Positions 1 through 64,000 are shown, numbered from the stretch's first letter. The stretch is 64,000 nucleotides of DNA from Hyphomicrobiales bacterium (GCA_013214705.1 JABSRZ010000004.1:496001-560000); one strand, 5' to 3'. The notes: generated by a model from the letters alone, not told the origin. Translations and numbers: made by a program.

Positions 1-214
1 TGGTACCAAACGAATTTGCGACATCGTTACCACCAATATTAAACGCCATAAACACGCCAAAAAAAGTGGCCAAAATAAACAATGTGGTATTGTTATAATT
101 GGTATAACCCAAGCCCCAAAAAATAAAATAACCAACCATGGCGGCTAGGCCAACGGCAAAGGCTAAACTGAGTTTGGTGTCTTTATAGCCGCTAGATATG
201 TCTGATATTGCCAT
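1..214 (-). CDS. PiT-family inorganic phosphate transporter, N-terminal part (runs off the window)
   Basis: Reading the minus strand from the ATG at 214 gives an open frame of 71 codons to the window edge. It begins MAISDISSGYKDTK and contains two hydrophobic segments, at about residues 16-35 and 43-60. The second is followed by AFNIGGNDVANSFGT, the PiT/Pho-4 signature GxNDVANxFGT that lies early in these sodium- or proton-coupled phosphate permeases. Only the first part is present, so completeness cannot be judged. It diverges from rpoH across a 219-bp gap. The family call rests on the signature and is firm; ion coupling and physiological role are not visible. Confidence 0.85.
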   Translation of the reverse strand, partial: MAISDISSGYKDTKLSLAFAVGLAAMVGYFIFWGLGYTNYNNTTLFILATFFGVFMAFNIGGNDVANSFGT

Positions 215-369
215 TTTTTTCCATGCTTTTAAACAATGATTGACCCTATTAAATAACCTAAATAACCCCAAATCTGTGCTTGAGTGCCATTTGCCGCATT
301 ATACCCATAATGCCATTCAAAACTAGAGTTAAAAAAATAATCCCCAGCCTCTTTAAAACCATATTGATA

Positions 370-387
370 CCATCTATATATAGATGG
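370..387. promoter_or_regulatory. Perfect 18-bp palindrome upstream of rpoH
   Basis: CCATCTATATATAGATGG is a perfect inverted repeat 47 bp upstream of the rpoH start, in the gap shared with the divergent phosphate transporter. It could be a dimeric regulator's operator or the core of a promoter. The AT-rich centre resembles a -10 region, but no assignment is possible from sequence alone. Confidence 0.35.
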
Positions 388-433
388 CTGATGCTTTTAA
401 GGTCAGTGGCAACAACGGCAACAAGAGTAAATT

Positions 434-1312
434 ATGTCAAAGAGTAATCTACCTATTATATCTAGCGAGGCTGGATTATCGCGTTATTTAAGCGAAATTC
501 GCAAATTTCCGCTGCTAAAGCCAGAAGAAGAATATATGCTAGGCAAACGGTTTAAGGAACATCAAGATCCAAAAGCCGCCAAAAAATTAGTCACCAGCCA
601 TTTGCGTTTGGTCGCCAAGATAGCCATGGGCTATCGAGGTTATGGCTTGCCAATTTCTGAAGTTATATCCGAAGGTAATGTCGGACTGATGCAAGCGGTT
701 AAAAAATTTGAACCCGACAAAGGCTTTAGACTGGCCACCTATGCGATGTGGTGGATTAAGGCCTCCATTCAAGAATATGTGTTGCGCACATGGTCTTTGG
801 TAAAAATGGGCACAACCTCGAGCCAGAAAAAACTATTTTTTAATTTACGCCGCATTAAAGGCCAAATTAAAGCCCTTGAAGATGGCGACATGCGCCCCGA
901 CCAAGTGAAGCTTATTGCCGATAAATTAAACGTACCCGAAGCCGATGTTATATCGATGAACAGGCGTTTATCGGGCGATGCATCGCTTAACGCACCGGTT
1001 AGCGCCGAAAATGGCGGCGGCGAATGGCAAGATTGGCTAACCGATGAAGAAGCCGCCGACCAAGAAACCGTTTTGGCCGAAAAACAAGAAATGAACCAAC
1101 GCCATAAAATGTTAGTATTGGCAATGGAAGATTTGAACGAGCGTGAACAGGCGATATTTAAGGCCAGACGTTTGACCGACAAAGCCATAACTTTAGAAGA
1201 ACTAAGCCAAGTATATGGCGTTAGCCGCGAGCGCATCCGCCAAATTGAAGTGCGGGCATTCGAAAAAGTACAAGACGCGATGAAGAAAATGGCCGCTGAA
1301 ATGCTGCCTTAA
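434..1312 (+). CDS. rpoH: Heat-shock sigma factor RpoH (sigma-32)
   Basis: This is an alternative sigma factor that directs RNA polymerase to heat-shock promoters. Its 292 residues match the usual RpoH size. Region 2 spans about residues 50-125, with the helix FRLATYAMWWIKASIQEYVL and then the RpoH-specific box QKKLFFNLRR at 131-140, which separates RpoH from housekeeping RpoD. Region 4 at about 252-282 holds the -35-binding helix-turn-helix, GVSRERIRQIEVRA. The ATG has only a weak upstream AAGAG. Alphaproteobacteria often carry more than one RpoH, so this may be RpoH1 or RpoH2. It converges on putA, and the two stop codons sit in two copies of a 10-bp direct repeat. Confidence 0.95.
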   Translation: MSKSNLPIISSEAGLSRYLSEIRKFPLLKPEEEYMLGKRFKEHQDPKAAKKLVTSHLRLVAKIAMGYRGYGLPISEVISEGNVGLMQAVKKFEPDKGFRLATYAMWWIKASIQEYVLRTWSLVKMGTTSSQKKLFFNLRRIKGQIKALEDGDMRPDQVKLIADKLNVPEADVISMNRRLSGDASLNAPVSAENGGGEWQDWLTDEEAADQETVLAEKQEMNQRHKMLVLAMEDLNEREQAIFKARRLTDKAITLEELSQVYGVSRERIRQIEVRAFEKVQDAMKKMAAEMLP

Positions 1313-1335
1313 TCCTCAGCAGTCATTAATCCTCA
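1309..1335. repeat. Direct repeat carrying both convergent stop codons (rpoH and putA)
   Basis: TTAATCCTCA occurs at 1309-1318 and again at 1326-1335, a period of 17 bp. The first copy supplies the TAA of rpoH on the plus strand. The second supplies the TAA of putA on the minus strand. Similar stop-codon-spanning repeats occur elsewhere in this window. Confidence 0.8.
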
Positions 1336-4300
1336 CCGCTGTTGGCGATCAAGCTGGCTATGCCGCCAGCGGCTGCGGTGTTATAACTCACCACTTGCTC
1401 GCCGATAAACCGGTTTAGATAAAGCCGGCCGCCAGCTTTTGGCCCGGTGCCACTAAGCCCCATGCCACCAAACGGCTGTACCCCAACCACCGCACCGACC
1501 ATATTGCGGTTTACATAGATATTGCCTACCCGCGCATGGTCTATAATATGCTGAACTTGGGTGTCTAAGCGCGAATGAATGCCCAAAGTCAACCCAAAGC
1601 CAGTGGCGTTTATTTCGGTTATTATTTTATCAATCTCATCCGATTTAAACCGAATAATGTGCAAAACAGGCCCAAACACTTCGGCTTTTAAATCTGCCAT
1701 AGTTTGGATTTCAAAAATATGTGGCGCTACAAAATGCCCATGTCTTTCAACATTTACACCGGCATAAAGCAAAGTTTTACTATCGCTAAAATTTGCAATA
1801 TGAACCATTAATGCGTCTTTTGCCGCTGCGTTTATGACCGGGCCAATGTCGGTATCTACGCGCGCTGGGTCACCCATTTTTAATTGTTCAGCCGCGCCAA
1901 TTATCATCTCTATCTGTTTGTCGGCAATGTCATCTTGAATGTATAAAACCCGTAAGGCACTACACCGCTGCCCGGCACTTTTAAACGCCGAATTAATCAC
2001 GTCATCCGTCACCTGTTCGGGCAAAGCTGTGGCATCGACAATCATCGCATTCATGCCGCCAGTTTCGGCAATAAAAGGCACAATGGGGGCATTTTGTTTG
2101 GTCGCCAATTGGTAATTTATTTTTTGTGCCGTGGCGGTTGAGCCGGTAAATACCGCGCCAGCAATAGATGGCTGTTTCACCAAAATATTGCCTATATCAC
2201 CCGCGCCATTGACCAGTTGCAAAACATTTTGTGGCAAGCCAGCTTTAAACATGAGATCAACAATAAACTGGGCAATGAGCGGGGTCGATTCGGCCGGTTT
2301 GGCCACCACACAATTGCCGGTGACCAAAGCCGCAGCCACTTGGCCTAAAAATATCGCCAGTGGGAAGTTCCACGGGCTGATGCAAATAAACACCCCGCGC
2401 CCGGTTTGGTTATAGATATTTTCTTCGCCCACCGGCCCTTCGTTGGCGTGCGCTTCGCACATATTTTGCCGCGCTTGTTGGGCATAATAACGGCAAAAAT
2501 CTATCGCTTCGCGCCATTCGGCTATGCCATCATCTATGGTTTTACCACCTTCTGCGCAAAGAATGGCCAAGGTTATATCGCGTTCCGCTTCGAGCACATC
2601 GGCCAAATTGTCTATTATACTGGCGCGTTCGACAACAGGGGTTTTTGACCAATCATGATAAGCCTCATTGGCATTGACAACCGCTTGTTTGGCCTCAGCT
2701 TCAGTGGCAAAAACCACCGCGCCAACCACATCGCCATCAGTTGGTGAGTATATATTTATGGCTTTAGCGTTAAGCGTATTGCCAACTTTCATCTGTACGA
2801 TCTGCTCTGAAACCTGCATCATTAAGCCAGTTAACTCCTCCCGGTCACCAAATTCCAAGCCGGTTGAGTTTTTACGTTGGCCATAAATATCTTTAGGCAA
2901 TTTAATGTTGGCATGGCGCACCAGTTCGGGCTTTTCAAGCATCGCCTTGGGGTTTTTCATCAGCTTCTCGACCGGATAATTGACATCGCCAATGGCGTGC
3001 ACAAATGATGAGTTTGCCCCATTTTCTAACAACCGTCTGACCAAATAGGCCAATAAGTCGCGATGCCCGCCAACCGGGGCATAAATCCGGCAGGGGATGT
3101 TTAAATCTTGTTCGCTGACCAATTCATAAAGTGCATCGCCCATGCCGTGCAAACGCTGGAATTCAAATTTATCCACGCCCAAAAGCTGCATATCCTGCGC
3201 CAGTTCGATAATATAAGCCACAGTGGCGGCGTTATGAGTGGCAAATTGCGGGTAAATATGGCGGCTATTTTCTAACAATATTTTGGCCGCTGCCATATAG
3301 GCCAAATCGGTCATTGGTTTGCGGCTATACACCGGAAAATCCCGCGCGCCTTCTATTTGTGCATGCTTAATTTCGGCATCCCAATAAGCGCCTTTTACCA
3401 AACGCACCATCATTTTTGCGTCATTGGCTTTACATAAATCCGCCACCCACTCAATCACTTGGTTGGCGCGTTTCGAATAAGCCTGAATGGCCAAGCCAAA
3501 CCCATCCCAGCCACGTAGGCTAGCGTGGCTAAACACACTTTGGATCACATCAAGGCTTAGCTCCAACCGGTCGGCTTCCTCGGCATCCAGAGTTAAGTTT
3601 AAATTATAGCTCTTGGCCAATTGCGCCAGTTCTAACACTTTGGGGCAAAGTTCGGCCAACACCGTTTGGCTTTGGCGGGCTTCATATCTTGGGTGCAATG
3701 CCGATAATTTAATCGAGATTCCGGCATTTTTATGCAGTCCGGCTGTCGCATTACTACCATCATCCAAAATCGCGTTTTTGCCAATTTCTAATATGGCATG
3801 TTTATAAGAATCAAAATATTTATCGGCATCGGCTTGGGTGCGTGCGCCCTCGCCCAACATGTCGTAACTATAGCGATAGCCCTTTTTTTCTAGCGTTTTG
3901 GCACGCGACACCGCGGCTTTGATATTTTGCCCCAATACAAAATGATGCCCCATATAGCGCATGGCTTGTTTGGTCGCCACCCGCACCGACGACATGCCCA
4001 AACGTTTAATAACCCCGTTCATAATGGCGTGCGGAGTGTCTTCCGGTGCGACAATTTTACTGCCCAACGCCAGCGCCCATGTCGACACGCTTACCAAGGC
4101 GGAGCTCGACTCATTATGGGCGCTATGCCAATTTTGTCGGCCTAATTTGTCTTCAATTAATTTATCCATCGTCTCAGCATCTGGCACGCGCAACAACGCT
4201 TCGGCCAAGCACATTAGTGCCAAACCTTCTTTGGTCGACAGGCCGTATTCACGCAAAAAATCTTCTAAATTGCCAAACCTATTGGCACCTTTGCGTATGT

Positions 4301-4439
4301 CATTGACCAGCTTTGCGCCGCGTATAAACACCCGGTCATCAAACGCTTTACCCATATCGGTAATTTGCCACAATATTTTGGCAATATTGGCATCATCTGG
4401 TGCATAATCGGCCTGAAACGGCTTAATTTGATCTGACAT
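1326..4439 (-). CDS. putA: Bifunctional proline dehydrogenase / delta-1-pyrroline-5-carboxylate dehydrogenase PutA
   Basis: PutA oxidises proline to glutamate in two channelled steps: FAD-dependent proline dehydrogenase, then NAD-dependent P5C dehydrogenase. At 1037 residues it is the short form, lacking the N-terminal ribbon-helix-helix DNA-binding domain of the enterobacterial protein, so it should not repress itself. The PRODH barrel spans about 140-490 (EFQRLHGMGDALYE near 427; RLLENGANSSFV at 469-480). The P5CDH domain spans about 545-1020, with catalytic Glu near 792 (AETGGMN) and Cys near 826 (GQRCSALR). The ATG is preceded by AGGAG. The divergent Lrp-type gene is its likely regulator. 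Confidence 0.97.
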   Translation of the reverse strand: MSDQIKPFQADYAPDDANIAKILWQITDMGKAFDDRVFIRGAKLVNDIRKGANRFGNLEDFLREYGLSTKEGLALMCLAEALLRVPDAETMDKLIEDKLGRQNWHSAHNESSSALVSVSTWALALGSKIVAPEDTPHAIMNGVIKRLGMSSVRVATKQAMRYMGHHFVLGQNIKAAVSRAKTLEKKGYRYSYDMLGEGARTQADADKYFDSYKHAILEIGKNAILDDGSNATAGLHKNAGISIKLSALHPRYEARQSQTVLAELCPKVLELAQLAKSYNLNLTLDAEEADRLELSLDVIQSVFSHASLRGWDGFGLAIQAYSKRANQVIEWVADLCKANDAKMMVRLVKGAYWDAEIKHAQIEGARDFPVYSRKPMTDLAYMAAAKILLENSRHIYPQFATHNAATVAYIIELAQDMQLLGVDKFEFQRLHGMGDALYELVSEQDLNIPCRIYAPVGGHRDLLAYLVRRLLENGANSSFVHAIGDVNYPVEKLMKNPKAMLEKPELVRHANIKLPKDIYGQRKNSTGLEFGDREELTGLMMQVSEQIVQMKVGNTLNAKAINIYSPTDGDVVGAVVFATEAEAKQAVVNANEAYHDWSKTPVVERASIIDNLADVLEAERDITLAILCAEGGKTIDDGIAEWREAIDFCRYYAQQARQNMCEAHANEGPVGEENIYNQTGRGVFICISPWNFPLAIFLGQVAAALVTGNCVVAKPAESTPLIAQFIVDLMFKAGLPQNVLQLVNGAGDIGNILVKQPSIAGAVFTGSTATAQKINYQLATKQNAPIVPFIAETGGMNAMIVDATALPEQVTDDVINSAFKSAGQRCSALRVLYIQDDIADKQIEMIIGAAEQLKMGDPARVDTDIGPVINAAAKDALMVHIANFSDSKTLLYAGVNVERHGHFVAPHIFEIQTMADLKAEVFGPVLHIIRFKSDEIDKIITEINATGFGLTLGIHSRLDTQVQHIIDHARVGNIYVNRNMVGAVVGVQPFGGMGLSGTGPKAGGRLYLNRFIGEQVVSYNTAAAGGIASLIANSGED

Positions 4440-4483
4440 TCTAAAACTCCTGAAACGAATATAACCGCAGCATAAGGCTAAAT

Positions 4484-4502
4484 TACAAATATTTCTCTTG
4501 TA
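4484..4502. promoter_or_regulatory. Candidate operator between putA and its regulator
   Basis: The inverted repeat TACAA-N9-TTGTA lies in the 122-bp divergent gap between putA and the Lrp-type gene. Lrp/AsnC proteins bind short AT-rich palindromes in such gaps, so it is a reasonable site for the neighbouring regulator. The repeat is seen; the binding is inferred. Confidence 0.4.
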
Positions 4503-4561
4503 TTTTGGCGGTTAATTCAATATTATATTCGGTATATATGACTATTTAAGGATTATCTACG

Positions 4562-5026
4562 GTGCATGATTTGGATTTAATTGACCGGAAAATTTTAACC
4601 CATTTACAAGTTAATGGCCGCATTTCGAATGCCGAGCTAAGTGAGCGCGTTCACCTAAGCCCATCGGCCACTGCCGAGCGCACCAAACAATTGCAGGTGA
4701 ACGGCTATATTAAAAGTTTTCATGCCAAATTATGCCCCGATAAACTCGATAAATCACTGATGGTGTTTGTGGAAGTGAAATTAGACAAAACCAATTTGGA
4801 TGTTTTCGACAAGTTTAACCAAGCCATCCAAGAAACTCCAGAAGTGTTGGAATGCCACATGTTGGCGGGTGGTTTTGATTATTTAATCAAAGCCAGAGTG
4901 AAAGACATGCATGAATATAGGCAGTTTTTGGGCACAGCTTTATTATCCTTACCCGGCGTGCGTGAAACCCACACTTACCCGGTGATGGAAGAAGTGAAAG
5001 ATAACAATTTCATCGCTATAGATTGA
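4562..5026 (+). CDS. Lrp/AsnC-family transcriptional regulator, probable activator of putA (PutR type)
   Basis: This 154-residue protein has the two-domain Lrp/AsnC layout. An N-terminal winged helix-turn-helix occupies about 5-55 (LIDRKILTHLQVNGRISNAE, then HLSPSATAERTKQL). A C-terminal RAM effector domain occupies about 65-145, with the family's GGFDYLIKARVKD stretch. It starts at GTG 4562, nine bases after AAGGA. Divergence from putA matches the alphaproteobacterial PutR arrangement, in which the regulator senses proline and activates putA. Regulation of putA here is inferred from position. The stop codon lies inside a 22-bp tandem repeat. Confidence 0.88.
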   Translation: MHDLDLIDRKILTHLQVNGRISNAELSERVHLSPSATAERTKQLQVNGYIKSFHAKLCPDKLDKSLMVFVEVKLDKTNLDVFDKFNQAIQETPEVLECHMLAGGFDYLIKARVKDMHEYRQFLGTALLSLPGVRETHTYPVMEEVKDNNFIAID

Positions 5027-5057
5027 CGCCAGCTAGGCGATAGATTGATGCCAGCTA
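5015..5057. repeat. 22-bp tandem duplication spanning the Lrp-type gene's stop codon
   Basis: The block ATAGATTGACGCCAGCTA at 5018 recurs at 5040 with period 22. Over 21 bases (5015-5035 against 5037-5057) only two differ. Copy 1 contains the TGA of the Lrp-type gene. Copy 2 ends in the TAG of the convergent membrane-protein gene. Confidence 0.8.
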
Positions 5058-5909
5058 AATGGGAAATACGTGGGTGGTGATGCGCTGAATAAAATATTTA
5101 TAAATGCCCGCAATATACCAAGACACAAAGGTAAACCAAATTAGCCACGCGAATAGTTGCAACGTCCAATCTAAAAATATCGGCAGCGACAAGCGCTCAA
5201 CCGCGACGCCCAAAATATACAGTGGCGAGACCGACAAAGACACCAATAAAAAGCCAAAAAACATACCAAAACCATTGCGTTTGGTAACCTTGTAGGATGT
5301 GAAACCAGTGGTTTTAAAATCATCTAACGCGATGGCCGGCAATATAAGCGAAAACCGCACCAATATGAATATCATCAGCAATATAATGCCAATATAGACA
5401 ATTGCCGTGCGCGCGTTTGACAAGTCATTCAGTTCAAACATATAAAACACCAGGCTCGCAACCAGCCAAGCGAAAGCCACACCGGCAAAAACATATCCGA
5501 TAGATTTAAGCTCTTGGCGTTCAAATCTCACCGCTGGTTCTTCTTCTAAAAAATAATAGCGCTGCAAAACCACCGAATAACCTCCAAAAATAACCAATAT
5601 AAGCAGTTTATTTAGCAGTTCGTGAATTTGCACCCACGCCCCTAACGCAACGGTTAAGGCGGCTAAATTAGCTTTTAATATCGGCAACTTATCATAGCCC
5701 ATCGCCAATGCATCCTTAGGGAAATTGGTCGCAAAGATTACCATTTCAGTTAATTGGTAAAATTCGCCGATGCCAATAAGCTGAAATACCAAAGTGAAAA
5801 CCGCGTATAAAATCAACCATGGCAGTGCAAACTTTGCTGCCACGCCAATTTCACCATAAGTGTAGGACAAGGTGAACCGCACGCTTTCAAGAGTTGGTAT
5901 TTTTTTCAT
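5055..5909 (-). CDS. Multi-pass membrane protein of unknown function (paralogue of its upstream neighbour)
   Basis: I do not recognise a named family. The 284 residues contain about six hydrophobic segments, near 24-45, 80-125, 143-165, 172-195, 220-240 and 250-270, so it is an inner-membrane protein. The opening (IPTLESVRFTLSYTYGEIGV, then a hydrophobic stretch) matches the opening of the next gene upstream (ILPVMESVKDAIGYTLSNISL). The two share length and layout, so they are tandem paralogues, probably co-transcribed across a 23-bp gap. No catalytic motif is visible. They lie downstream of purA on the same strand, which gives no clear functional link. Confidence 0.8.
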   Translation of the reverse strand: MKKIPTLESVRFTLSYTYGEIGVAAKFALPWLILYAVFTLVFQLIGIGEFYQLTEMVIFATNFPKDALAMGYDKLPILKANLAALTVALGAWVQIHELLNKLLILVIFGGYSVVLQRYYFLEEEPAVRFERQELKSIGYVFAGVAFAWLVASLVFYMFELNDLSNARTAIVYIGIILLMIFILVRFSLILPAIALDDFKTTGFTSYKVTKRNGFGMFFGFLLVSLSVSPLYILGVAVERLSLPIFLDWTLQLFAWLIWFTFVSWYIAGIYKYFIQRITTHVFPI

Positions 5910-5932
5910 CGCTAAAACCTACTATAGTGGGC

Positions 5933-6775
5933 TTAGGCCAAATCGCCAGCATCTGGAGATGGCACTAAAAATTGATAACATATAGACATGAATGACAGCA
6001 AAAACGCCCCTGACAATAATTGCAAAATCATTTGAACCGGCATCAATATAACCAACGGCAATGACAATGAACCGAGCAGTGTCTCGACAATCGATATGAC
6101 CAAAGCCGGCATGATGCATAACATTGTGCCACCCAATATGCGCCAACTATTGCCCTTGGTTGCCTGCCAAGATGTGCGAAAACTCATCCGCCTGTCTCGC
6201 ACCGCAATGCCCGGAAAAACCAAACTTAACCGGCCCAATAATAAAAAGCTGAATATAAATAAACCGATCGGCATGGCCACTGGCAAAATTCCAATCTCGG
6301 AGTTTATGGCGATGGCGGCTAACACAATATAAGGCAAACCAATGAAAATGAGAATTAGCAGAACCAATAAAACCGTATAGCCGATATATTTCAATTCCAA
6401 CAGCCCAAACCGCGCCAATGGTGGTATTTCATCAAGCAAACAAGCTCGATGCCACGATATGGCAATGGAATAATAGGCCAACAAAGTCACCACCCACATA
6501 GCTAAAAATAGTGAATTACCTAACGTGCCAAAAGCCGCCAAAATATCGTAAAATTTGGCAAATTGGCCCGCTTGCTCGGCTGGCTCTAACGCCGCAGACT
6601 GCATAAAGTTGGCGATGGCCTGCATATAGGCATCGCCACCCATAAAGCCAAATGCACCAACCATTACGGTGTATAAAGCCACCCAAATCATCGCAGCTTT
6701 TACCAGCAAACTAATGTTAGATAAGGTATATCCAATCGCGTCTTTAACGCTTTCCATAACCGGCAATATTTGCAT
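5933..6775 (-). CDS. Multi-pass membrane protein of unknown function (tandem paralogue)
   Basis: This 280-residue protein has about six hydrophobic segments, near 22-45, 90-115, 140-165, 170-195, 225-245 and 250-270. It resembles the downstream gene in length, hydrophobic profile and N-terminal motif (PVMESVKDAIGYT). Both have a conserved-looking loop with an F or G, LxELKSIGY/LELKYIGYT element in the middle, which supports duplication from one ancestor. It begins 59 bp downstream of purA, after the purA 3' tandem repeats, and may be read from the purA promoter. No function can be assigned. Confidence 0.8.
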   Translation of the reverse strand: MQILPVMESVKDAIGYTLSNISLLVKAAMIWVALYTVMVGAFGFMGGDAYMQAIANFMQSAALEPAEQAGQFAKFYDILAAFGTLGNSLFLAMWVVTLLAYYSIAISWHRACLLDEIPPLARFGLLELKYIGYTVLLVLLILIFIGLPYIVLAAIAINSEIGILPVAMPIGLFIFSFLLLGRLSLVFPGIAVRDRRMSFRTSWQATKGNSWRILGGTMLCIMPALVISIVETLLGSLSLPLVILMPVQMILQLLSGAFLLSFMSICYQFLVPSPDAGDLA

Positions 6776-6797
6776 TCAAATTCTCAATATCGTTATA

Positions 6798-8228
<1,431 letters not shown>

Positions 8229-8318
8229 CTATATTCCTAACGAAATTGCAATTGCGCTGTTTAAAACTTTACAATATGTTGGTTGGTGCATAAATTAAGA
8301 AAAAAAAGATATTTTAAT

Positions 8319-9254
8319 ATGAAAAAAATCGTTACCAAAGGGTTTAATTATTTATATAACCAGCCTTATTTGTTGCTGATTCTCACGATGTTTTTCTGGG
8401 GTGGCAATATGGTCAACAGCCGCTATATCGCCGCTGATTTTGGCCCCTTGTCACTAGCATTTATTCGCTGGGGCATTGCGGTTATAATCCTCACGCCATT
8501 CGCCTTAAAATTTGTAAAAGCCGATTGGCAAAAAATCAAACAACATTGGTTCATCATCACTGTTTTGGCAATATCTGGCATCAGCATATACAATACATTT
8601 GTATATATTGGGGTTAAGGACACCACCGCTATAAATGCAGTGCTAACCACCTCACTCGCACCGGTTTTTGTTTATATTTGGAGTTTTGTATTATTTCGTC
8701 AGAAAATTAGCCTATTGCAAATGGTGGCCATCATCTTTTCCTTGTGCGGCATTATGTTCATAATCTTCAAAGGCAATTTGGAAAATGTGCAAAACTTTAA
8801 TGTCAATAAAGGCGATTTGACCGTGCTGGTTGCCATTGCAATTTACGGTTTCTATTCGGCATTATTGCGCAAAAAACCAACCATCCATTGGTTTTCATTT
8901 ATTTATATGACGTTTTTAATTGGCGAGTTAATGCTGTTGCCATTTTTTATTTGGGAGCTAACCACCCAAGGCAATAAAATGTTTTTTAACGTGAATAGTG
9001 TGGCGACATTAATATATATCAGCATATTTGCCTCTATTTTGGCTTATATATTTTTCAACCGCGCAGTGGCGCTAGTTGGGGCTAATGGTGTAGCCAGCTT
9101 CTTTCATCTGATACCGGTATTTGGCACTATATTGGCCATAATATTTTTGGGTGAGGAATTGCTATATTATCATATCATTGGCTTTTCGATGGTCATATTT
9201 GGCATATATATGGGCAGACGAAAACAAAAAGCGCCTAAAGCTGTCAACAATTAG
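8319..9254 (+). CDS. EamA/DMT-superfamily inner-membrane permease
   Basis: Counting from the ATG at 8319, this 311-residue protein has about ten membrane segments arranged as two EamA repeats of five, the layout of drug/metabolite transporters. Typical signs are FFWGGNMVNSRYIA in the first helix and PVFGTILAIIFLGEELLYYHIIGFSMVIFGIY near the C-terminus. An upstream TTG at 8283 is in frame, but the ATG gives a natural Lys-rich cytoplasmic start before the first helix. Ribosome-binding sequence is poor for both. The substrate cannot be predicted. The gene diverges from purA and converges on serA, and its stop codon lies within a terminator stem. Confidence 0.87.
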   Translation: MKKIVTKGFNYLYNQPYLLLILTMFFWGGNMVNSRYIAADFGPLSLAFIRWGIAVIILTPFALKFVKADWQKIKQHWFIITVLAISGISIYNTFVYIGVKDTTAINAVLTTSLAPVFVYIWSFVLFRQKISLLQMVAIIFSLCGIMFIIFKGNLENVQNFNVNKGDLTVLVAIAIYGFYSALLRKKPTIHWFSFIYMTFLIGELMLLPFFIWELTTQGNKMFFNVNSVATLIYISIFASILAYIFFNRAVALVGANGVASFFHLIPVFGTILAIIFLGEELLYYHIIGFSMVIFGIYMGRRKQKAPKAVNN

Positions 9255-9261
9255 GCGCTTT
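9228..9261. terminator. Bidirectional terminator between the DMT permease and serA
   Basis: AAAGCGCCTAA (9228-9238) pairs with TTAGGCGCTTT (9251-9261), an 11-bp stem with a 12-nt loop. The hairpin includes the permease's last codons and TAG. A-tracts on the left and T on the right allow it to serve the convergent serA transcript as well. Confidence 0.75.
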
Positions 9262-9282
9262 CACTATAAATTATGTTTTTGG

Positions 9283-10866
9283 CTAAAAATCCAACGATTT
9301 AACTTGGGTCACTTGTTCAATCGCCTCTATTTGTGCAAGCACTTTGGCACTCACCGGCGCATCAACAGCAATAAGTGAGATGGCTTCACCACCCTCTTCC
9401 AACCGACCTAGGTTAAAATTAGCAATATTCACTGAGTTTTCGCCCAATACGCTACCCAAAGCGCCAATAAAACCAGCTTTGTCTTTGTTAATCACATATA
9501 ACATATTCGGGGTCAGTTCGGCGTCCATATTCACGCCTTTCACCTGAATGAGGCGCAATTTGCCATCTGAAAATACCGTGCCAGCCACTGAGCGGGTTTG
9601 TACCTCGGTTTCAATGGTAAGGCGGATATAATTTTCGTAAACCCCATGTTGTGAGCGGGTCACCTCTTCAATGATAATGCCGCGCTGCTCGGCAATAATC
9701 GGCGCTGACACCATGTTAATATCTTGCATTAACGGCCGCAACACGCCGGTTACTGCGGCAGATGTTAAGGCTTTTATATTCATCAATGCCACATCGCCTT
9801 CATATTCGATGCGGATAGATTTAATGGCATTTTCGGTTAATTGCCCAGCAAAACTACCGAGGCTTTCGGCCAAGTTAATAAATGGTTTTAAACGTGGGGC
9901 TTCTTCGGCCGTTACTGACGGTGAGTTCAGCGCGTTGGTCACCGCGCCGCTAATTAAATAATCGCTCATTTGTTCGGCCACTTGCAATGCCACATTCACC
10001 TGCGCTTCGGTGGTGCTTGCGCCCAAATGCGGGGTGCAAATTACGTTATCCATGCCAAACAAATCATTCTCTTTAGCCGGCTCTACAGCAAATACATCTA
10101 ACGCAACGCCGGCCACATGGCCAGCTTCTAACGCAGCTTTTAACGCCACCTCGTCGATAAGCCCACCCCGCGCGCAGTTAACAATGCGCACGCCTTTTTT
10201 CATTTTGTTTAACGCTGAGGCATCAATAATGTTGCGGGTTTTTTCCACCAAAGGTGTGTGCAATGACAAAAAGTCGATGCGGCTTAGCAATTCGTCAAAT
10301 TCGACTTTCTCGACCCCAAGTTCGATGGCGCGTTCCTCGGTTAAAAACGGGTCATAGGCGATGACTTTCATTTTAAGCCCCAACGCCCGATCGGCCACGA
10401 TGCCACCAATATTACCACAGCCAATAATGCCTAAGGTTTTGCCAGTCACTTCCACGCCCATAAAGCGCGATTTCTCCCACAGGCCAGCATGTGTACTGCC
10501 ATTAGCCAACGGTATTTGCCGCGCTGTCGCCAACAATAATGAAATGGCATGTTCTGCCGTGGTGATAGAATTGCCAAACGGTGTGTTCATCACGATGATG
10601 CCTTTGGCAGATGCCGCCGGAATGTCGACATTATCGACACCAATGCCCGCCCGGCCAATGACTTTTAGGTTTTTGGCTTGGCCGATAATTTTTGCCGTGG
10701 CTTTGGTGGCAGAGCGGATGGCAAGGCCATCATATTTATCGATAATGTCGAATAATTCATCTTTGCTAAGGCCGGGTATAACATCAACTTCGATGCCATT
10801 TTTTCTAAAAATTTCTGCCGCTTGTGGGTCTAATTTGTCTGATATAAGTACTTTAGGTGCGCTCAT
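9283..10866 (-). CDS. serA: D-3-phosphoglycerate dehydrogenase (ACT-domain form)
   Basis: SerA oxidises 3-phosphoglycerate to 3-phosphohydroxypyruvate, the first step of serine synthesis. From the ATG at 10866 it has 527 residues, the long form with substrate and NAD domains, an intervening domain at about 315-445, and a C-terminal ACT domain for serine feedback. The Rossmann motif GIIGCGNIGG and the active-site HLGAST with its catalytic His are present. The frame is open four codons further (ATG 10878), but those codons contain the ribosome-binding GGAGG five bases before the 10866 ATG, so the shorter start is correct. It follows serC by 38 bp with no terminator between, so they form one operon. 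Confidence 0.96.
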   Translation of the reverse strand: MSAPKVLISDKLDPQAAEIFRKNGIEVDVIPGLSKDELFDIIDKYDGLAIRSATKATAKIIGQAKNLKVIGRAGIGVDNVDIPAASAKGIIVMNTPFGNSITTAEHAISLLLATARQIPLANGSTHAGLWEKSRFMGVEVTGKTLGIIGCGNIGGIVADRALGLKMKVIAYDPFLTEERAIELGVEKVEFDELLSRIDFLSLHTPLVEKTRNIIDASALNKMKKGVRIVNCARGGLIDEVALKAALEAGHVAGVALDVFAVEPAKENDLFGMDNVICTPHLGASTTEAQVNVALQVAEQMSDYLISGAVTNALNSPSVTAEEAPRLKPFINLAESLGSFAGQLTENAIKSIRIEYEGDVALMNIKALTSAAVTGVLRPLMQDINMVSAPIIAEQRGIIIEEVTRSQHGVYENYIRLTIETEVQTRSVAGTVFSDGKLRLIQVKGVNMDAELTPNMLYVINKDKAGFIGALGSVLGENSVNIANFNLGRLEEGGEAISLIAVDAPVSAKVLAQIEAIEQVTQVKSLDF

Positions 10867-10904
10867 GGCAACCTCCATTGTTTCAATTTTTAATGATTTT
10901 TAAT

Positions 10905-12068
10905 TTAAAGCTCAGCTTTGGCGGTGGCAAAAGCCCAATCTAACCAAGGCATTAACGCCGCAACATCTGACGCTTCAATGGTCGAACCCGCCCAAATGCG
11001 CAACCCAGCCGGGGCATCTTTATAGCTGCCAATGTCATAGGCTACATTTTCGGCATCAAGCAATGTGGCCATTTTTTTGGTAAACGCCGCTTGGTCTTTG
11101 GCATCTAATTCGGCAATTTCGGCATCGACCACTTTTATGCAAACCGATGTATTGGAGCGGGTATTTTCCAGCTCGGGTAAAAAATCCACCCACGCGGTTT
11201 TGGCAACCCAATCACTTATCTCGGCGCTATTGCTATCGGCACGCTTAATCATGCCGTGCAACCCGCCAACCGAACGCACCCAATTCAACGCATCCAAATA
11301 ATCTTCTACCGCCAACATAGACGGGGTGTTAATGGTCGCGCCAGTAAAAATGCCTTCGTTTAATTTGCCGTTAGAGGTCATGCGGAAGATTTTTGGCAGC
11401 GGCCATGCGGGGGTATATGTCTCCAGCCGTTCAACTGCACGCGGGCTTAAAATAATCATCCCATGTGCGCCTTCAGAACCCAAAACCTTTTGCCAGCTAT
11501 AGGTGGTGACGTCTAGTTTATCCCACGGCAAATCGGTGGCAAATACCGCGCTGGTGGCATCACATATGGTTAGGCCTTGGCGGTCATCCGCAATCCAATC
11601 ACCATTAGGCACACGCACACCAGATGTGGTGCCATTCCAAGTGAATACCACGTCATTATCAAAATTAACTGCGGCCAAATTGGGCAATTTGCCATAACCG
11701 GCAATATGTTTCGTGACATTGTCTAGCTTAAGCTGCTTGACCACATCGGTCACCCAGCCAGCGCCAAAGCTTTCCCATGCCAGCATGTCAACACCGCGCG
11801 CGCCAAGCATTGACCACAGGGCCATTTCGACCGCGCCAGTGTCTGAACCCGGCACAATGCCAATTCTATAATCGTCAGGAATTTGAAGAAGGTCTCTGGT
11901 TTGCTTGATGGCGTCGGCCAGTTTGGCTTTGCCCGGCTTAGACCGATGAGAACGCCCTAAAGCCGCAGCTTTAAGCGCATCGAGCGACCAATGAGGCCGT
12001 TTTGAACATGGACCAGAAGAAAAGTGCGTATTTGCCGGACGCAAGGCCGGTTTTGTAATAACATTCAT
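10905..12068 (-). CDS. serC: Phosphoserine aminotransferase
   Basis: SerC converts 3-phosphohydroxypyruvate and glutamate to phosphoserine and 2-oxoglutarate, using PLP. Its 387 residues match the alphaproteobacterial subclass, which starts [13 protein letters not shown]. The PLP lysine is in [15 protein letters not shown], near residue 196. It is the first gene of the serC-serA operon. A structured leader precedes it, and the Shine-Dalgarno GAGGA lies six bases from the ATG. In the 3' gap ATTAAAAATC/ATTAAAAATT forms a small tandem repeat before serA. Confidence 0.95.
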
Positions 12069-12125
12069 ATGTTATCCTCACAGATAAAATGCCTCTCGTT
12101 GGGGAGAGGTGTCCCGTCCGCAGAG
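12069..12125 (-). ncRNA. serC-motif-like 5' leader RNA
   Basis: On the serC strand the leader contains GGACGGGACA followed by the hairpin CCTCTC-CCCAAC-GAGAGG (12109-12092), then an A/T-rich spacer and the serC Shine-Dalgarno GAGGA. Position and the hairpin close to the ribosome-binding site agree with the serC RNA motif described upstream of alphaproteobacterial serC-serA operons. The CCTC of the stem's 5' arm could alternatively pair with the GAGG of the Shine-Dalgarno sequence, which suggests translational control. The family assignment is from memory of the motif, so confidence is moderate. Confidence 0.55.
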
Positions 12126-12161
12126 ATATTAGATTGAGGAATTAATGTCAACAATTATTCA

Positions 12162-12190
12162 CAAAAAAAACAGCGCCAAGATGACGCCGC
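12162..12190 (-). terminator. Probable terminator after the first beta-barrel gene
   Basis: On the minus strand GCGGCG and CGCTGT can pair around a 9-nt loop (two G-U pairs), followed by eight T residues. It begins 17 bp after the stop codon of the 12207-13013 gene. Confidence 0.55.
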
Positions 12191-12206
12191 ATAAAATTTT
12201 GATGAT

Positions 12207-13013
12207 TTAGAACTTGTAACGCAAGCCAGCTTTAACTTCATGGGTAAACAGATTGTTATAAGCAAAATCTGGTGCAGAAGGCACTGTTTTATTGGTATTA
12301 ATGGTGTTTTTTATGGCCATAAATCTATAACCCACATCTAAATCGATATTTTTTGTAACACTCATCGAAACGCCTGCCATCAGTGCGCCTGCGGGTGTTA
12401 ATTCATTGCTGTAAAGTTCTGATGAGCTACCGTTAGACGCGCCCGTCCATGTCGCGTCTATATTTATACGTGAATGAACCAAACCGGCACCAACACCAAT
12501 ATAGGGCTTAAACGGGCTGTCATTTATATTCAGGTCATAATAGGCAGATAACATACCCATAAACTGTGCAGCTTTTACAGATACATTGACGGTTGTAGAT
12601 CCATCCGTACCTGTACCGGTAATTTTGAAAAAATCTCGATACCCTGCTGATAGTTCAAATCTAAAATCAGATAGTCTATAACCAGCAGATAAATCGGCAG
12701 TATATTGTTTCTCGTCGACCGCTATACTGTATACCACACCTCCGTTGGCAATGGCGTATGACGAGCTACCAGCCAAAGCCCTTACGCCATAACCGCCATT
12801 CACACTGACATAAAACCCACAATAACAGTTATCTGTAGACGATTTTCGAAGTTCCAAAATTGGGTCTTCAGCTTTGTATATGGCCGAATTGTCAAACAAT
12901 ATCGGCGCACGAAGCGCCGCTGCATCAGCTGCTAGCACTGGTAGCGCGCCGCTTAACACCGCGAGAATGATCGATAATTTAAATTTTGAAAAATATGCTG
13001 TTTTTACAAACAT
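12207..13013 (-). CDS. Outer-membrane beta-barrel protein (OmpA/OmpW-like porin family), paralogue 1
   Basis: This 268-residue protein has a Sec signal peptide (hydrophobic core LSIILAVLSGALPVLA, cleavage near residue 29). It then has alternating amphipathic strands ending in LRYKF, the C-terminal aromatic signal for outer-membrane assembly. Repeated elements such as FELSAGYRDF, FKPYIGVGAGLVHSR and LDVGYRFMAIKNT are typical of small eight-stranded barrels. It shares with the two following genes a Cys-x-Cys motif shortly after the signal peptide (DNCYCGFYVSVNGGYG) and a CtrA-type box upstream. It is the most divergent of the three. Its ligand or role is unknown. Confidence 0.85.
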   Translation of the reverse strand: MFVKTAYFSKFKLSIILAVLSGALPVLAADAAALRAPILFDNSAIYKAEDPILELRKSSTDNCYCGFYVSVNGGYGVRALAGSSSYAIANGGVVYSIAVDEKQYTADLSAGYRLSDFRFELSAGYRDFFKITGTGTDGSTTVNVSVKAAQFMGMLSAYYDLNINDSPFKPYIGVGAGLVHSRINIDATWTGASNGSSSELYSNELTPAGALMAGVSMSVTKNIDLDVGYRFMAIKNTINTNKTVPSAPDFAYNNLFTHEVKAGLRYKF

Positions 13014-13090
13014 TTAGCACCCCTAACTCAATACAATTGGTACAATTAATTGTTAACATAACAATTGATTCAACTATTACGAGAGTGGGG

Positions 13091-13105
13091 TTAATAACCT
13101 GTTAA
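13091..13105. promoter_or_regulatory. CtrA-type box upstream of beta-barrel paralogue 1
   Basis: TTAA-TAACCTG-TTAA matches the CtrA consensus TTAA-N7-TTAA and lies 78 bp before the start codon of the minus-strand gene ending at 12207. Binding is inferred; the spacing match is exact. Confidence 0.5.
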
Positions 13106-13171
13106 ATTTAAACTATATTTTAGAAATAAGTAAAATTTAACTGAAATTTTGACAATTATACTTGATTTACA

Positions 13172-14137
13172 TCAAAACCGATAGCGCGCGCCAAGCTTAA
13201 CTTCGTGTGATATGAAATAAGGGTATACAAGCGATTCGCCGCCAGCAAAACCCGCTATATTCACAATGGATGTGCCAGCCGCCGCATTGATGGCCGCCGC
13301 GTTATCTGCGCCCGCATAATTGGCATTGCCACCAACTATACCCATAAATTTATAGCCCAAATCTAAGGTGAAATTTTCTGCCACTTGCACGGTAAAACCG
13401 GCCATAGCCGTGCCAGCAAAGCTTCTGCCCAAAGTGTAGCGAATGTTGCCATTGGTGGTAACCGCCGCTTTGGTGAAACCCACCGCATAATTGGTTTTGG
13501 TATAGGCCAGGCCTGCCCCCAAGCCGACATAAGGCATAATCGGAATATTTGGAATTTCAACATCATAATAAATCGACATTAAAGCCGCATATTGCTCGGT
13601 CTTGCTCGAAATTGTATAAGTGCCGCCAGCCGTAGCCCCGGCAATGCTACCAGCTGCATGGCTGCGATATTCGCCAGACGCCTCTGCCCGCAACGCGCCA
13701 AATTTGTAACCAGCATTGATAGAAGCGGTATATTGGCGGCCACGCATTGCAATGGTTGGTATCAGCTCATTAAGCGCCGATGGGTTGGCAACAATGGGTG
13801 AGCCTTTAGTTAAATAACCCAAATTGCTAAAAGCATAGCCACCGCTAAGGCCAAAATAACCACCATCACAATAGCAATCTTGGCTCACTTGCTTGCGCAA
13901 GCCAACATCTGGGTAATTATCGTCATCAGGCAACAGACTGTCTTCAAACACTATATTTTCGGGCAATATTTCCGCATCATCTGCGGGCAATAAATTGCCA
14001 ATATCACCGCCGCCACTGCCGCCGCCACTGCCGCCGCCATTGACCAGATCGCCCGCATAGACCGCGGTAAACCCAATGGTTGAGGTGAATAATATGGTTA
14101 ATATTTTTGGTAGATAATTATGCGTTTTCGTGAACAT
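13172..14137 (-). CDS. Outer-membrane beta-barrel protein, paralogue 2 (with Gly-rich linker)
   Basis: From the ATG at 14137 it has 321 residues. The signal peptide is MFTKTHNYLPKILTILFTST with cleavage near AVYAGD. A Gly-Ser linker (GGGSGGGSGGG) coded by tandem GCC/ACT-type repeats follows, then an acidic stretch, the motif DCYCDGGYFGLSGGY, and a barrel ending GARYRF. It aligns along its length with paralogue 3 (shared LGYLTKG, MRGRQYTA, YKFGALRAE, KTNYAV, TTNGNIRY, GADNAAAINAA). The frame is open upstream to 14248, but the longer start has no signal peptide and reads through a GC-rich leader insert. The AAGGC near 14137 is a weak ribosome site. Function is unknown. Confidence 0.85.
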   Translation of the reverse strand: MFTKTHNYLPKILTILFTSTIGFTAVYAGDLVNGGGSGGGSGGGDIGNLLPADDAEILPENIVFEDSLLPDDDNYPDVGLRKQVSQDCYCDGGYFGLSGGYAFSNLGYLTKGSPIVANPSALNELIPTIAMRGRQYTASINAGYKFGALRAEASGEYRSHAAGSIAGATAGGTYTISSKTEQYAALMSIYYDVEIPNIPIMPYVGLGAGLAYTKTNYAVGFTKAAVTTNGNIRYTLGRSFAGTAMAGFTVQVAENFTLDLGYKFMGIVGGNANYAGADNAAAINAAAGTSIVNIAGFAGGESLVYPYFISHEVKLGARYRF

Positions 14138-14273
14138 ATTTTTGCCTTTAGCCTTTAGCCCTGAACCCCAGCGCCGCAGCGCCGTTGGCAAATTTGCAAG
14201 CCAACCCCCAGCGCGCCAGCACCACTTGCTATTTTGCAAGCCAATCAATGGCTAAATTAGTAAACAATCATAG

Positions 14274-14288
14274 TTAAAACATCATTAA
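14274..14288. promoter_or_regulatory. CtrA-type box upstream of beta-barrel paralogue 2
   Basis: TTAA-AACATCA-TTAA lies 137 bp before the start of the minus-strand paralogue 2. The flanking promoter sequence (TAGTAAAC...ATAGTTAA...CATTAATT) aligns with that of paralogue 3, so the regulatory region was duplicated with the gene. Confidence 0.5.
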
Positions 14289-14315
14289 TTTCCAAATTAT
14301 ACCATGCAGCGGACA

Positions 14316-14343
14316 CAAAAAAACCGCCCCGGTTTGGAGCGGT
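14316..14343 (-). terminator. Rho-independent terminator after beta-barrel paralogue 3
   Basis: On the minus strand ACCGCTCC pairs with GGGGCGGT (one G-U) around a 5-nt loop and is followed by seven T residues. It lies 54 bp beyond the stop of the 14397-15254 gene, so the two similar barrel genes are separate transcription units. Confidence 0.8.
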
Positions 14344-14396
14344 AAAATTTGAGCTATCAGACTCAGACTTAGATCCAGATTAAAACTAAGTGGATG

Positions 14397-15254
14397 TTAA
14401 AAACTATAGCGCATGCCAAGTTTAACCTCGTGGGAAGCAAAATCTGGATAAATAAGCGACTCCCCAGCTGCAAAGCCGGTTGGGTTAACCATCAATACAC
14501 CACCAGATGCCGCATTTATAGCCGCCGCGTTGTCTGCGCCCGCATATTTGGCATTGCCGCCACCTATGCCCATAAATTTATAACCGAAATCCAGCGTAAA
14601 TTTATCTGTCAATTGCACCGCAATGCCTGCCATTGCCGCACTTGCGGGGCTTGTGCCCAAGGCATATCGGATATTGCCATTGGTGGTAACCCCACCATCT
14701 GTATGCGTCACAGCATAATTGGTTTTGGTATAGGCTAAACCCGCCCCCAAGCCCAGATATGGCGTAATCTGAGTGTCTGGAATTTCCATATCATAATAGA
14801 GCGACATTAAACCCGCATATTGCTCGGTTTTGCTCGTCATCATATATGAACCGAGTTCGGTAGTGTCGCTGATAGTGCCGCCTGCATGACGGCGATATTC
14901 GGCGGACACTTCTGCTCGCAATGCCCCAAATTTATAACCAGCATTAACCCCAATTGTATATTGCTGACCACGCATAGCGACGGTCGGCACAAGTTCGTTA
15001 AGCTGGCCAAGGTTGGCCACAACTGGTAGGCCTTTGGTTAAATAGCCCAAATCACTCTGGGCATAACCAACACTGAGGCCTAGATAAATGCCATCGCAAA
15101 GACAATTTTGATTCGCCTGATCGGCCACATCAATTTTCGAGTAACTCTCGTCAAAATTGGTTATATCGGCAGCATAAATGGGTAGTGTTCCCAAAGATGA
15201 AGCCACCAATAAAGTTAACCATATTAGTTTAGGCCTATGTGATTTCGTCAACAT
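14397..15254 (-). CDS. Outer-membrane beta-barrel protein, paralogue 3
   Basis: This 285-residue protein has a signal peptide (LIWLTLLVASSLGTLPIYA, cleavage at about residue 28), the motif NCLCDGIYLGLSVGY, and a barrel domain ending GMRYSF. It is clearly homologous to paralogue 2 through most of its length but lacks the Gly-rich linker. Tandem arrangement, similar upstream sequence and a separate terminator point to duplication of the gene together with its promoter. The closest general family is the small OmpA/OmpW-like barrels, including surface proteins of other alphaproteobacteria. No specific role can be assigned. Confidence 0.85.
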   Translation of the reverse strand: MLTKSHRPKLIWLTLLVASSLGTLPIYAADITNFDESYSKIDVADQANQNCLCDGIYLGLSVGYAQSDLGYLTKGLPVVANLGQLNELVPTVAMRGQQYTIGVNAGYKFGALRAEVSAEYRRHAGGTISDTTELGSYMMTSKTEQYAGLMSLYYDMEIPDTQITPYLGLGAGLAYTKTNYAVTHTDGGVTTNGNIRYALGTSPASAAMAGIAVQLTDKFTLDFGYKFMGIGGGNAKYAGADNAAAINAASGGVLMVNPTGFAAGESLIYPDFASHEVKLGMRYSF

Positions 15255-15343
15255 ATGATTGTATCCACCCCCAAAAACTCAACGCAACAGACACCGCACG
15301 CAGTTTGCAAGCTAACAATCAATAATTTACTAAATAACTATAG

Positions 15344-15358
15344 TTAAGACAACATTAA
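15344..15358. promoter_or_regulatory. CtrA-type box upstream of beta-barrel paralogue 3
   Basis: TTAA-GACAACA-TTAA lies 90 bp before the start of paralogue 3 and aligns with the box of paralogue 2. Confidence 0.5.
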
Positions 15359-15392
15359 TTACAAATTAACTCAATTTAAAGTTAATTTGTAA
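15359..15392. repeat. 13-bp perfect inverted repeat downstream of glmM
   Basis: TTACAAATTAACT (15359-15371) and AGTTAATTTGTAA (15380-15392) form a perfect AT-only-stem hairpin with an 8-nt loop. It directly abuts the CtrA-type box of paralogue 3 and lies 34 bp after the glmM stop. It may be an operator; it lacks the GC stem and T-tract of a terminator. Confidence 0.5.
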
Positions 15393-15425
15393 CCGAGGAG
15401 GATATTCATATTTAATATGTAATCA

Positions 15426-16766
15426 TCACCCAATAGAGCTGATAATATCATCCACCACTTGTTCGGTAAGCCGGGCATCACTGCCTTCTGCCATCACCCT
15501 AATAAGCGGTTCAGTGCCCGATTTCCGTATCAGCACCCGGCCAGAATTTTTCAGCCTTTGCCGCCCGTCTTCTATCGCAGCTTTTACCAAAATTTTATCC
15601 AATGGGTCATCACCAGACGCATCATAACGTATATTTTTGAGCACTTGCGGCACCGGCTCAAAGCGGCTACAAAGCTCGCTGGCGCGCATGTCTTTTTCGA
15701 CCATGATAGAAATTATTTGGATGGCGGCCGTCAGCCCATCGCCAGTGGTATTAAAATCAGACAAAATGATGTGGCCAGATTGTTCACCACCCATATTATA
15801 GCCGTTTTTACGCATATATTCGAGCACATAGCGGTCACCAACATCGGTGCGGATAAAATCCATGCCATTGTCTTTGATGAAATTTTCTAAACCTAAATTA
15901 GACATCACAGTTGCCACAATGCCATTTTTTGCCAACGCGTCCTTGCTCTTCATATGTTGAGCAATGGCCGCCATAAGTTGGTCACCATCAACAACATCGC
16001 CTTTTTCATTGACCACAATGATGCGGTCGGCATCACCATCTAACGCGATGCCAATATCTGCCCCATGCGCCAACACGGTTTTTTGTAACAATTGTGGCGC
16101 GGTAGAGCCGCAACCTTCATTAATGTTAAATCCATTGGGTGAATTGCCAATTTCAATAATCTCTGCGCCTAGCTCCCACAACGCAGCTGGCGCCACTTTA
16201 TAAGCCGCGCCATTGGCACTATCGACCACAATTTTAAGCCCATCAAACCGCACTTTATTGCTTATGGTGCGTTTGGCAAATTCTATATATCTGGCATGGG
16301 CGCTGTTAATGCGCCGCGCACGCCCCAAATGTTTGGGTACAACCAATTTAGCATTGGTTGCATCATCCATATAACTTTCGATGAGCATTTCTTTTTCATC
16401 ATCTAATTTATAGCCATCTGGGCCAAATAATTTAATCCCATTGTCATGATAGGGGTTGTGCGATGCCGAAATCATCACCCCAACATCGGCCCGTAACGAG
16501 CGAGTTAACATGGCCACTGCGGGTGTTGGCATCGGCCCTAATAAAAATACATCCATGCCCACAGCGGTAAACCCAGCGACCAATGCATATTCGATCATAT
16601 AACCCGAAATTCTGGTATCTTTGCCAATCACCACCCGGTGGCGGTGGTTGCCATTGGCAAACACTTGGCCGGCAGCCATACCAAATTTAAGCGCCATATC
16701 AGCCGTTATCGGGTGTTTGTTCACCATCCCGCGCATGCCATCTGTTCCAAAATATTTACGGCTCAT
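15426..16766 (-). CDS. glmM: Phosphoglucosamine mutase
   Basis: GlmM converts glucosamine-6-phosphate to glucosamine-1-phosphate for UDP-GlcNAc and hence peptidoglycan and lipopolysaccharide. Its 446 residues match the family. The phosphoserine loop [17 protein letters not shown] holds the active Ser near 102. The metal-binding DGDADR loop is near 240, the GGEQSGH sugar loop near 325, and the phosphate-binding [12 protein letters not shown] near the C-terminus. ATG 16766 is preferred over the adjacent GTG at 16769, with AAAGGG upstream. It ends the ftsH-folP-glmM series, an order common in proteobacteria. Confidence 0.97.
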
Positions 16767-16819
16767 CACAACCCTTTCAATTTAATTGCCCAATAATTAA
16801 AGTATTTTAAATAAAATGA

Positions 16820-17917
16820 CTATCGAATATTATTAACTTGCTTAACAATTCTATATTGCTGAAGTGTTTCTTCAACATCATGCACCCGGTTTATGTGCAC
16901 CCCGGCATTTTGCGCCATTTGCGCCAGCGCCAAAGACCCGCCTAAACGCCGCTCCACGCCATCATTATTAGACATTTGACCAATCATAGATTTGCGCGAT
17001 GCGCCGATTAATAATGGCACACCGAGCGAATGAAACAAGCTAATATTGTTTATTAACATTAAATTATCGGCCAACAGTTTACCAAACCCAATGCCAGGGT
17101 CGATGATAATCTTGCAAATATCAAAGCCTTTTGAAACTAGACTTTCAATTCTTTGTTGTAAATAATCATAAATTTCAAACAATATATTTTCATATTTGGG
17201 GGCATTTTGCATAACCTCTGGACTGCCCTGACTGTGCATTAAAATAATGGGACAATTATGGCGCAATATAACTTGTACACTATCGCCACTATCTTCGCCA
17301 TATTTGGCATGGCTAGCTCTAAATTCTAGCGCCGAAACGTCATTGATAACATCTGCGCCATGGCCGAGTGCAAACTCCATAACCTTGGCCTTACGGGTAT
17401 CGACTGAAATGCATATGTCAAATTCCTGCAAAGCTTCCAATACGGGCGCAATCCGCTCTATTTCCAAATCACAAGCTATATAAGCCGCATTGGGGCGGGT
17501 GGATTCGCCGCCGATATCAACAATTGACAGCCCAAGTTTTTGCCATTGCTCGACCTGCTTTTTTACCTTTGAAAGTTGATTAAATTTACCACCGTCCGAA
17601 AAACTATCTGGCGTTACATTCAATATGCCCATCAGTTGCGGCGGGCTAAAAATTAACTTACCCATCGGCGTGCGCAGCTTAGCAATGTTGGCGATTTGCC
17701 GTTGAATTTCATTATCATCAGAGGTCAATAATTGCGCAACAGACAAAAGCTCGATTTGCTGATGAGTTCGGTAGTGGATATGCGCCATACAAAAGCCGAC
17801 TGCATTGCCGCTAACTGCACTGCCACCAATGGGCAAAGCTAGGCCATTGGCAATGGCATCATGCGCCAAGTTGCCGTGCAAAAAACCACTGGGTACAATT
17901 AATTTAGAATAGCTCAT
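16820..17917 (-). CDS. folP: Dihydropteroate synthase
   Basis: FolP condenses p-aminobenzoate with hydroxymethyl-dihydropterin diphosphate in folate synthesis; it is the sulfonamide target. Signature motifs are LMGILNVTPDSFSDGGKF near 93, VDIGGESTRPNA, and IIDPGIGFGK. At 365 residues it carries about 90 extra N-terminal residues compared with the E. coli enzyme, as in many alphaproteobacterial FolP proteins. It lies between ftsH and glmM on the same strand, but the strong terminator after ftsH suggests its own promoter or read-through. Confidence 0.95.
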   Translation of the reverse strand: MSYSKLIVPSGFLHGNLAHDAIANGLALPIGGSAVSGNAVGFCMAHIHYRTHQQIELLSVAQLLTSDDNEIQRQIANIAKLRTPMGKLIFSPPQLMGILNVTPDSFSDGGKFNQLSKVKKQVEQWQKLGLSIVDIGGESTRPNAAYIACDLEIERIAPVLEALQEFDICISVDTRKAKVMEFALGHGADVINDVSALEFRASHAKYGEDSGDSVQVILRHNCPIILMHSQGSPEVMQNAPKYENILFEIYDYLQQRIESLVSKGFDICKIIIDPGIGFGKLLADNLMLINNISLFHSLGVPLLIGASRKSMIGQMSNNDGVERRLGGSLALAQMAQNAGVHINRVHDVEETLQQYRIVKQVNNIR

Positions 17918-17965
17918 GCATTGCCTTCTTTGCCACTATTACCAACCAATATTTATCCACCAACT

Positions 17966-17993
17966 AAAAAGGGCGACCCCGAAAGGCCGCCCT
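17966..17993 (-). terminator. Rho-independent terminator after ftsH
   Basis: On the minus strand GAGGGCGGCC...GGTCGCCCTTTTT forms an 8-bp GC-rich stem with a short TTTCGG loop and a T-run. It is placed 23 bp after the ftsH stop codon and just before folP. Confidence 0.85.
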
Positions 17994-18016
17994 CATTATA
18001 AACCTATCTGCATAAA

Positions 18017-19963
18017 TTATGCATCATCTTTCGGTGCATTATCTTTTGCTGCATCATCACTAGTTTTTGCCGTTTGTGGCACATCTTCACTGGTCGGGAC
18101 AGAGCTGGTATCTGGCACAGTGGCAGCGCCGGCTTTTTCTTGCGCAACCACATTTTCGCGGCCAATATCTTCACCGGCAATCATTCTTTTAATTTCAGAA
18201 CCAGTCAAAGTTTCATATTCCAACAAACCATTGCCCAAAATATCCAATTGCTTGGCATTTTCGGTTAAAATACGTTTGGCTTCATTATAACCTTCAGACA
18301 CAAGGCGCTTCACTTCGATATCTATATCCTGCATGGTTTTCTCGCTAATCTTGCCAGAATTTGCCGGTTGGCCCATAAACCCTTGGTTGGGGTCACCAGC
18401 ATAATCTACCATGCCCATTTTGTCCGACATACCCCATTGGGTTACCATACCGCGCGCCATTTTTGTGGCCTGTTGAATGTCAGAAGCGGCACCAGAGGTA
18501 ATTTTATCATAGCCAACTAGAATTTCCTCGGCCACACGGCCAGCCATTGCCACTGCCAAATCGGCATGGAATTTTTCGCGGCTGTGCGAAATAGCATCGC
18601 GTTCTGGCAAGCGCATAACCAAGCCCAAAGCGCGGCCACGCGGAATAATTGTGGCCTTATGTACCGGGTCTGACTCTGGCTTATACATAGCCACCAAGGC
18701 ATGCCCAGCTTCATGAAAAGCGGTTAAACGCCTTTCGTCATCACTCATCACCAAGGTGCGGCGTTCAGCCCCCATCATGACTTTGTCTTTTGCGTCTTCA
18801 AATTCTTGATCGGTCACCACGCGTTTGCCACGCCTTGCTGCCAATAGCGCCGCTTCGTTACAAAGGTTTGCCAAATCCGCACCCGAGAAACCCGGTGTGC
18901 CACGTGCAATGTGCCGCGCTTCGACATCATTGCCAGATTTGATTTTTTTCAAATGCACTTTTAGAATTTGTTCACGGCCAATAATATCTGGGTTTGGCAC
19001 TTCGATTTGCCTATCGAAACGGCCGGGGCGTAATAAAGCTGGGTCCAACACGTCTGGGCGGTTGGTTGCGGCAATGATAATCACGCCTTCATTGTCGGCA
19101 AAGCCGTCCATTTCGACCAATAATTGGTTAAGCGTTTGCTCACGCTCGTCATTACCGCCGCCAATGCCAGCACCACGGTGGCGGCCAACAGCGTCAATCT
19201 CATCAATAAATACGATGCAAGGTGCATTCTTTTTGGCTTGTTCAAACATGTCGCGCACGCGGCTCGCGCCCACACCAACAAACATTTCAACAAAGTCAGA
19301 ACCCGAAATAGAGAAAAACGGCACATTAGCTTCGCCCGCAATGGCGCGCGCTAGCAAGGTTTTACCCGTACCCGGAGGGCCAACCAACAAGGCGCCACGC
19401 GGTATATGCCCGCCTAACACAGTGTATTTATTAGGGTTCTTTAAAAAATCAACAATTTCGCTTAAATCTTCTTTGGCCTCGTCAATGCCAGCCACGTCTT
19501 CAAAAGTAACTGTGCCACTGCCTTCGGTTAGCAATTTGGCTTTGCTTTTGCCAAAGCCCATGGCTTTGCCTGCGCCACCGCCGCCCATATTGCGCATAAA
19601 AAATATCCACACAGCCACCAATAATAACATCGGGAACCAGCTGATAAACACATTCATTAATGTGCTTTCTTCAGCATGTTGAACTTTTACGTCCACACCC
19701 TTAGAAGTTAACAATTCTAGCAATTGCGGGTCTTGCAGCGGCACGGAGGCGATAAAGTCACTGCCATTAGAGCGTTTGCCAACAAGTTCACCATTGTTGA
19801 TGACCACCGATTGCACGCTACCAGCGCCAATGTCGGCCAATAGTTGCGAATAGGTCACCTCGTTAGAGCTGGTGCGGCTGCTAGATATGCCCACCATGTT
19901 AAACACGGCAATAAGCAGAATAAGAATGATGGCCCAAAGAGCCAGATTACGAAAATTACTCAC
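18017..19963 (-). CDS. ftsH: ATP-dependent zinc metalloprotease FtsH
   Basis: FtsH is a membrane-anchored AAA+ protease that extracts and degrades membrane proteins and, in many proteobacteria, RpoH and LpxC. Its 648 residues show two membrane helices (about 7-25 and 103-122) around a periplasmic loop. The AAA module has Walker A GPPGTGKT (195-202), Walker B VFIDEID (251-257) and the SRH region ending RPGRFDRQ. The zinc site HEAGH is at 417-421. The start is GTG 19963, six bases after AAGGA. The acidic, Ala-rich C-terminal tail after residue 600 is variable in the family. RpoH, a common FtsH substrate, is also encoded in this window. Confidence 0.97.
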
Positions 19964-20115
19964 GTGGATTCCTTAATTTTCTTTAAATCAAAATGCGTTA
20001 CCTTTAAATAGGCGCGCAAGGGCTAAATTCCAAGTTAAAAATGCAAATTAATTTAAATAAACCCGCAAATAACTCAATTTTAGCCACCAAACCACTCAAA
20101 TTACACCGGTTCGGG

Positions 20116-21402
20116 CTAGGTTTGGGTTTTTAGACTGATGTTTAAACCCGCCTTCGGCTTGGCAATTGGGTGTAATAATTCGCCATTTGGCGCTAGAAAA
20201 ATTGGCATAGTTTTCAAAACACTTTGCGGGCAATCTTTTAGCTCATCAATGGCATCAATTAGCTGATTTTTATAAAGCTTATTGATTTGCAAATTCACCA
20301 CTTCAAAGCCTTGTTGAGTTTGGTTGGCGATCAACAACCTATTTTGCCACAATATTTGTTGATTGGCGGGCAACTTATGCGCGCTGTTATAATCCGAGGT
20401 CCTATTCTCATAGCCAAACCAAAGCTGATTTTTTTTGAGAACAACCACACAATTACCCAGACAGACTTGCAATTTAACCGCAGCCCCCGCCAACTGAGTG
20501 TGCAAATTTTCAATCTTTTGCCAACGTGGTGGGTTGTCCTGCCCACCGATAGACCAGATTAACCGCGCCAATAACCGCAATTGAATCTCCATGGGTTGCG
20601 CTCTTAAAACCTCATAATCCAACTTTGCGATGCCATAATTTAACAGCTTAATTTTGGCTTGCCAAAACTGATCCACATAATATTCTAAGGCATCATTGGC
20701 CCGCGCAAGCCGACCTGCCGATTGTGCTAGATTTTCGCTTTTCAGCCAGTCATTATCGGTTAAAAACTGGCGCAGCCTCACCCGTTCATAAGCCATATCA
20801 ACATTGGATTCATCATCATACCATATTTGGCCAAAATGGCTCAAATAGCCGCGCAAATCTGCCCGTTTTACCGCTAAAAATGGCCGGATGACGGCATATG
20901 AAAACCCGCCCTTTACTTGACGATGGCTAACCTCGGCAATGGCCGACAAGCCCCGCAAACCCGCACCACGTTTTAGCCGCATTAACAAGGTTTCGGCATT
21001 ATCTTCTAAATTATGCGCCAAAAATAAGCTCTTAATGTCGTGTGTTTGGCAATATTCGCCGATTAACTTATAACGTGCTTTGCGGGCTTTTTCTTGAACA
21101 GCGCTGCCCGGTTTATGCTCAAAATCCCAAACCATTGTATGGTGTTCTATGCCTAAATTTGCACACCATTTGGCCACTTGAATAGCTTCGGTTGCGGCCG
21201 CTACGCGCAATTTATGATCGACCGTTAAGGCGACGATGTTGAGATTGAGCTTATTTTCAGCATCATAATGATGCAATGCCAACAATAATGCCATGCTATC
21301 ACCGCCGCCAGAAACGCCAATGGCAATGGTTTGGTTGGTGGTTAGATGTTGGCCCAGTGTGGTGTTGATTTGGCTGATAATGGTAGATATGTTTTGCGTC
21401 AT
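20116..21402 (-). CDS. tilS: tRNA(Ile)-lysidine synthase
   Basis: TilS attaches lysine to C34 of the CAU-anticodon isoleucine tRNA, making it read AUA. The PP-loop motif SGGGDSMALLLAL, near residue 30, is the ATP pyrophosphatase signature. The following LNIVALTVDHKLR and HNLEDNAETLLMRLKRGAGLRGL match the family core. At 428 residues it has the N-terminal catalytic domain and a diverged C-terminal region. It lies between cpoB and ftsH, the usual alphaproteobacterial order. AUA-type codons are common in this low-GC genome, so the enzyme should be essential. Confidence 0.94.
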   Translation of the reverse strand: MTQNISTIISQINTTLGQHLTTNQTIAIGVSGGGDSMALLLALHHYDAENKLNLNIVALTVDHKLRVAAATEAIQVAKWCANLGIEHHTMVWDFEHKPGSAVQEKARKARYKLIGEYCQTHDIKSLFLAHNLEDNAETLLMRLKRGAGLRGLSAIAEVSHRQVKGGFSYAVIRPFLAVKRADLRGYLSHFGQIWYDDESNVDMAYERVRLRQFLTDNDWLKSENLAQSAGRLARANDALEYYVDQFWQAKIKLLNYGIAKLDYEVLRAQPMEIQLRLLARLIWSIGGQDNPPRWQKIENLHTQLAGAAVKLQVCLGNCVVVLKKNQLWFGYENRTSDYNSAHKLPANQQILWQNRLLIANQTQQGFEVVNLQINKLYKNQLIDAIDELKDCPQSVLKTMPIFLAPNGELLHPIAKPKAGLNISLKTQT

Positions 21403-21450
21403 AGCCGCTTATAACAAATAATATTAACTTTGCACATGGCTTGGTTAAGT

Positions 21451-22503
21451 TTATGTGCAACCATTAGCATGTTGCGCCTCAACCGCTTGGCGGGTTAGCT
21501 CGGGGTGCGAGTCAGCGTAGCGCCGTTTAACTTCAAAAAGTGCCGAGCAAGCGTCTGATTTATTGCCAAGTTGCAACATGCTTTGTGCTAACCTAAACAG
21601 GTTATCTGGGGCTTTCGCGCCGGTTTTTTGGCGTATATAGCCTTTGTAAAACACGCCCGCGGCAGCGTTATAATTTTGGCGTTTATAATAAGTTTCGCCT
21701 AGCCAGAAATAAGCATTTGACACCAAGGCGCTGTCTTCATAATTTTGGATAAATTGGTAAAACATCCGCTCGGCCAACGGGTAATTTGTATCATCAAAAT
21801 AACCTTTGGCCTGATTAAACGCCAATATATCGGCAGCATCATTGCCTAACACGCCACCAACCACAGTTTCGTTGGAGTTTAAAGTCGGCTTAACCGTGGC
21901 CGAAAAAGCCCGCATCGCAATGTTATTCACGGGCTGCGGGTCGCTCAGCACTTGCGGCACTGTATTTAATTCATCTGGGCGCGCAGCTTCTAACTCTGGC
22001 GATGCAGACTGCATGCCCTCGGGCAATTCAATTGTGGTCAAAGGAATGGTTGGCAATTCTGTGGTTAGCGGAGGCGCGGCAGCATTGGCAAAAGGGTCTT
22101 CTAACGGCTGTTGCAGCACTTGGTCATCTAAAATTTGTTGTTGGCCTATATTGGCGTCAGTCCCGTTATGTAGCGCATTTCCACTCGTCTCATATCGGCT
22201 AAGCGCGGCCTCATAATCGCTCAGCCGCTGTTGTAGCTGGTGCAATTCATCTTGCAGGCTCTGGATGCGCTGCACAATTTGGGCATCAAGCCCTGCGGCC
22301 TGCAAAGTGGGTATTTGGTTTATATTGGCTTGAATATTTTCTAGTTCATTGTGCATTTTGAGCACCGATTGTGAGTCAAATGCCAGCACCGCATGCGGGT
22401 TTACCACGGCCAAAGCCGCATACAGACCAAAAGCCATCATTAATGGTTTTTTGGCCAAACCTTGGCCACATTTAAACCAATTTAATTTTAACGCATGCAA
22501 CAT
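21451..22503 (-). CDS. cpoB: Tol-Pal system TPR protein CpoB (YbgF)
   Basis: CpoB is a periplasmic protein that couples the Tol-Pal system to peptidoglycan synthesis at the septum. The 350-residue protein has a long basic N-terminus, then a signal-type hydrophobic stretch (LMMAFGLYAALAVVNPHAVLA, about 21-41). A coiled coil at about 45-105 (Gln/Leu rich) is the trimerisation region. A Pro/Glu-rich linker and a C-terminal TPR domain at about 228-345 (YPLAERMFYQFIQNYEDSALVSNAYFWLGETYYKR) follow. It sits directly downstream of pal, as the family usually does. Confidence 0.92.
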   Translation of the reverse strand: MLHALKLNWFKCGQGLAKKPLMMAFGLYAALAVVNPHAVLAFDSQSVLKMHNELENIQANINQIPTLQAAGLDAQIVQRIQSLQDELHQLQQRLSDYEAALSRYETSGNALHNGTDANIGQQQILDDQVLQQPLEDPFANAAAPPLTTELPTIPLTTIELPEGMQSASPELEAARPDELNTVPQVLSDPQPVNNIAMRAFSATVKPTLNSNETVVGGVLGNDAADILAFNQAKGYFDDTNYPLAERMFYQFIQNYEDSALVSNAYFWLGETYYKRQNYNAAAGVFYKGYIRQKTGAKAPDNLFRLAQSMLQLGNKSDACSALFEVKRRYADSHPELTRQAVEAQHANGCT

Positions 22504-22593
22504 TTTATATCCGAGGTTAACAATATAATATAATTGACTATATATGAGGCAGAATTATGACCTCAAATAACCCCATTCGCAATTTACAAAACC

Positions 22594-22620
22594 AAAACAG
22601 ACCCTAAAATTAGAGTCTGC
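22594..22620 (-). terminator. Terminator-like hairpin after pal
   Basis: On the minus strand GCAGACTCTAA and TTAGGGTCTG pair (one G-U) with a minimal loop, followed by TTTTGGTTTTG. It lies 23 bp after the pal stop and would separate pal from cpoB or attenuate transcription. Confidence 0.55.
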
Positions 22621-22642
22621 TTTAATCATAATGTATCGATAT

Positions 22643-23122
22643 TTATTTGGTCACAACCACGGTGACGGCACGCCTATTTTGGCTCCAGCATGAAATGTTA
22701 TCGCACAATGAAACCGGACGTTCTTTACCAAAAGATAAAGTTTTAATCGTACCGCTATAACCTAGGGATACGAAGTATTTTTTAACACTTGAAGCCCGTT
22801 TTGCGCCCAACGCAATGTTATATTGGCGTGTGCCGCGCTCGTCAGCATGGCCATCGATTTTAATTTCACTAACTCCATATTGCACCAACCAAGCATATTG
22901 CCTGTCTAGCAAGGCTTTGCCGGCATCATTCATGCTGGTTTGGTTGGTTTCAAACAACACTGTGTCGCCAACTATATGGGTAAATTCGGCAATTGTACCG
23001 GGTTTGGCATCCGCCCCCAATATAGATGATGCATCTTGTCCAAGTTCATTTTGGGTGGCACATGCCGCCAAGGTTAGCAATAAGCCTGCCACCATCAGTT
23101 TTTTAACGATATTCAATGTCAT
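22643..23122 (-). CDS. pal: Peptidoglycan-associated lipoprotein Pal
   Basis: Pal anchors the outer membrane to peptidoglycan and is relocated to the septum by the Tol complex. The 159-residue precursor has a lipoprotein signal (LLLTLAAC, modified Cys near residue 20). The OmpA-like peptidoglycan-binding domain follows at about 50-158, with the motif IKIDGHADERGTRQYNIALGAKRA that contacts diaminopimelate. Length and position between tolB and cpoB are typical. Confidence 0.97.
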   Translation of the reverse strand: MTLNIVKKLMVAGLLLTLAACATQNELGQDASSILGADAKPGTIAEFTHIVGDTVLFETNQTSMNDAGKALLDRQYAWLVQYGVSEIKIDGHADERGTRQYNIALGAKRASSVKKYFVSLGYSGTIKTLSFGKERPVSLCDNISCWSQNRRAVTVVVTK

Positions 23123-23241
23123 AATGTTTCCTCATTTCGCAAATTTAAATCTCTTATAACACATTTCATCTCATCTGCATTCACAGATTTAAATTAACAT
23201 GCCATAGCCTTATCAAATTGTTATTCATCTAAAATTTCTAT

Positions 23242-24639
23242 TTATGGGTTTAGCGGCGACCACGCTGGGTCACTGGCAAATCCATTGGTATTTATTTTAC
23301 GTTCATTCCGCCCGGTAATGTCCACACTCCAAATAGATGGGCCACCCGTTTCGCCGCGTGTCTCCCTAAAAAACATCAACACACGCCCATTTGGCGACCA
23401 AGTTGGGCCTTCATTATGGTAACCACCGGCCAAAATACGCTCGCCGCTGCCATCAACTTCCATAACGCCAATTAAAAATTGGCCACCAATGAGCTTAGTA
23501 AACGCAATAAAATCGCCACGCGGAGACCATACAGGAGTAGAATAACTACCGCCGCCAAAGCTAACCCGGCTGACATCGCTGCCATCCGCGGCCATAATAT
23601 ACAATTGCTGTTTGCCTTCGCGGTCAGATTCAAACACAATAAATTTACCATCGGGCGAATAAGATGCCGACGTGTCGAGCGATTGGCTAGCGGTTAACCG
23701 CACCATTTTTTTATTGCGCAAATCCATAGTGAATAAATTGGCCGTATCATCATTTTGCAAGCTCATTATCACTTTGTTGCCATCTGGCGAAAAGCGCGGC
23801 GCAAAACTCATCGATGGAAAATTGCCGACCAATTCACGTTGACCAGTATCAATGTTCAGCAACATAACTTTTGGCTGCCCGCTGGCATAAGAAATATAGG
23901 TCACTTCTTGACGTTTGGGGCTAAAGCGCGGCGACAAAACAATGTCACTACCATCGGTTAAAAATTTGCGGTTAAAGCCATCTTGATCCATCACCGCGAG
24001 GCGTTTTATGCGCTTGGCTTTGGAGCCAGATTCGGCAACATAAACAATGCGGGTGTCGAAATAGCCTTTTTCGCCGGTTAATCTTTCATATATCGTGTCA
24101 GAAATTTGATGCGCCAATTTGCGCCAATTTTTAGGTTGTGCCGAATATTGTAAACCAATTATTTGCTTTTCACTCAGCACATCCCACAAGCGCAATTCGG
24201 CGCTAATATTGCCATTCGGCTGCATTATAATGCGGCCGGTTACCAAGGCTTTGGCATTTGTTGGCCGCCAATTGGCAAAGTTTGGCCGTTGGGTGGCGGA
24301 GCGGTTGGTTTCTAAAAAAGCATCTGGGTTTATCGGTGCAAACAAGCCACTATTTAACAAGTCGTTAGTGACAATGGCGGCAACATTTTGGCCAAAGCCA
24401 ATTTCTTTTACGCTCTGGCCAGAAAAATCTTCTATCGCTACCTTCAACGGGTCGACATTGCCTTGGTTAATTTTAACCTCAACCAACGCCGTAGCCGGCG
24501 ATGCAAGCGCAATTGAAAAAGCAATTGCAATTATTATAAATGCAAATGCTTGTTTAACCATTGTAGCGGTCTGAACCATTGCGGCGGCGTGAACCAATGG
24601 TGTATTGCGCACTATTTTAGTGCCTGAATTTATTATCAT
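23242..24639 (-). CDS. tolB: Tol-Pal system periplasmic beta-propeller TolB
   Basis: TolB is the periplasmic partner of Pal. An N-terminal domain at about 55-190 is followed by a six-bladed propeller built from repeats such as [33 protein letters not shown] and [16 protein letters not shown]. The signal core is [20 protein letters not shown]. The frame opens with TTG at 24654. ATG 24639 has AGGT six bases upstream and is chosen; ATG 24561, directly before the signal peptide, would give the family's usual length but has no ribosome site. The longer start adds a 26-residue extension before the signal, which is unusual. Confidence 0.94.
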
Positions 24640-24744
24640 AAAGCAACCTATCAACTTTTATCTTCACTATCTATTCAAATAATAATATATGCCTAATTTG
24701 CTCAAAATATGGCGCATTTTTGCCACAATAATTTATGCACAATT

Positions 24745-25758
24745 TTAGAACATATTCCTCGGGTCAAATTCCATCGAAAACTCATTCCATATGTCATATT
24801 TTTCGGGTGGCAACATATCATAAGGGCCACATTCTATAATCGCCCGTATCGCCGCCTCGGCCATAATCTTAAAAGCTGGGTGGTTTTGAGAATTTAACAA
24901 ATAGGGTTGGCCAACAACTTCGGCATTGCGGTTTAAATTAAACCCAACTTTCACCACCACATTGCCAGCATCTTGCGCCCCGGCGGGTATCGACCAACAC
25001 GCCGCCATCCGCGCGCGCACCGCATTAAATTCAAACTGGCTAAGCGAGGCCACCGCAATGTCTTCGATAAAGTCACCATCCAATGCGCCGTCTAACAAAT
25101 CATCTATTTCTAAGTCTAACTCTGGTTCAGGTTTTACAAGGCTTTTGTCTAACAATGCCACCGTTTTGGCCGGTGCTTCAGACTTTTTCGGCAATTCTAC
25201 CGGTTTGGCTTTTGGGTAAGCTGGGCGTTTGGACGGTTTTGGGGCTGTTGCCACCTGCACAAAACTATTTTCTTTAAGCTTGGGCGCGGTTATTTGTTCG
25301 ACCAATTTTTCAATGGTCTTGGCTTCTTCAACTGGTTTGGGTTGCGGCTGCGGTTGCGGCGTGGGCTTCGGCGTGTCTTTTGCCACCGGCTTGGGTTTGG
25401 GCTTCACCACGGGTTCGGGTTTGACAATTGGTTCTGGTTTGGGTTTTGGTTTTTCGACCACAGGTTTTTTAATGGGTTTTTTAACCGGCTCTATTATGGC
25501 CTTTTTTACCGTTAGGTCTTGTTTGGTTTTTGTGCCCACTTGCTCTAAAGACGCCGCCGAAACAATTTCGACAATTACCGGGTTAATCTCATCTATATCT
25601 AGTTCTTTAATGTTGCTAAAGCTGACAATGGCGGCAAACACCAATGAGCCATGCAAAAACACCGTGGTGATCCAGCCGAGCTTACTCGCAATGGCATTAA
25701 GCATGTCGGTTATCGGCTTGCTTATCCATTCGAATTTATTTTGAAACACCTGTTCCAT
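24745..25758 (-). CDS. tolA: Tol-Pal energy-transducing protein TolA
   Basis: TolA spans the periplasm and passes energy from TolQR to Pal/TolB. It has one N-terminal membrane helix at about 25-45 (LGWITTVFLHGSLVFAAIVSF). A long Lys/Pro/Glu-rich linker follows at about 85-200 (KPEP, KPKP and QPQP repeats) in place of the Ala-rich helix of enterobacterial TolA. The C-terminal domain at about 235-337 contains ARMAACWSIPAGAQDAGNVV and CGPYDMLPPEKYD. ATG 25758 is preferred over the in-frame GTG at 25767. Confidence 0.92.
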   Translation of the reverse strand: MEQVFQNKFEWISKPITDMLNAIASKLGWITTVFLHGSLVFAAIVSFSNIKELDIDEINPVIVEIVSAASLEQVGTKTKQDLTVKKAIIEPVKKPIKKPVVEKPKPKPEPIVKPEPVVKPKPKPVAKDTPKPTPQPQPQPKPVEEAKTIEKLVEQITAPKLKENSFVQVATAPKPSKRPAYPKAKPVELPKKSEAPAKTVALLDKSLVKPEPELDLEIDDLLDGALDGDFIEDIAVASLSQFEFNAVRARMAACWSIPAGAQDAGNVVVKVGFNLNRNAEVVGQPYLLNSQNHPAFKIMAEAAIRAIIECGPYDMLPPEKYDIWNEFSMEFDPRNMF

Positions 25759-25808
25759 ACTGTTCACTCAATTATATATAGGCGCAATGGCTCGATGTTG
25801 TTGCCAAG

Positions 25809-26267
25809 CTAATTTGTGCCGCCGCCATTTGTCGAAACCAAGCCAATGCTTTTAAAACCGGCGGCATTTATATGGCCGATAACCCGCATAAATTCGCCAT
25901 AGGCCACGCTTTCATCACCACGTATAAATATTTTTTGTTTAAACCCATTTTCACTCAACGCGGTTAATTTTGTCACCAAATCTTCCATCGCCACTTCGGC
26001 ATCTTGTATATATACTTTGCCTTCCGTGGTGATGGTGATCGACAACGGCTCTTTATCTGCAGCCAAAGCCGCAGCTTCGCTTTCGGGCAATTCTATCGGC
26101 ACGCCAGAGGTTAACATTGGCGCGGCCACCATAAATATTATCAGCAATACCAACATCACATCCACCATCGGCGTCATGTTAATTTCGGCAATTGGCGCGT
26201 GGCGGTTGAGCCGTTTGCGCCTACCCTGTGGGCGGTTATAATGGCCATTTCCGGCAGTCATGCTCAT
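25809..26267 (-). CDS. tolR: Tol-Pal system proton-channel protein TolR
   Basis: TolR forms the proton channel with TolQ. The 152-residue protein has a basic N-terminus and one membrane helix, MTPMVDVMLVLLIIFMVAAP, whose Asp is the conserved proton-carrying residue. A periplasmic ExbD-type domain follows (PLSITITTEGKVYIQD, KIFIRGDESVAYGEFMRVIGHI). It sits 50 bp upstream of tolA and 27 bp downstream of tolQ, one operon. Confidence 0.96.
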   Translation of the reverse strand: MSMTAGNGHYNRPQGRRKRLNRHAPIAEINMTPMVDVMLVLLIIFMVAAPMLTSGVPIELPESEAAALAADKEPLSITITTEGKVYIQDAEVAMEDLVTKLTALSENGFKQKIFIRGDESVAYGEFMRVIGHINAAGFKSIGLVSTNGGGTN

Positions 26268-26294
26268 AACTTAAAATCCTTTAAACCCAACCCA

Positions 26295-27014
26295 TTAAGT
26301 CGGTTTATTTTCAAATTGGCGCGAGAATATGGCACTAAATTCATCAGCAAAATTTTCCAAATCTTGTCCAATGCGGCCAATTTCACCAGAAAATTTATTA
26401 TAAAATATCACCGCTGGTATCGCAGCCACCAAGCCAATGGCGGTGGCAAATAACGCCTCGGCAATGCCGGGAGCCACAACCGCCAATGATGTAGATTTAG
26501 ACGCCGCAATGGCACTAAACGTGTTCATAATGCCGAACACCGTGCCAAACAAACCCACAAATGGCGCGGCGCTGCCAGTGGTGGCCAAAAACATAAGATT
26601 GCGCTCTAGTGCGCCCACTTCGCGTTGAATGGCCACATCCATAACTTTTTCTATCCGCATTTGCAGCGAAATATTGTTCATTTCTGCCCCGCCAGTGGCG
26701 CTCACCTCTTGGGTGCGTTTCCATTCACGCATGGCCGAAACAAATATAGTTGCCATCGGGTTATCGGGTCTATGGCCAATATTGCGGTATAATTCATCTA
26801 AATTTTGGCCAGACCAAAAAGCTTTTTCAAATTGCTGAGATGAGGCCCGGCTTTTGTGAATGAGAAAAAATTTATCGCCGATAATTTTCCAACTCCAAAT
26901 CGAAGCCACCAGCAACCCAATCATCACAAATTTCACCACTATATGAGCTTGCCAAAACAAATCAAATACCGAAACACCGCCAAGATCATTTGCAGCTAAA
27001 GTCGTCACTTCCAT
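26295..27014 (-). CDS. tolQ: Tol-Pal system proton-channel protein TolQ
   Basis: TolQ is the three-helix inner-membrane component of the Tol motor, related to ExbB and MotA. Helices lie at about 25-45, 140-165 and 180-200. The family motif ATTGSAAPFVGLFGTVFGIMNTF spans the second helix, and GIAEALFATAIGLVAAIPAVIFYNKF the third. Its 239 residues are typical. The start ATG is preceded by GAGG. It heads the tolQRAB-pal-cpoB string, 165 bp from ybgC. Confidence 0.96.
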   Translation of the reverse strand: MEVTTLAANDLGGVSVFDLFWQAHIVVKFVMIGLLVASIWSWKIIGDKFFLIHKSRASSQQFEKAFWSGQNLDELYRNIGHRPDNPMATIFVSAMREWKRTQEVSATGGAEMNNISLQMRIEKVMDVAIQREVGALERNLMFLATTGSAAPFVGLFGTVFGIMNTFSAIAASKSTSLAVVAPGIAEALFATAIGLVAAIPAVIFYNKFSGEIGRIGQDLENFADEFSAIFSRQFENKPT

Positions 27015-27179
27015 TATAAAACCTCAAATTCGTGAGTTAGCTCACATAATATTTTTTAAAATATGTGCCCGGCCATATGTTTCATTAAAATCTGTTCTAA
27101 TTGCGGCAAACAGACACAATTAGCCCGCACATATGCAAGATAGTTTAAAACTCGTAAAATATAGTTAATTTTCTATAAA

Positions 27180-27617
27180 CTAAGCCAGTTGGGTTTGGAA
27201 CTTGGCACGGGTATCGGCATCTATCCGCGTGGGTTTGCCTTGGCCATTTATAATGGCGCAGGTGACCACGGCTTTGAACAATAAATCGCTACCACAATAT
27301 ACGTTTTGCGCGAGGATAAACCGCACACCTTTAAGCGCCACCAAATGGGTTTTTATCTGCAAAATATCATCTATTTTAGCTGGCGCTAAAAACTCTAATT
27401 CCATGTGGCGCACCACAAAAAATAATGGCACATCTAAGCTGGCCAATTGCTCATGCTGTATGTCCAACAGCCGCAAATAATCGGTGCGGCCGCGCTCGCA
27501 ATATTTTAAATAATTGGCATGATATACCCGTCCAGAAAAATCGGTATCTTCGTAATAAATACGCACTGATAAGCTATGAATTTTGCCGTTAAAACTGCCG
27601 CTTAAGCCTTCAGTCAT
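27180..27617 (-). CDS. ybgC: Acyl-CoA thioesterase YbgC (Tol-Pal associated)
   Basis: YbgC is a hot-dog-fold thioesterase found at the head of tol-pal operons and linked to phospholipid metabolism. The catalytic region [29 protein letters not shown] is near residues 20-50, with the Asp of the 4HBT family in [13 protein letters not shown]. It has 145 residues from ATG 27617. The ATG overlaps the ruvB stop by 8 bp, so its translation is likely coupled to ruvB. An adjacent TTG three bases earlier is less likely. Confidence 0.94.
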
Positions 27618-28653
27618 CAAAAAAATTCCCTTGCAGCAAGGCCGGGTTGTTAGGCACTTTTAGGCCCAAATGGGCAAAAGCCTGCGGGGTTAATGTGCGG
27701 CCACGCGGCGTGCGCGCCACAAAGCCTAGCTGAATCAAATAAGGTTCAATCACCTCTTCAATGCTATCACGGCCTTCGCTCATTGCGGCGGCAATGGTGT
27801 CCGCGCCAACCGGGCCACCATGGTAATTTTTGGCAATGATGTTTAGATATTTATGATCCATTTTATCCAGACCAATTTTATCCACTTCTAGGCGGGTCAG
27901 TGAATTGTCGGCAATGTCTTTGTCGATAACGTCATGTTTGGCCACTATGGCAAAATCTCTCACCCGGCGCAGCAAACGCCCGGCCACCCGCGGCGTACCA
28001 CGAGAGCGGCGGGCAATTTCTAATGCCCCGCCTTTGTCCATATTCACCCCCAACACCCGCGCACCGCGCTCAACAATCGAGCATAATTCGTCAACGCTAT
28101 AATATTCCAACCGAATGGGTATGCCAAATCTATCGCGCAATGGGGTGGTAAGCAGGCCGGTGCGGGTGGTCGCGCCGACCAAGGTAAACGGCGCAAGTTC
28201 TATGCGCACACTGCGCGCCGCAGGGCCTTCGCCGATGATTAAGTCTAGCTGAAAATCTTCCATCGCTGGGTATAAAATTTCTTCGACCGCCGGGCTAAGA
28301 CGGTGAATTTCATCAATAAATAGCACATCACCTTCATCTAAATTGGTCAACAAAGCGGCTAAATCGCCAGATTTTGCAATCACTGGCCCGGAGGTGGCTT
28401 TAAAATTCACCCCCAACTCGCGTGCCACAATTTGCGCCAAAGTGGTTTTGCCCAAACCCGGCGGGCCCGCAAATAACACATGGTCTAAAACATCAGAGCG
28501 AGCTTTTGCCGCCTGAATAAACACAGTTAAATTATCACAAACGGTTTTTTGGCCGGTAAAATCCGACAATTCTAACGGCCGGAAACTGCTATCGGTTTCG
28601 GCCACATCATCTTCAGATTTTTTATCCGCATCTATCATTCTATCTTCAGACAT
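27610..28653 (-). CDS. ruvB: Holliday junction branch-migration ATPase RuvB
   Basis: RuvB is the hexameric AAA+ motor that drives branch migration with RuvA. The 347 residues include Walker [14 protein letters not shown] (63-71), Walker [11 protein letters not shown], the sensor [10 protein letters not shown], and the C-terminal winged helix ([33 protein letters not shown]). The start ATG follows AGGAG. It lies in the order ruvC-ruvA-ruvB-ybgC, the common alphaproteobacterial cluster. Confidence 0.98.
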
Positions 28654-28668
28654 TAATAGCCAACTCCT

Positions 28669-29286
28669 CTATTTCGCCAATTCTCTAAGCGCCAAGCGAA
28701 TGATTTTTTCGGTTTTGGCATCGCTGCCCAATTCGCTAACCACTATGGCCACCGCAGCAGCGGCTTGGCCACTGCCATAACCCAAATTGGTCAGCGCCGA
28801 TACGGCATCTGCCGCCGCGCTGGTTTGTGGCACAGTTTCGCTGCCCATAAGCAGCGCGGCCACCGAGCCAACTTCGCCGGTAAAGGCCGGTATTTTGTCT
28901 TTTAATTCGGTCACAATGCGTTGCGCCACTTTTGGCCCGACACCCGGCGTGCGCGCCACCATGGCTTTATCGGCCAAACTGATGGCGGTTACCAATTCGT
29001 TAGATGACAAAGTCGACAATATCGCTAGCGCCACCTTAGCACCTACTCCTTGCACACTTTGCACTAGGGTAAACCACTGTTTTTCGGCCTCAGTGGCAAA
29101 GCCAAATAATTTTAGCTGATCTTCGCGCACAAAAGTTTCTATCAGCAAGCTAATTCGCTGCCCTTGGGCGGGCAATGAGGCAATGGTGCGGGTTGACGCG
29201 CTGATTAAATAGCCAACGCCATTGACATCCAAAATAAGGCTGGCATCGGTAAAACTATCGACGGTTCCGGTTAATTTACCAATCAT
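28669..29286 (-). CDS. ruvA: Holliday junction DNA helicase subunit RuvA
   Basis: RuvA binds four-way junctions as a tetramer and loads RuvB. The 205 residues show domain I (MIGKLTGTVDSFTDASLILDVNGVGYLI style OB fold), domain II helix-hairpin-helix motifs (LVQSVQGVGAKVALAIL; ARTPGVGPKVAQRIV), and a C-terminal domain III that contacts RuvB (VSALTNLGYGSGQAAAAV). It sits 2 bp from ruvC and 15 bp from ruvB. Confidence 0.97.
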   Translation of the reverse strand: MIGKLTGTVDSFTDASLILDVNGVGYLISASTRTIASLPAQGQRISLLIETFVREDQLKLFGFATEAEKQWFTLVQSVQGVGAKVALAILSTLSSNELVTAISLADKAMVARTPGVGPKVAQRIVTELKDKIPAFTGEVGSVAALLMGSETVPQTSAAADAVSALTNLGYGSGQAAAAVAIVVSELGSDAKTEKIIRLALRELAK

Positions 29287-29288
29287 AT

Positions 29289-29804
29289 CTACCCCACCAC
29301 TTTAAGCTGTTTTACGCCTCTATATTGCGCATGTGTGATGGCAATTGCAAGCGCGTCGGCGGCATCGGCATTTTTTGGCGCGGCATTGGGCAATAATATT
29401 TTTAGCATGTGCAATATCTGCAATTTATCGGCATGGCCAGCGCCAACCACGGTTTTTTTAACCTTATTGGGTGCATATTCGGCCACCAACAGCCCAAACC
29501 TTGCCGGCACAACCAAGGCAATGCCGCGCGCTTGGCCAAGTTTTAACGCCCCCGCCGGGTCTTTGTTCACAAAGGTATTTTCAACCGCTGACTCGTCGGG
29601 TTTATATTCGGCAATAATTTCATATAATTGGTCATGCAATTGGCACAGCCGGGTGGCCAAATCTAACTTCCCGTCAGATTTTATCACCCCATTGGCGACA
29701 TGTTTTAAATGGCTGCCTTGGCTGTCAATAATGCCCCAGCCCATATTGCGCAAGCCCGGGTCGATGCCGATTATCCTGACGCTATGGGGTTTGCTGATCG
29801 CCAT
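29289..29804 (-). CDS. ruvC: Holliday junction endonuclease RuvC
   Basis: RuvC is the dimeric resolvase that cuts Holliday junctions. The acidic catalytic residues are visible: Asp in [12 protein letters not shown] (residue 15), Glu in [12 protein letters not shown], and Asp in [16 protein letters not shown]. Its 171 residues match the family. It is the first ruv gene and follows yebC by 2 bp, so the four genes probably form one transcript. Confidence 0.97.
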
Positions 29805-29806
29805 AT

Positions 29807-30556
29807 TTATCCTTCGGCAATCGCCGTCATTAACGAGTCTGACAATTCTAAGTTCGAATAAACTTCCTGCACATCATCATCATCTTCTAAGGCCGATATT
29901 AGGTTATAAACTTTAACCCCAGCTTCATCATCGAGGTCGATCATAATTTGCGGTTTCCAAATCATCGTTGCCGAATTTGGCGTGCCAAATTGGGCTTCTA
30001 AAGCTTTAGCGACGGTGTGTAATTCACTCGAATCGCAATAGATATCATGGCCATCGGCAGTGCTTTCACAATCATCAGCGCCGGCTTCAATAACCGCCTC
30101 CATCATTGTATCTTCATCGGCAACATCGGCGGCATAGGAAATGGCACCAACCCGGTCAAACCCAAATGACACACTGCCATCAGCGCCCATATTGCAACCA
30201 GCTTTGGTAAAAATAGACCGCACGGCAGACGCGGTGCGGTTTTTATTGTCGGTCAACGCCTCGACAATAATGCCCACGCCGCCAGCGGCAAAACCTTCAT
30301 AACGCAATTCATCATAATTTGCGGTGTCAGCATCGGCCGATTTTTTAATCGCCCGGGTGATCACATCTTTGGGCAGGCTATTTTGTTTGGCTGTGTTCAC
30401 CGCTAGGCGCAAACGCGGGTTCATATCCACATCTGGTGCGCCCATTTTGGCGGCGACGGTAATTTCTTTGGCCAATTTAGAAAATAATTTAGAGCGTTTT
30501 TTATCCTGCGCGCCTTTGCGATGCTGAATATTTGCCCATTTTGAATGTCCTGCCAT
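29807..30556 (-). CDS. yebC: YebC/PmpR-family protein
   Basis: YebC-family proteins act in transcription regulation (PmpR) and, in recent work on relatives, in relieving ribosome stalling at difficult sequences. The signature start [18 protein letters not shown], and [33 protein letters not shown], are diagnostic. The frame extends 20 codons upstream to 30616, but ATG 30556 has AAGGG upstream and gives the family's usual 249 residues. Location ahead of ruvCAB is conserved widely. Confidence 0.95.
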
Positions 30557-30684
30557 GTGAATGCCCTTAACATAATAATTTTCGACGCTTGATTCGTCAT
30601 TGGTGGTCGTTGCCACTTATACTTTGGAAATCCGCAAATTTCAATCAAAAGAACTAAAAAGCAACATCTGAATTTTTTGAGCTT

Positions 30685-31509
30685 TTAAGCTGGCCAAAAA
30701 TCTGGCGATTGTGGTTGCAAAACCCCGCCTAACCGCAAAGCTGAACAATGGTTTGCCAGCCCGGTTTTGTCATCAATATCCACACAAATGCCCGACAATG
30801 TTACCGCGCCGACAGCTGGGGTAAAACTGCCCATGCGGCGGCCATGCAAAAACCGGTTAAGCGGCTCTTCTGGCTCAGAGCCAATCACACTATTATAATC
30901 GCCGCACATGCCGGCATCGGTCATATAGGCCGTGCCGCCGGCCATAATATGGGCATCGCCAGTTGGCACATGGGTGTGCGTGCCAACCATGGCGCTGACG
31001 CGGCCATCTAAAAACTGTCCCATGGCCATTTTTTCAGACGTCGCTTCGGCATGAAAATCGACAAATATGACATCGGCCACTTGGCCTAAAGGCGACAATT
31101 CAACCTGCTGTTCGATGGCCATAAACGGGCAATCTCGCGGTGGCATAAACACCCGCCCCAAGGCATGGATAACCAACACCATGGCGCCATTTTTGGCCGC
31201 ATACATGCCCGTACCGCGCCCCGGCGTCCCGGCGGTAAAATTTAATGGCCGCACCAAATTGTCATATTTTTCGATAAATATAAGCGCTTCTTTTTTGTCC
31301 CAACAATGGTCGCCCATGGTGATCACATCAGCACCAGCATCGAACAAATCTAGGGCTATTTCTTCGGTCATGCCAAAACCAGCGGCCGAGTTTTCGCCAT
31401 TCACAATCACAAAATCTAGCTTATATTTGGCGCGCAATTTGGGCAATTCATCATAAACCATTTCGCGCCCCGCACGCCCCATAACATCACCTAAAAATAA
31501 TAATCTCAA
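30685..31509 (-). CDS. YmdB-type metallophosphoesterase (2',3'-cyclic nucleotide phosphodiesterase family)
   Basis: The 274-residue protein is collinear with the YmdB/TIGR00282 family: LFLGDVMGRAGREMV at the start, VNGENSAAGFGMTEE, a histidine motif, and GTHTHVPTGDAHIMAGGTAYMTDAGMCGDYNSVIG near 185-215. Family members cleave 2',3'-cyclic nucleotides and affect RNA decay or biofilm state in Bacillus. The metal-site motif normally written GNHxWD reads GDHCWDKKE here, an Asn-to-Asp change at a residue that usually touches metal or phosphate. It lies beside 5-FCL, 8 bp apart. A palindrome AGCTTTTAAGCT covers its stop codon. Confidence 0.87.
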   Translation of the reverse strand: MRLLFLGDVMGRAGREMVYDELPKLRAKYKLDFVIVNGENSAAGFGMTEEIALDLFDAGADVITMGDHCWDKKEALIFIEKYDNLVRPLNFTAGTPGRGTGMYAAKNGAMVLVIHALGRVFMPPRDCPFMAIEQQVELSPLGQVADVIFVDFHAEATSEKMAMGQFLDGRVSAMVGTHTHVPTGDAHIMAGGTAYMTDAGMCGDYNSVIGSEPEEPLNRFLHGRRMGSFTPAVGAVTLSGICVDIDDKTGLANHCSALRLGGVLQPQSPDFWPA

Positions 31510-31517
31510 CTTATGTC

Positions 31518-32108
31518 CTAACTCTGATCTATCTGGATAAATTCTTGTTCGGTTAGCAAATAATCCACCGCGCGATCAAATTCGCCGCGTGGCATTTGGT
31601 TCACTTGCTGCGCCGCAAACCCCACCCCAATGCTGATGACATTTTTGCCAAATTTAGCCAGTGTCCGGTCGTAAAAACCACCACCATAACCCAACCTATA
31701 CCCGTGCCGGTCAAACGCCAATAACGGCACAAATATAACATCCGGTGTCACTTGTTTATGGGCTGTTGTTGGCGCTAAAATGTTAAATTCATCATGGCTC
31801 ATTTGGCAATCTGTTAGCCACTCTCTAAATATCAACGGCGCGTTTTTTTGCACCACCACTGGCAAACAAAGTTTTATATTTTCTTGCCGCAATTGGGTTG
31901 CAAACGCGTTTAACTTAAGCTCGCTGCCGATTGCGTTATATAAGGCGATAATGGGTTTTTTGGTGGCTGATAAATTTATGATAGGTTCAATAAATTTGCA
32001 AATGTCATTGGCGGCTTTGGGGCTTTGGGCGGCCATAATTTTGCGGGCTTGCGCTTGGCGTTTTCTGGCTGCGTATTTATCGGCAGTTAATTTGTGTTCA
32101 TCGGCCAT
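31518..32108 (-). CDS. 5-formyltetrahydrofolate cyclo-ligase
   Basis: This enzyme converts 5-formyl-THF to 5,10-methenyl-THF using ATP. The 196-residue protein shows the N-terminal basic helix (AARKRQAQARKIMAAQ), the central KPIIALYNAIGSELK, and the signature FVPLLAFDRHGYRLGYGGGFYDRTL near 130-155. Position immediately downstream of the 6S RNA matches the zapA-ssrS-ygfA order known from many proteobacteria. Confidence 0.93.
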   Translation of the reverse strand: MADEHKLTADKYAARKRQAQARKIMAAQSPKAANDICKFIEPIINLSATKKPIIALYNAIGSELKLNAFATQLRQENIKLCLPVVVQKNAPLIFREWLTDCQMSHDEFNILAPTTAHKQVTPDVIFVPLLAFDRHGYRLGYGGGFYDRTLAKFGKNVISIGVGFAAQQVNQMPRGEFDRAVDYLLTEQEFIQIDQS

Positions 32109-32133
32109 TAAACATCATCTATAGCTGCAATAA

Positions 32134-32287
32134 AAAGTACCGCGACAGCCGTGAGTGATCGAGATCTCGGAATACCTAATGTATAGGTGGGCACCAAATA
32201 AACTAGACCACGGTCTAATCAGGGTCAGCTCCCTAGAGAAAAGTAAGGCTCCGGAGAAATATCACCACACCAACTGCGCAGCACTTT
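32134..32287 (-). ncRNA. ssrS: 6S RNA
   Basis: 6S RNA mimics an open promoter and sequesters the housekeeping RNA polymerase in slow growth. The 154-nt region lies between zapA and the 5-formyl-THF cyclo-ligase gene, the standard position. On the minus strand the ends form an 11-bp closing stem: AAAGTGCTGCG (32287-32277) with CGCGGTACTTT (32144-32134), two G-U pairs. Inside, CTCCGGAGCC, GGGAGCTGACCC and GATCACTCACGG resemble alphaproteobacterial 6S sequence. The boundaries are inferred from the closing stem and the promoter. Confidence 0.87.
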
Positions 32288-32293
32288 ATATTT

Positions 32294-32299
32294 ATTATA
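32294..32299 (-). promoter_or_regulatory. -10 element of the 6S RNA promoter
   Basis: TATAAT on the minus strand lies seven bases before the first paired base of the 6S closing stem, placing the start of transcription at about 32287. No clear -35 is visible; TTTATGA lies upstream. Confidence 0.6.
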
Positions 32300-32356
32300 A
32301 ATAGACTCATAAAGAAAGCATTTTTGTGGCCAAACCCAATTAACTAGCCAGCAAGC

Positions 32357-32425
32357 TATTTTTAAGACGGTATACCGGTTATTTTTAAGACGGAATACCA
32401 GTTGTTTTCAAGACGGAATAATTGT
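32357..32425. repeat. Three 23-bp tandem repeats covering the zapA stop codon
   Basis: TATTTTTAAGACGGTATACC at 32357, its near copy at 32380, and a diverged copy at 32403 have an exact 23-bp period. The third copy contains the last five sense codons and TGA of zapA (32408-32410). The other two extend the same sequence into the zapA-6S gap, so the array looks like stepwise duplication of the gene end. Confidence 0.9.
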
Positions 32426-32794
32426 GTCTTTAGCGGTATTGGCTTCGACCTTGGCGGTTAAGTCTTGCACCCGGCTGGTCACATTGTCCAAAATTTCGGC
32501 TATTTGAATGTCAGATTTTTGTTTTTCGTCTTTATTCATATCATAAAAACGTTTGAGGCTTTGGACTTCTTGTTCCAGTGCCTCTAGGCGGTTAACCGCT
32601 TCAAACAATTCATCGGCAGCGGTTAAACCGGCCAGTAAAAATAATTTGCTATCGCCATGCACTGTGCCGGTGCTTCTAAATTGGCGCACTCTAATGTCTA
32701 AATATTCGGCTAACTCGGTAATGTGGTTTTCTTCGCCATCGTTACAAGAAATCGGGAAGGCCCGGCCATTTACTTTTACAATTACCTCTGCCAT
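32408..32794 (-). CDS. zapA: Cell division protein ZapA
   Basis: ZapA bundles FtsZ filaments at the division site. The N-terminal domain (VIVKVNGRAFPISCNDGEENHITELAEYLD) and the long helix at about 50-105 match the family. The 128 residues include a longer C-terminal coiled tail than the E. coli protein. Its stop lies in a 23-bp tandem repeat, so the tail length may vary between strains. It abuts the upstream coiled-coil gene and precedes the 6S RNA. Confidence 0.92.
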   Translation of the reverse strand: MAEVIVKVNGRAFPISCNDGEENHITELAEYLDIRVRQFRSTGTVHGDSKLFLLAGLTAADELFEAVNRLEALEQEVQSLKRFYDMNKDEKQKSDIQIAEILDNVTSRVQDLTAKVEANTAKDTIIPS

Positions 32795-33079
32795 TTAGTC
32801 CCCCGCGCTGGTGTCTAACATTTGTGTCAATTCACCCATGATAGCGTCAATGCCCTTTTCAACCAATTGATTTATGTTTTGCAACGAATCAATTTTGGCT
32901 TTGGCATCATCCAATTGGCTCGCAAGTTGGCTGCGATCTTGCACCAATAAATCAATATCTTGGCTTAAGTTTGCTTGCAAAGCGTTGCCTTTGGCCTGTT
33001 TAAGCAACGCATTGTCCAATGCGTCAAACGATTTTTCTAATTTCAGCAAGCTTTGCTTAATAATCACATCCAATTCCAT
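32795..33079 (-). CDS. DUF4164-like coiled-coil protein
   Basis: This 94-residue, almost entirely helical protein (heptad-like LLKLEKSFDALDNALLKQ and LASQLDDAKAKIDSLQNINQ) lies directly upstream of zapA without a gap. Small coiled-coil proteins of the DUF4164 type occupy this place in alphaproteobacteria, between transketolase and zapA. A link with cell division is inferred from position alone; no motif other than the coiled coil is visible. Confidence 0.75.
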   Translation of the reverse strand: MELDVIIKQSLLKLEKSFDALDNALLKQAKGNALQANLSQDIDLLVQDRSQLASQLDDAKAKIDSLQNINQLVEKGIDAIMGELTQMLDTSAGD

Positions 33080-33233
33080 ATTTGCGAATATAACTATACA
33101 GATTTAATATGCAAACCTAAAATGGTAGCTATTTGCAAAATCAACCTGTTGAGCCTCATAGGTTTTTATCAATATAGCTTTCCGCTAAAATATGGCAAAA
33201 AAATGGCAAGATAATGACAGTTACCATTGACTT

Positions 33234-33275
33234 TGGCTTTCAAATGCTATTGATATAGCCCAAATTTCAAAGCCA
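33234..33275 (+). promoter_or_regulatory. Long hairpin in the tkt leader
   Basis: TGGCTTT-c-AAAT-GCTAT (33234-33250) pairs with ATAGC, ATTT and AAAGCCA (33255-33275), about 16 pairs with a TGAT loop and one 4-nt bulge. It ends five bases before the GTGAGG ribosome-binding site of tkt, so it could act on translation or as a protein-binding site. Confidence 0.45.
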
Positions 33276-33293
33276 TCATCGTGAGGTATATCA

Positions 33294-35291
33294 ATGACCG
33301 TAACTGAAACTGAAAAATTGCAAAATATGGCCAACGCCATCCGCGCACTGGCTATGGATGCCGTCCAAAAATGCGGCAACGGCCACCCAGGCTTGCCGAT
33401 GGGCAGTGCCGACATAGCCACAGTTTTATTTAGTAAATTCCTAAATGTAGACCCAAAAGACCCTAAATGGGCGGATAGAGACCGGTTTGTACTTTCTGCT
33501 GGCCATGGCTCTATGCTGCAATATGCTGTGCATCATTTACTTGGTTATGAAGATATGACCATTGAGCAGCTTAAAAACCTTCGTCAATTAGGCTCTATAA
33601 CCGCCGGCCACCCAGAATATGGCCACGTACAAGGCGTGGAGGCCACAACTGGCCCGCTAGGCCAAGGCATTTCTATGGCCGTTGGTATGGCCATTGGCGA
33701 GCGCATGATGAATGCCCGCTTTGGCGATGACATTGTTGACCATTACACATATGTATTGGCCGGTGATGGGTGTTTGATGGAAGGCATTAGCCAAGAAGCC
33801 ATCTCTTTGGCAGGCCACATGAAATTGCACAAAATGGTGGTATTGTGGGATGATAATAACATCACCATAGATGGCACAGTAGACCTTGCCGATAGCACCG
33901 ACCAAATTATGCGTTTCAAAGCATGTGGTTGGAATGTGGTGAGTTGTGATGGCCATAATTTTACCGAAATTGAAACCGCATTAAACGCCGCAAAAGCTAG
34001 CGACAAGCCCACAATGATTGCTTGCAAAACCACCATCGGTTACGGCGCGCCTAATAAAATGGGCACATCTGGCGCCCATGGTGCAGCCTTAGGTGTTGAT
34101 GAAGTGGCCGCCGCCCGTAAATTTTTAAACTGGCCACATGAGCCGTTTGATATCCCGTGCGAAATACGTGACGCATGGCGCTTAGCCGGTTTGAAATCTT
34201 GCCAAGCGCATAAAAGCTGGCAAAAACGCCATGATGCCTTGGATGCCGAAACCCGCGGTGAGTTTGACCGTTTAATGCGTGGTGACTTACCCTCTGGCCT
34301 CACCAAAGCCTTTGCCGATTTTAAAAAGCAATTGGCCAAAGATTTACCCAAAGTGGCGACCCGTAAGGCCTCGCAAATGACTTTGGAAGTGATCAACGCC
34401 ATTGTGCCTGAAACCATTGGCGGCTCTGCCGATTTAACTGGCTCAAACCTTACAAATACCAAAGAAACCACCGCCATAACCGCCGATGATTTCTCTGGCC
34501 GGTTTATCAATTATGGGGTTAGAGAACATGTTATGGGCGCAGTGTTAAACGGCCTGGCTCTACATGGTGGCTTTATACCTTATACTGGCACATTCTTTGT
34601 ATTTACCGATTATTTACGCCCGGCTTTGCGCTTGGGTGCAATAATGGGTTTGCACAATATTTATGTGATGACTCATGACAGCATTGGCGTTGGCGAAGAT
34701 GGCCCAACCCATCAACCTGTCGAACATTTAGCCTCGGTGCGTTGCATGCCAAATGTAAATGTTTTCCGCCCTGCCGATGCCACCGAAACTGCCGAATGTT
34801 GGCAGCTGGCATTAGAAGACAAAAGCCGCCCGTCGATTATTTGTTTAACCCGCCAAGGCGTAGCCCCGGTGCGTACCGAATATACCGAGAAAAATCTATC
34901 ATCATATGGCGCTTATGAAGTGGCAACTCATGATGATGCCGATGTGTCGATTTTTGCCTCTGGCTCTGAAGTGGGCATCGCCCTTGAAGCCAAAGAAGAA
35001 TTAATGCGCAAAGGCATAAGCAGCCGCGTGGTTTCTGTGCCAAGTTTTGAAGCGTTTAACACCCAGTCTAGCGCTTATAAAGCCACAATATTGGGCAATG
35101 CCAAAGTTAATGTGGCTGTTGAAGCCGCTGTCCGCATGGGTTGGGACCAATTTATTGGTGTTGATGGCATCTTTATCGGCATGGATGGCTTTGGCGCTTC
35201 TGCCCCGATGGCAGACCTTTACAAAAAATTTGGCATCACCGCCGAAAACTTGGTCAGCCAAGTCGAAGCCAAGCTAAACCAAGCGAGCTAA
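33294..35291 (+). CDS. tkt: Transketolase
   Basis: Transketolase moves two-carbon units between sugar phosphates in the pentose phosphate or Calvin-type cycle. The 665 residues match bacterial Tkt. The start region has CGNGHPGLPMG. The thiamine diphosphate motif GDGCLMEGISQEAISLAGH...NNITIDG is at about 152-190, the transketolase motif VGEDGPTHQPVEHLASVR is near 465, and the C-terminal domain is complete. It is the first gene of tkt-gap-pgk. The stop codon is in the second copy of a 14-bp-period repeat. Confidence 0.97.
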   Translation: MTVTETEKLQNMANAIRALAMDAVQKCGNGHPGLPMGSADIATVLFSKFLNVDPKDPKWADRDRFVLSAGHGSMLQYAVHHLLGYEDMTIEQLKNLRQLGSITAGHPEYGHVQGVEATTGPLGQGISMAVGMAIGERMMNARFGDDIVDHYTYVLAGDGCLMEGISQEAISLAGHMKLHKMVVLWDDNNITIDGTVDLADSTDQIMRFKACGWNVVSCDGHNFTEIETALNAAKASDKPTMIACKTTIGYGAPNKMGTSGAHGAALGVDEVAAARKFLNWPHEPFDIPCEIRDAWRLAGLKSCQAHKSWQKRHDALDAETRGEFDRLMRGDLPSGLTKAFADFKKQLAKDLPKVATRKASQMTLEVINAIVPETIGGSADLTGSNLTNTKETTAITADDFSGRFINYGVREHVMGAVLNGLALHGGFIPYTGTFFVFTDYLRPALRLGAIMGLHNIYVMTHDSIGVGEDGPTHQPVEHLASVRCMPNVNVFRPADATETAECWQLALEDKSRPSIICLTRQGVAPVRTEYTEKNLSSYGAYEVATHDDADVSIFASGSEVGIALEAKEELMRKGISSRVVSVPSFEAFNTQSSAYKATILGNAKVNVAVEAAVRMGWDQFIGVDGIFIGMDGFGASAPMADLYKKFGITAENLVSQVEAKLNQAS

Positions 35292-35296
35292 ACCAA
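35273..35296. repeat. Direct repeat spanning the tkt stop codon
   Basis: GCTAAACCAA at 35273-35282 recurs at 35287-35296, period 14. The first copy encodes Leu-Asn-Gln in the C-terminus; the second, in another frame position, supplies the TAA. Confidence 0.75.
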
Positions 35297-35450
35297 ACCA
35301 ACCTCTTGCCACTAACAAACCGCAAATTAATTGCGAATTTGTAGCGACAAGGGGTAAAAAAATGTCTATAAGGTTCGTGAAAAAGCAAACTGGGCAAGTT
35401 AAAATTGGGCAATTTTTAAAAACTGTCATTTCTCATAAGGAGTTATATAT

Positions 35451-36458
35451 ATGACAATTCGTGTTGCTATTAACGGCTTTGGCCGTATCGGACGTAACAT
35501 TTTACGTTCAATCGCCGAAGAAGGCCGTACAGATGTACAAGTTGTGGCGATTAATGACTTAGGTTCAAACGAAACCAATGCATTATTGTTCAAACGCGAT
35601 AGCGTGCATGGTCCTTTTCCGGGAACTGTAACTCAAAATGGTGACGTTTTGAATGTTGGTTTCGGTGACATTAAGATGACCGCCCTGCGCAATCCAGAAG
35701 AATTGCCATGGAAAGAATTAAACATTGACATCGTGTTTGAATGTACTGGTTTTTTCACCAAACATGAAGCCGCTTCACTACATTTAAAAGCTGGCGCCAA
35801 ACGCGTGCTTATTTCTGCCCCCGGCACAAATTCTGACAAAACCATTGTTTACGGTGTGAATGACAGCGTATTAACCGCTGATGACATCATCGTGTCTAAC
35901 GCATCTTGCACCACGAACTGTTTGGCACCTGTGGCCTCTGTATTGCAAGAAGTGTGCGGCATTGAAGCTGCGTTTATGACCACAATTCATGCTTATACTG
36001 GCGATCAACGTATTCTAGATACCGATCATAGCGACCCACGCCGCGCCCGCGCTGCTGGCTTGTCGATGATCCCAACATCTACTGGCGCTGCCAAAGCCAT
36101 TGGCTTGGTTATTCCAGAGCTTATGGGCAAATTTGAAGGCACGTCAGTACGGGTGCCAACCCCTAATGTATCTTGCGTCGACCTGGTTATCACCACCTCT
36201 AAAGAAGTGACAGCCGAAGCGGTGAATGCCGCGATGATAGCCGCTGCCAATGGCCGCCTAAAAGGTGTGCTGGGTGTGAATGATGAACCTTTGGTGTCTA
36301 TCGATTTTAATCACAACCCAATGAGCTCAACCTTTGACCTTACCCAAACCCAAGTTGTGGGCAAAAACATGCTGCGTATCTTAAGCTGGTACGATAATGA
36401 ATGGGGCTTCTCTAGCCGCATGGCAGACACAGCCGTAGTTATGGCCAAATACCTATAA
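35451..36458 (+). CDS. gap: Glyceraldehyde-3-phosphate dehydrogenase, type I
   Basis: GAPDH oxidises glyceraldehyde-3-phosphate to 1,3-bisphosphoglycerate. The 335 residues include NAD-binding INGFGRIGRN, catalytic Cys 153 in SNASCTTNC, the His in MTTIHAYTGDQR, and WYDNEWGFSSRM near the end. Residue 34 region INDLG (Asp rather than the Ala-Ser type) suggests NAD preference. A strong AAGGAG precedes the ATG. The 13-bp-stem terminator after it separates it from pgk. Confidence 0.97.
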   Translation: MTIRVAINGFGRIGRNILRSIAEEGRTDVQVVAINDLGSNETNALLFKRDSVHGPFPGTVTQNGDVLNVGFGDIKMTALRNPEELPWKELNIDIVFECTGFFTKHEAASLHLKAGAKRVLISAPGTNSDKTIVYGVNDSVLTADDIIVSNASCTTNCLAPVASVLQEVCGIEAAFMTTIHAYTGDQRILDTDHSDPRRARAAGLSMIPTSTGAAKAIGLVIPELMGKFEGTSVRVPTPNVSCVDLVITTSKEVTAEAVNAAMIAAANGRLKGVLGVNDEPLVSIDFNHNPMSSTFDLTQTQVVGKNMLRILSWYDNEWGFSSRMADTAVVMAKYL

Positions 36459-36485
36459 AGATAGCTAGCCTATTAACCCAATTAT

Positions 36486-36520
36486 AGCCTCGTTATTCCG
36501 ATGAATAGCGAGGCTTTTTT
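36486..36520 (+). terminator. Rho-independent terminator after gap
   Basis: AGCCTCGTTATTC (36486-36498) pairs with GAATAGCGAGGCT (36503-36515) over 13 bp with one G-U pair, a 4-nt loop, and six T residues. Confidence 0.92.
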
Positions 36521-36551
36521 GCAAACCATACCTTTTGAATGAGGACCAAAT

Positions 36552-37748
36552 ATGCCAAAATTCCACACCTTAGATGATTATGAAGTGAGCGGCAAACGTG
36601 TGTTATTGCGTGTCGATTTAAATGTGCCATTTTTAGATGGCAAAGTGTCAGACGCCACCCGCATTGAGCGCGTTGCCCCAACCATTAAAGAATTATCCGA
36701 CAAAGGCGCTATTGTGCTGTTATTGGCACATTTTGGCCGCCCCGATGGCGTGGTCGTGCCCGAAATGAGCCTAGCGCCGGTTGCACCCATTGTGGCAGAT
36801 ATTGTCGGCAAACCGGTTAGCTTTGTCACCACCGATTGGTTAGACGACAATGCGGCAGTAGCCACAAAAGATGCCAAAAATGGCGACATATTTTTGCTCG
36901 AAAATACCCGCTTTCATGCTGGTGAGACCAAAAATGATGCGCAATTGGCCAAAAAAATGGCGGCTTTGGGCGATATTTATGTGAATGACGCCTTCAGCGC
37001 TGCCCACCGCGCCCATGTGTCGACAGTTGGCATTGCCAATTTATTGCCATCTGCCGCTGGCCGCGCGATGGAAGAAGAGCTAAACGCCTTAACCTCGGCA
37101 TTAGGTGAACCACAACATCCGGTTATTGCGGTAGTTGGCGGTGCTAAAGTGTCATCTAAGTTAGATTTATTGGGCAATTTGGTCGAAAAAGTCGACGCTT
37201 TGGTTATTGGCGGCGGCATGGCCAACACATTTTTGGCAGCACTCAACCAACCGGTTGGCAACAGCCTGTGCGAACATGATTTAACCGGAACGGCGCTCGA
37301 AATTATGGGCAAGGCCGATGCCGCAAATTGCAAAATTCTTTTGCCAGTCGATGTGGCTACCGCCAAAGAATTTAAACAACATGCCGACAGCAGCAATATA
37401 CCAGTTGCCGATGTTGCCGATGATGACATGATTTTGGACATTGGCTCACGCGCGATTGCCGCACTAAAACGCGAGTTTGACAACGCCAAAACCGTTGTCT
37501 GGAATGGCCCAATGGGCGCGTTTGAAATCCAACCGTTTGACATTGGCACCAATGAGCTAGCTTTGCATGTGGCCAAATTAACCGCCGCCGGCAAACTAAC
37601 CTCTGTCGCGGGTGGTGGCGATACGGTTGCCGCTTTAAACAAGTCTGGCGCGGCGAAAGATTTCACCTATATCTCGACAGCTGGTGGTGCATTTTTAGAA
37701 TGGCTCGAAGGCAAACCTTTGCCGGGCGTTGACGCACTTAACAAATAA
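36552..37748 (+). CDS. pgk: Phosphoglycerate kinase
   Basis: Pgk makes ATP from 1,3-bisphosphoglycerate. The 398 residues show the start [38 protein letters not shown], and the C-terminal nucleotide region [10 protein letters not shown] and [11 protein letters not shown]. It follows gap, separated by a terminator, so it needs its own promoter in the 31-bp gap or partial read-through. A GAGGA ribosome site precedes the ATG. In many relatives fba follows pgk; here it does not. Confidence 0.97.
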
Positions 37749-37771
37749 TATCGGCCAAATATCAAACACTT

Positions 37772-37805
37772 TAGGCGCACTTACAAACTGGTGCGCCTAT
37801 TTTTT
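37772..37805 (+). terminator. Rho-independent terminator after pgk
   Basis: TAGGCGCAC (37772-37780) pairs with GTGCGCCTA (37791-37799), a 9-bp stem followed by six T residues. Its right arm contains the TAG of the convergent methyltransferase gene. Confidence 0.88.
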
Positions 37806-38423
37806 GGCGATGATAAAAGCCGTGCTGCTGGTTTTAGGCGACCAGCTATAGTCTATCTCAAAGCCGGCATTTTTAAGTTTTTGTTCAAGCGCCTGTTTGC
37901 TAAGCGCCTTTAGCACTAGCCCCACCACGCGTCCAATGGGGGCAATATATTTGGCTATTTTGGTGTCATCCTCCAAACACACAGTGCTGGAAATAAACAC
38001 CCCGCCGGGTTTTAGCATCTTGTATACTTTGGCCATCACCGCATCTGTGTCTTTGACCAAATGCAACAAGCTCATGGCCATAATGGCATCAAAACTTTCA
38101 TCTTCTATTTGCAATTCATCGATGGATGACAATTTAAAAATCACGTTTTTGACATCATTATCGAGCAATTTGGCCTTTGATATTTCAATCATAGTGTCAG
38201 AGATATCGGTGGCCAAAATGTTTTTGACATAAGGCGCATGCAACAGAGCGGTGCTGCCAGTGCCTGAACCCAGCTCCAAAATTTGGCTACCCTTGGTAAA
38301 ATATTCTCGGCTTTTGGCCAATTTATGCTGGTAAGAGGTGACATCGACGATCGGATCTCGAGCGTATTTTTTGGCCAAAAAATTCCAGAAACTGGCTGGT
38401 TTTATCATGCGGTTCACTTTCAC
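37797..38423 (-). CDS. Class I SAM-dependent methyltransferase
   Basis: The 208-residue protein has the Rossmann-type methyltransferase core: motif I ILELGSGTGSTALLHA at about 62-77, an acidic motif II near DISDTMIEISKAK, FDAIMAMSLLHL (motif IV) near 107, and MLKPGGVFISSTV. The family is UbiE/type-11-like, and the substrate is unknown. It is the only minus-strand gene in the region between pgk and the ClpP-like gene, which in many relatives would carry fba. That placement suggests a local insertion or rearrangement. Confidence 0.87.
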   Translation of the reverse strand: MKVNRMIKPASFWNFLAKKYARDPIVDVTSYQHKLAKSREYFTKGSQILELGSGTGSTALLHAPYVKNILATDISDTMIEISKAKLLDNDVKNVIFKLSSIDELQIEDESFDAIMAMSLLHLVKDTDAVMAKVYKMLKPGGVFISSTVCLEDDTKIAKYIAPIGRVVGLVLKALSKQALEQKLKNAGFEIDYSWSPKTSSTAFIIAKK

Positions 38424-38602
38424 TCGGTGGTTATAGGTGTAGCCATGGGTTAGATATAGGTATATCAGGCCAATTTACCACCAACAATATTTAACAATAT
38501 TAATTATAGTTTCATAAATTATGGCCTAATGTTGCATTCAACAGATAAGCTGATTAATATCGGCGGCAGAATAATAATTTGATTCGGAAAGAAATTAGAA
38601 AT

Positions 38603-39184
38603 ATGGCACAAAACCAAGCCCCCTCCAAAAACGACAACATGTCTAAAATTGTCAGCGATAATTTACACAAAAGCCGCACAATTATGGTTGTCGGTGGCAT
38701 CGATACCGACATGGCACAATTAGTGTGCGCCAAATTATTGTCAATGGCGGTGGAGAGTGATGAGCCCATAACTATGATTGTTAATTCACCCGGTGGCCAT
38801 GTCGAATCTGGCGATATGATCCATGATATGATTAAATTTGTAACCCCGCGCGTGCGCATTGTCGGCACTGGTTATGTGGCTTCAGCTGGTGCGTTAATTT
38901 ATGTCGCTGCCGATAAGGCCGACAGATATTCATTGCCAAATACCCGCTTTTTATTGCATCAGCCAAGCGGCGGCATCGGCGGCATGGCATCTGACATTAA
39001 AATTCAGCGTGATGAAATTGTAAAAATGCGCGCTCGTTTAAACCAAATTTTTGTAGACGCCACCGGCCAAAGCATCGAGCAGATCGAAAAAGACACCGAT
39101 CGCGATTTTTGGCTTACCAACCAAGAAGCCAAAGATTATGGCTTAGTGAATAAAATCATCACCAGTATGGATGAAATTAAATAG
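38603..39184 (+). CDS. ClpP-family serine protease with intact triad (non-canonical ClpP paralogue)
   Basis: From ATG 38603 the protein is 193 residues, the size of mature ClpP. Catalytic residues are Ser94 ([10 protein letters not shown]), His119 (LLHQPSGG) and Asp168 (TDRDFWLT). The spacings of 25 and 49 are those of E. coli Ser97-His122-Asp171 in its processed numbering. The oxyanion motif is [11 protein letters not shown]. It lacks the canonical GQAASMGS around the Ser, so it is probably a second, divergent ClpP rather than the housekeeping one. An in-frame TTG at 38579 would add eight residues, but GGAAAG serves the ATG. The 3' end overlaps the next gene by 14 bp. Confidence 0.87.
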
Positions 39185-39911
39185 CAAAACCATGATAGAG
39201 AGCCGATATTATTTTTCTAGCCCTGCCACTGAATTAGATGATGATGTCATTAAACACATTGTCAATATCATCGGCTCTGTCGACACCGCTGCGTTTTTGG
39301 TTAGCGCCGATTGCATCGATAATAATGACCCTGACATTCTTAAAAAATTAGTCGAAACCGTTCAAGCGCTTAACATTGCGGTGCTGATATCTGACGACGT
39401 CGCTTCGATGAATATTCTGCTGGCCGATGGCGTGCAAATTGCCTCTGAAATCAACCATTTTAAAAGCTGTCGCCAAGCGTTAGGCGACAGGTTTATCATC
39501 GGCGCTTATGTCGGCTCATCTAAACATGAAGCTATGTTATTTGGTGAGTTACATGCCGATTATGTGGCTTTTGGCCCAGATATCATTGCCACCAACTCAA
39601 CGGACTCAGCTGCCAATGATGGCGCGTCCAACCAAACTAGTAACCATGGGCAAAATCGCAACCAAGCGGTTATCAATCTGGCCATTTGGTGGCGCGAAAT
39701 GTTCGCCATCCCGGCCATTGCCTATTTAACCACCAGCGAAAAGGTCGAAAATATTAAATTTATCGATCAATTTCCAGATTTTGTCGCATTATTGCCTGAA
39801 TTTTGGGCTAATAAAACCCATGAAAACTGGCTGAAAAGCCTGAATAGCAAAAGCCTCGAGACTAAAAGCCTCGATAACCAAAACCTAACTGGCAAAAGCC
39901 CCGAAAGTTAA
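39171..39911 (+). CDS. ThiE-like (TMP synthase / TENI superfamily) protein, possibly non-catalytic
   Basis: The central region [28 protein letters not shown] followed by [30 protein letters not shown] matches the thiamine phosphate synthase barrel, where the equivalents are ADGVHLGQ and GVSTHSLEEALxAxxxGADYVGFGP. The His of HLG is Gln here and the Gly-rich phosphate loop is weak, so activity is doubtful. The C-terminus ([21 protein letters not shown]) is an imperfect five-residue repeat coded by about 15-bp DNA units. It overlaps the ClpP-like gene by 14 bp and lies 5 bp before the Sel1 gene. Confidence 0.65.
39833..39906. repeat. About 15-bp imperfect repeats at the 3' end of the ThiE-like gene
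   Basis: AAAAGCCTCGA occurs at 39849 and 39864 (period 15), with degraded versions at 39833, 39880 and 39894. The array runs to five bases before the stop codon. Confidence 0.7.
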
Positions 39912-39916
39912 CCTGA

Positions 39917-40867
39917 ATGCAAGCATTGGCAAAAATTATACTGGTTATTTTTTGCGCTTTGCAATTCAGCTCGTTTGCCCATGCCGCCAGCCCAACCATG
40001 ACTGGCTACCGCGCGTTTGACCAAGGCTTATATAAAACCGCCATAAAGTTAGCCACCAAAGAAGCCCAAGCGGGTAGCGAAAATTCGGCCTATCTACTGG
40101 GTCAGATGTACCGCAAGGGTTTGGGCACACCGCTCGACATCGAAAAATCTCTCAGTTGGTACCGCAAAGCCGCAAAAGCTGACCACGCCGAAGCCGCGTT
40201 TATTTACGGCTATGCTTTGGCGCAGGGCGAAGGCATAGACAAAGACATTATCGAGGCCAAAACCTATTTTATCAAAGCCGCCAAAGGCGGCCATATGCTA
40301 GCGCAATATAATTTGGCGCAAATATATGCCGGTCTGGCTGGCCAACCGGCCGATTATACCAAAGCCTTTAAATGGTTTGAGCGCGCATCCGAAAAAGGCC
40401 ACGCCCAAAGCCAAATGGATCTGGCGGTGTTATACAATAGTGGCAAAGGGGTTGCCCAAAACCACACTTTAGCCGCGCGTTACATGCTAAAAGCCGCCAA
40501 AAATGGCCGCACCGACGCCATGGTGCGTTACGCCATAATGGCGTTTAACGGGGTCGGCATCGAAACCAATTTAGGCGATGCCATTTTTTGGCTTAAAAAG
40601 GCCGCCACCTTGGGCCAACCCACCGCCCAAACCCGGCTGGCACGGCTATATTATAAAGGCGTTGGCGTGCCACAAGATGCCGAAATCGCGGTGATGTTAT
40701 ACCGTTTGGCGCAAACCGCCAATGCCGAAGATAGCTGGCTAGAATTGGAGTTTAAAAAACTGCCAATCACCACTTTATCGATCGGCCAAAATCTCGCCGA
40801 TGAATGGGTCGAACGCAACGCAGCAGCAGAGGCCAAAGCTGGCACCAAAACCAGCGACAAACCTTAA
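39917..40867 (+). CDS. Secreted Sel1-like repeat protein
   Basis: A signal peptide (LAKIILVIFCALQFSSFAHA, cleavage near residue 24) is followed by about six Sel1/TPR-type repeats of 36 residues, with the family pattern AxYxLGxMYxxGxGxxxDxxxAxxWYxxAA. Examples are SAYLLGQMYRKGLGTPLDIEKSL, and ARLYYKGVGVPQDAEIAVMLYRLA near 240. These helical repeats make protein-protein interaction scaffolds in the periplasm. The client is unknown. It is probably co-transcribed with the two genes upstream and lies before efp. Confidence 0.87.
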   Translation: MQALAKIILVIFCALQFSSFAHAASPTMTGYRAFDQGLYKTAIKLATKEAQAGSENSAYLLGQMYRKGLGTPLDIEKSLSWYRKAAKADHAEAAFIYGYALAQGEGIDKDIIEAKTYFIKAAKGGHMLAQYNLAQIYAGLAGQPADYTKAFKWFERASEKGHAQSQMDLAVLYNSGKGVAQNHTLAARYMLKAAKNGRTDAMVRYAIMAFNGVGIETNLGDAIFWLKKAATLGQPTAQTRLARLYYKGVGVPQDAEIAVMLYRLAQTANAEDSWLELEFKKLPITTLSIGQNLADEWVERNAAAEAKAGTKTSDKP

Positions 40868-41046
40868 TTTAAGCGCCAGCTAGCCCAATTGTTAACAGTA
40901 ATCGGCAGTTTTTGGATATAATTGCAAAAATATAGTGCAAAATAACTCGACTGCTGTTAGTTTCGCGCTAATTTACCAGCGCCTAAGCCCCGTGGTTGCA
41001 TAATTGTGGCATGCCGCAAGTCAAATATTGAATTCGAGGATTGAAA

Positions 41047-41613
41047 ATGAAAATTAATGGCAATGAAATTCGCATAGGCAACATTATTGAATATAAAAAC
41101 GACCTTTATATTGCGGTTAAAACCCAAGCGGTAAAACCCGGCAAAGGCGGCGCATTTGCGCAGGTAGAGCTTAAAAGCATCACCACTGGCACCAAGTTAA
41201 ACGAACGTTTCAGAGCCACCGAAACCGTCGAACGGGTGCGTTTAGAACAAGATGACTACACATTTTTATATGCCGAAGGTGAAATGCTGATTTTCATGCA
41301 TGTCAAAACTTATGAGCAGATCGAACTTGAAACCGGTTTTGTCGGTGACCGAGCTAAATTTTTGCAAGATGGCATGTTGGTGGTGGTTGAGTCTTATGAA
41401 GGCAAAAATATCGGCATTAAATTGCCCGACCAAGTGACGCTTAAAGTTGCTGACACTGAGCCGGTGATTAAGGGCCAAACCGCCGCCAACAGCTTTAAAC
41501 CGGCGACGCTAGAAAATGGTGTGCGGGTTACCGTGCCACCTTTCATTAAAATAGATGAGCTGATTGTGGTCGACACCAATGAAGTCACTTATTTACGCCG
41601 CGCAGACAAATAG
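41047..41613 (+). CDS. efp: Elongation factor P
   Basis: EF-P rescues ribosomes stalled at consecutive prolines. The 188 residues cover the three beta-barrel domains. The loop [12 protein letters not shown] near 30-40 carries the lysine modified by EpmA-type enzymes. Domain 3 ends [13 protein letters not shown] 41047 is chosen because GAGGA lies seven bases upstream; an in-frame TTG two codons earlier falls in that spacer. Confidence 0.96.
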
Positions 41614-41655
41614 ACACTATAATTCGGCTTACTCAGCCACATGAAGGAATAAGAT

Positions 41656-42438
41656 ATGGCACGTACAGCTTTATTAAACATAATGGTCAACACAGTGCGC
41701 AAAGTGGCGCGCGGCTTGGTCAGAGATTTCGGCGAAGTTGAAAATTTACAAATTTCATACAAAGGCCCGCAAGATTTTGTCACGTCATCCGACCTGCGCA
41801 TTGAAAGCAAATTAATCGAAGAGCTAAATGAGTTGCGCCCCGGTTATGGCATTTTAAGCGAAGAGGCTGGCGAAACCATTGGCACGGATAAAACCCATAG
41901 ATGGATTATCGACCCGATAGATGGCACTTTAAACTTTATGCATGCCAACCCGCATTTTTGCATTTCATTGGCGCTAGAGCGCGAAGGCAAAATACAGGCC
42001 GGGGTGATCTACAACCCCATTACCGACGAATTGTTTGAAGCCGAGGCTAACCGTGGCGCATTTTTAAACGATTATAAACTTAAAATCAGCGGCCGCAAAA
42101 AACTATCCGATACGCTCATTGCCACTGGCGATGGTGGCTTGCGTGATGATGCAGCCCTATATTACCGCCGTTTGGCCCGCGCTCAAAACCGCACCCATGG
42201 CGTAAGGTTAGCTGGCGCAGCCGCGTTAGACCTGGCCAATTTAGCTGCTGGGCGCACCGATGGTTTTTATGAGTCTGGCTTAAAAATATGGGATGTCGCA
42301 GCTGGTGTGTTGATGGTGCAAGAAGCTGGTGGCACGGTGATGGATATTGACGGCAGCGAATTTGATTATAATAACGGCCGCATTGTCGCCAGCAACCCAG
42401 AGTTAATGCCGCAAATTGTTGAAATGCTTAAAATTTGA
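41656..42438 (+). CDS. suhB: Inositol monophosphatase family protein (SuhB)
   Basis: This Mg-dependent phosphatase hydrolyses myo-inositol phosphates. The 260 residues show the metal site EEAGE near 67, WIIDPIDGTLNFMH near 82-95, and the C-terminal GLKIWDVAAGVLMVQEAGG near 210. SuhB-type proteins can also bind RNA polymerase in some bacteria. It is 42 bp downstream of efp, preceded by GAAGGA, and followed by a pair of overlapping inverted repeats. Confidence 0.93.
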   Translation: MARTALLNIMVNTVRKVARGLVRDFGEVENLQISYKGPQDFVTSSDLRIESKLIEELNELRPGYGILSEEAGETIGTDKTHRWIIDPIDGTLNFMHANPHFCISLALEREGKIQAGVIYNPITDELFEAEANRGAFLNDYKLKISGRKKLSDTLIATGDGGLRDDAALYYRRLARAQNRTHGVRLAGAAALDLANLAAGRTDGFYESGLKIWDVAAGVLMVQEAGGTVMDIDGSEFDYNNGRIVASNPELMPQIVEMLKI

Positions 42439-42469
42439 GCCATATAATGCCCACAATTTACAATTATCC

Positions 42470-42506
42470 AATGGTCAACCCCTGCAAAGGGTTGACCATT
42501 TGCAGG
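42470..42506. repeat. Two overlapping, mutually exclusive hairpins after suhB
   Basis: AATGGTCAACCC (42470-42481) pairs with GGGTTGACCATT (42489-42500), 12 perfect pairs. CCTGCAAA (42481-42488) pairs with TTTGCAGG (42499-42506), 8 perfect pairs. The second pairing uses the loop of the first. There is no T-tract, so it is not a simple terminator. Confidence 0.65.
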
Positions 42507-42614
42507 TGACATGTAAATTAAAAAGCAAGCTTATTATTGCGAAATATAACGGCCTTGCAAATAAATGTTATAGGTTGGCTGAGCTAAACTAGCCGATGGA
42601 TCGGGAAAATAAAA

Positions 42615-43685
42615 ATGAATTATGAAGCGCGCCAAATTTCCAAACCCCGCATTTTCTTACTGCGGATGTTTATATTTGTCGCTTTTGTGCTGATATCCAT
42701 AACCATTTTGTATAAAGACCTGATCGATGCCTTTGTTTCAAACCCATTTTTAAATGGCCTTATTGTATTTGTCATCCTATTTGGTGCGGCCTTTACCTTT
42801 CGGCAAATTGCCAGCCTTTACCCCGAAATCCAGTGGTTAAACAATTTACGCATTGCCGACCCGACCATTCAGTCGGGCGTGCAGCCGAAATTACTCGCGC
42901 CGATGGCCACCATGCTGGGCAACCACACCGGCGAAGTCACCTTAAACACCAATTCTATGCGCACCTTGCTAGACTCCATTGGCGCGCGGTTAGATGAAGC
43001 GCATGAAATATCGCGTTATATAACCGGGCTATTGGTATTTTTAGGCCTATTGGGTACATTTTGGGGGCTGTTGGACACACTAAACTCCATCGCCAGCACC
43101 ATTAGAGGCCTAGACGCCGGCGCAGGCGAAGCTTCTGCTGTGTTTGAAGAGCTTAAAGCCGGGCTAGAAGCGCCATTGCAAGGCATGGCCACGGCGTTTA
43201 GTTCATCATTATTTGGTTTGGCTGGCTCGTTGGTTATTGGCTTTATGGACATTCAAGCCAATCAAGCCCAAAACCGTTTTTATCTAGATTTAGAAGATTG
43301 GCTTTCCACCGTCACTGACATTAGCGATGGCTCATCCAATGAAGGCGGCGGCGCACCACAACAAATACAAAATGCACCCGAAATTAATTTTGCCATTCAA
43401 AATATTCACAAATCTATCGCCCAAATGGATGGCCGCCTCGAAGACCAGGCCTTTGCCAATCAGGCGCAAAATGAAACCCTGCATAATATATCCAGTGACG
43501 TGCAGCATATCGCCAATGAAGCCGAAAAAAATGGCAATTATGTCAATCAATTGGTCGAGAATCAAAATCAACAAGCCGCCAAAATAAGCAATTTGGCGCA
43601 ACGTATGCAGAATTTCCATCAAGAAAGTTCGCGTGACGCCGAACCGACACCGCGTGGCTATACACCCAATGATGAAAGGGATTAA
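42615..43685 (+). CDS. MotA/TolQ/ExbB-like proton-channel protein of unknown function
   Basis: Of 356 residues, helices lie at about 16-34, 42-60, 137-160 and 195-215. ITGLLVFLGLLGTFWGLLDTL resembles the second helix of TolQ in this window (FVGLFGTVFGIMNTF). GMATAFSSSLFGLAGSLVIGF resembles the third. After about residue 235 a long soluble tail contains coiled-coil segments (HKSIAQMDGRLEDQAF). It is co-directional with and 5 bp from a MotB/OmpA-like gene, so the two form a stator-type unit. Their partner and task are unknown; similar pairs occur in this neighbourhood in other alphaproteobacteria. Confidence 0.82.
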   Translation: MNYEARQISKPRIFLLRMFIFVAFVLISITILYKDLIDAFVSNPFLNGLIVFVILFGAAFTFRQIASLYPEIQWLNNLRIADPTIQSGVQPKLLAPMATMLGNHTGEVTLNTNSMRTLLDSIGARLDEAHEISRYITGLLVFLGLLGTFWGLLDTLNSIASTIRGLDAGAGEASAVFEELKAGLEAPLQGMATAFSSSLFGLAGSLVIGFMDIQANQAQNRFYLDLEDWLSTVTDISDGSSNEGGGAPQQIQNAPEINFAIQNIHKSIAQMDGRLEDQAFANQAQNETLHNISSDVQHIANEAEKNGNYVNQLVENQNQQAAKISNLAQRMQNFHQESSRDAEPTPRGYTPNDERD

Positions 43686-43690
43686 CCATT

Positions 43691-44719
43691 ATGGCTTTTT
43701 CCCGCCGTTCCTCTCGCCGAGAAAGTGTGAATTTCTGGCCCGGGTTTATTGATGCATTATCGACATTATTGCTGGTATTTATATTCTTGCTCACTGTGTT
43801 CATGTTTGCGCAGTTTTTCTTAACCCAAGAAATTTCTGGCCGCGATAGTGTGCTTGATAGGTTGCGCGGTCAGCTATCTGAGCTCACCCAAATGTTGGCG
43901 CTCGAAAAAGGCAATAGCGCCTCGCTCACCGACACCATCAGCTCACTAAGTTTAAGCTTGGCCGATGCCGAGTCTGAAAAAACCAAACTTGCTGGCCTGT
44001 TGGCCGCATATAGTGCCGAAAAAAATCAATCCGGTAGCGCCATCAACGTATTGAACGACAAATTAACCGCCGAAAGCCGGATTAAATCTGAAGCTTTGGC
44101 ACAAGTCGAATTGCTTAATTTGCAAATTGCTTCTTTGCGCCGCCAAATTGCCACGGTCAGCGCGATATTAGATGCCGCCGAGCAAAAAGACAAAAACAAC
44201 CAAGTGAAAATTGCCAATTTGGGCCAGCGGCTCAACTTGGCCTTGGCGCAAAAAGTGCAGCAATTGTCTAAATATAGGTCTAACTTTTTTGGCCGCTTAC
44301 GTGAAATTTTGGCCAAACGGTCGGATGTTAAAATTGTTGGCGATCGGTTTGTATTCCAATCCGAAGTGCTGTTTTCTAAAGGCCGGGTGGAAATTAATGA
44401 CCAAGGCAAAACCGAATTGGTAAAAATTGCCGAAGCCATTATAGAAATTTCGACCGAAATACCTGACGACATTAATTGGGTATTGCGGGTAGATGGCCAC
44501 ACCGACAGTACGCCGATTAAATCATCCAGTTTCGCCTCTAACTGGGAGCTATCCGCCGCCAGATCAATATCAGTCGTGCGCACGCTTATCGAAGCAGGCG
44601 TGCCGCCTCGCCGCCTAATGGCCGCAGGTTTTGGCGAACATCACCCCCTCGCCGAAGGCGATAGCGACGAAGCCAAAGAAATCAACCGCCGCATAGAATT
44701 AAAACTAACCGAAAAATAG
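43691..44719 (+). CDS. MotB/OmpA-like peptidoglycan-binding stator protein with long coiled coil
   Basis: The 342 residues start with a basic tail and one membrane helix, FIDALSTLLLVFIFLLTVFM (about 20-40). The Asp in FIDAL matches the proton-accepting Asp of MotB and TolR. A coiled coil follows at about 50-190 (Leu/Glu/Ala heptads, ending AQKVQQLSKYRSNFFGRLREIL). The OmpA-type domain at about 215-342 has DGHTDSTPIKSSSFASNWELSAARS and the arginine-rich REINRRIEL-type end. It should pair with the preceding channel protein. The rigid coiled coil is longer than in MotB. Confidence 0.85.
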   Translation: MAFSRRSSRRESVNFWPGFIDALSTLLLVFIFLLTVFMFAQFFLTQEISGRDSVLDRLRGQLSELTQMLALEKGNSASLTDTISSLSLSLADAESEKTKLAGLLAAYSAEKNQSGSAINVLNDKLTAESRIKSEALAQVELLNLQIASLRRQIATVSAILDAAEQKDKNNQVKIANLGQRLNLALAQKVQQLSKYRSNFFGRLREILAKRSDVKIVGDRFVFQSEVLFSKGRVEINDQGKTELVKIAEAIIEISTEIPDDINWVLRVDGHTDSTPIKSSSFASNWELSAARSISVVRTLIEAGVPPRRLMAAGFGEHHPLAEGDSDEAKEINRRIELKLTEK

Positions 44720-44806
44720 ATTTTATATTTCTTTTTAGGCTGGCACAGCTCTTAAAAAGCAACCCATCGCACAGCCAAAACGCCAGTTTATGAAGATATT
44801 GTAGGA

Positions 44807-44848
44807 GCGCGGTCATGTAGTGGGCGCATAGCCCATGAATGACCGCGC
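44807..44848. repeat. GC-rich two-tier hairpin before the paraoxonase-like gene
   Basis: GCGCGGTCAT (44807-44816) pairs with ATGACCGCGC (44839-44848), ten pairs. Inside, TGGGC and GCCCA pair across GCATA. It stands out as GC-rich against its AT-rich flanks. It lies between two convergent genes, 22 bp from the stop of the minus-strand gene, without a T-run. Confidence 0.6.
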
Positions 44849-44869
44849 GACGCCCAAGATCGAAATAAA

Positions 44870-45928
44870 CTAAAGTTTTATGCAGGAGAGAAGGCGGTTT
44901 TGGGTGATTGCGCCTATATACATTTTGTCGTTAAATTCCACCGCGCCGGAAGCACCAGAAATGCCAAATCCATTTTCCAAATGCACGACTTTTAGTTCGC
45001 CGCGTTGGCCACCTTTGGGCGGAGTGGCTCTAAACACCACGCTCGGGGCTATATCTTTAAGCCCACTTATATGAAAAAAGGTCGAAAACATTTTGGGGTG
45101 GCCGGCAATGAAAAATGAACCATCTTGGTTGCGGCTAATGTTATCAACCCCGGCATCCATATTTAGGTTACCGGTTTTGGTGAGCGCATTGGTTTGCAAA
45201 TCGCGGTCATAGAATTCTAAGGTTCGCTTAAGCATGTCGGCCACATATAATTGTTGGCCATCGGCAGATAATTCGATGCCATTGGCATATTCAAACCCAT
45301 CTGCCACCACTTGGCTTAACTTGCCATCATAATAAATAACTTCGCTATATTCCAAACCAAAAATGCCGTTAAATAAAGAGGATATGCCACTGGTGCTGCC
45401 ATCTTGAGTGGCATAAAACCGCTCACCATCAATGGCGGTGATGCTGTTTAAACCACCGGGCAAACCGCTTATGGTTTCAATATGGGTTAGTTTAGCTTGC
45501 TTGACAGCAAAAATTTCGACCACGCTTTGGGCTTTGGCGGGGTGGCTGATGGCAAATAGGCGTTTGCTGCCATCAGCTAATTTTATCAAACTCATACCAT
45601 GCGGCCTAAACTTGCCGATAAAATCACCCGACACAAGTTGAATCTGTTCATTCGCACCATTCATATCTAACACATGAATATTGCCTCTGGTGTTAAACCT
45701 AGCCGCCCCATCCTGGCGGGCAGAGGCCGATATATATAATAGACCGGTGTCATAATCGGCGACAATGTCTTCCGGCCCCCACGGGGCAGCTATTGGCTGG
45801 CATTGATATTCTGATTGCTCACCAATGGTTTGAAACTCACCTTGCTGAATGAATAGGCGCACGGTTAAAAACGAAAATAATACCAAACCTGCAAACACAT
45901 ACCACAGGTAATTTTTTCTATTGATCAT
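44870..45928 (-). CDS. Membrane-anchored paraoxonase/arylesterase-like beta-propeller protein
   Basis: A single N-terminal helix (YLWYVFAGLVLFSFLTVRLF, about 8-27) anchors a 325-residue periplasmic domain. Motifs match the paraoxonase (arylesterase) family: WGPEDIVADYDTGLLYIS, RPHGMSL, GGLNSITAI, EYANGIELSADGQQLYVAD, DNISRNQDGSFFIAGHPK, and the C-terminal IGAITQNRLLSCIKL. These propellers bind calcium and hydrolyse esters or lactones. Lactonase activity is possible but not proven. Its ATG overlaps the stop of the upstream ABC-transporter gene as ATGA, so translation is coupled. Confidence 0.8.
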   Translation of the reverse strand: MINRKNYLWYVFAGLVLFSFLTVRLFIQQGEFQTIGEQSEYQCQPIAAPWGPEDIVADYDTGLLYISASARQDGAARFNTRGNIHVLDMNGANEQIQLVSGDFIGKFRPHGMSLIKLADGSKRLFAISHPAKAQSVVEIFAVKQAKLTHIETISGLPGGLNSITAIDGERFYATQDGSTSGISSLFNGIFGLEYSEVIYYDGKLSQVVADGFEYANGIELSADGQQLYVADMLKRTLEFYDRDLQTNALTKTGNLNMDAGVDNISRNQDGSFFIAGHPKMFSTFFHISGLKDIAPSVVFRATPPKGGQRGELKVVHLENGFGISGASGAVEFNDKMYIGAITQNRLLSCIKL

Positions 45929-47724
45929 GTTGCCGCCATTATATCTTGGGTTTGCAATTGCACAAGTTTTGCATAAGTGCCGTTTTTCTTCATCAACTGC
46001 TGATGATCGCCCTGCTCAACAATCTCGCCCTCGTCAATAACCAAAATACGGTCAGCATCGCGAATTGTCGAAAGCCTATGCGCCACAATAAGTGTGGTGC
46101 GGCCCTTGGCCAAATTCTCCAACGCGCGTTGCACTTTCTTTTCAGACTGGCTGTCTAAGGCACTGGTGGCTTCATCTAACAACAATACTGGGGCATTGCG
46201 CAAAATAGCCCGGGCGATGGCAATGCGTTGGCGTTGGCCACCGCTCAAAGCCATACCGCGCTCGCCCAATGCAGTGTTATAGCCATCCGATGTGCGCATG
46301 ATGAAATCATGCGCTTCCGCGGCTTTGGCAGCTTCTATCACTTCTTCGTCGGTGGCTTCTATGCGGCCAAAGCGAATATTCTCCATCGCGCTGTTGGCAA
46401 AAATCATCACTTCTTGCGGCACGGTGGCAAATTGGTTGCGCAAATCTGCAGGGTCAAAATTAGCTATCGGCTGGTTGTCCAAACTAATTTGGCCAGCATT
46501 AATATCGTAAAACCGCATCAGCAAATTAAATATGGTCGATTTGCCAGCACCAGAAGGCCCCACAAAGGCCACCATTTCGCCGGGTTTGACACTAAAATTC
46601 AAGCCTTTAAATAGTTGCACTTCTTTTTCGCCATAAGAAAATTCAACATTGTTAAACTCCACATGGCCTTCGACCTTTTTGGTCAATTTAATCGGGTTTT
46701 TAGGGCTTGTAATGGCCGGCGTCATGTCTAGCAATTGCATGATGCGTTCTGACGCACCGGCCATTTGCTGAATTTCGCCCCAAACTTGGCTAATCGCCGC
46801 CAAACTACTGGCCGCCAACACCGCATAAATTACAAATTCCGAAAGGTCTGCTATGCCTAATGAGCCATCTAACACCGCGTTAGCGCCCATCCACATAATG
46901 CCAACAATAGAGGCAAAAACCATAAAAATACTAATAGAGATAAGCCGCGCTTGAGCTTTAATGCGGGTGGTGGCAACCACCAAAGCGGTGTCGACACTGG
47001 CTCTAAAATTCTTACCAGCTTGTTTTTCATAGGTGAAAGATTGCACCGTATGAATTCCCGACAAAGTCTCGCCCGCATAGGCTGTGGTCTCGGCAAATGT
47101 GGTTTGAGCATCCTTAGCCAAAACTCGCACCCGGCCGCCCATAAGCACCAAGGGGATAATCATCAGCGGAATGGCGGCAACCACCATAAGGCTCAAATAC
47201 CAAGATGTGGTGAACATCATTATTACCGCGCCAACCATAATAAACCCGTTGCGCAGCACCATAGACACGCTCACCCCAACGGCCGATTTTATGCTCGTAG
47301 TGTCTGACGACAGGCGAGATAATAAATCGCCAGTTAGGTTTTGTTGGTAAAATTTTTGGTCTAGCCGCAGTAATTGCTCGTAAAATTTAGCCCGTAAATC
47401 GGCCACCACTCGCTCGCCAATTGACATCACAAAATAATAGCGAAACGCGCTAGAAACCGCCATAACCGTTGCCAATAGTAAAAAGGCCAAAAACCGAACA
47501 TTAATGGTTTCAATAACTTCGGCGCTAAAACCACTTTCAATTAAGTCGCCAACCAATTTGGGCAAAACCAGCGTCGCACCGGCAGCAATGGTTAAAAAAA
47601 TCAGCGCGCCAAAAACATATGTTTTTTGAACCCACACAAATGGCAGCAGCTTCACAATTGGGCTTAAATCGCCAAACATAGATTTCTTTTTGGGGGCTGG
47701 TTCGTCTAAAATTGCTTCGCTCAT
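45925..47724 (-). CDS. ABC exporter, fused membrane and ATPase domains (MsbA/TAP-like)
   Basis: The 599-residue half-transporter has six membrane helices at about 38-320. The ATPase domain has Walker A FVGPSGAGKSTIF near 394, signature LSGGQRQR near 493, Walker B VLLLDEATSAL near 517, and the H-loop IVAHRLST. Related alphaproteobacterial proteins near rpmE are annotated as lipid or multidrug exporters, but the substrate cannot be read here. It overlaps the paraoxonase-like gene by 4 bp and diverges from rpmE. Confidence 0.9.
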   Translation of the reverse strand: MSEAILDEPAPKKKSMFGDLSPIVKLLPFVWVQKTYVFGALIFLTIAAGATLVLPKLVGDLIESGFSAEVIETINVRFLAFLLLATVMAVSSAFRYYFVMSIGERVVADLRAKFYEQLLRLDQKFYQQNLTGDLLSRLSSDTTSIKSAVGVSVSMVLRNGFIMVGAVIMMFTTSWYLSLMVVAAIPLMIIPLVLMGGRVRVLAKDAQTTFAETTAYAGETLSGIHTVQSFTYEKQAGKNFRASVDTALVVATTRIKAQARLISISIFMVFASIVGIMWMGANAVLDGSLGIADLSEFVIYAVLAASSLAAISQVWGEIQQMAGASERIMQLLDMTPAITSPKNPIKLTKKVEGHVEFNNVEFSYGEKEVQLFKGLNFSVKPGEMVAFVGPSGAGKSTIFNLLMRFYDINAGQISLDNQPIANFDPADLRNQFATVPQEVMIFANSAMENIRFGRIEATDEEVIEAAKAAEAHDFIMRTSDGYNTALGERGMALSGGQRQRIAIARAILRNAPVLLLDEATSALDSQSEKKVQRALENLAKGRTTLIVAHRLSTIRDADRILVIDEGEIVEQGDHQQLMKKNGTYAKLVQLQTQDIMAAT

Positions 47725-47901
47725 ATATATGTCGCCTATTTATAATTAGGCTATTTATATAGGCTCAATATGGCAAAAAACAATGGCTATTTGGAATTAT
47801 CGCCATATTGTCGATATTATTGCGCCGATATGTCGGTTCGCTGCGCTTATAAGGCTTGTAATTGTATATATTCTGGTCTATATCAAGCTCCAACAGATTC
47901 A

Positions 47902-47917
47902 TTAAAAGCTAGTTAAC
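47902..47917. promoter_or_regulatory. CtrA-type box upstream of rpmE
   Basis: TTAA-AAGCTAG-TTAAC matches the full CtrA consensus, 52 bp before the rpmE start, in the gap shared with the divergent ABC exporter gene. It could act on either gene. Confidence 0.5.
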
Positions 47918-47968
47918 TGCGGTTGTCGTAGGTTTTCATAGTTTTGTTAAAAAATGTAAGGTTTTGTT

Positions 47969-48190
47969 ATGAGAGCAGATATTCACCCAGATTATCACAC
48001 AATTACAGTTAAGATGCTTGACGGTACGACTTTTGAAACCCGTTCAACTTGGGGTAAAGAAGGCGATACACTTGTATTAGATGTTGACCCAACAACCCAC
48101 CCAGCTTGGACCGGCAGCGGCGCCCAACTAACCGGCCGTGGCGGACGTTTGGACAAATTTAACAAGCGTTTCGAAGGTATGTTGGGTTAA
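47969..48190 (+). CDS. rpmE: 50S ribosomal protein L31
   Basis: The 73 residues begin [33 protein letters not shown], the alphaproteobacterial L31 pattern, and end with the basic [14 protein letters not shown]. There are no cysteines, so this is the zinc-independent form; no paralogue is visible here. A terminator follows 26 bp later. Confidence 0.97.
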
Positions 48191-48216
48191 TTCACCCACT
48201 TAACTTTTATAAATTT

Positions 48217-48246
48217 AAGGCCACTCAGTTTGAGTGGCCTTTATTT
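48217..48246 (+). terminator. Rho-independent terminator after rpmE
   Basis: AAGGCCACTCA (48217-48227) pairs with TGAGTGGCCTT (48231-48241), an 11-bp stem with a 3-nt loop, and is followed by TTATTTTT. Confidence 0.88.
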
Positions 48247-48325
48247 TTGTCAAAATTTTTGCCTCTAAAAAACGCCCTGTAAACCTACAGAGCGCCCCAC
48301 ATGCTAACTAAAATAAACGACACCT

Positions 48326-48853
48326 TTAGTCAGGTTGTTTAAACGCCGCCTCTAACCGGCTTAATTGGTCTCTAGCGCCGCTTTGCACTATTGGCTCACC
48401 ATCTAGTTTAGACCAAAATTGCTTATCGATTTTTTGCAATCTCACCTGCATGTCAAAACTCTTATGAATAAGATCAATCAACTGCACTGGCAATTCTTCA
48501 ATTAAAGTTGTCACGTCATCTACCCGACGTTTGGACAATTTAATGCGGTTGCTATCGGATTTAATTTCATCAACACTTAGCTCGCCATTTTTAAGAGCCC
48601 GTTGCAACAATAACCAACTGGCAATTTGCATGAGCCGCGTGGTTAAGCGCATGCTTTCAGATGCATAGGCCAAAGCTTGCGGGCGGCTTAACTCGCGGGA
48701 TTGCTTGCGGCCATCAACATCCAAATAATTTGCAGTTTCTTCCACCAGCGCCATGCCTTCGTTAAACAAAGATTGGAACTGATTTGAAGCGGCAAAAAAT
48801 TCGACATAATTCACAGTTTCTGGAAATTTATTTTTGTCATTAGATAAGTTCAT
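48326..48853 (-). CDS. rcdA: RcdA-family protein (DUF1465), adaptor for CtrA degradation
   Basis: In Caulobacter, RcdA is a helical-bundle adaptor that helps deliver CtrA and other proteins to ClpXP in the CpdR-RcdA-PopA hierarchy. The 175-residue, all-helical protein matches DUF1465: VNYVEFFAASNQFQSLFNEGMALVEETANYLDVDGR at the start, LAYASESMRLTTRLMQIASWLLLQRA in the middle, and a disordered acidic-polar tail. A CtrA-type box lies 70 bp upstream. In other alphaproteobacteria rcdA neighbours rpmE, as here. Confidence 0.88.
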   Translation of the reverse strand: MNLSNDKNKFPETVNYVEFFAASNQFQSLFNEGMALVEETANYLDVDGRKQSRELSRPQALAYASESMRLTTRLMQIASWLLLQRALKNGELSVDEIKSDSNRIKLSKRRVDDVTTLIEELPVQLIDLIHKSFDMQVRLQKIDKQFWSKLDGEPIVQSGARDQLSRLEAAFKQPD

Positions 48854-48922
48854 TCTATCGCACCTTACTCAAAACTAGTATGCACATTATACATTTTTAT
48901 CGCCGTTGAGTCTCTATAAATA

Positions 48923-48938
48923 TTAACAAGTGGTTAAC
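48923..48938. promoter_or_regulatory. CtrA-type box upstream of rcdA
   Basis: TTAA-CAAGTGG-TTAAC is an exact match to TTAA-N7-TTAAC, 70 bp before the rcdA start. RcdA acts in CtrA degradation, so this would form a feedback loop. Confidence 0.55.
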
Positions 48939-49118
48939 AAAACATTCAAAGTTAATATTTTTCGAAGTCTAGCCATGACCGGCCATTCCGCAGCAATTTG
49001 TGAGCCCAATATATTGGCTTTCTTTACCGAAAACTAGACAAATTTGATTCAAATTAGATATTGTGGATCATTTCAAAAAACCGGGGATAAACAAGTTTGT
49101 TTTAACGATTAGTGCCCG

Positions 49119-49145
49119 AAAAAAAGAGCCGCACGATACGGCTCT
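49119..49145 (-). terminator. Strong orphan terminator on the minus strand
   Basis: Seven perfect GC-rich pairs (AGAGCCG/CGGCTCT), a 7-nt loop and a run of seven T on the minus strand. The nearest minus-strand gene upstream is more than 2 kb away (prpE), across plus-strand genes. Confidence 0.8.
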
Positions 49146-49200
49146 GGGAGTTTAATAGGGAGGTGTAATACTGAATATCAATGAAAAAATATTCAAACAG
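49119..49200 (-). ncRNA. Candidate small RNA with anti-Shine-Dalgarno stretches
   Basis: A strong minus-strand terminator, AGAGCCG-N7-CGGCTCT followed by seven T (49145-49119), has no protein gene upstream. Just before it the strand reads CACCTCCC, then TATTAAACTCCCAG, two C-rich elements complementary to Shine-Dalgarno sequences as in several alphaproteobacterial trans-acting sRNAs. The 5' end is a guess. A CtrA-type box lies at 49256-49270. Confidence 0.45.
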
Positions 49201-49255
49201 ATTTAAAATAAATTTCATATCTGCATCACGTATAACCACTATACGATTAAATTAG

Positions 49256-49270
49256 TTAAAATATAGTTAA
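49256..49270. promoter_or_regulatory. CtrA-type box in the rcdA-quinone oxidoreductase gap
   Basis: TTAA-AATATAG-TTAA lies upstream of the candidate minus-strand sRNA and 189 bp before the plus-strand oxidoreductase gene. The surrounding DNA is extremely AT-rich, so chance occurrence is more likely here than at the other boxes. Confidence 0.3.
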
Positions 49271-49458
49271 TATTATAATTATATTCGAATTAGACTTTAG
49301 TTGAATCTGTATTTTTATAGTATAAATCATGTATATATATTAGTTATTATATTTATTATTAACAATTTACTTAAATATAAATATATAACGCCGCTTCAAT
49401 AATTTTGCCGACTCGTTTACAATGTATAAAGCCGTTTATATATTTATTAGGAGCCATC

Positions 49459-50487
49459 ATGCCCACTGCCAATACATTTTCTAAGTCAGATATACCGTTA
49501 AACATGCAGGCGATAACCATCAAAGCCTTTGGCAGTTGGCAAGAACTCGAGTTGGTAAAGCACGACATTCCGGCCATTCAGGCCGGTGAATTGCTTATAA
49601 AAGTCGAGGCAGCCGGGGTTAACCGCCCCGATATTTTGCAACGGCGTGGGCATTACCCCGCCCCCAAAGGTGCTTCGCAAATTTTAGGCCTAGAAATTGC
49701 GGGTATTGTTGTGGCAAAATCTAGCAGTGCCGATAAATATAACATTGGCGATGAAATATGCGGCCTGGTGGCAGGCGGCGGTTATGCCCAATATGCCACC
49801 ATTCATCAAGACACCGCCTTGCCAATACCCAAAGGTTTAAATTTTATCGAGGCCGCCAGCCTGCCCGAAACTTATTTTACGGTGTGGAATAATATGATCG
49901 ACCGCGCCGCGCTCAAGGACGGCGAGACCATTCTCATCCACGGTGGCACCAGCGGCATTGGCGTCGCGGCCATTCAAATTGCCCGGCAATATAAATTTGC
50001 CAAAATTTTTGCCACCGCCGCCAGTGAGGCCAAATGCACCACCATTCGCAGCCTCGAGGCCACCGCCATTAACTATTTAACCCAAGATTATGTGGCCACC
50101 ATCAAAGCCGAAACCGCTGGCAAAGGTGCCGATGTGATATTGGATATGGTCGGCGGCGATTATGTTAACCGCAACATTCAAGTGGCCGCTAAAGATGGCC
50201 GCATTGTCAACATTGCTTATTTAAATGGCTCTATTGCCGAGGTAGATTTTATGCCGGTTATGCTAAAACGCCTCACCCTAACTGGCTCTACATTGCGCAA
50301 CCGCCCTTTGGCCGAAAAAGACAAAATTGCCAGCGCTTTGCACAAAAATATTTGGCCGTTAATTGAAGCTGGTAAAATCAAACCGATAATAGACAATATA
50401 TTTAGTTTAAAAGATGCCGGCCTTGCGCATAAATATATGGAAGGTGGCAGCCATATTGGCAAGCTCATCCTAACCACGGCATCATAA
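49459..50487 (+). CDS. NAD(P)H quinone oxidoreductase, zinc-less MDR family (PIG3-like)
   Basis: The protein is 342 residues from ATG 49459, which has AGGAG six bases upstream; the frame continues open to 49405 without a ribosome site. The quinone-reductase layout is clear: VEAAGVNRPDILQRRGHYPAPKGASQILGLEIAGIV near the start, LPETYFTVWNNM, the Rossmann ILIHGGTSGIGVAAIQIAR near 155, and GADVILDMVGGDYVNRN. It lacks zinc ligands. It precedes trcR, as in many alphaproteobacteria. The physiological quinone is unknown. Confidence 0.88.
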   Translation: MPTANTFSKSDIPLNMQAITIKAFGSWQELELVKHDIPAIQAGELLIKVEAAGVNRPDILQRRGHYPAPKGASQILGLEIAGIVVAKSSSADKYNIGDEICGLVAGGGYAQYATIHQDTALPIPKGLNFIEAASLPETYFTVWNNMIDRAALKDGETILIHGGTSGIGVAAIQIARQYKFAKIFATAASEAKCTTIRSLEATAINYLTQDYVATIKAETAGKGADVILDMVGGDYVNRNIQVAAKDGRIVNIAYLNGSIAEVDFMPVMLKRLTLTGSTLRNRPLAEKDKIASALHKNIWPLIEAGKIKPIIDNIFSLKDAGLAHKYMEGGSHIGKLILTTAS

Positions 50488-50590
50488 ATTAAGGCTTTTA
50501 AAATTTTTTAAAATAGGTTATACAAATGCCATTCCTAATATTCGACAAAATTTTACTTTTGCACTCATTGCAAAAGGCAGGAGAGAACAC

Positions 50591-51364
50591 ATGACTAACG
50601 GACCCTTAATGCCCAAAGCCACAGCCGTATGGTTGGTGGATAATACCGCGCTTACATTCGATCAAATAGCTGATTTTTGTAGCCTTCACCCGTTAGAAGT
50701 GAAAGCCATTGCCGATGGCGACGTGGCCCAAGGCGTGCGCGGGCAAGACCCGATGCAATCTGGCGAGTTAACCCGCGAATCAATTGAAGCCGCGCAAAAT
50801 GATAGCAGCATCAAATTGGTGTTGGCCAAGCGCAAATTGGTTATTCCTGAAGCCAAAACTCGTAAAGGCCCGCGTTATACACCGCTTTCACGCCGCCAAG
50901 ACAAACCTTCGTCAATCCTATGGCTGGTTAAATTTCACCCCGAATTGGTCGATAGCCAAGTGATGAAATTAGTTGGCACAACCAAGCCGACCATTAAAGC
51001 CATCCGCGAGCGCAGCCATTGGAACATTCAGAACATCAAACCCATTGACCCAGTGGCGCTTGGGCTTTGCAAACAATTAGAGCTAGATGCCGCCGTGGCC
51101 AAAGCCGCCGCACGCGCTGCCAAAGAGCGGGTTAAAGCCATTGCCGCTGGCACGTTATTGCCAACCGAAGAAACCACGGCGCCGGCCTATAAAAAAGACA
51201 ATGAACATTTTGCCGAAATTGTTGGTCATATAGATGACATTGTCGAGGTTGAAGAAACCACTGTTGACAATCTGTTTGACCTTGATGAAAAAACCAAAGA
51301 AGTTGCAGAAGAAGATAAAAAAGTATCAGCTGCCGACGTTTTTGCCAATTTCAAAAAAGACTAA
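50591..51364 (+). CDS. trcR: Cell-cycle transcriptional regulator TrcR (DUF1013)
   Basis: This 257-residue DUF1013 protein carries an N-terminal region with a helix-turn-helix-like segment (AVWLVDNTALTFDQIADFCSLHPLEVKAIADGDVAQGVRG). The family's KKGPRYTPLSRRQDKPSSILWLVKFHPELVD-type centre and KLVGTTKPTIKAIRERSHWN follow. The acidic C-terminus is variable. TrcR is a conserved alphaproteobacterial DNA-binding protein linked to cell-cycle transcription. The ATG follows AGGAGAG. With rcdA and CtrA-type boxes nearby it suggests that the region is tied to the cell cycle. Confidence 0.87.
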   Translation: MTNGPLMPKATAVWLVDNTALTFDQIADFCSLHPLEVKAIADGDVAQGVRGQDPMQSGELTRESIEAAQNDSSIKLVLAKRKLVIPEAKTRKGPRYTPLSRRQDKPSSILWLVKFHPELVDSQVMKLVGTTKPTIKAIRERSHWNIQNIKPIDPVALGLCKQLELDAAVAKAAARAAKERVKAIAAGTLLPTEETTAPAYKKDNEHFAEIVGHIDDIVEVEETTVDNLFDLDEKTKEVAEEDKKVSAADVFANFKKD

Positions 51365-51383
51365 GCCAATTTTCAAACCAATC

Positions 51384-51413
51384 AAAAGCCGACAATTTCT
51401 GTCGGCTTTTTTT
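51384..51413 (+). terminator. Rho-independent terminator after trcR
   Basis: AAAAGCCGACA (51384-51394) pairs with TGTCGGCTTTT (51400-51410), then TTT; loop ATTTC. Confidence 0.9.
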
Positions 51414-51439
51414 ATGACCAATTTACTCTGCATTTAAAT

Positions 51440-51564
51440 GGGAAATAAGCCCGAAGCCAACAGGCTGAGGCAAGCGCAAGCGCGCGTCGCCGTTAGGCGT
51501 GGCAAGAGAACGGAGTGAACGCACGCAGTGCAAACAAAAAATGAGCGACAGCCTCCTGAGAAGG
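51440..51564. repeat. GC-rich, hairpin-dense intergenic element between trcR and prpE
   Basis: About 125 bp of GC-rich DNA with several small palindromes sits in AT-rich flanks: CGCC-GTTA-GGCG (51488-51499), GCAC-GCA-GTGC (51521-51531), and AGCCT...AGGCT (51550-51566), the last overlapping the prpE stop. Repeating GCGCAAGCGCGCG- and GAACGGAGTGAACG-type words give it the look of an interspersed repeat. No coding frame is evident. Confidence 0.45.
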
Positions 51565-53463
51565 CTAAATTATACCCGCTCGCTTAAACGTGGCGCTTAT
51601 TTCTGTTAAAATTTCGGGGTCATCAATGGTTGGTGGCATTTTGAAATCTTCACCATCGGCAATTTTGCGCAAGGTAGCGCGCAATATTTTGCCGCTGCGG
51701 GTCTTGGGCAATCTTGCCACCACGATAGATTGTTTATACGCCGCAACCGGGCCAATCACATCTCGCACCATTTGTTTTAAACTGGCAATAATTTCATCAT
51801 GGCTGACCTTTAAATCATTATTTAAGATGATAAGCCCAATGGGTTCTTGGCCTTTTAATTTATCCTTTATGCCAATAACCGCACATTCTGCCACCGCTTC
51901 GTGGGTAGATAATATTTCTTCCATCGCCCCGGTCGAAAGCCGATGCCCGGCCACATTGATAATGTCATCCGTGCGCGCCATGATGAATAAATATCCATCT
52001 TCATCTAGATAACCCGCATCCGAAGTTTCATAATATCCGCTAAAATTTTCAAAATATTTTTCTTCAAATACCTGATTGGCATTCCACAATGTTGGCAAAC
52101 ATCCGGGTGGCAAGGGGCGTTTCACCACTACGTTACCGGTAATACCCGCCACCACAGGCGCGCCTTCATCATCTAAAACTTGGATATCATAACCCGGCAT
52201 GGCCTTGGTTGGCGAGCCATATTTTATTGGCAATTGCTCTATACCCAATGGGTTACAAGCCATCGCCCAACCGGTTTCAGTTTGCCACCAATGGTCTATC
52301 ACTGGCACTTTTAAATGTTGTTCTGCCCACTTTATAGTGTCTGGGTCAGCCCGTTCACCAGCCAAATACAACGCCTTAAACGATGATAAATCATATTTAG
52401 CAATTTGCTTTCCACCAAAATCTTCTTTTTTAATGGCTCTAAAAGCCGTCGGCGCGGTGAAAAAGCTCTTCACTTTATAGTCTTCTATCACCCGCCAAAA
52501 CGCACCAGCGTCTGGCGTGCCAATGGGTTTGCCTTCATATAAGATGCTGGTCGCGCCCTGTAGCAGTGGCCCATAGACAATATAGCTATGGCCAACCACC
52601 CAGCCAACATCCGAAGCCGCCCAAAATACCTCGCCAGCTTGTATATTATATATAGCGCCCATCGACCAATTCAGCGCCACCATATGGCCGCCATTGTCAC
52701 GCACCACACCCTTTGGGGTGCCAGTTGTGCCAGAGGTATATAAAATATACAGTGGGTCTGTCGCCAATACAGGCACTGGTGGGCAAGATTTTTCACTTTG
52801 TTTGGCTGCATCCACCAATTGTTGCCAATCGCCATCCACCCCATCAATAAGCGGCACTATTTTTTGTTGACGCTGCAAAATGACAGTTGATTTAACTTTA
52901 TGATTTGCCAGTTGAATGGCTTGGTCGAGCAAGGGTTTATATTCAACAATCCGGCTCGGCTCGATGCCACAAGACGCCGCCACAATTAATTTTGGCGTAC
53001 AATCATCAATTCTGGTGGCCAATTCTGGTGCGGCAAAACCGCCAAACACCACACTATGCACAGCCCCAATGCGGGCACAGGCCAACATGGCAATCGCCGC
53101 CTCTGGCACCATCGGCATATAGATAATCACCCGGTCACCTTTAGTAATATTTTGGCCTTGCAGCACCAGCGCAAAGGCTTCCACCTCGGCCAATAACTCA
53201 TTATAGCTATATTGTTTTTTGCTATTGGTAACCGGGCTATCATAAATAAACGCCACCTGCTCACCACGGCCAGCTATCACATGGCGGTCTAAACAATTAT
53301 AACAGGTATTGCATGTGGCGCCGATATACCAGCGCTCCAAGCCATCCAACTCGCCTTGCACTTGCTCGGCTGGTGTATACCAATCTATCAATTTGGCGGC
53401 ATCTTGCCAAAACCCTGTCGGGTCATTGCTCCATGATTTATAGATTAGGTTATAATTGCCCAT
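51565..53463 (-). CDS. prpE: Propionyl-CoA synthetase
   Basis: PrpE activates propionate to propionyl-CoA via an adenylate. The 632 residues have the PrpE-type start (NTCYNCLDRHV...YDSPVTNSKKQYSYNEL), the AMP-binding P-loop YTSGTTGTPKGVVRD near 245-260, the GWVVGHSYIVYGPL core, and the C-terminal PKTRSGKILR whose Lys is the acetylation target of protein acetyltransferases. NTCYNCLDRHV and the VVRDNGGH following the P-loop favour propionyl- over acetyl-CoA synthetase. The stop lies inside a small hairpin. Confidence 0.9.
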   Translation of the reverse strand: MGNYNLIYKSWSNDPTGFWQDAAKLIDWYTPAEQVQGELDGLERWYIGATCNTCYNCLDRHVIAGRGEQVAFIYDSPVTNSKKQYSYNELLAEVEAFALVLQGQNITKGDRVIIYMPMVPEAAIAMLACARIGAVHSVVFGGFAAPELATRIDDCTPKLIVAASCGIEPSRIVEYKPLLDQAIQLANHKVKSTVILQRQQKIVPLIDGVDGDWQQLVDAAKQSEKSCPPVPVLATDPLYILYTSGTTGTPKGVVRDNGGHMVALNWSMGAIYNIQAGEVFWAASDVGWVVGHSYIVYGPLLQGATSILYEGKPIGTPDAGAFWRVIEDYKVKSFFTAPTAFRAIKKEDFGGKQIAKYDLSSFKALYLAGERADPDTIKWAEQHLKVPVIDHWWQTETGWAMACNPLGIEQLPIKYGSPTKAMPGYDIQVLDDEGAPVVAGITGNVVVKRPLPPGCLPTLWNANQVFEEKYFENFSGYYETSDAGYLDEDGYLFIMARTDDIINVAGHRLSTGAMEEILSTHEAVAECAVIGIKDKLKGQEPIGLIILNNDLKVSHDEIIASLKQMVRDVIGPVAAYKQSIVVARLPKTRSGKILRATLRKIADGEDFKMPPTIDDPEILTEISATFKRAGII

Positions 53464-53539
53464 AATTTCGCTCCCGTTTTAACCAATCTACTATCAATAT
53501 TTAAAAATTAATATCCGACATTTGTCTGAAAGCTTGGCA

Positions 53540-53578
53540 CAAAAAAGCCTCACATCAAATTAAATATATGAGGCTTTC
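53540..53578 (-). terminator. Terminator after the minus-strand DUF465 gene
   Basis: On the minus strand AAAGCCTCA (53577-53569) pairs with TGAGGCTTT (53552-53544) around a 16-nt AT-rich loop and ends in six T. It lies 21 bp after the stop codon of the DUF465 gene. Confidence 0.75.
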
Positions 53579-53598
53579 TAATATAACTGATTCTGTAG

Positions 53599-53775
53599 CT
53601 AACTTGCCAGTTTGGCCTCGATGCTCGATATCTCTTCTTTAAGTCTCATTTTCGCTCGCTTTAAACCATTGACCGCCGATTGATCTGCCGATGGGTATTT
53701 GTTTTCCGATACAATTTCAGTTTCCATCTGTTTATGCTTTAGTTTCAATTCATTTAAACGTGCTTCAAGAGCCAT
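53599..53775 (-). CDS. Small DUF465/YdcH-family protein
   Basis: A 58-codon frame from ATG 53775 encodes MALEARLNELKLKHKQMETEI, then NKYPSADQSAVNGLKRAKMRLKEEI and a short helical end. This helix-turn-helix hairpin of two charged helices is the DUF465 (YdcH-like) pattern. GGAGAT lies close upstream of the ATG. A second family member is encoded divergently at 53916, an arrangement common before purEK in alphaproteobacteria. Function is unknown. Confidence 0.8.
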   Translation of the reverse strand: MALEARLNELKLKHKQMETEIVSENKYPSADQSAVNGLKRAKMRLKEEISSIEAKLAS

Positions 53776-53915
53776 ATTGAGTATCTCCTTTTTGTTAACA
53801 ATTAAATTTTACACATAAATTTTAAAAAATCAAATTTGTCTGGCATAAGTTTTTATTAAATTTTAAGTATATTTGGGTAGATTGTCTTAACTAAAGCCAT
53901 TTTATGGGTTGAATA

Positions 53916-54122
53916 ATGAATGAAATAGAGAAAAATCATTTGGTTAAGATACTCGCCCGTCTCTCGCAGGAGCATCGAGATTTAAAAATGGCGATCATTT
54001 CGATTAGCCAAACCGAACAAACCGAACCGATTAAAGTTCAAAAATTAAAAAATCGACGCGACCAAATTAAACAGGTCATCGAACAACTAACCGAAAAATT
54101 GACCCCAGACATTATTGCATAA
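53916..54122 (+). CDS. Small DUF465/YdcH-family protein
   Basis: This 68-residue helical protein (LVKILARLSQEHRDLKMAIISISQ, then IKVQKLKNRRDQIKQVIEQLTEKLTPDI) has the DUF465 pattern: a first helix, a polar turn, and a second helix rich in Lys/Arg/Gln with the KLKNRRDQIK core. It lies 80 bp upstream of purE and is divergent from the other DUF465 gene. Function is unknown. Confidence 0.82.
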   Translation: MNEIEKNHLVKILARLSQEHRDLKMAIISISQTEQTEPIKVQKLKNRRDQIKQVIEQLTEKLTPDIIA

Positions 54123-54172
54123 CGCCAATTTACAATTGCTTATTTAGCCAGAAACTCATAAAAAGGAGTGAA

Positions 54173-54202
54173 ATGGCGATTAATGACAGATTGGAATCAT
54201 AG
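54173..54202 (+). promoter_or_regulatory. Nine-codon in-frame upstream ORF abutting purE
   Basis: ATG at 54173 follows AAGGAG by four bases and opens MAINDRLES, ending in TAG at 54200-54202 directly before the purE ATG at 54203. It is in the purE frame. The strong ribosome site belongs to this short ORF, whereas purE has only a weak GGA. It may be a leader peptide with re-initiation at purE, or an ancestral purE N-terminus closed by an amber codon. Confidence 0.4.
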
Positions 54203-54694
54203 ATGGCTGAAAACACAGCAAAAATTGGCATCATTATGGGCAGCCAATCTGACTGGCCAACCATGAAACTCGGCGCAGATATTCTGGATGAGCTAAACAT
54301 TGCCTATGAAGCCAAAATTATTTCTGCACACCGCACACCTGACCGCATGGTAGATTATGCCAAAAACGCCCAGAAAAATGGCTTACACGTGGTGATAGCT
54401 GGCGCTGGTGGCGCTGCCCATTTGCCCGGCATGGTGGCCGCGATGACCGCGCTACCCGTACTTGGCGTACCGATTCAAACCAAAGCCCTAGGCGGGCAAG
54501 ATAGTTTATTGTCAATCGTTCAGATGCCCGGCGGCATACCGGTTGGCACTTTGGCCATTGGCAATGCTGGGGCGATAAATGCCGCGCTACTGGCGGCGTC
54601 TATCATCGCGCTGCACGACGCTCAGGTGGCAAAAAATCTAGCCGCCTATCGCCAAAAAATTAGCGATTCGATTGCCCTCACTCCGACCCATTAG
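54203..54694 (+). CDS. purE: N5-carboxyaminoimidazole ribonucleotide mutase, PurE class I
   Basis: PurE converts N5-CAIR to CAIR in purine synthesis. The 163 residues include [14 protein letters not shown], the catalytic-site [29 protein letters not shown], and the C-terminal [28 protein letters not shown], the class I pattern. The gene is directly followed by purK, 7 bp away. Its start is preceded by a nine-codon in-frame ORF with the stronger ribosome site. Confidence 0.96.
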
Positions 54695-54701
54695 GTTATA
54701 A

Positions 54702-55823
54702 ATGCAAACTCGTCCCCTAGCCCCCAACAGCGTTATCGGCATTTTAGGCGGTGGTCAGTTGGCGCGCATGCTAAGCTTAGCGGCAGCCCCGCTGGGCTAT
54801 AAAACCTGCATCTATTGCCCCGAGGATAATGGCCCGGCTATAGACGTTTGTCATAGCCACATAGTTGGCGATTATGGCGACCAAGCCAAGCTAAAGCAAT
54901 TCGCCGCCAAAGTAGATGTCATCACCTATGAATTTGAAAATATTCCCGCCTCAACCATTGCATTTTTAAACCAGTTAATAACCGTCTCACCAAATTTAAA
55001 ATCGCTACAAACTTCACAAGATAGACTGGTCGAAAAAGATTATTTAAATAGCGTAGGCGCCACCACCGCGCCCTATGCCAACATCGCCACAAAACAAGAT
55101 TTAGACAATGCGGTTAGGAAATTGGGTTTACCAGCCATTTTAAAAACCCGCACCATGGGCTATGATGGCAAAGGCCAAGTTGGCATTAAAACCATGGCCG
55201 ATATGCAACAAGCTTATGATTTAGTGTCCAATAATTCATCGGGTCTTGATAAACCAAATTGCATTTTAGAAGGTTTTATAAATTTTGATCTAGAAATTTC
55301 AGTCATCATCGCGCGGGATGCCGCCGGTAATGTGGCTATTTTTGAGCCATCCGAAAATGCCCATAAAAACCATATATTAAATAGCTCCACAATTCCGGCT
55401 CAAATATCGCCTGACATACGCGCCAAAGCCTGCCAATTGGCCAGCGACATCATTCACGGGTTAGATTATGTCGGTGTGTTGGGGGTCGAAACATTCATCA
55501 CCACAAATGGCAATACCCCAATCATCATCAATGAAATAGCCCCGCGTGTGCATAATAGCGGCCATTGGACCCAGGATGCCTGCTATATATCGCAATTTGA
55601 GCAACATATACGCGCCATTGCCAATTTGCCGTTGGGCAGCGTGGCGCGCCATAGCGATGTGGTGATGCATAACCTAATTGGCGACGGCGTGGCCTTGGCC
55701 AGCGATTATGCAAAACAAGCCAATGCAAAAATTCATCTATATGGCAAGCAAGAAATTAAAACCGGCCGCAAAATGGGACATGTTAACCTGCTATTCCCAT
55801 TAGATAGCCTAATTAAAACCTAG
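54702..55823 (+). CDS. purK: N5-carboxyaminoimidazole ribonucleotide synthase
   Basis: PurK makes N5-CAIR from AIR, bicarbonate and ATP. The 373 residues form an ATP-grasp enzyme: GILGGGQLARMLSLAAAPLGY at the N-terminus, VDVITYEFENIP, the ATP-grasp lysine region PAILKTRTMGYDGKGQ near 140, EGFINFDLEISVIIAR, and NEIAPRVHNSGHWTQDAC near 280. It forms a pair with purE. Confidence 0.96.
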   Translation: MQTRPLAPNSVIGILGGGQLARMLSLAAAPLGYKTCIYCPEDNGPAIDVCHSHIVGDYGDQAKLKQFAAKVDVITYEFENIPASTIAFLNQLITVSPNLKSLQTSQDRLVEKDYLNSVGATTAPYANIATKQDLDNAVRKLGLPAILKTRTMGYDGKGQVGIKTMADMQQAYDLVSNNSSGLDKPNCILEGFINFDLEISVIIARDAAGNVAIFEPSENAHKNHILNSSTIPAQISPDIRAKACQLASDIIHGLDYVGVLGVETFITTNGNTPIIINEIAPRVHNSGHWTQDACYISQFEQHIRAIANLPLGSVARHSDVVMHNLIGDGVALASDYAKQANAKIHLYGKQEIKTGRKMGHVNLLFPLDSLIKT

Positions 55824-55996
55824 AATGGCATTATTCTATTGATATTTGCTTTTTTTAGTCGCAAACACTAGACAAGATGGATATTTTTTGATAAATCCAA
55901 GGCAATAAATTAGCTGGCCAAGCGCTGGTGCAAAAATTCTTGCCGATAATTTGGCTAAAATGCCATTTAGGCAACAGATGAAACAGGAAAAACATA

Positions 55997-56224
55997 GTGC
56001 AAGTACTCGTTCGTGATAACAATGTAGACCAAGCTCTACGCGCCCTAAAAAAGAAAATGCAACGCGAAGGCATTTTTCGTGAAATGAAGCTACGTGGCCA
56101 TTTTGAAAAGCCTTCAGAAAAAAAAGCCCGTGAAAAAGCTGAAGCCATTCGCCGCACACGTAAATTGGCGCGCAAAAAAGCCCAACGTGAAGGCCTTATT
56201 ATGGGCAAGGGTCGTCAATATTAA
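55997..56224 (+). CDS. rpsU: 30S ribosomal protein S21
   Basis: The 75 residues start [33 protein letters not shown]-type sequence and end with the basic tail [15 protein letters not shown], the S21 family. It starts at GTG 55997 with AGGAAA upstream. S21 lies over the anti-Shine-Dalgarno helix in the small subunit. A terminator follows at 56249. Confidence 0.95.
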
Positions 56225-56248
56225 TTGATGGCTAACTAATTTTTAAGA

Positions 56249-56273
56249 GAGGTCACGTTTGTGGCCTTTTTTT
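56249..56273 (+). terminator. Terminator after rpsU
   Basis: AGGTCAC pairs with GTGGCCT (one G-U) across GTTT and is followed by six more T residues. Confidence 0.75.
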
Positions 56274-56398
56274 GTTTTATAAGTATAAAAATGCCTTATT
56301 TGGCCGTTATCTTTACCATAAAGAAAACATTTACTATTATAGCCACTAATAAGCCTGTATTTGAGATATGGATAATAGTTATTTAACTGGAGACAAAT

Positions 56399-57214
56399 GT
56401 GCAGTTTAGCAATTTTTTAAAGGCCTCATTGGCCGCCACAAGCCTGTTTGCATTAACCGCTTGTGCAACTGTCGACTCCCCCATCAATACCGACCTATCA
56501 TCGCTAAATGCAGCGGTTACCCGCAATCCTGATGCCGGGCAGTCACACAATAATTTGGGCGCAGGCCTAGCCAGTTACAGCCGCTACAACGAAGCCTATG
56601 ATAGCTTTACCAAAGCCATAAAAGCGGCTCCTACGTCGCCACAGCCATATTATAACCGTGGCTTGACGCTTATTAAGCTTAAAAAATACACCAGAGCCAT
56701 TAAAGATTTTGATTCGGCAATTGCGCGTGACCTAACTTATGACAAGGCCTATGTGGCCAAAGGCAATGCGCTTAAAAAGCTTGGCCGCACCACCCAAGCT
56801 TTGGCTGCTTTCAAAAAAGCCGCCAGCTTAAATATCTATAATGCCCGCGCCTTATTCCAAATTGGGTTAATATATCAAGCCCGTAAAAACCACACCGAAG
56901 CCGTGACGAGCTTTAACAAAGCGATGAATTTCAGCTCCAATGTGGCGCAAATATTCTATGCCCGTGGCAATTCGCATTACGCATTGCGTGACTATGTTTC
57001 GGCAAAGGGTGATTTTATAACCGCCTCACGCCTGATGCCAAAATCATATGACGCTTATATTCGCCTAGCCCGCACCTCAGCCAAACTTGGCGATTGGGAG
57101 GACGCGTATAGCGCTTATAACAATGCCGCCATTCGCGTACCAAACTCTAAAGAAGCCGCCATTGGCCGCTCTAAGGCCCGCGCCGAAATTACCAAAGCGG
57201 CAGCCAAAGCTTAA
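56399..57214 (+). CDS. TPR-repeat lipoprotein
   Basis: A lipoprotein signal ends in SLFALTAC at residues 15-22, with the modified Cys at 22. The remaining 250 residues are about six tetratricopeptide repeats (PYYNRGLTLIKLKKYTRAIKDFDSAIA; ALFQIGLIYQARKNHTEAVTSFNKAM; FYARGNSHYALRDYVSAKGDF). It starts at GTG 56399, three bases after the AGACAA region; an ATG two bases earlier is out of frame. It resembles NlpI-type outer-membrane scaffolds, but the role is not shown. A terminator follows. Confidence 0.82.
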   Translation: MQFSNFLKASLAATSLFALTACATVDSPINTDLSSLNAAVTRNPDAGQSHNNLGAGLASYSRYNEAYDSFTKAIKAAPTSPQPYYNRGLTLIKLKKYTRAIKDFDSAIARDLTYDKAYVAKGNALKKLGRTTQALAAFKKAASLNIYNARALFQIGLIYQARKNHTEAVTSFNKAMNFSSNVAQIFYARGNSHYALRDYVSAKGDFITASRLMPKSYDAYIRLARTSAKLGDWEDAYSAYNNAAIRVPNSKEAAIGRSKARAEITKAAAKA

Positions 57215-57248
57215 AACTAACCCATTAAAATTAATACACTAAAATTGC

Positions 57249-57280
57249 AAAAGGCAGGATGTCAACATCCTGCCTTTTTT
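57249..57280 (+). terminator. Terminator after the TPR lipoprotein gene
   Basis: AAGGCAGGATG (57251-57261) pairs with CATCCTGCCTT (57266-57276), eleven pairs with a TCAA loop, then TTTT. Confidence 0.92.
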
Positions 57281-57335
57281 ATTTGTCTAATATAATTACG
57301 GTAACGATTGGTGTGACCCTATAGCAACGAGCCAG

Positions 57336-57356
57336 CAATTTGGTTAAACCAAATTG
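57336..57356. repeat. Inverted repeat downstream of pntB
   Basis: CAATTTGG-TTAAA-CCAAATTG is a perfect 8-bp stem 19 bp after the pntB stop on the minus strand. It lacks a T-tract. Confidence 0.5.
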
Positions 57357-57374
57357 TGTTGCGACTTTCAATTA

Positions 57375-58772
57375 TTAAAGTGCCTTAATGATATTCTCGA
57401 CCATCTTCTTCGCGTCGCTAAACAACATCATGGTGTTATCTCTAAAGAACACTTCGTTTTGCACACCAGCATAACCCTTACCCATGCCACGTTTTACAAA
57501 TAGCACTGTACCCGCCTTTTCAACATCCAAAATAGGCATGCCGTAAATAGGGCTTTCTGGGTCGGTTTTGGCCGATGGGTTGGTCACATCATTGGCGCCA
57601 ATAACAAACGCCACGTCGGCTTGCGCAAAGTCATTATTAATGTCTTCGAGTTCAAACACCTCGTCATATGGCACGTTAGCTTCGGCCAACAATACATTCA
57701 TATGCCCCGGCATACGCCCCGCAACAGGATGAATGGCAAACGCCACTTTCACGCCATTTTCTTTTAATATGTCAGTCATTTCACGCAACGCATGTTGAGC
57801 TTGAGCCACTGCCATACCATAACCGGGTACAATAATAACTTTATTGGCATTTTTCATAATAAACGCCGCGTCATCGGCACTGCCTTGTTTAACAGGCCGG
57901 GTTTCTTCCTCACTGCTACCGCCACTTGTGCTCACAGCGCCAAAGCCACCCAATATAACGCTAATGAACGAGCGGTTCATCGCTTTACACATAATGTAGG
58001 ACAGGATAGCACCAGACGAGCCCACCAACGCACCAGTAACGATAAGCGCTGTGTTGCCCAACGTAAAGCCAATGCCTGCCGCTGCCCAACCAGAATATGA
58101 GTTAAGCATAGAAACCACCACCGGCATATCAGCGCCGCCAATAGGTATGATGATTAAGAAGCCTAAAATGGCCGAAACAATCACAATCGCCCAGAATAAA
58201 TTGGTATCCTCAGTCATGGCAAAATAAGCCACCAACACCACCATGGACACCGCCAATATGATGTTAATTAAATGCCGGCCTGGCAACATAATTGGCGAAC
58301 CAGACATTAAACCCTGCAATTTTGCAAACGCAATAAGTGAGCCGGTAAAGGTTATGGCACCAATAGCCACGCCTAACGACATTTCGACCAAGCTAGCCAC
58401 ATGGATAGAGCCAATTTCGCCAATGCCAAACGCACTTGGTGCATATAATGCAGAGGCCGCAACCGCAACCGCAGCCAAACCCACAAGGCTATGAAAAGCC
58501 GCCACAAGCTGTGGCATATTGGTCATCGAAATTTTACGGGCGATAACGCCGCCGATAATGCCACCAATGGCCAAACCACCAACCAGCATTGCCCAACCTT
58601 CTACGGTTGTCGGCCCTGCCATTAGCAAAGTGGTCACAATGGCGATGGCCATACCGACCATACCCAAATAGTTGCCGCGTCTGGCGGTCTCTGGCGAACT
58701 TAAGCCATGCAGAGATAAAATAAACAAAATACCTGAAACCAGATATAAAAACGCAATCAAATTAGCACTCAT
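57375..58772 (-). CDS. pntB: Proton-translocating NAD(P) transhydrogenase subunit beta
   Basis: PntB uses the proton gradient to reduce NADP with NADH. Nine or so membrane helices fill residues 1-260 ([34 protein letters not shown]). The NADP-binding domain dIII is at about 290-465 ([56 protein letters not shown]). The second of two adjacent ATGs (58772) is six bases from AGGAG and is preferred. It ends the pntAA-pntAB-pntB operon. Confidence 0.96.
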
Positions 58773-58781
58773 CATCTTCTC

Positions 58782-59087
58782 CTAATTTTTCTTACGGTAC
58801 ATGGCAAGCATGCGCTGTGTGACCAAGAACCCGCCAAATATATTAACCGAAGCCAATATCAAGCCGCCAAAACCAAACCAAGAGGCAATGCCCGCTGCAT
58901 CTGCCGCAACGCCAACAAGTGCGCCCACAACAATAACCGAACTAATGGCATTGGTTACGGCCATAAGAGGCGTATGCAAGGCAGGCGTTACGCTCCACAC
59001 CACAAAATATCCAATGAATATAGACAACACAAAAATCGCCAATCTAAACATAAACGGGTCAATGCCCGCGCTCACGGCTTCATTCAT
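58782..59087 (-). CDS. pntAB: NAD(P) transhydrogenase subunit alpha 2 (membrane part)
   Basis: This 101-residue hydrophobic protein is domain IIa of the alpha subunit, split from the NAD domain as in Rhodospirillum. It has helices at about 13-30, 40-65 and 70-90 (FGGLILASVNIFGGFLVTQRMLAMYRK). ATG 59087 has AAGGA nine bases upstream and overlaps the pntAA stop by 8 bp. Earlier in-frame ATGs lie inside pntAA and lack a suitable site. Confidence 0.93.
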   Translation of the reverse strand: MNEAVSAGIDPFMFRLAIFVLSIFIGYFVVWSVTPALHTPLMAVTNAISSVIVVGALVGVAADAAGIASWFGFGGLILASVNIFGGFLVTQRMLAMYRKKN

Positions 59088-60225
59088 TATTTTCATCCTT
59101 ATTATAAATTGCATGCACCAATTCACCAGATTTGGTCAATAATGTGCCAGTTATAATTTCGTCTTCCCAGTTTATATTCAGGTTGGCTTTGTCTTCGCTC
59201 AACAACAAGGTTACAAAAGTCATCAGGTTGCGGGCATAAAGGTTAGAGGCATCTTGCGCCAACCGGCCAGCAAGGTTTGCATAGCCAATTATCTTCACCC
59301 CTTTATGAACAATCACTTTGTCTTTAACAGACAATGGCGTATTGCCACCGCGTGAGGTCGCTAGGTCGACAATAATACTACCCTGCCCCATGCTTTCGAT
59401 CATGTCTTTGCTAATAAGTTGCGGCGCTGGCCGCCCCGGTATCAGCGCTGTGGTGACCACAATGTCTTGCTTTTTAATGTGACTTGCCACCAGTTCAGCT
59501 TGACGTTTCTTATAATCGTCACTCATCTCTTTGGCATAACCGCCAGCGGTTTCGCCAGAATCTTCGGCATCAGGTTCGACCATCACAAATTCAGCGCCAA
59601 GGCTTTCAACTTGCTCTTTAGTTGCCATGCGCACATCGGTTGCGGTTACAATAGCGCCCAAACGCCGCGCGGTGGCAATGGCTTGTAAGCCCGCCACACC
59701 CACGCCCATAACAAATACCCGCGCCGGGGCAATTGTGCCCGCTGCGGTCATCATCATCGGGAACGCACGGCCAAATTCAGAGGCTGCTTCTAATATAGAT
59801 TTATAACCCGCTAAGTTGGATTGCGATGACAGCACATCCATACTTTGCGCACGGCTAATGCGCGGCATCAGCTCCATAGCAAAACTGGTTTTGCCGCTAT
59901 TTTTTAAGTCTGCTAACTCGTCTTCACCCGCATACGGGTCAAGCATTGCCACCACGATGGCGCTGTCAGGCAAATCTATTAATTCTTCTTTTGAAGGGCG
60001 CAAAACCGACAATAATATATCAGCATCTTTAACCAATTTTTTTAAACCAGTTTCAATGGTCGCGCCAGCATCTTTATAGGCATCATTGGTAAAATCGGCT
60101 TTTAGGCCGGCATCTTTTTCCACCACAACATCAAAACCCAAACCTACATATTTCTGTACGGTAAAAGGCGATGCTGCCACACGAGTTTCCTCTGCTGAAC
60201 GCTCAGCAGTGATGACAATCTTCAT
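59080..60225 (-). CDS. pntAA: NAD(P) transhydrogenase subunit alpha 1 (NAD-binding part)
   Basis: The 381-residue soluble domain I binds NADH. It shows the alanine-dehydrogenase-like fold: MKIVITAERSAEETRVAASPFTVQKYVGLGFDVVVE at the start, AMELMPRISRAQSMDVLSSQSNLAGYKSILEAA, and the NAD loop VFVMGVGVAGLQAIATARRLGA near 172. The mobile-loop region follows. Translation of pntAB is coupled by an 8-bp overlap. Confidence 0.96.
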   Translation of the reverse strand: MKIVITAERSAEETRVAASPFTVQKYVGLGFDVVVEKDAGLKADFTNDAYKDAGATIETGLKKLVKDADILLSVLRPSKEELIDLPDSAIVVAMLDPYAGEDELADLKNSGKTSFAMELMPRISRAQSMDVLSSQSNLAGYKSILEAASEFGRAFPMMMTAAGTIAPARVFVMGVGVAGLQAIATARRLGAIVTATDVRMATKEQVESLGAEFVMVEPDAEDSGETAGGYAKEMSDDYKKRQAELVASHIKKQDIVVTTALIPGRPAPQLISKDMIESMGQGSIIVDLATSRGGNTPLSVKDKVIVHKGVKIIGYANLAGRLAQDASNLYARNLMTFVTLLLSEDKANLNINWEDEIITGTLLTKSGELVHAIYNKDENNE

Positions 60226-60259
60226 GAATGTCTCCTTAACCTAAAAAAGTGAATATGTA

Positions 60260-60397
60260 TTAAGTGGCAATGGCGATAACAGCCCAAACCGTAAGAATAG
60301 CGCAGACAATGCCACTATAAATACAGCCTTTGATAAAGTTAGCATAAGTGTCATTATGCATTTTATAATCCATTGCTGGGTGTTGTTCTTTGGTCAT
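60260..60397 (-). CDS. aa3-type cytochrome c oxidase subunit IV-like small membrane protein
   Basis: A 45-codon frame from ATG 60397 encodes MTKEQHPAMDYKMHNDTYAN, then FIKGCIYSGIVCAILTVWA. This charged start, DYKMHxxTYxxFxK motif and single C-terminal helix are the signature of the small subunit IV of alphaproteobacterial aa3 oxidases. AAAGGG precedes the ATG. It lies just upstream of pntAA, a known position for this gene in alphaproteobacteria. Confidence 0.85.
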   Translation of the reverse strand: MTKEQHPAMDYKMHNDTYANFIKGCIYSGIVCAILTVWAVIAIAT

Positions 60398-60513
60398 TTA
60401 CAACCCTTTCCTAAAATCTTGTCTCATACGTTTAGACTAGCTATGTTAACTTGTCTAAGTAAAAAGCATATTTTGCAGCTTTTTTATCCAGTGGTAGCCT
60501 TGGTGGCAAAGCT

Positions 60514-62397
60514 TTACTGGCCTTCTAACGCCTCTAATTCATCTATCAAAACACTGATCGCTTCGAGCCCCATATCCCAAAAAACCTCGTCACTAGCGTC
60601 CAAGCCAAATGGCGCCAATAACTCACTGTGATGTTGACTTCCACCCGCTTTGAGCAAATCAAAATATTTATCCGCAAATCCATCTGGCTCGGCCAAATAA
60701 CAGGCGTAAAGTGAGTTCACCAAACAATCGCCAAATGCATAAGCATATACATAAAATGGGCTGCGGATAAAATGCGGAATATAAGACCAATAATGCTCAT
60801 AGCCTTCATTTAATATCACCGATGGCCCCAGACTTTCAGCCGAAACCTCTAACCAAAACTCGCCCAACTGCTCTGTGGTAAGCTCGCCATCTTTGCGCGC
60901 CAAATGCACTTTGCGTTCAAAACTATAAAAGCATATTTGCCGCACCACAGTGTTCAGCATATCTTCGATTTTGGACGCCAGCATAGAGCGTTTTTCGGTC
61001 GCTGATCTGGTTTTTTTGAGCATCGACCTAAAGGTAAGCATTTCGCCAAACACACTGGCGGTTTCGGCCAAGGTTAGCGGTGTGGGCGCCATTAACGCCC
61101 CTTGTTGGTTGGCCAAATATTGGTGAACCCCATGGCCTAGCTCATGCGCTAAGGTCATCACATCGCGGGTGCGGCCTAAATAATTGACCATCACATAAGG
61201 GTGCTGGCTGGGCACAGTCGGGTGGGCAAATGCACCAGCCGCTTTGCCTTCACGAGAGCGGGCATCAATCCACCCATTGTCAAAAAATTTGGCGGTAATA
61301 TCGGCCATTTCAGGCGAAAATTCAGCATAAGCTTCTAGGATGATGTCGCAAGCATCTTGATAAGATATGTCAGGCGTTTCAACATTTGGCAGCGGGGCAT
61401 TTCTATCCCATTGGTCTAATTTCTCGACCCCAAACCATTTGGCCTTAAGCGCGTAATATCTGTGCGATAATTTGGGGTAGGCTTTGCGCACACTGGCTTC
61501 TAAGGCATCCACAACCGCGGGTTCAACCCGGTTGGCCAAATGCCGCGATGCAGCCACATCCTCAAACCCGCGCCATTTGTCCGATATGGCTTTGTCTTTG
61601 GCCAGCACATTGGTAACATGAGTGAATAACCGCTTATTTTTAGCCAAAACGTCTGATAACGAAGTGGCGGCTTTTTTGCGGGTTGCGCCATCTGGCGAGG
61701 TGATTAGGTTCAACACTTGCGACAATGTCAAATCTTGGTCATCGAGCTTAAATTGCAAACTGGCCATGGTTTCTTCAAACAACCGCGTCCACGAGCCAGC
61801 AGCGGTAACCGATTTTTCGGCAAATAATTGCTCCAATTCGTCAGAAAGCTGATGCGGCTTTTCGCGTCTAATGTCTTTTAACCACGGCGCGTGATGTAGC
61901 AAACAGTCAAAGGTCAATAATTCATCAATCTTAGCGGTCTCAATGCGGTTAAGCTCTAATTCAAAAAACAGGGTTTTTGTGCCCAGCTCGGTTAACCGTT
62001 CTTGCACATCGCCCAAAAACTTTATCCGCTCAGGGTTGGTCGCCAATTGGGCATAGACCAAATAAGCATAAGATATTATGCCGCCCAAAAGGTCAGACAT
62101 AGCTTCATATTGCAGCACCGCCGTGGCTAATATTTCTGCTCGTTGAGCAGCATTTTGTTGGTTCGAGGTTAGCAATCCATCAAGCTGGCCTTTATAAGTT
62201 TTTTCAAACTTGTCGATGTCCTTAGCCGCTTGGCTAAAATCTTGTTCAATTTTTGGGTCATCCATACCATTATAGAGACCGGTAAAATCCCATTCCGGCA
62301 AACTAGATGCGTCAAATGTGCCTACCTTTGGGGGCGCAGTGGCGGTTTCTGTATCAAATTTTGGTAAATCTAAAAAGCTATCAATAGTGTATCTCAT
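60514..62397 (-). CDS. pepF: Oligoendopeptidase F (M3 family zinc peptidase)
   Basis: PepF cleaves short peptides in the cytoplasm. The 627 residues have the zinc motif HELGH at 418-422 (TLAHELGHGVHQYLA), the third ligand Glu near 445 (LTLAETASVFGE), and the oligoendopeptidase N-terminal domain. There is no signal peptide. It begins with ATG 62397 and is divergent from the response-regulator gene. Confidence 0.94.
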   Translation of the reverse strand: MRYTIDSFLDLPKFDTETATAPPKVGTFDASSLPEWDFTGLYNGMDDPKIEQDFSQAAKDIDKFEKTYKGQLDGLLTSNQQNAAQRAEILATAVLQYEAMSDLLGGIISYAYLVYAQLATNPERIKFLGDVQERLTELGTKTLFFELELNRIETAKIDELLTFDCLLHHAPWLKDIRREKPHQLSDELEQLFAEKSVTAAGSWTRLFEETMASLQFKLDDQDLTLSQVLNLITSPDGATRKKAATSLSDVLAKNKRLFTHVTNVLAKDKAISDKWRGFEDVAASRHLANRVEPAVVDALEASVRKAYPKLSHRYYALKAKWFGVEKLDQWDRNAPLPNVETPDISYQDACDIILEAYAEFSPEMADITAKFFDNGWIDARSREGKAAGAFAHPTVPSQHPYVMVNYLGRTRDVMTLAHELGHGVHQYLANQQGALMAPTPLTLAETASVFGEMLTFRSMLKKTRSATEKRSMLASKIEDMLNTVVRQICFYSFERKVHLARKDGELTTEQLGEFWLEVSAESLGPSVILNEGYEHYWSYIPHFIRSPFYVYAYAFGDCLVNSLYACYLAEPDGFADKYFDLLKAGGSQHHSELLAPFGLDASDEVFWDMGLEAISVLIDELEALEGQ

Positions 62398-62746
62398 CTA
62401 TGTCTCATCCCTAAAATATGAAACCCGATATTATGCGAAACCGGCTAAAATTCAACCCAATATTTGCCATTTTTTGGCAACAAATTAACTTTCTGTAAAC
62501 CAGAATTGCAGTTTGCATTCGATAAACCGTTAACCATTGCCTATATATGGTTATAGCAAAGCTTCAAGCATATCTGACCATTAGCAAATTTACCGGCGCA
62601 TTTAAGGTTAATTTGGTTAACATTTGGTCTCAATTGGAAACAAGCCCTTAACACACTGTTAACAAATTCACCTCAATATGGCACAATCTATACCGATTTA
62701 GGCAGCCTAAACAATTGTCACCCGCCGTATAAACCAGTTTTTAGTA
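62398..62746. other. 349-bp intergenic gap between pepF and the response regulator
   Basis: No gene is visible. The gap is AT-rich and contains several TTAAC words, among them one exact CtrA-type box (62648). No clear sigma-70 promoter or terminator was found. Confidence 0.6.
62648..62663. promoter_or_regulatory. CtrA-type box upstream of the sigma-54-type response regulator
   Basis: TTAA-CACACTG-TTAAC matches TTAA-N7-TTAAC exactly, 84 bp before the response-regulator start codon. Confidence 0.55.
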
Positions 62747-64000
62747 ATGAGTAAACAGATGACAAACACAATTTTTATTGTAGATGATGACCCGACGCAG
62801 CGGCGCATATTGCAACAAGTGATAAGCCGCGATGGCTATAAAGTTGTGGCGGCCGAAGGCGGGCCTGAAGCTTATGCCATGTTACAAAATTCAGATTTCA
62901 AACCCGATGTCATGATATTAGATTTAATGATGCCGCAATTAGATGGCTTCATGTTGCTCGATAAAATGAACGCAATGGGTCTGCACATTCCGACCATTGT
63001 GCAAACCGCGCAAGGTGGCATAGATACCATCGTAAAAGCCATGCAAAAAGGCGCAAAAGACTTTATGGTCAAGCCTGCTAGCACCGAACGCATATTGATA
63101 TCCATTAAAAATGCACTCGAAACCAAGAGCTTGCATAAAGAAATTATCCGCATCAATAAAACCAAATCAGGCCGCTTTTCGTTTGGCGATTTAATTGCCG
63201 CCAGCCCGGCGATGGAGCGGGTTAAACAGCTCGGCTTAAAAGGCGCGCAAAGCAATATCCCGATATTAATCGAAGGTGAAAGCGGGGTTGGCAAAGAAGT
63301 ATTCGCCCGCGCCATCCAAGGCAGCGGTACGCGCTCTGGCAAGCCATTTATAACCGTTAACTGCGGTGCAATACCCGAAAACCTAGTTGAATCTATATTA
63401 TTTGGTCACGAAAAAGGCTCATTCACCGGCGCCACCCACAAACAAATCGGCAAATTTGCCGAGGCCGATACAGGCACCTTGTTTTTAGATGAAGTCGGCG
63501 AGTTACCACTGGCCACACAAGTTAAATTATTACGCGCCATTCAAGAAGGTGAAATAGAACCAGTTGGCTCATCCCGCCCGGTAAAAGTAGACATTCGAAT
63601 CATTTCTGCCACCAATAAAGACATGATTGAAGCGGTTAAAAATGGTGAATTTAGAGAAGATTTATATTATCGGTTAAATGTATTTCCCATCAACATACCG
63701 CCATTGCGCGCCCGCCTAGAAGACATTGCCGAACTATGTCGCCATTTCATCACCCGGTTTGCGGTCGAAGAAGGCAAAAACATCACCGGCCTATCGCTGC
63801 AGGCGTTAGAAATGATGTCACAATATACTTGGCCGGGCAACGTGCGACAGCTTGAAAACACTATTTTTAGAGCGGTTATATTATGCGAAAAAAATGAGTT
63901 GGACATCAGCGATTTCCCGCAGATTGCCGCCCATGTAGATGGCTATATTTCTCACACACCCGCCGCGCCAGAACCGCGGCTAACTGCCGATAAATACCAT
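62747..64000 (+). CDS. Sigma-54-interacting response regulator (NtrC family), incomplete at the window end
   Basis: The frame opens at ATG 62747 and stays open for 418 codons to the edge. The receiver domain (about 5-120) has IFIVDDD, DVMILDLMMP (phospho-Asp) and the VKPA lysine. The AAA+ domain has Walker A GESGVGKE near 184, GTLFLDEVGELP (Walker B) near 250, and NVRQLEN. The sigma-54 contact motif reads GSFTGA instead of GAFTGA, a change at a loop position that contacts sigma-54. The C-terminal Fis-type domain is beyond the window. A second in-frame ATG at 62759 is possible. Confidence 0.9.
   Translation, partial: MSKQMTNTIFIVDDDPTQRRILQQVISRDGYKVVAAEGGPEAYAMLQNSDFKPDVMILDLMMPQLDGFMLLDKMNAMGLHIPTIVQTAQGGIDTIVKAMQKGAKDFMVKPASTERILISIKNALETKSLHKEIIRINKTKSGRFSFGDLIAASPAMERVKQLGLKGAQSNIPILIEGESGVGKEVFARAIQGSGTRSGKPFITVNCGAIPENLVESILFGHEKGSFTGATHKQIGKFAEADTGTLFLDEVGELPLATQVKLLRAIQEGEIEPVGSSRPVKVDIRIISATNKDMIEAVKNGEFREDLYYRLNVFPINIPPLRARLEDIAELCRHFITRFAVEEGKNITGLSLQALEMMSQYTWPGNVRQLENTIFRAVILCEKNELDISDFPQIAAHVDGYISHTPAAPEPRLTADKYH

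Follow-up and report, generated by a model that had tools for sequence, protein, structure and literature searches.

Three tandem genes for outer-membrane β-barrel proteins (OMPs), each preceded by an exact TTAA-N7-TTAA box, lie in the 64,000-nt window (the whole stretch of DNA that was analysed) of an uncultured bacterium of the order named Rhizobiales (Hyphomicrobiales) in GTDB. We consider it probable that the three arose by tandem expansion from a gene activated by CtrA, whose product is an OMP that is probably tethered to peptidoglycan and would be made in the pre-divisional phase. CtrA-type control of the three genes, as read from the DNA, is strongly supported, and we infer cell-cycle timing of the family.

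Three tandem barrel genes at a conserved locus

Judged by their translations, the minus-strand genes follow one another as ftsH, folP, glmM, OMP3, OMP2, OMP1, serC and serA. The features discussed below are, in window coordinates:

10905..12068, minus strand, serC, the downstream neighbour kept at the OMP locus
12207..13013, minus strand, OMP gene 1 (P0001, 268 aa): signal peptide, mature Ala-Asp, CxC at C63/C65, 8-strand barrel
13074..13079, minus strand, candidate −10 of gene 1, TAATAG, 11 bases past the box, at a position kept in the order-wide logo
13091..13105, minus strand, CtrA-type box of gene 1, sense TTAACAGGTTATTAA, exact, its 5′ edge 92 bp before the start codon
13172..14137, minus strand, OMP gene 2 (P0002, 321 aa from the ATG at 14137): Gly-Asp N-terminus, Gly/Ser-rich tail, CxC at C88/C90, barrel
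14257..14262, minus strand, candidate −10 of gene 2, TACTAA, 11 bases past the box
14274..14288, minus strand, CtrA-type box of gene 2, sense TTAATGATGTTTTAA then CTATG, exact
14323..14343, minus strand, terminator-like hairpin and T run of the intrinsic-terminator type, 3′ of gene 3
14397..15254, minus strand, OMP gene 3 (P0003, 285 aa): Ala-Asp N-terminus, CxC at C51/C53, barrel
15327..15332, minus strand, candidate −10 of gene 3, TAGTAA, 11 bases past the box
15344..15358, minus strand, CtrA-type box of gene 3, sense TTAATGTTGTCTTAA then CTATA, exact
15355..15369, minus strand, second, overlapping TTAA-N7-TTAA of gene 3, which makes three phased half-sites
15426..16769, minus strand, glmM, the upstream neighbour kept at the OMP locus

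Gene 2 most likely starts at the ATG at 14137 rather than with the longer TTG open reading frame, and it is probably its own transcription unit, since a hairpin and T run follow gene 3. All three proteins belong to the Pfam OMP_b-brl/Opacity/Surface_Ag_2 group: P0001 exceeds the cut-offs of OMP_b-brl, Opacity, Surface_Ag_2 and OmpA_membrane, P0003 exceeds that of Opacity, and P0002 falls just under the Pfam cut-offs. An AlphaFold model, for which the three protein sequences of the window were the input, shows eight long strands at modest confidence (mean pLDDT 61, pTM 0.57), and its structure matches are NspA, OmpA, OmpW and a Legionella porin. P0001–P0003 are thus predicted to have the 8-strand barrel fold in common with Neisseria NspA/Opa and the OmpA membrane domain; we know of no CtrA promoter, Ala-Asp tail or strand-1 CxC in NspA, Opa or OmpA. 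The best curated family, the Rickettsia adhesin Adr (NF052636), is a weak match that scores below its cut-off (37 bits against 210).

As the initial annotation had proposed, paralogues 2 and 3 are alike in both protein (~65% identity between P0002 and P0003) and promoter, where the two align. In a phylogenetic tree genes 2 and 3 are sisters (support 100/99); in the tree as drawn, the first to branch off within the genus clade is gene 1, at lower support (88/81). A genome search found three copies of the family, all at this locus, whereas same-genus relatives have one OMP gene between glmM and serC. The nearest named relatives, identified via a GlmM scan, are the MAGs NORP194, DT_98 and BB6 (GlmM identity 79–83%); a search with P0003 across genome contigs located no relative. 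Of 25 genomes compared from across the order, 21 have their best OMP match no more than 12 kb upstream of serC and in the same orientation, and for about half the distance is within 500 bp. We conclude that the glmM-OMP-serC locus is syntenic across the order and, from the serC synteny, that the homologues compared below are largely orthologous. One orthologous barrel gene between glmM and serC would then have undergone a lineage-specific tandem expansion to three. This conserved locus and the N-terminal Ala-Asp motif are informative features beyond those of the initial annotation.

Exact CtrA-type boxes precede all three genes

The boxes that had been reported at 13091, 14274 and 15344 are all present and exact, and there is a fourth at 15355. 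Genome-wide, TTAA-N7-TTAA occurs 166 times in 3.52 Mb, so that 0.03 boxes are expected in the three OMP gaps (588 bp). Resampling of these gaps with a first-order Markov chain gave means of 0.08, 0.03 and 0.04 boxes, with a probability of 5e-5 that all three gaps are hit and of 1e-4 that the total is at least four. Elsewhere in the window, intergenic DNA as delimited by crude gene calls amounts to 9,080 bp and contains four boxes; the genome-wide context of the box was judged by counts plus the 64-kb window. GANTC methylation sites showed no enrichment in these promoters (28 found against 48.6 expected). A profile derived from promoters of the order gave high ranks within the window to genes 1 and 2 but not to gene 3, which counts against the preferred reading; the profile was not enlisted as evidence.

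The genome encodes a CtrA equivalog (NF045991, 419 bits against a cut-off of 350) 13 kb before the window. This NCBIfam match is independent of the Caulobacter CtrA query to which the encoded protein is 82% identical, a figure to be taken as a guide value. Within the window, an RcdA equivalog has an exact box 70 bp upstream, and the rcdA gene of Caulobacter is among the targets of CtrA (PMC4287350); the window itself thus gives a hint that CtrA targets of this organism are marked by TTAA-N7-TTAA. The proposal of CtrA-type control is thereby strengthened, as it is by the order-wide box and the fixed-distance −10 described next.

The box is conserved across the order

We took one best OMP homologue per genome across the order, picked on protein score alone. 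The high-scoring set comprises 90 homologues from 26 families, with genomes of 40–69% GC (mean 60%). An exact box lies 20–200 bp upstream in 88 of the 90, mostly with its 5′ edge at −90 to −110, and the two homologues without one have one-mismatch boxes close by; the chance expectation from whole-genome counts is ~0.0017 per upstream window. Because the 90 genomes are related, these are not 90 independent events, although 26 families are represented. Conservation is specific to the spacing: N5, N6, N8 and N10 were found in 0, 4, 2 and 0 of the 90, and the reversed pattern AATT-N7-AATT in one. Homologues with the box and (mostly) Ala-Asp include those of Mesorhizobium, Kaistia and Nitratireductor. 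No exact box was found upstream of serC (0/29) or upstream of class homologues outside the order (0/27), which are more remote proteins. By the measure of the exact full box, the OMP promoter is more conserved than that of ctrA itself, which failed as a positive control, with a box within 500 bp upstream in just 2 of 30 cases.

Some observations count against the preferred reading. In the lower-scoring set an exact box was present in 14 of 20 cases (102 of 110 for both sets together), and it was missing at all four loci of family f28 and at two of three of family f32; two f28 homologues in the high-scoring set do have the box. At the orthologous position, four same-genus relatives carry GTAA-N7-TTAAC, with one mismatch in the first half-site. 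Conservation of box and CxC in close relatives, as the initial annotation envisaged, therefore stands for the CxC, which all of them keep, and not for the exact box. The same-genus promoters can nevertheless be aligned with the promoters of genes 2 and 3, and blocks resembling TTAAC[CT]ATG and TTTAC[TA]AAT are kept. The Caulobacter fliQ (CTAA-N7-TTAA) and fliL (AAAA-N7-TTAA) promoters also use imperfect CtrA sites (PMC11264516), so CtrA might still bind where the perfect box has been lost.

A logo anchored on the box has just two strongly conserved bases downstream, an A at +27 (92%) and a T at +31 (81%). In sigma-70 promoters, this A and T are the most important bases of the −10 hexamer. With a −10 at this fixed distance, the box would occupy about −38 to −24, over the −35 region; the candidate −10 elements of genes 1–3 all retain the conserved A. 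The predicted arrangement is that of CtrA-activated promoters in Caulobacter, in which TTAA-N7-TTAA lies over −35 at a fixed distance from the −10, full CtrA sites begin near −35, and the site of ctrA P2 is at −39 (PMC4287350). It differs from them in that the target is an OMP gene and in that 56 of the 90 order homologues have one more TTAA half-site, their third, placed 9 bases before the box and visible as N9 spacing in 56/90 and N20 in 55/90.

A close known counterpart is Brucella abortus Omp25, also a small OMP from Hyphomicrobiales. According to PMC10538546 (citing Francis 2017) and PMC10787603, CtrA binds the omp25 upstream region, and the former states that CtrA alters the amount and distribution of Omp25. 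The bound region given there spans −389 to −337, whereas the boxes here lie ~90–150 bp upstream, over the predicted −35, the two being compared by description.

The mature N-terminus suggests a peptidoglycan tether

Genes 1 and 3 encode a mature N-terminus of Ala-Asp, and gene 2 one of Gly-Asp. Among the 90 high-scoring homologues, 88 have Ala-Ala-Asp at the mature N-terminus, followed by a tail and then strand 1 (87 were counted by script and one, L150, by eye). In Hyphomicrobiales the outer membrane is anchored to peptidoglycan via N-terminal alanyl-aspartyl motifs of OMPs (reviewed in PMC12729407); Agrobacterium AopA1, AopA2 and AopB are tethered (PMC11527210). In these and in Brucella Omp25 and Omp2b, LD-transpeptidases make the link (PMC11527210, PMC12729407). 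The products of genes 1 and 3 resemble these OMPs in their predicted mature Ala-Asp, and the genome encodes LD-transpeptidases, with four YkuD proteins. There are differences: gene 2 has Gly-Asp, and N-termini within the genus vary (Ser-Asp, Gly-Asp, Gly-Gly), which counts against the preferred reading. Given Ala-Asp in genes 1 and 3 and Gly-Asp in gene 2, we regard tethering as likely but unproven.

A model for expression and function, and its alternatives

We propose that each gene has its own promoter, at which CtrA~P would bind TTAA-N7-TTAA over the −35 region and recruit RNA polymerase to the −10. The proteins would be produced in the CtrA-high, pre-divisional phase and, after export, the barrel would insert into the outer membrane, leaving the freed N-terminus on a flexible periplasmic tail. 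An LD-transpeptidase would probably join this N-terminus to peptidoglycan, and the tether would tie new outer membrane to new wall in polar growth and division.

The main rival to activation, which we consider unlikely, is that CtrA represses or times these genes. The real −10 would then be TATAGT or TATGAT, just past the second half-site, and bound CtrA would block polymerase. Hexamers of this kind do lie closer to the box than our candidates in genes 2 and 3, where they complete sigma-70-like pairs (TTGTAA-16-TATAGT in gene 3, TTGGAA-17-TATGAT in gene 2); moreover, CtrA sites over the −10 repress in Caulobacter (PMC4287350), and additional upstream CtrA sites delay pilA (PMC11264516). However, the order-wide conserved positions fit a −10 that starts 11 bases past the box, the nearer hexamer is unconserved, and a promoter scan found sites no more numerous than in shuffles. 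A less probable alternative still is that the protein which recognises the box is not CtrA but, for example, MucR or a different response regulator of the OmpR family. The genome encodes several further OmpR-family regulators, and Brucella omp25 is under BvrR as well (PMC10538546). Against this, TTAA-N7-TTAA(C) is the CtrA consensus in both Caulobacter and Hyphomonas (PMC4287350, PMC7200025), and rcdA in the window has the exact box too. It is very improbable that the boxes arose by chance from the AT-richness of intergenic sequence. The OMP gaps are 56–75% AT, and the nine boxes of the whole window are a modest excess over chance, being reached in 4 of 100 shuffles; yet the resampled gaps, and a spacing-specific box in nearly all high-scoring homologues at a mean of 60% GC, argue strongly the other way.

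As for the proteins, they might be ordinary untethered Opa/NspA-like adhesins or small porins whose Ala-Asp is a mere by-product of the signal peptide. The fold matches to NspA, Opa, OmpA and OmpW would suit such a role, as would a best curated family that is an adhesin model, albeit weak and below its cut-off. We consider this somewhat unlikely, though of the alternatives discussed here it is the one to which we give most weight. Against it stand an AAD kept in 88 of the 90 homologues before a tail and strand 1, and a documented role for N-terminal Ala-Asp in Hyphomicrobiales (PMC12729407). The N-terminal Ala-Asp is also better conserved than the CxC, as judged from sequence.

A possible core CtrA target in Hyphomicrobiales

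Control of omp25 by CtrA is already known, as is the tethering of OMPs; what is new is the depth of promoter conservation, and searches of the open-licence literature found no report of an order-wide promoter of this kind on one syntenic OMP gene. Growth in Hyphomicrobiales takes place at one pole, and their outer membrane is held to the wall by barrel proteins rather than by Braun's lipoprotein. Retention of the box before the same gene in most of the order as sampled suggests that making a surface barrel is tied to cell division. We give roughly even odds to the broader proposal that a near-invariant CtrA-activated promoter on one syntenic, tether-type OMP gene forms part of the core CtrA regulon in almost the whole of Hyphomicrobiales, coupling attachment of the outer membrane to the wall with the cell cycle order-wide. 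If the same CtrA promoter does operate across the order, the cell-cycle clock would govern wall–membrane attachment as a matter of course, and this would not be peculiar to Brucella.

A genus-level CxC motif

All three proteins carry the CxC pair noted in the initial annotation (NCYC at 62–65 of P0001, DCYC at 87–90 of P0002, NCLC at 50–53 of P0003). Its location differs from that described: rather than just after the signal peptide, the pair lies 22–60 residues past the predicted cleavage site, in the first residues of β-strand 1 at the periplasmic end of the barrel. As a family hallmark the motif was rejected, since outside the genus one of 90 homologues has a CxC near that place. It is present in all same-genus homologues (L006–L009), and because it is conserved within the genus only, it is not part of the family's CtrA regulation trait. 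The two cysteines are the sole cysteines of each protein and may form a disulfide, a metal site or an intermolecular link. The CxC, placed where the tail meets the barrel, is a genus-level addition, for which a disulfide formed in the periplasm seems the likeliest of these; the genome encodes DsbB.

Exact CtrA-type boxes at other genes of the window

Beyond the outer-membrane protein (OMP) genes, exact TTAA-N7-TTAA boxes lie at the following genes of the window:

45925-47724, (-): ABC-type exporter gene
47902-47916: exact box, in the gap preceding the exporter gene
48326-48853, (-): RcdA equivalog gene (CtrA-degradation adaptor)
48923-48937: exact box, before rcdA
62648-62662: exact TTAA-N7-TTAAC, before the response regulator gene
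62747-64000, (+): sigma-54-type response regulator gene, NtrC/FlbD-like

The rcdA gene is separated by 70 bp from the box on its upstream side, and Caulobacter rcdA is a known target of CtrA (PMC4287350). For the response regulator the distance is ~85 bp, and it is plausible that this gene is an additional CtrA target. The exporter gene starts ~180 bp from its box.

Promoters and cysteines of the order homologues

In 56 of 90 order OMP promoters, the CtrA box is preceded at a distance of 9 bases by an additional TTAA half-site, which occupies positions -13 to -10 counted from the box; this third half-site could possibly make CtrA binding cooperative, or delay it. One family of the order, f28, is split: four OMP homologues (L333, L335, L338 and L341) lack an exact box, whereas two others have one, providing a natural test of what takes over from CtrA control.

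In one group of order homologues (for example L012, L016, L020, L027, L028, L030, L146, L149 and L169), a lone Cys opening strand 1 of the barrel occurs together with a later Cys in a GxGC motif. Within the large set, a lone strand-1 Cys is accompanied by the GxGC Cys in 3/3 cases, and two further homologues have GxGC without a strand-1 Cys. This co-occurrence suggests that a cross-strand disulfide would join the two cysteines, at that same edge of the barrel.

Two OMP copies stand in tandem, with one box apiece, in Mesorhizobium, Nitratireductor and Chelativorans (locus pairs L249/L261, L251/L260, L253/L259, L254/L262 and L255/L263). The second copies have a common variant promoter, ending in ATGGTTAACAAT.
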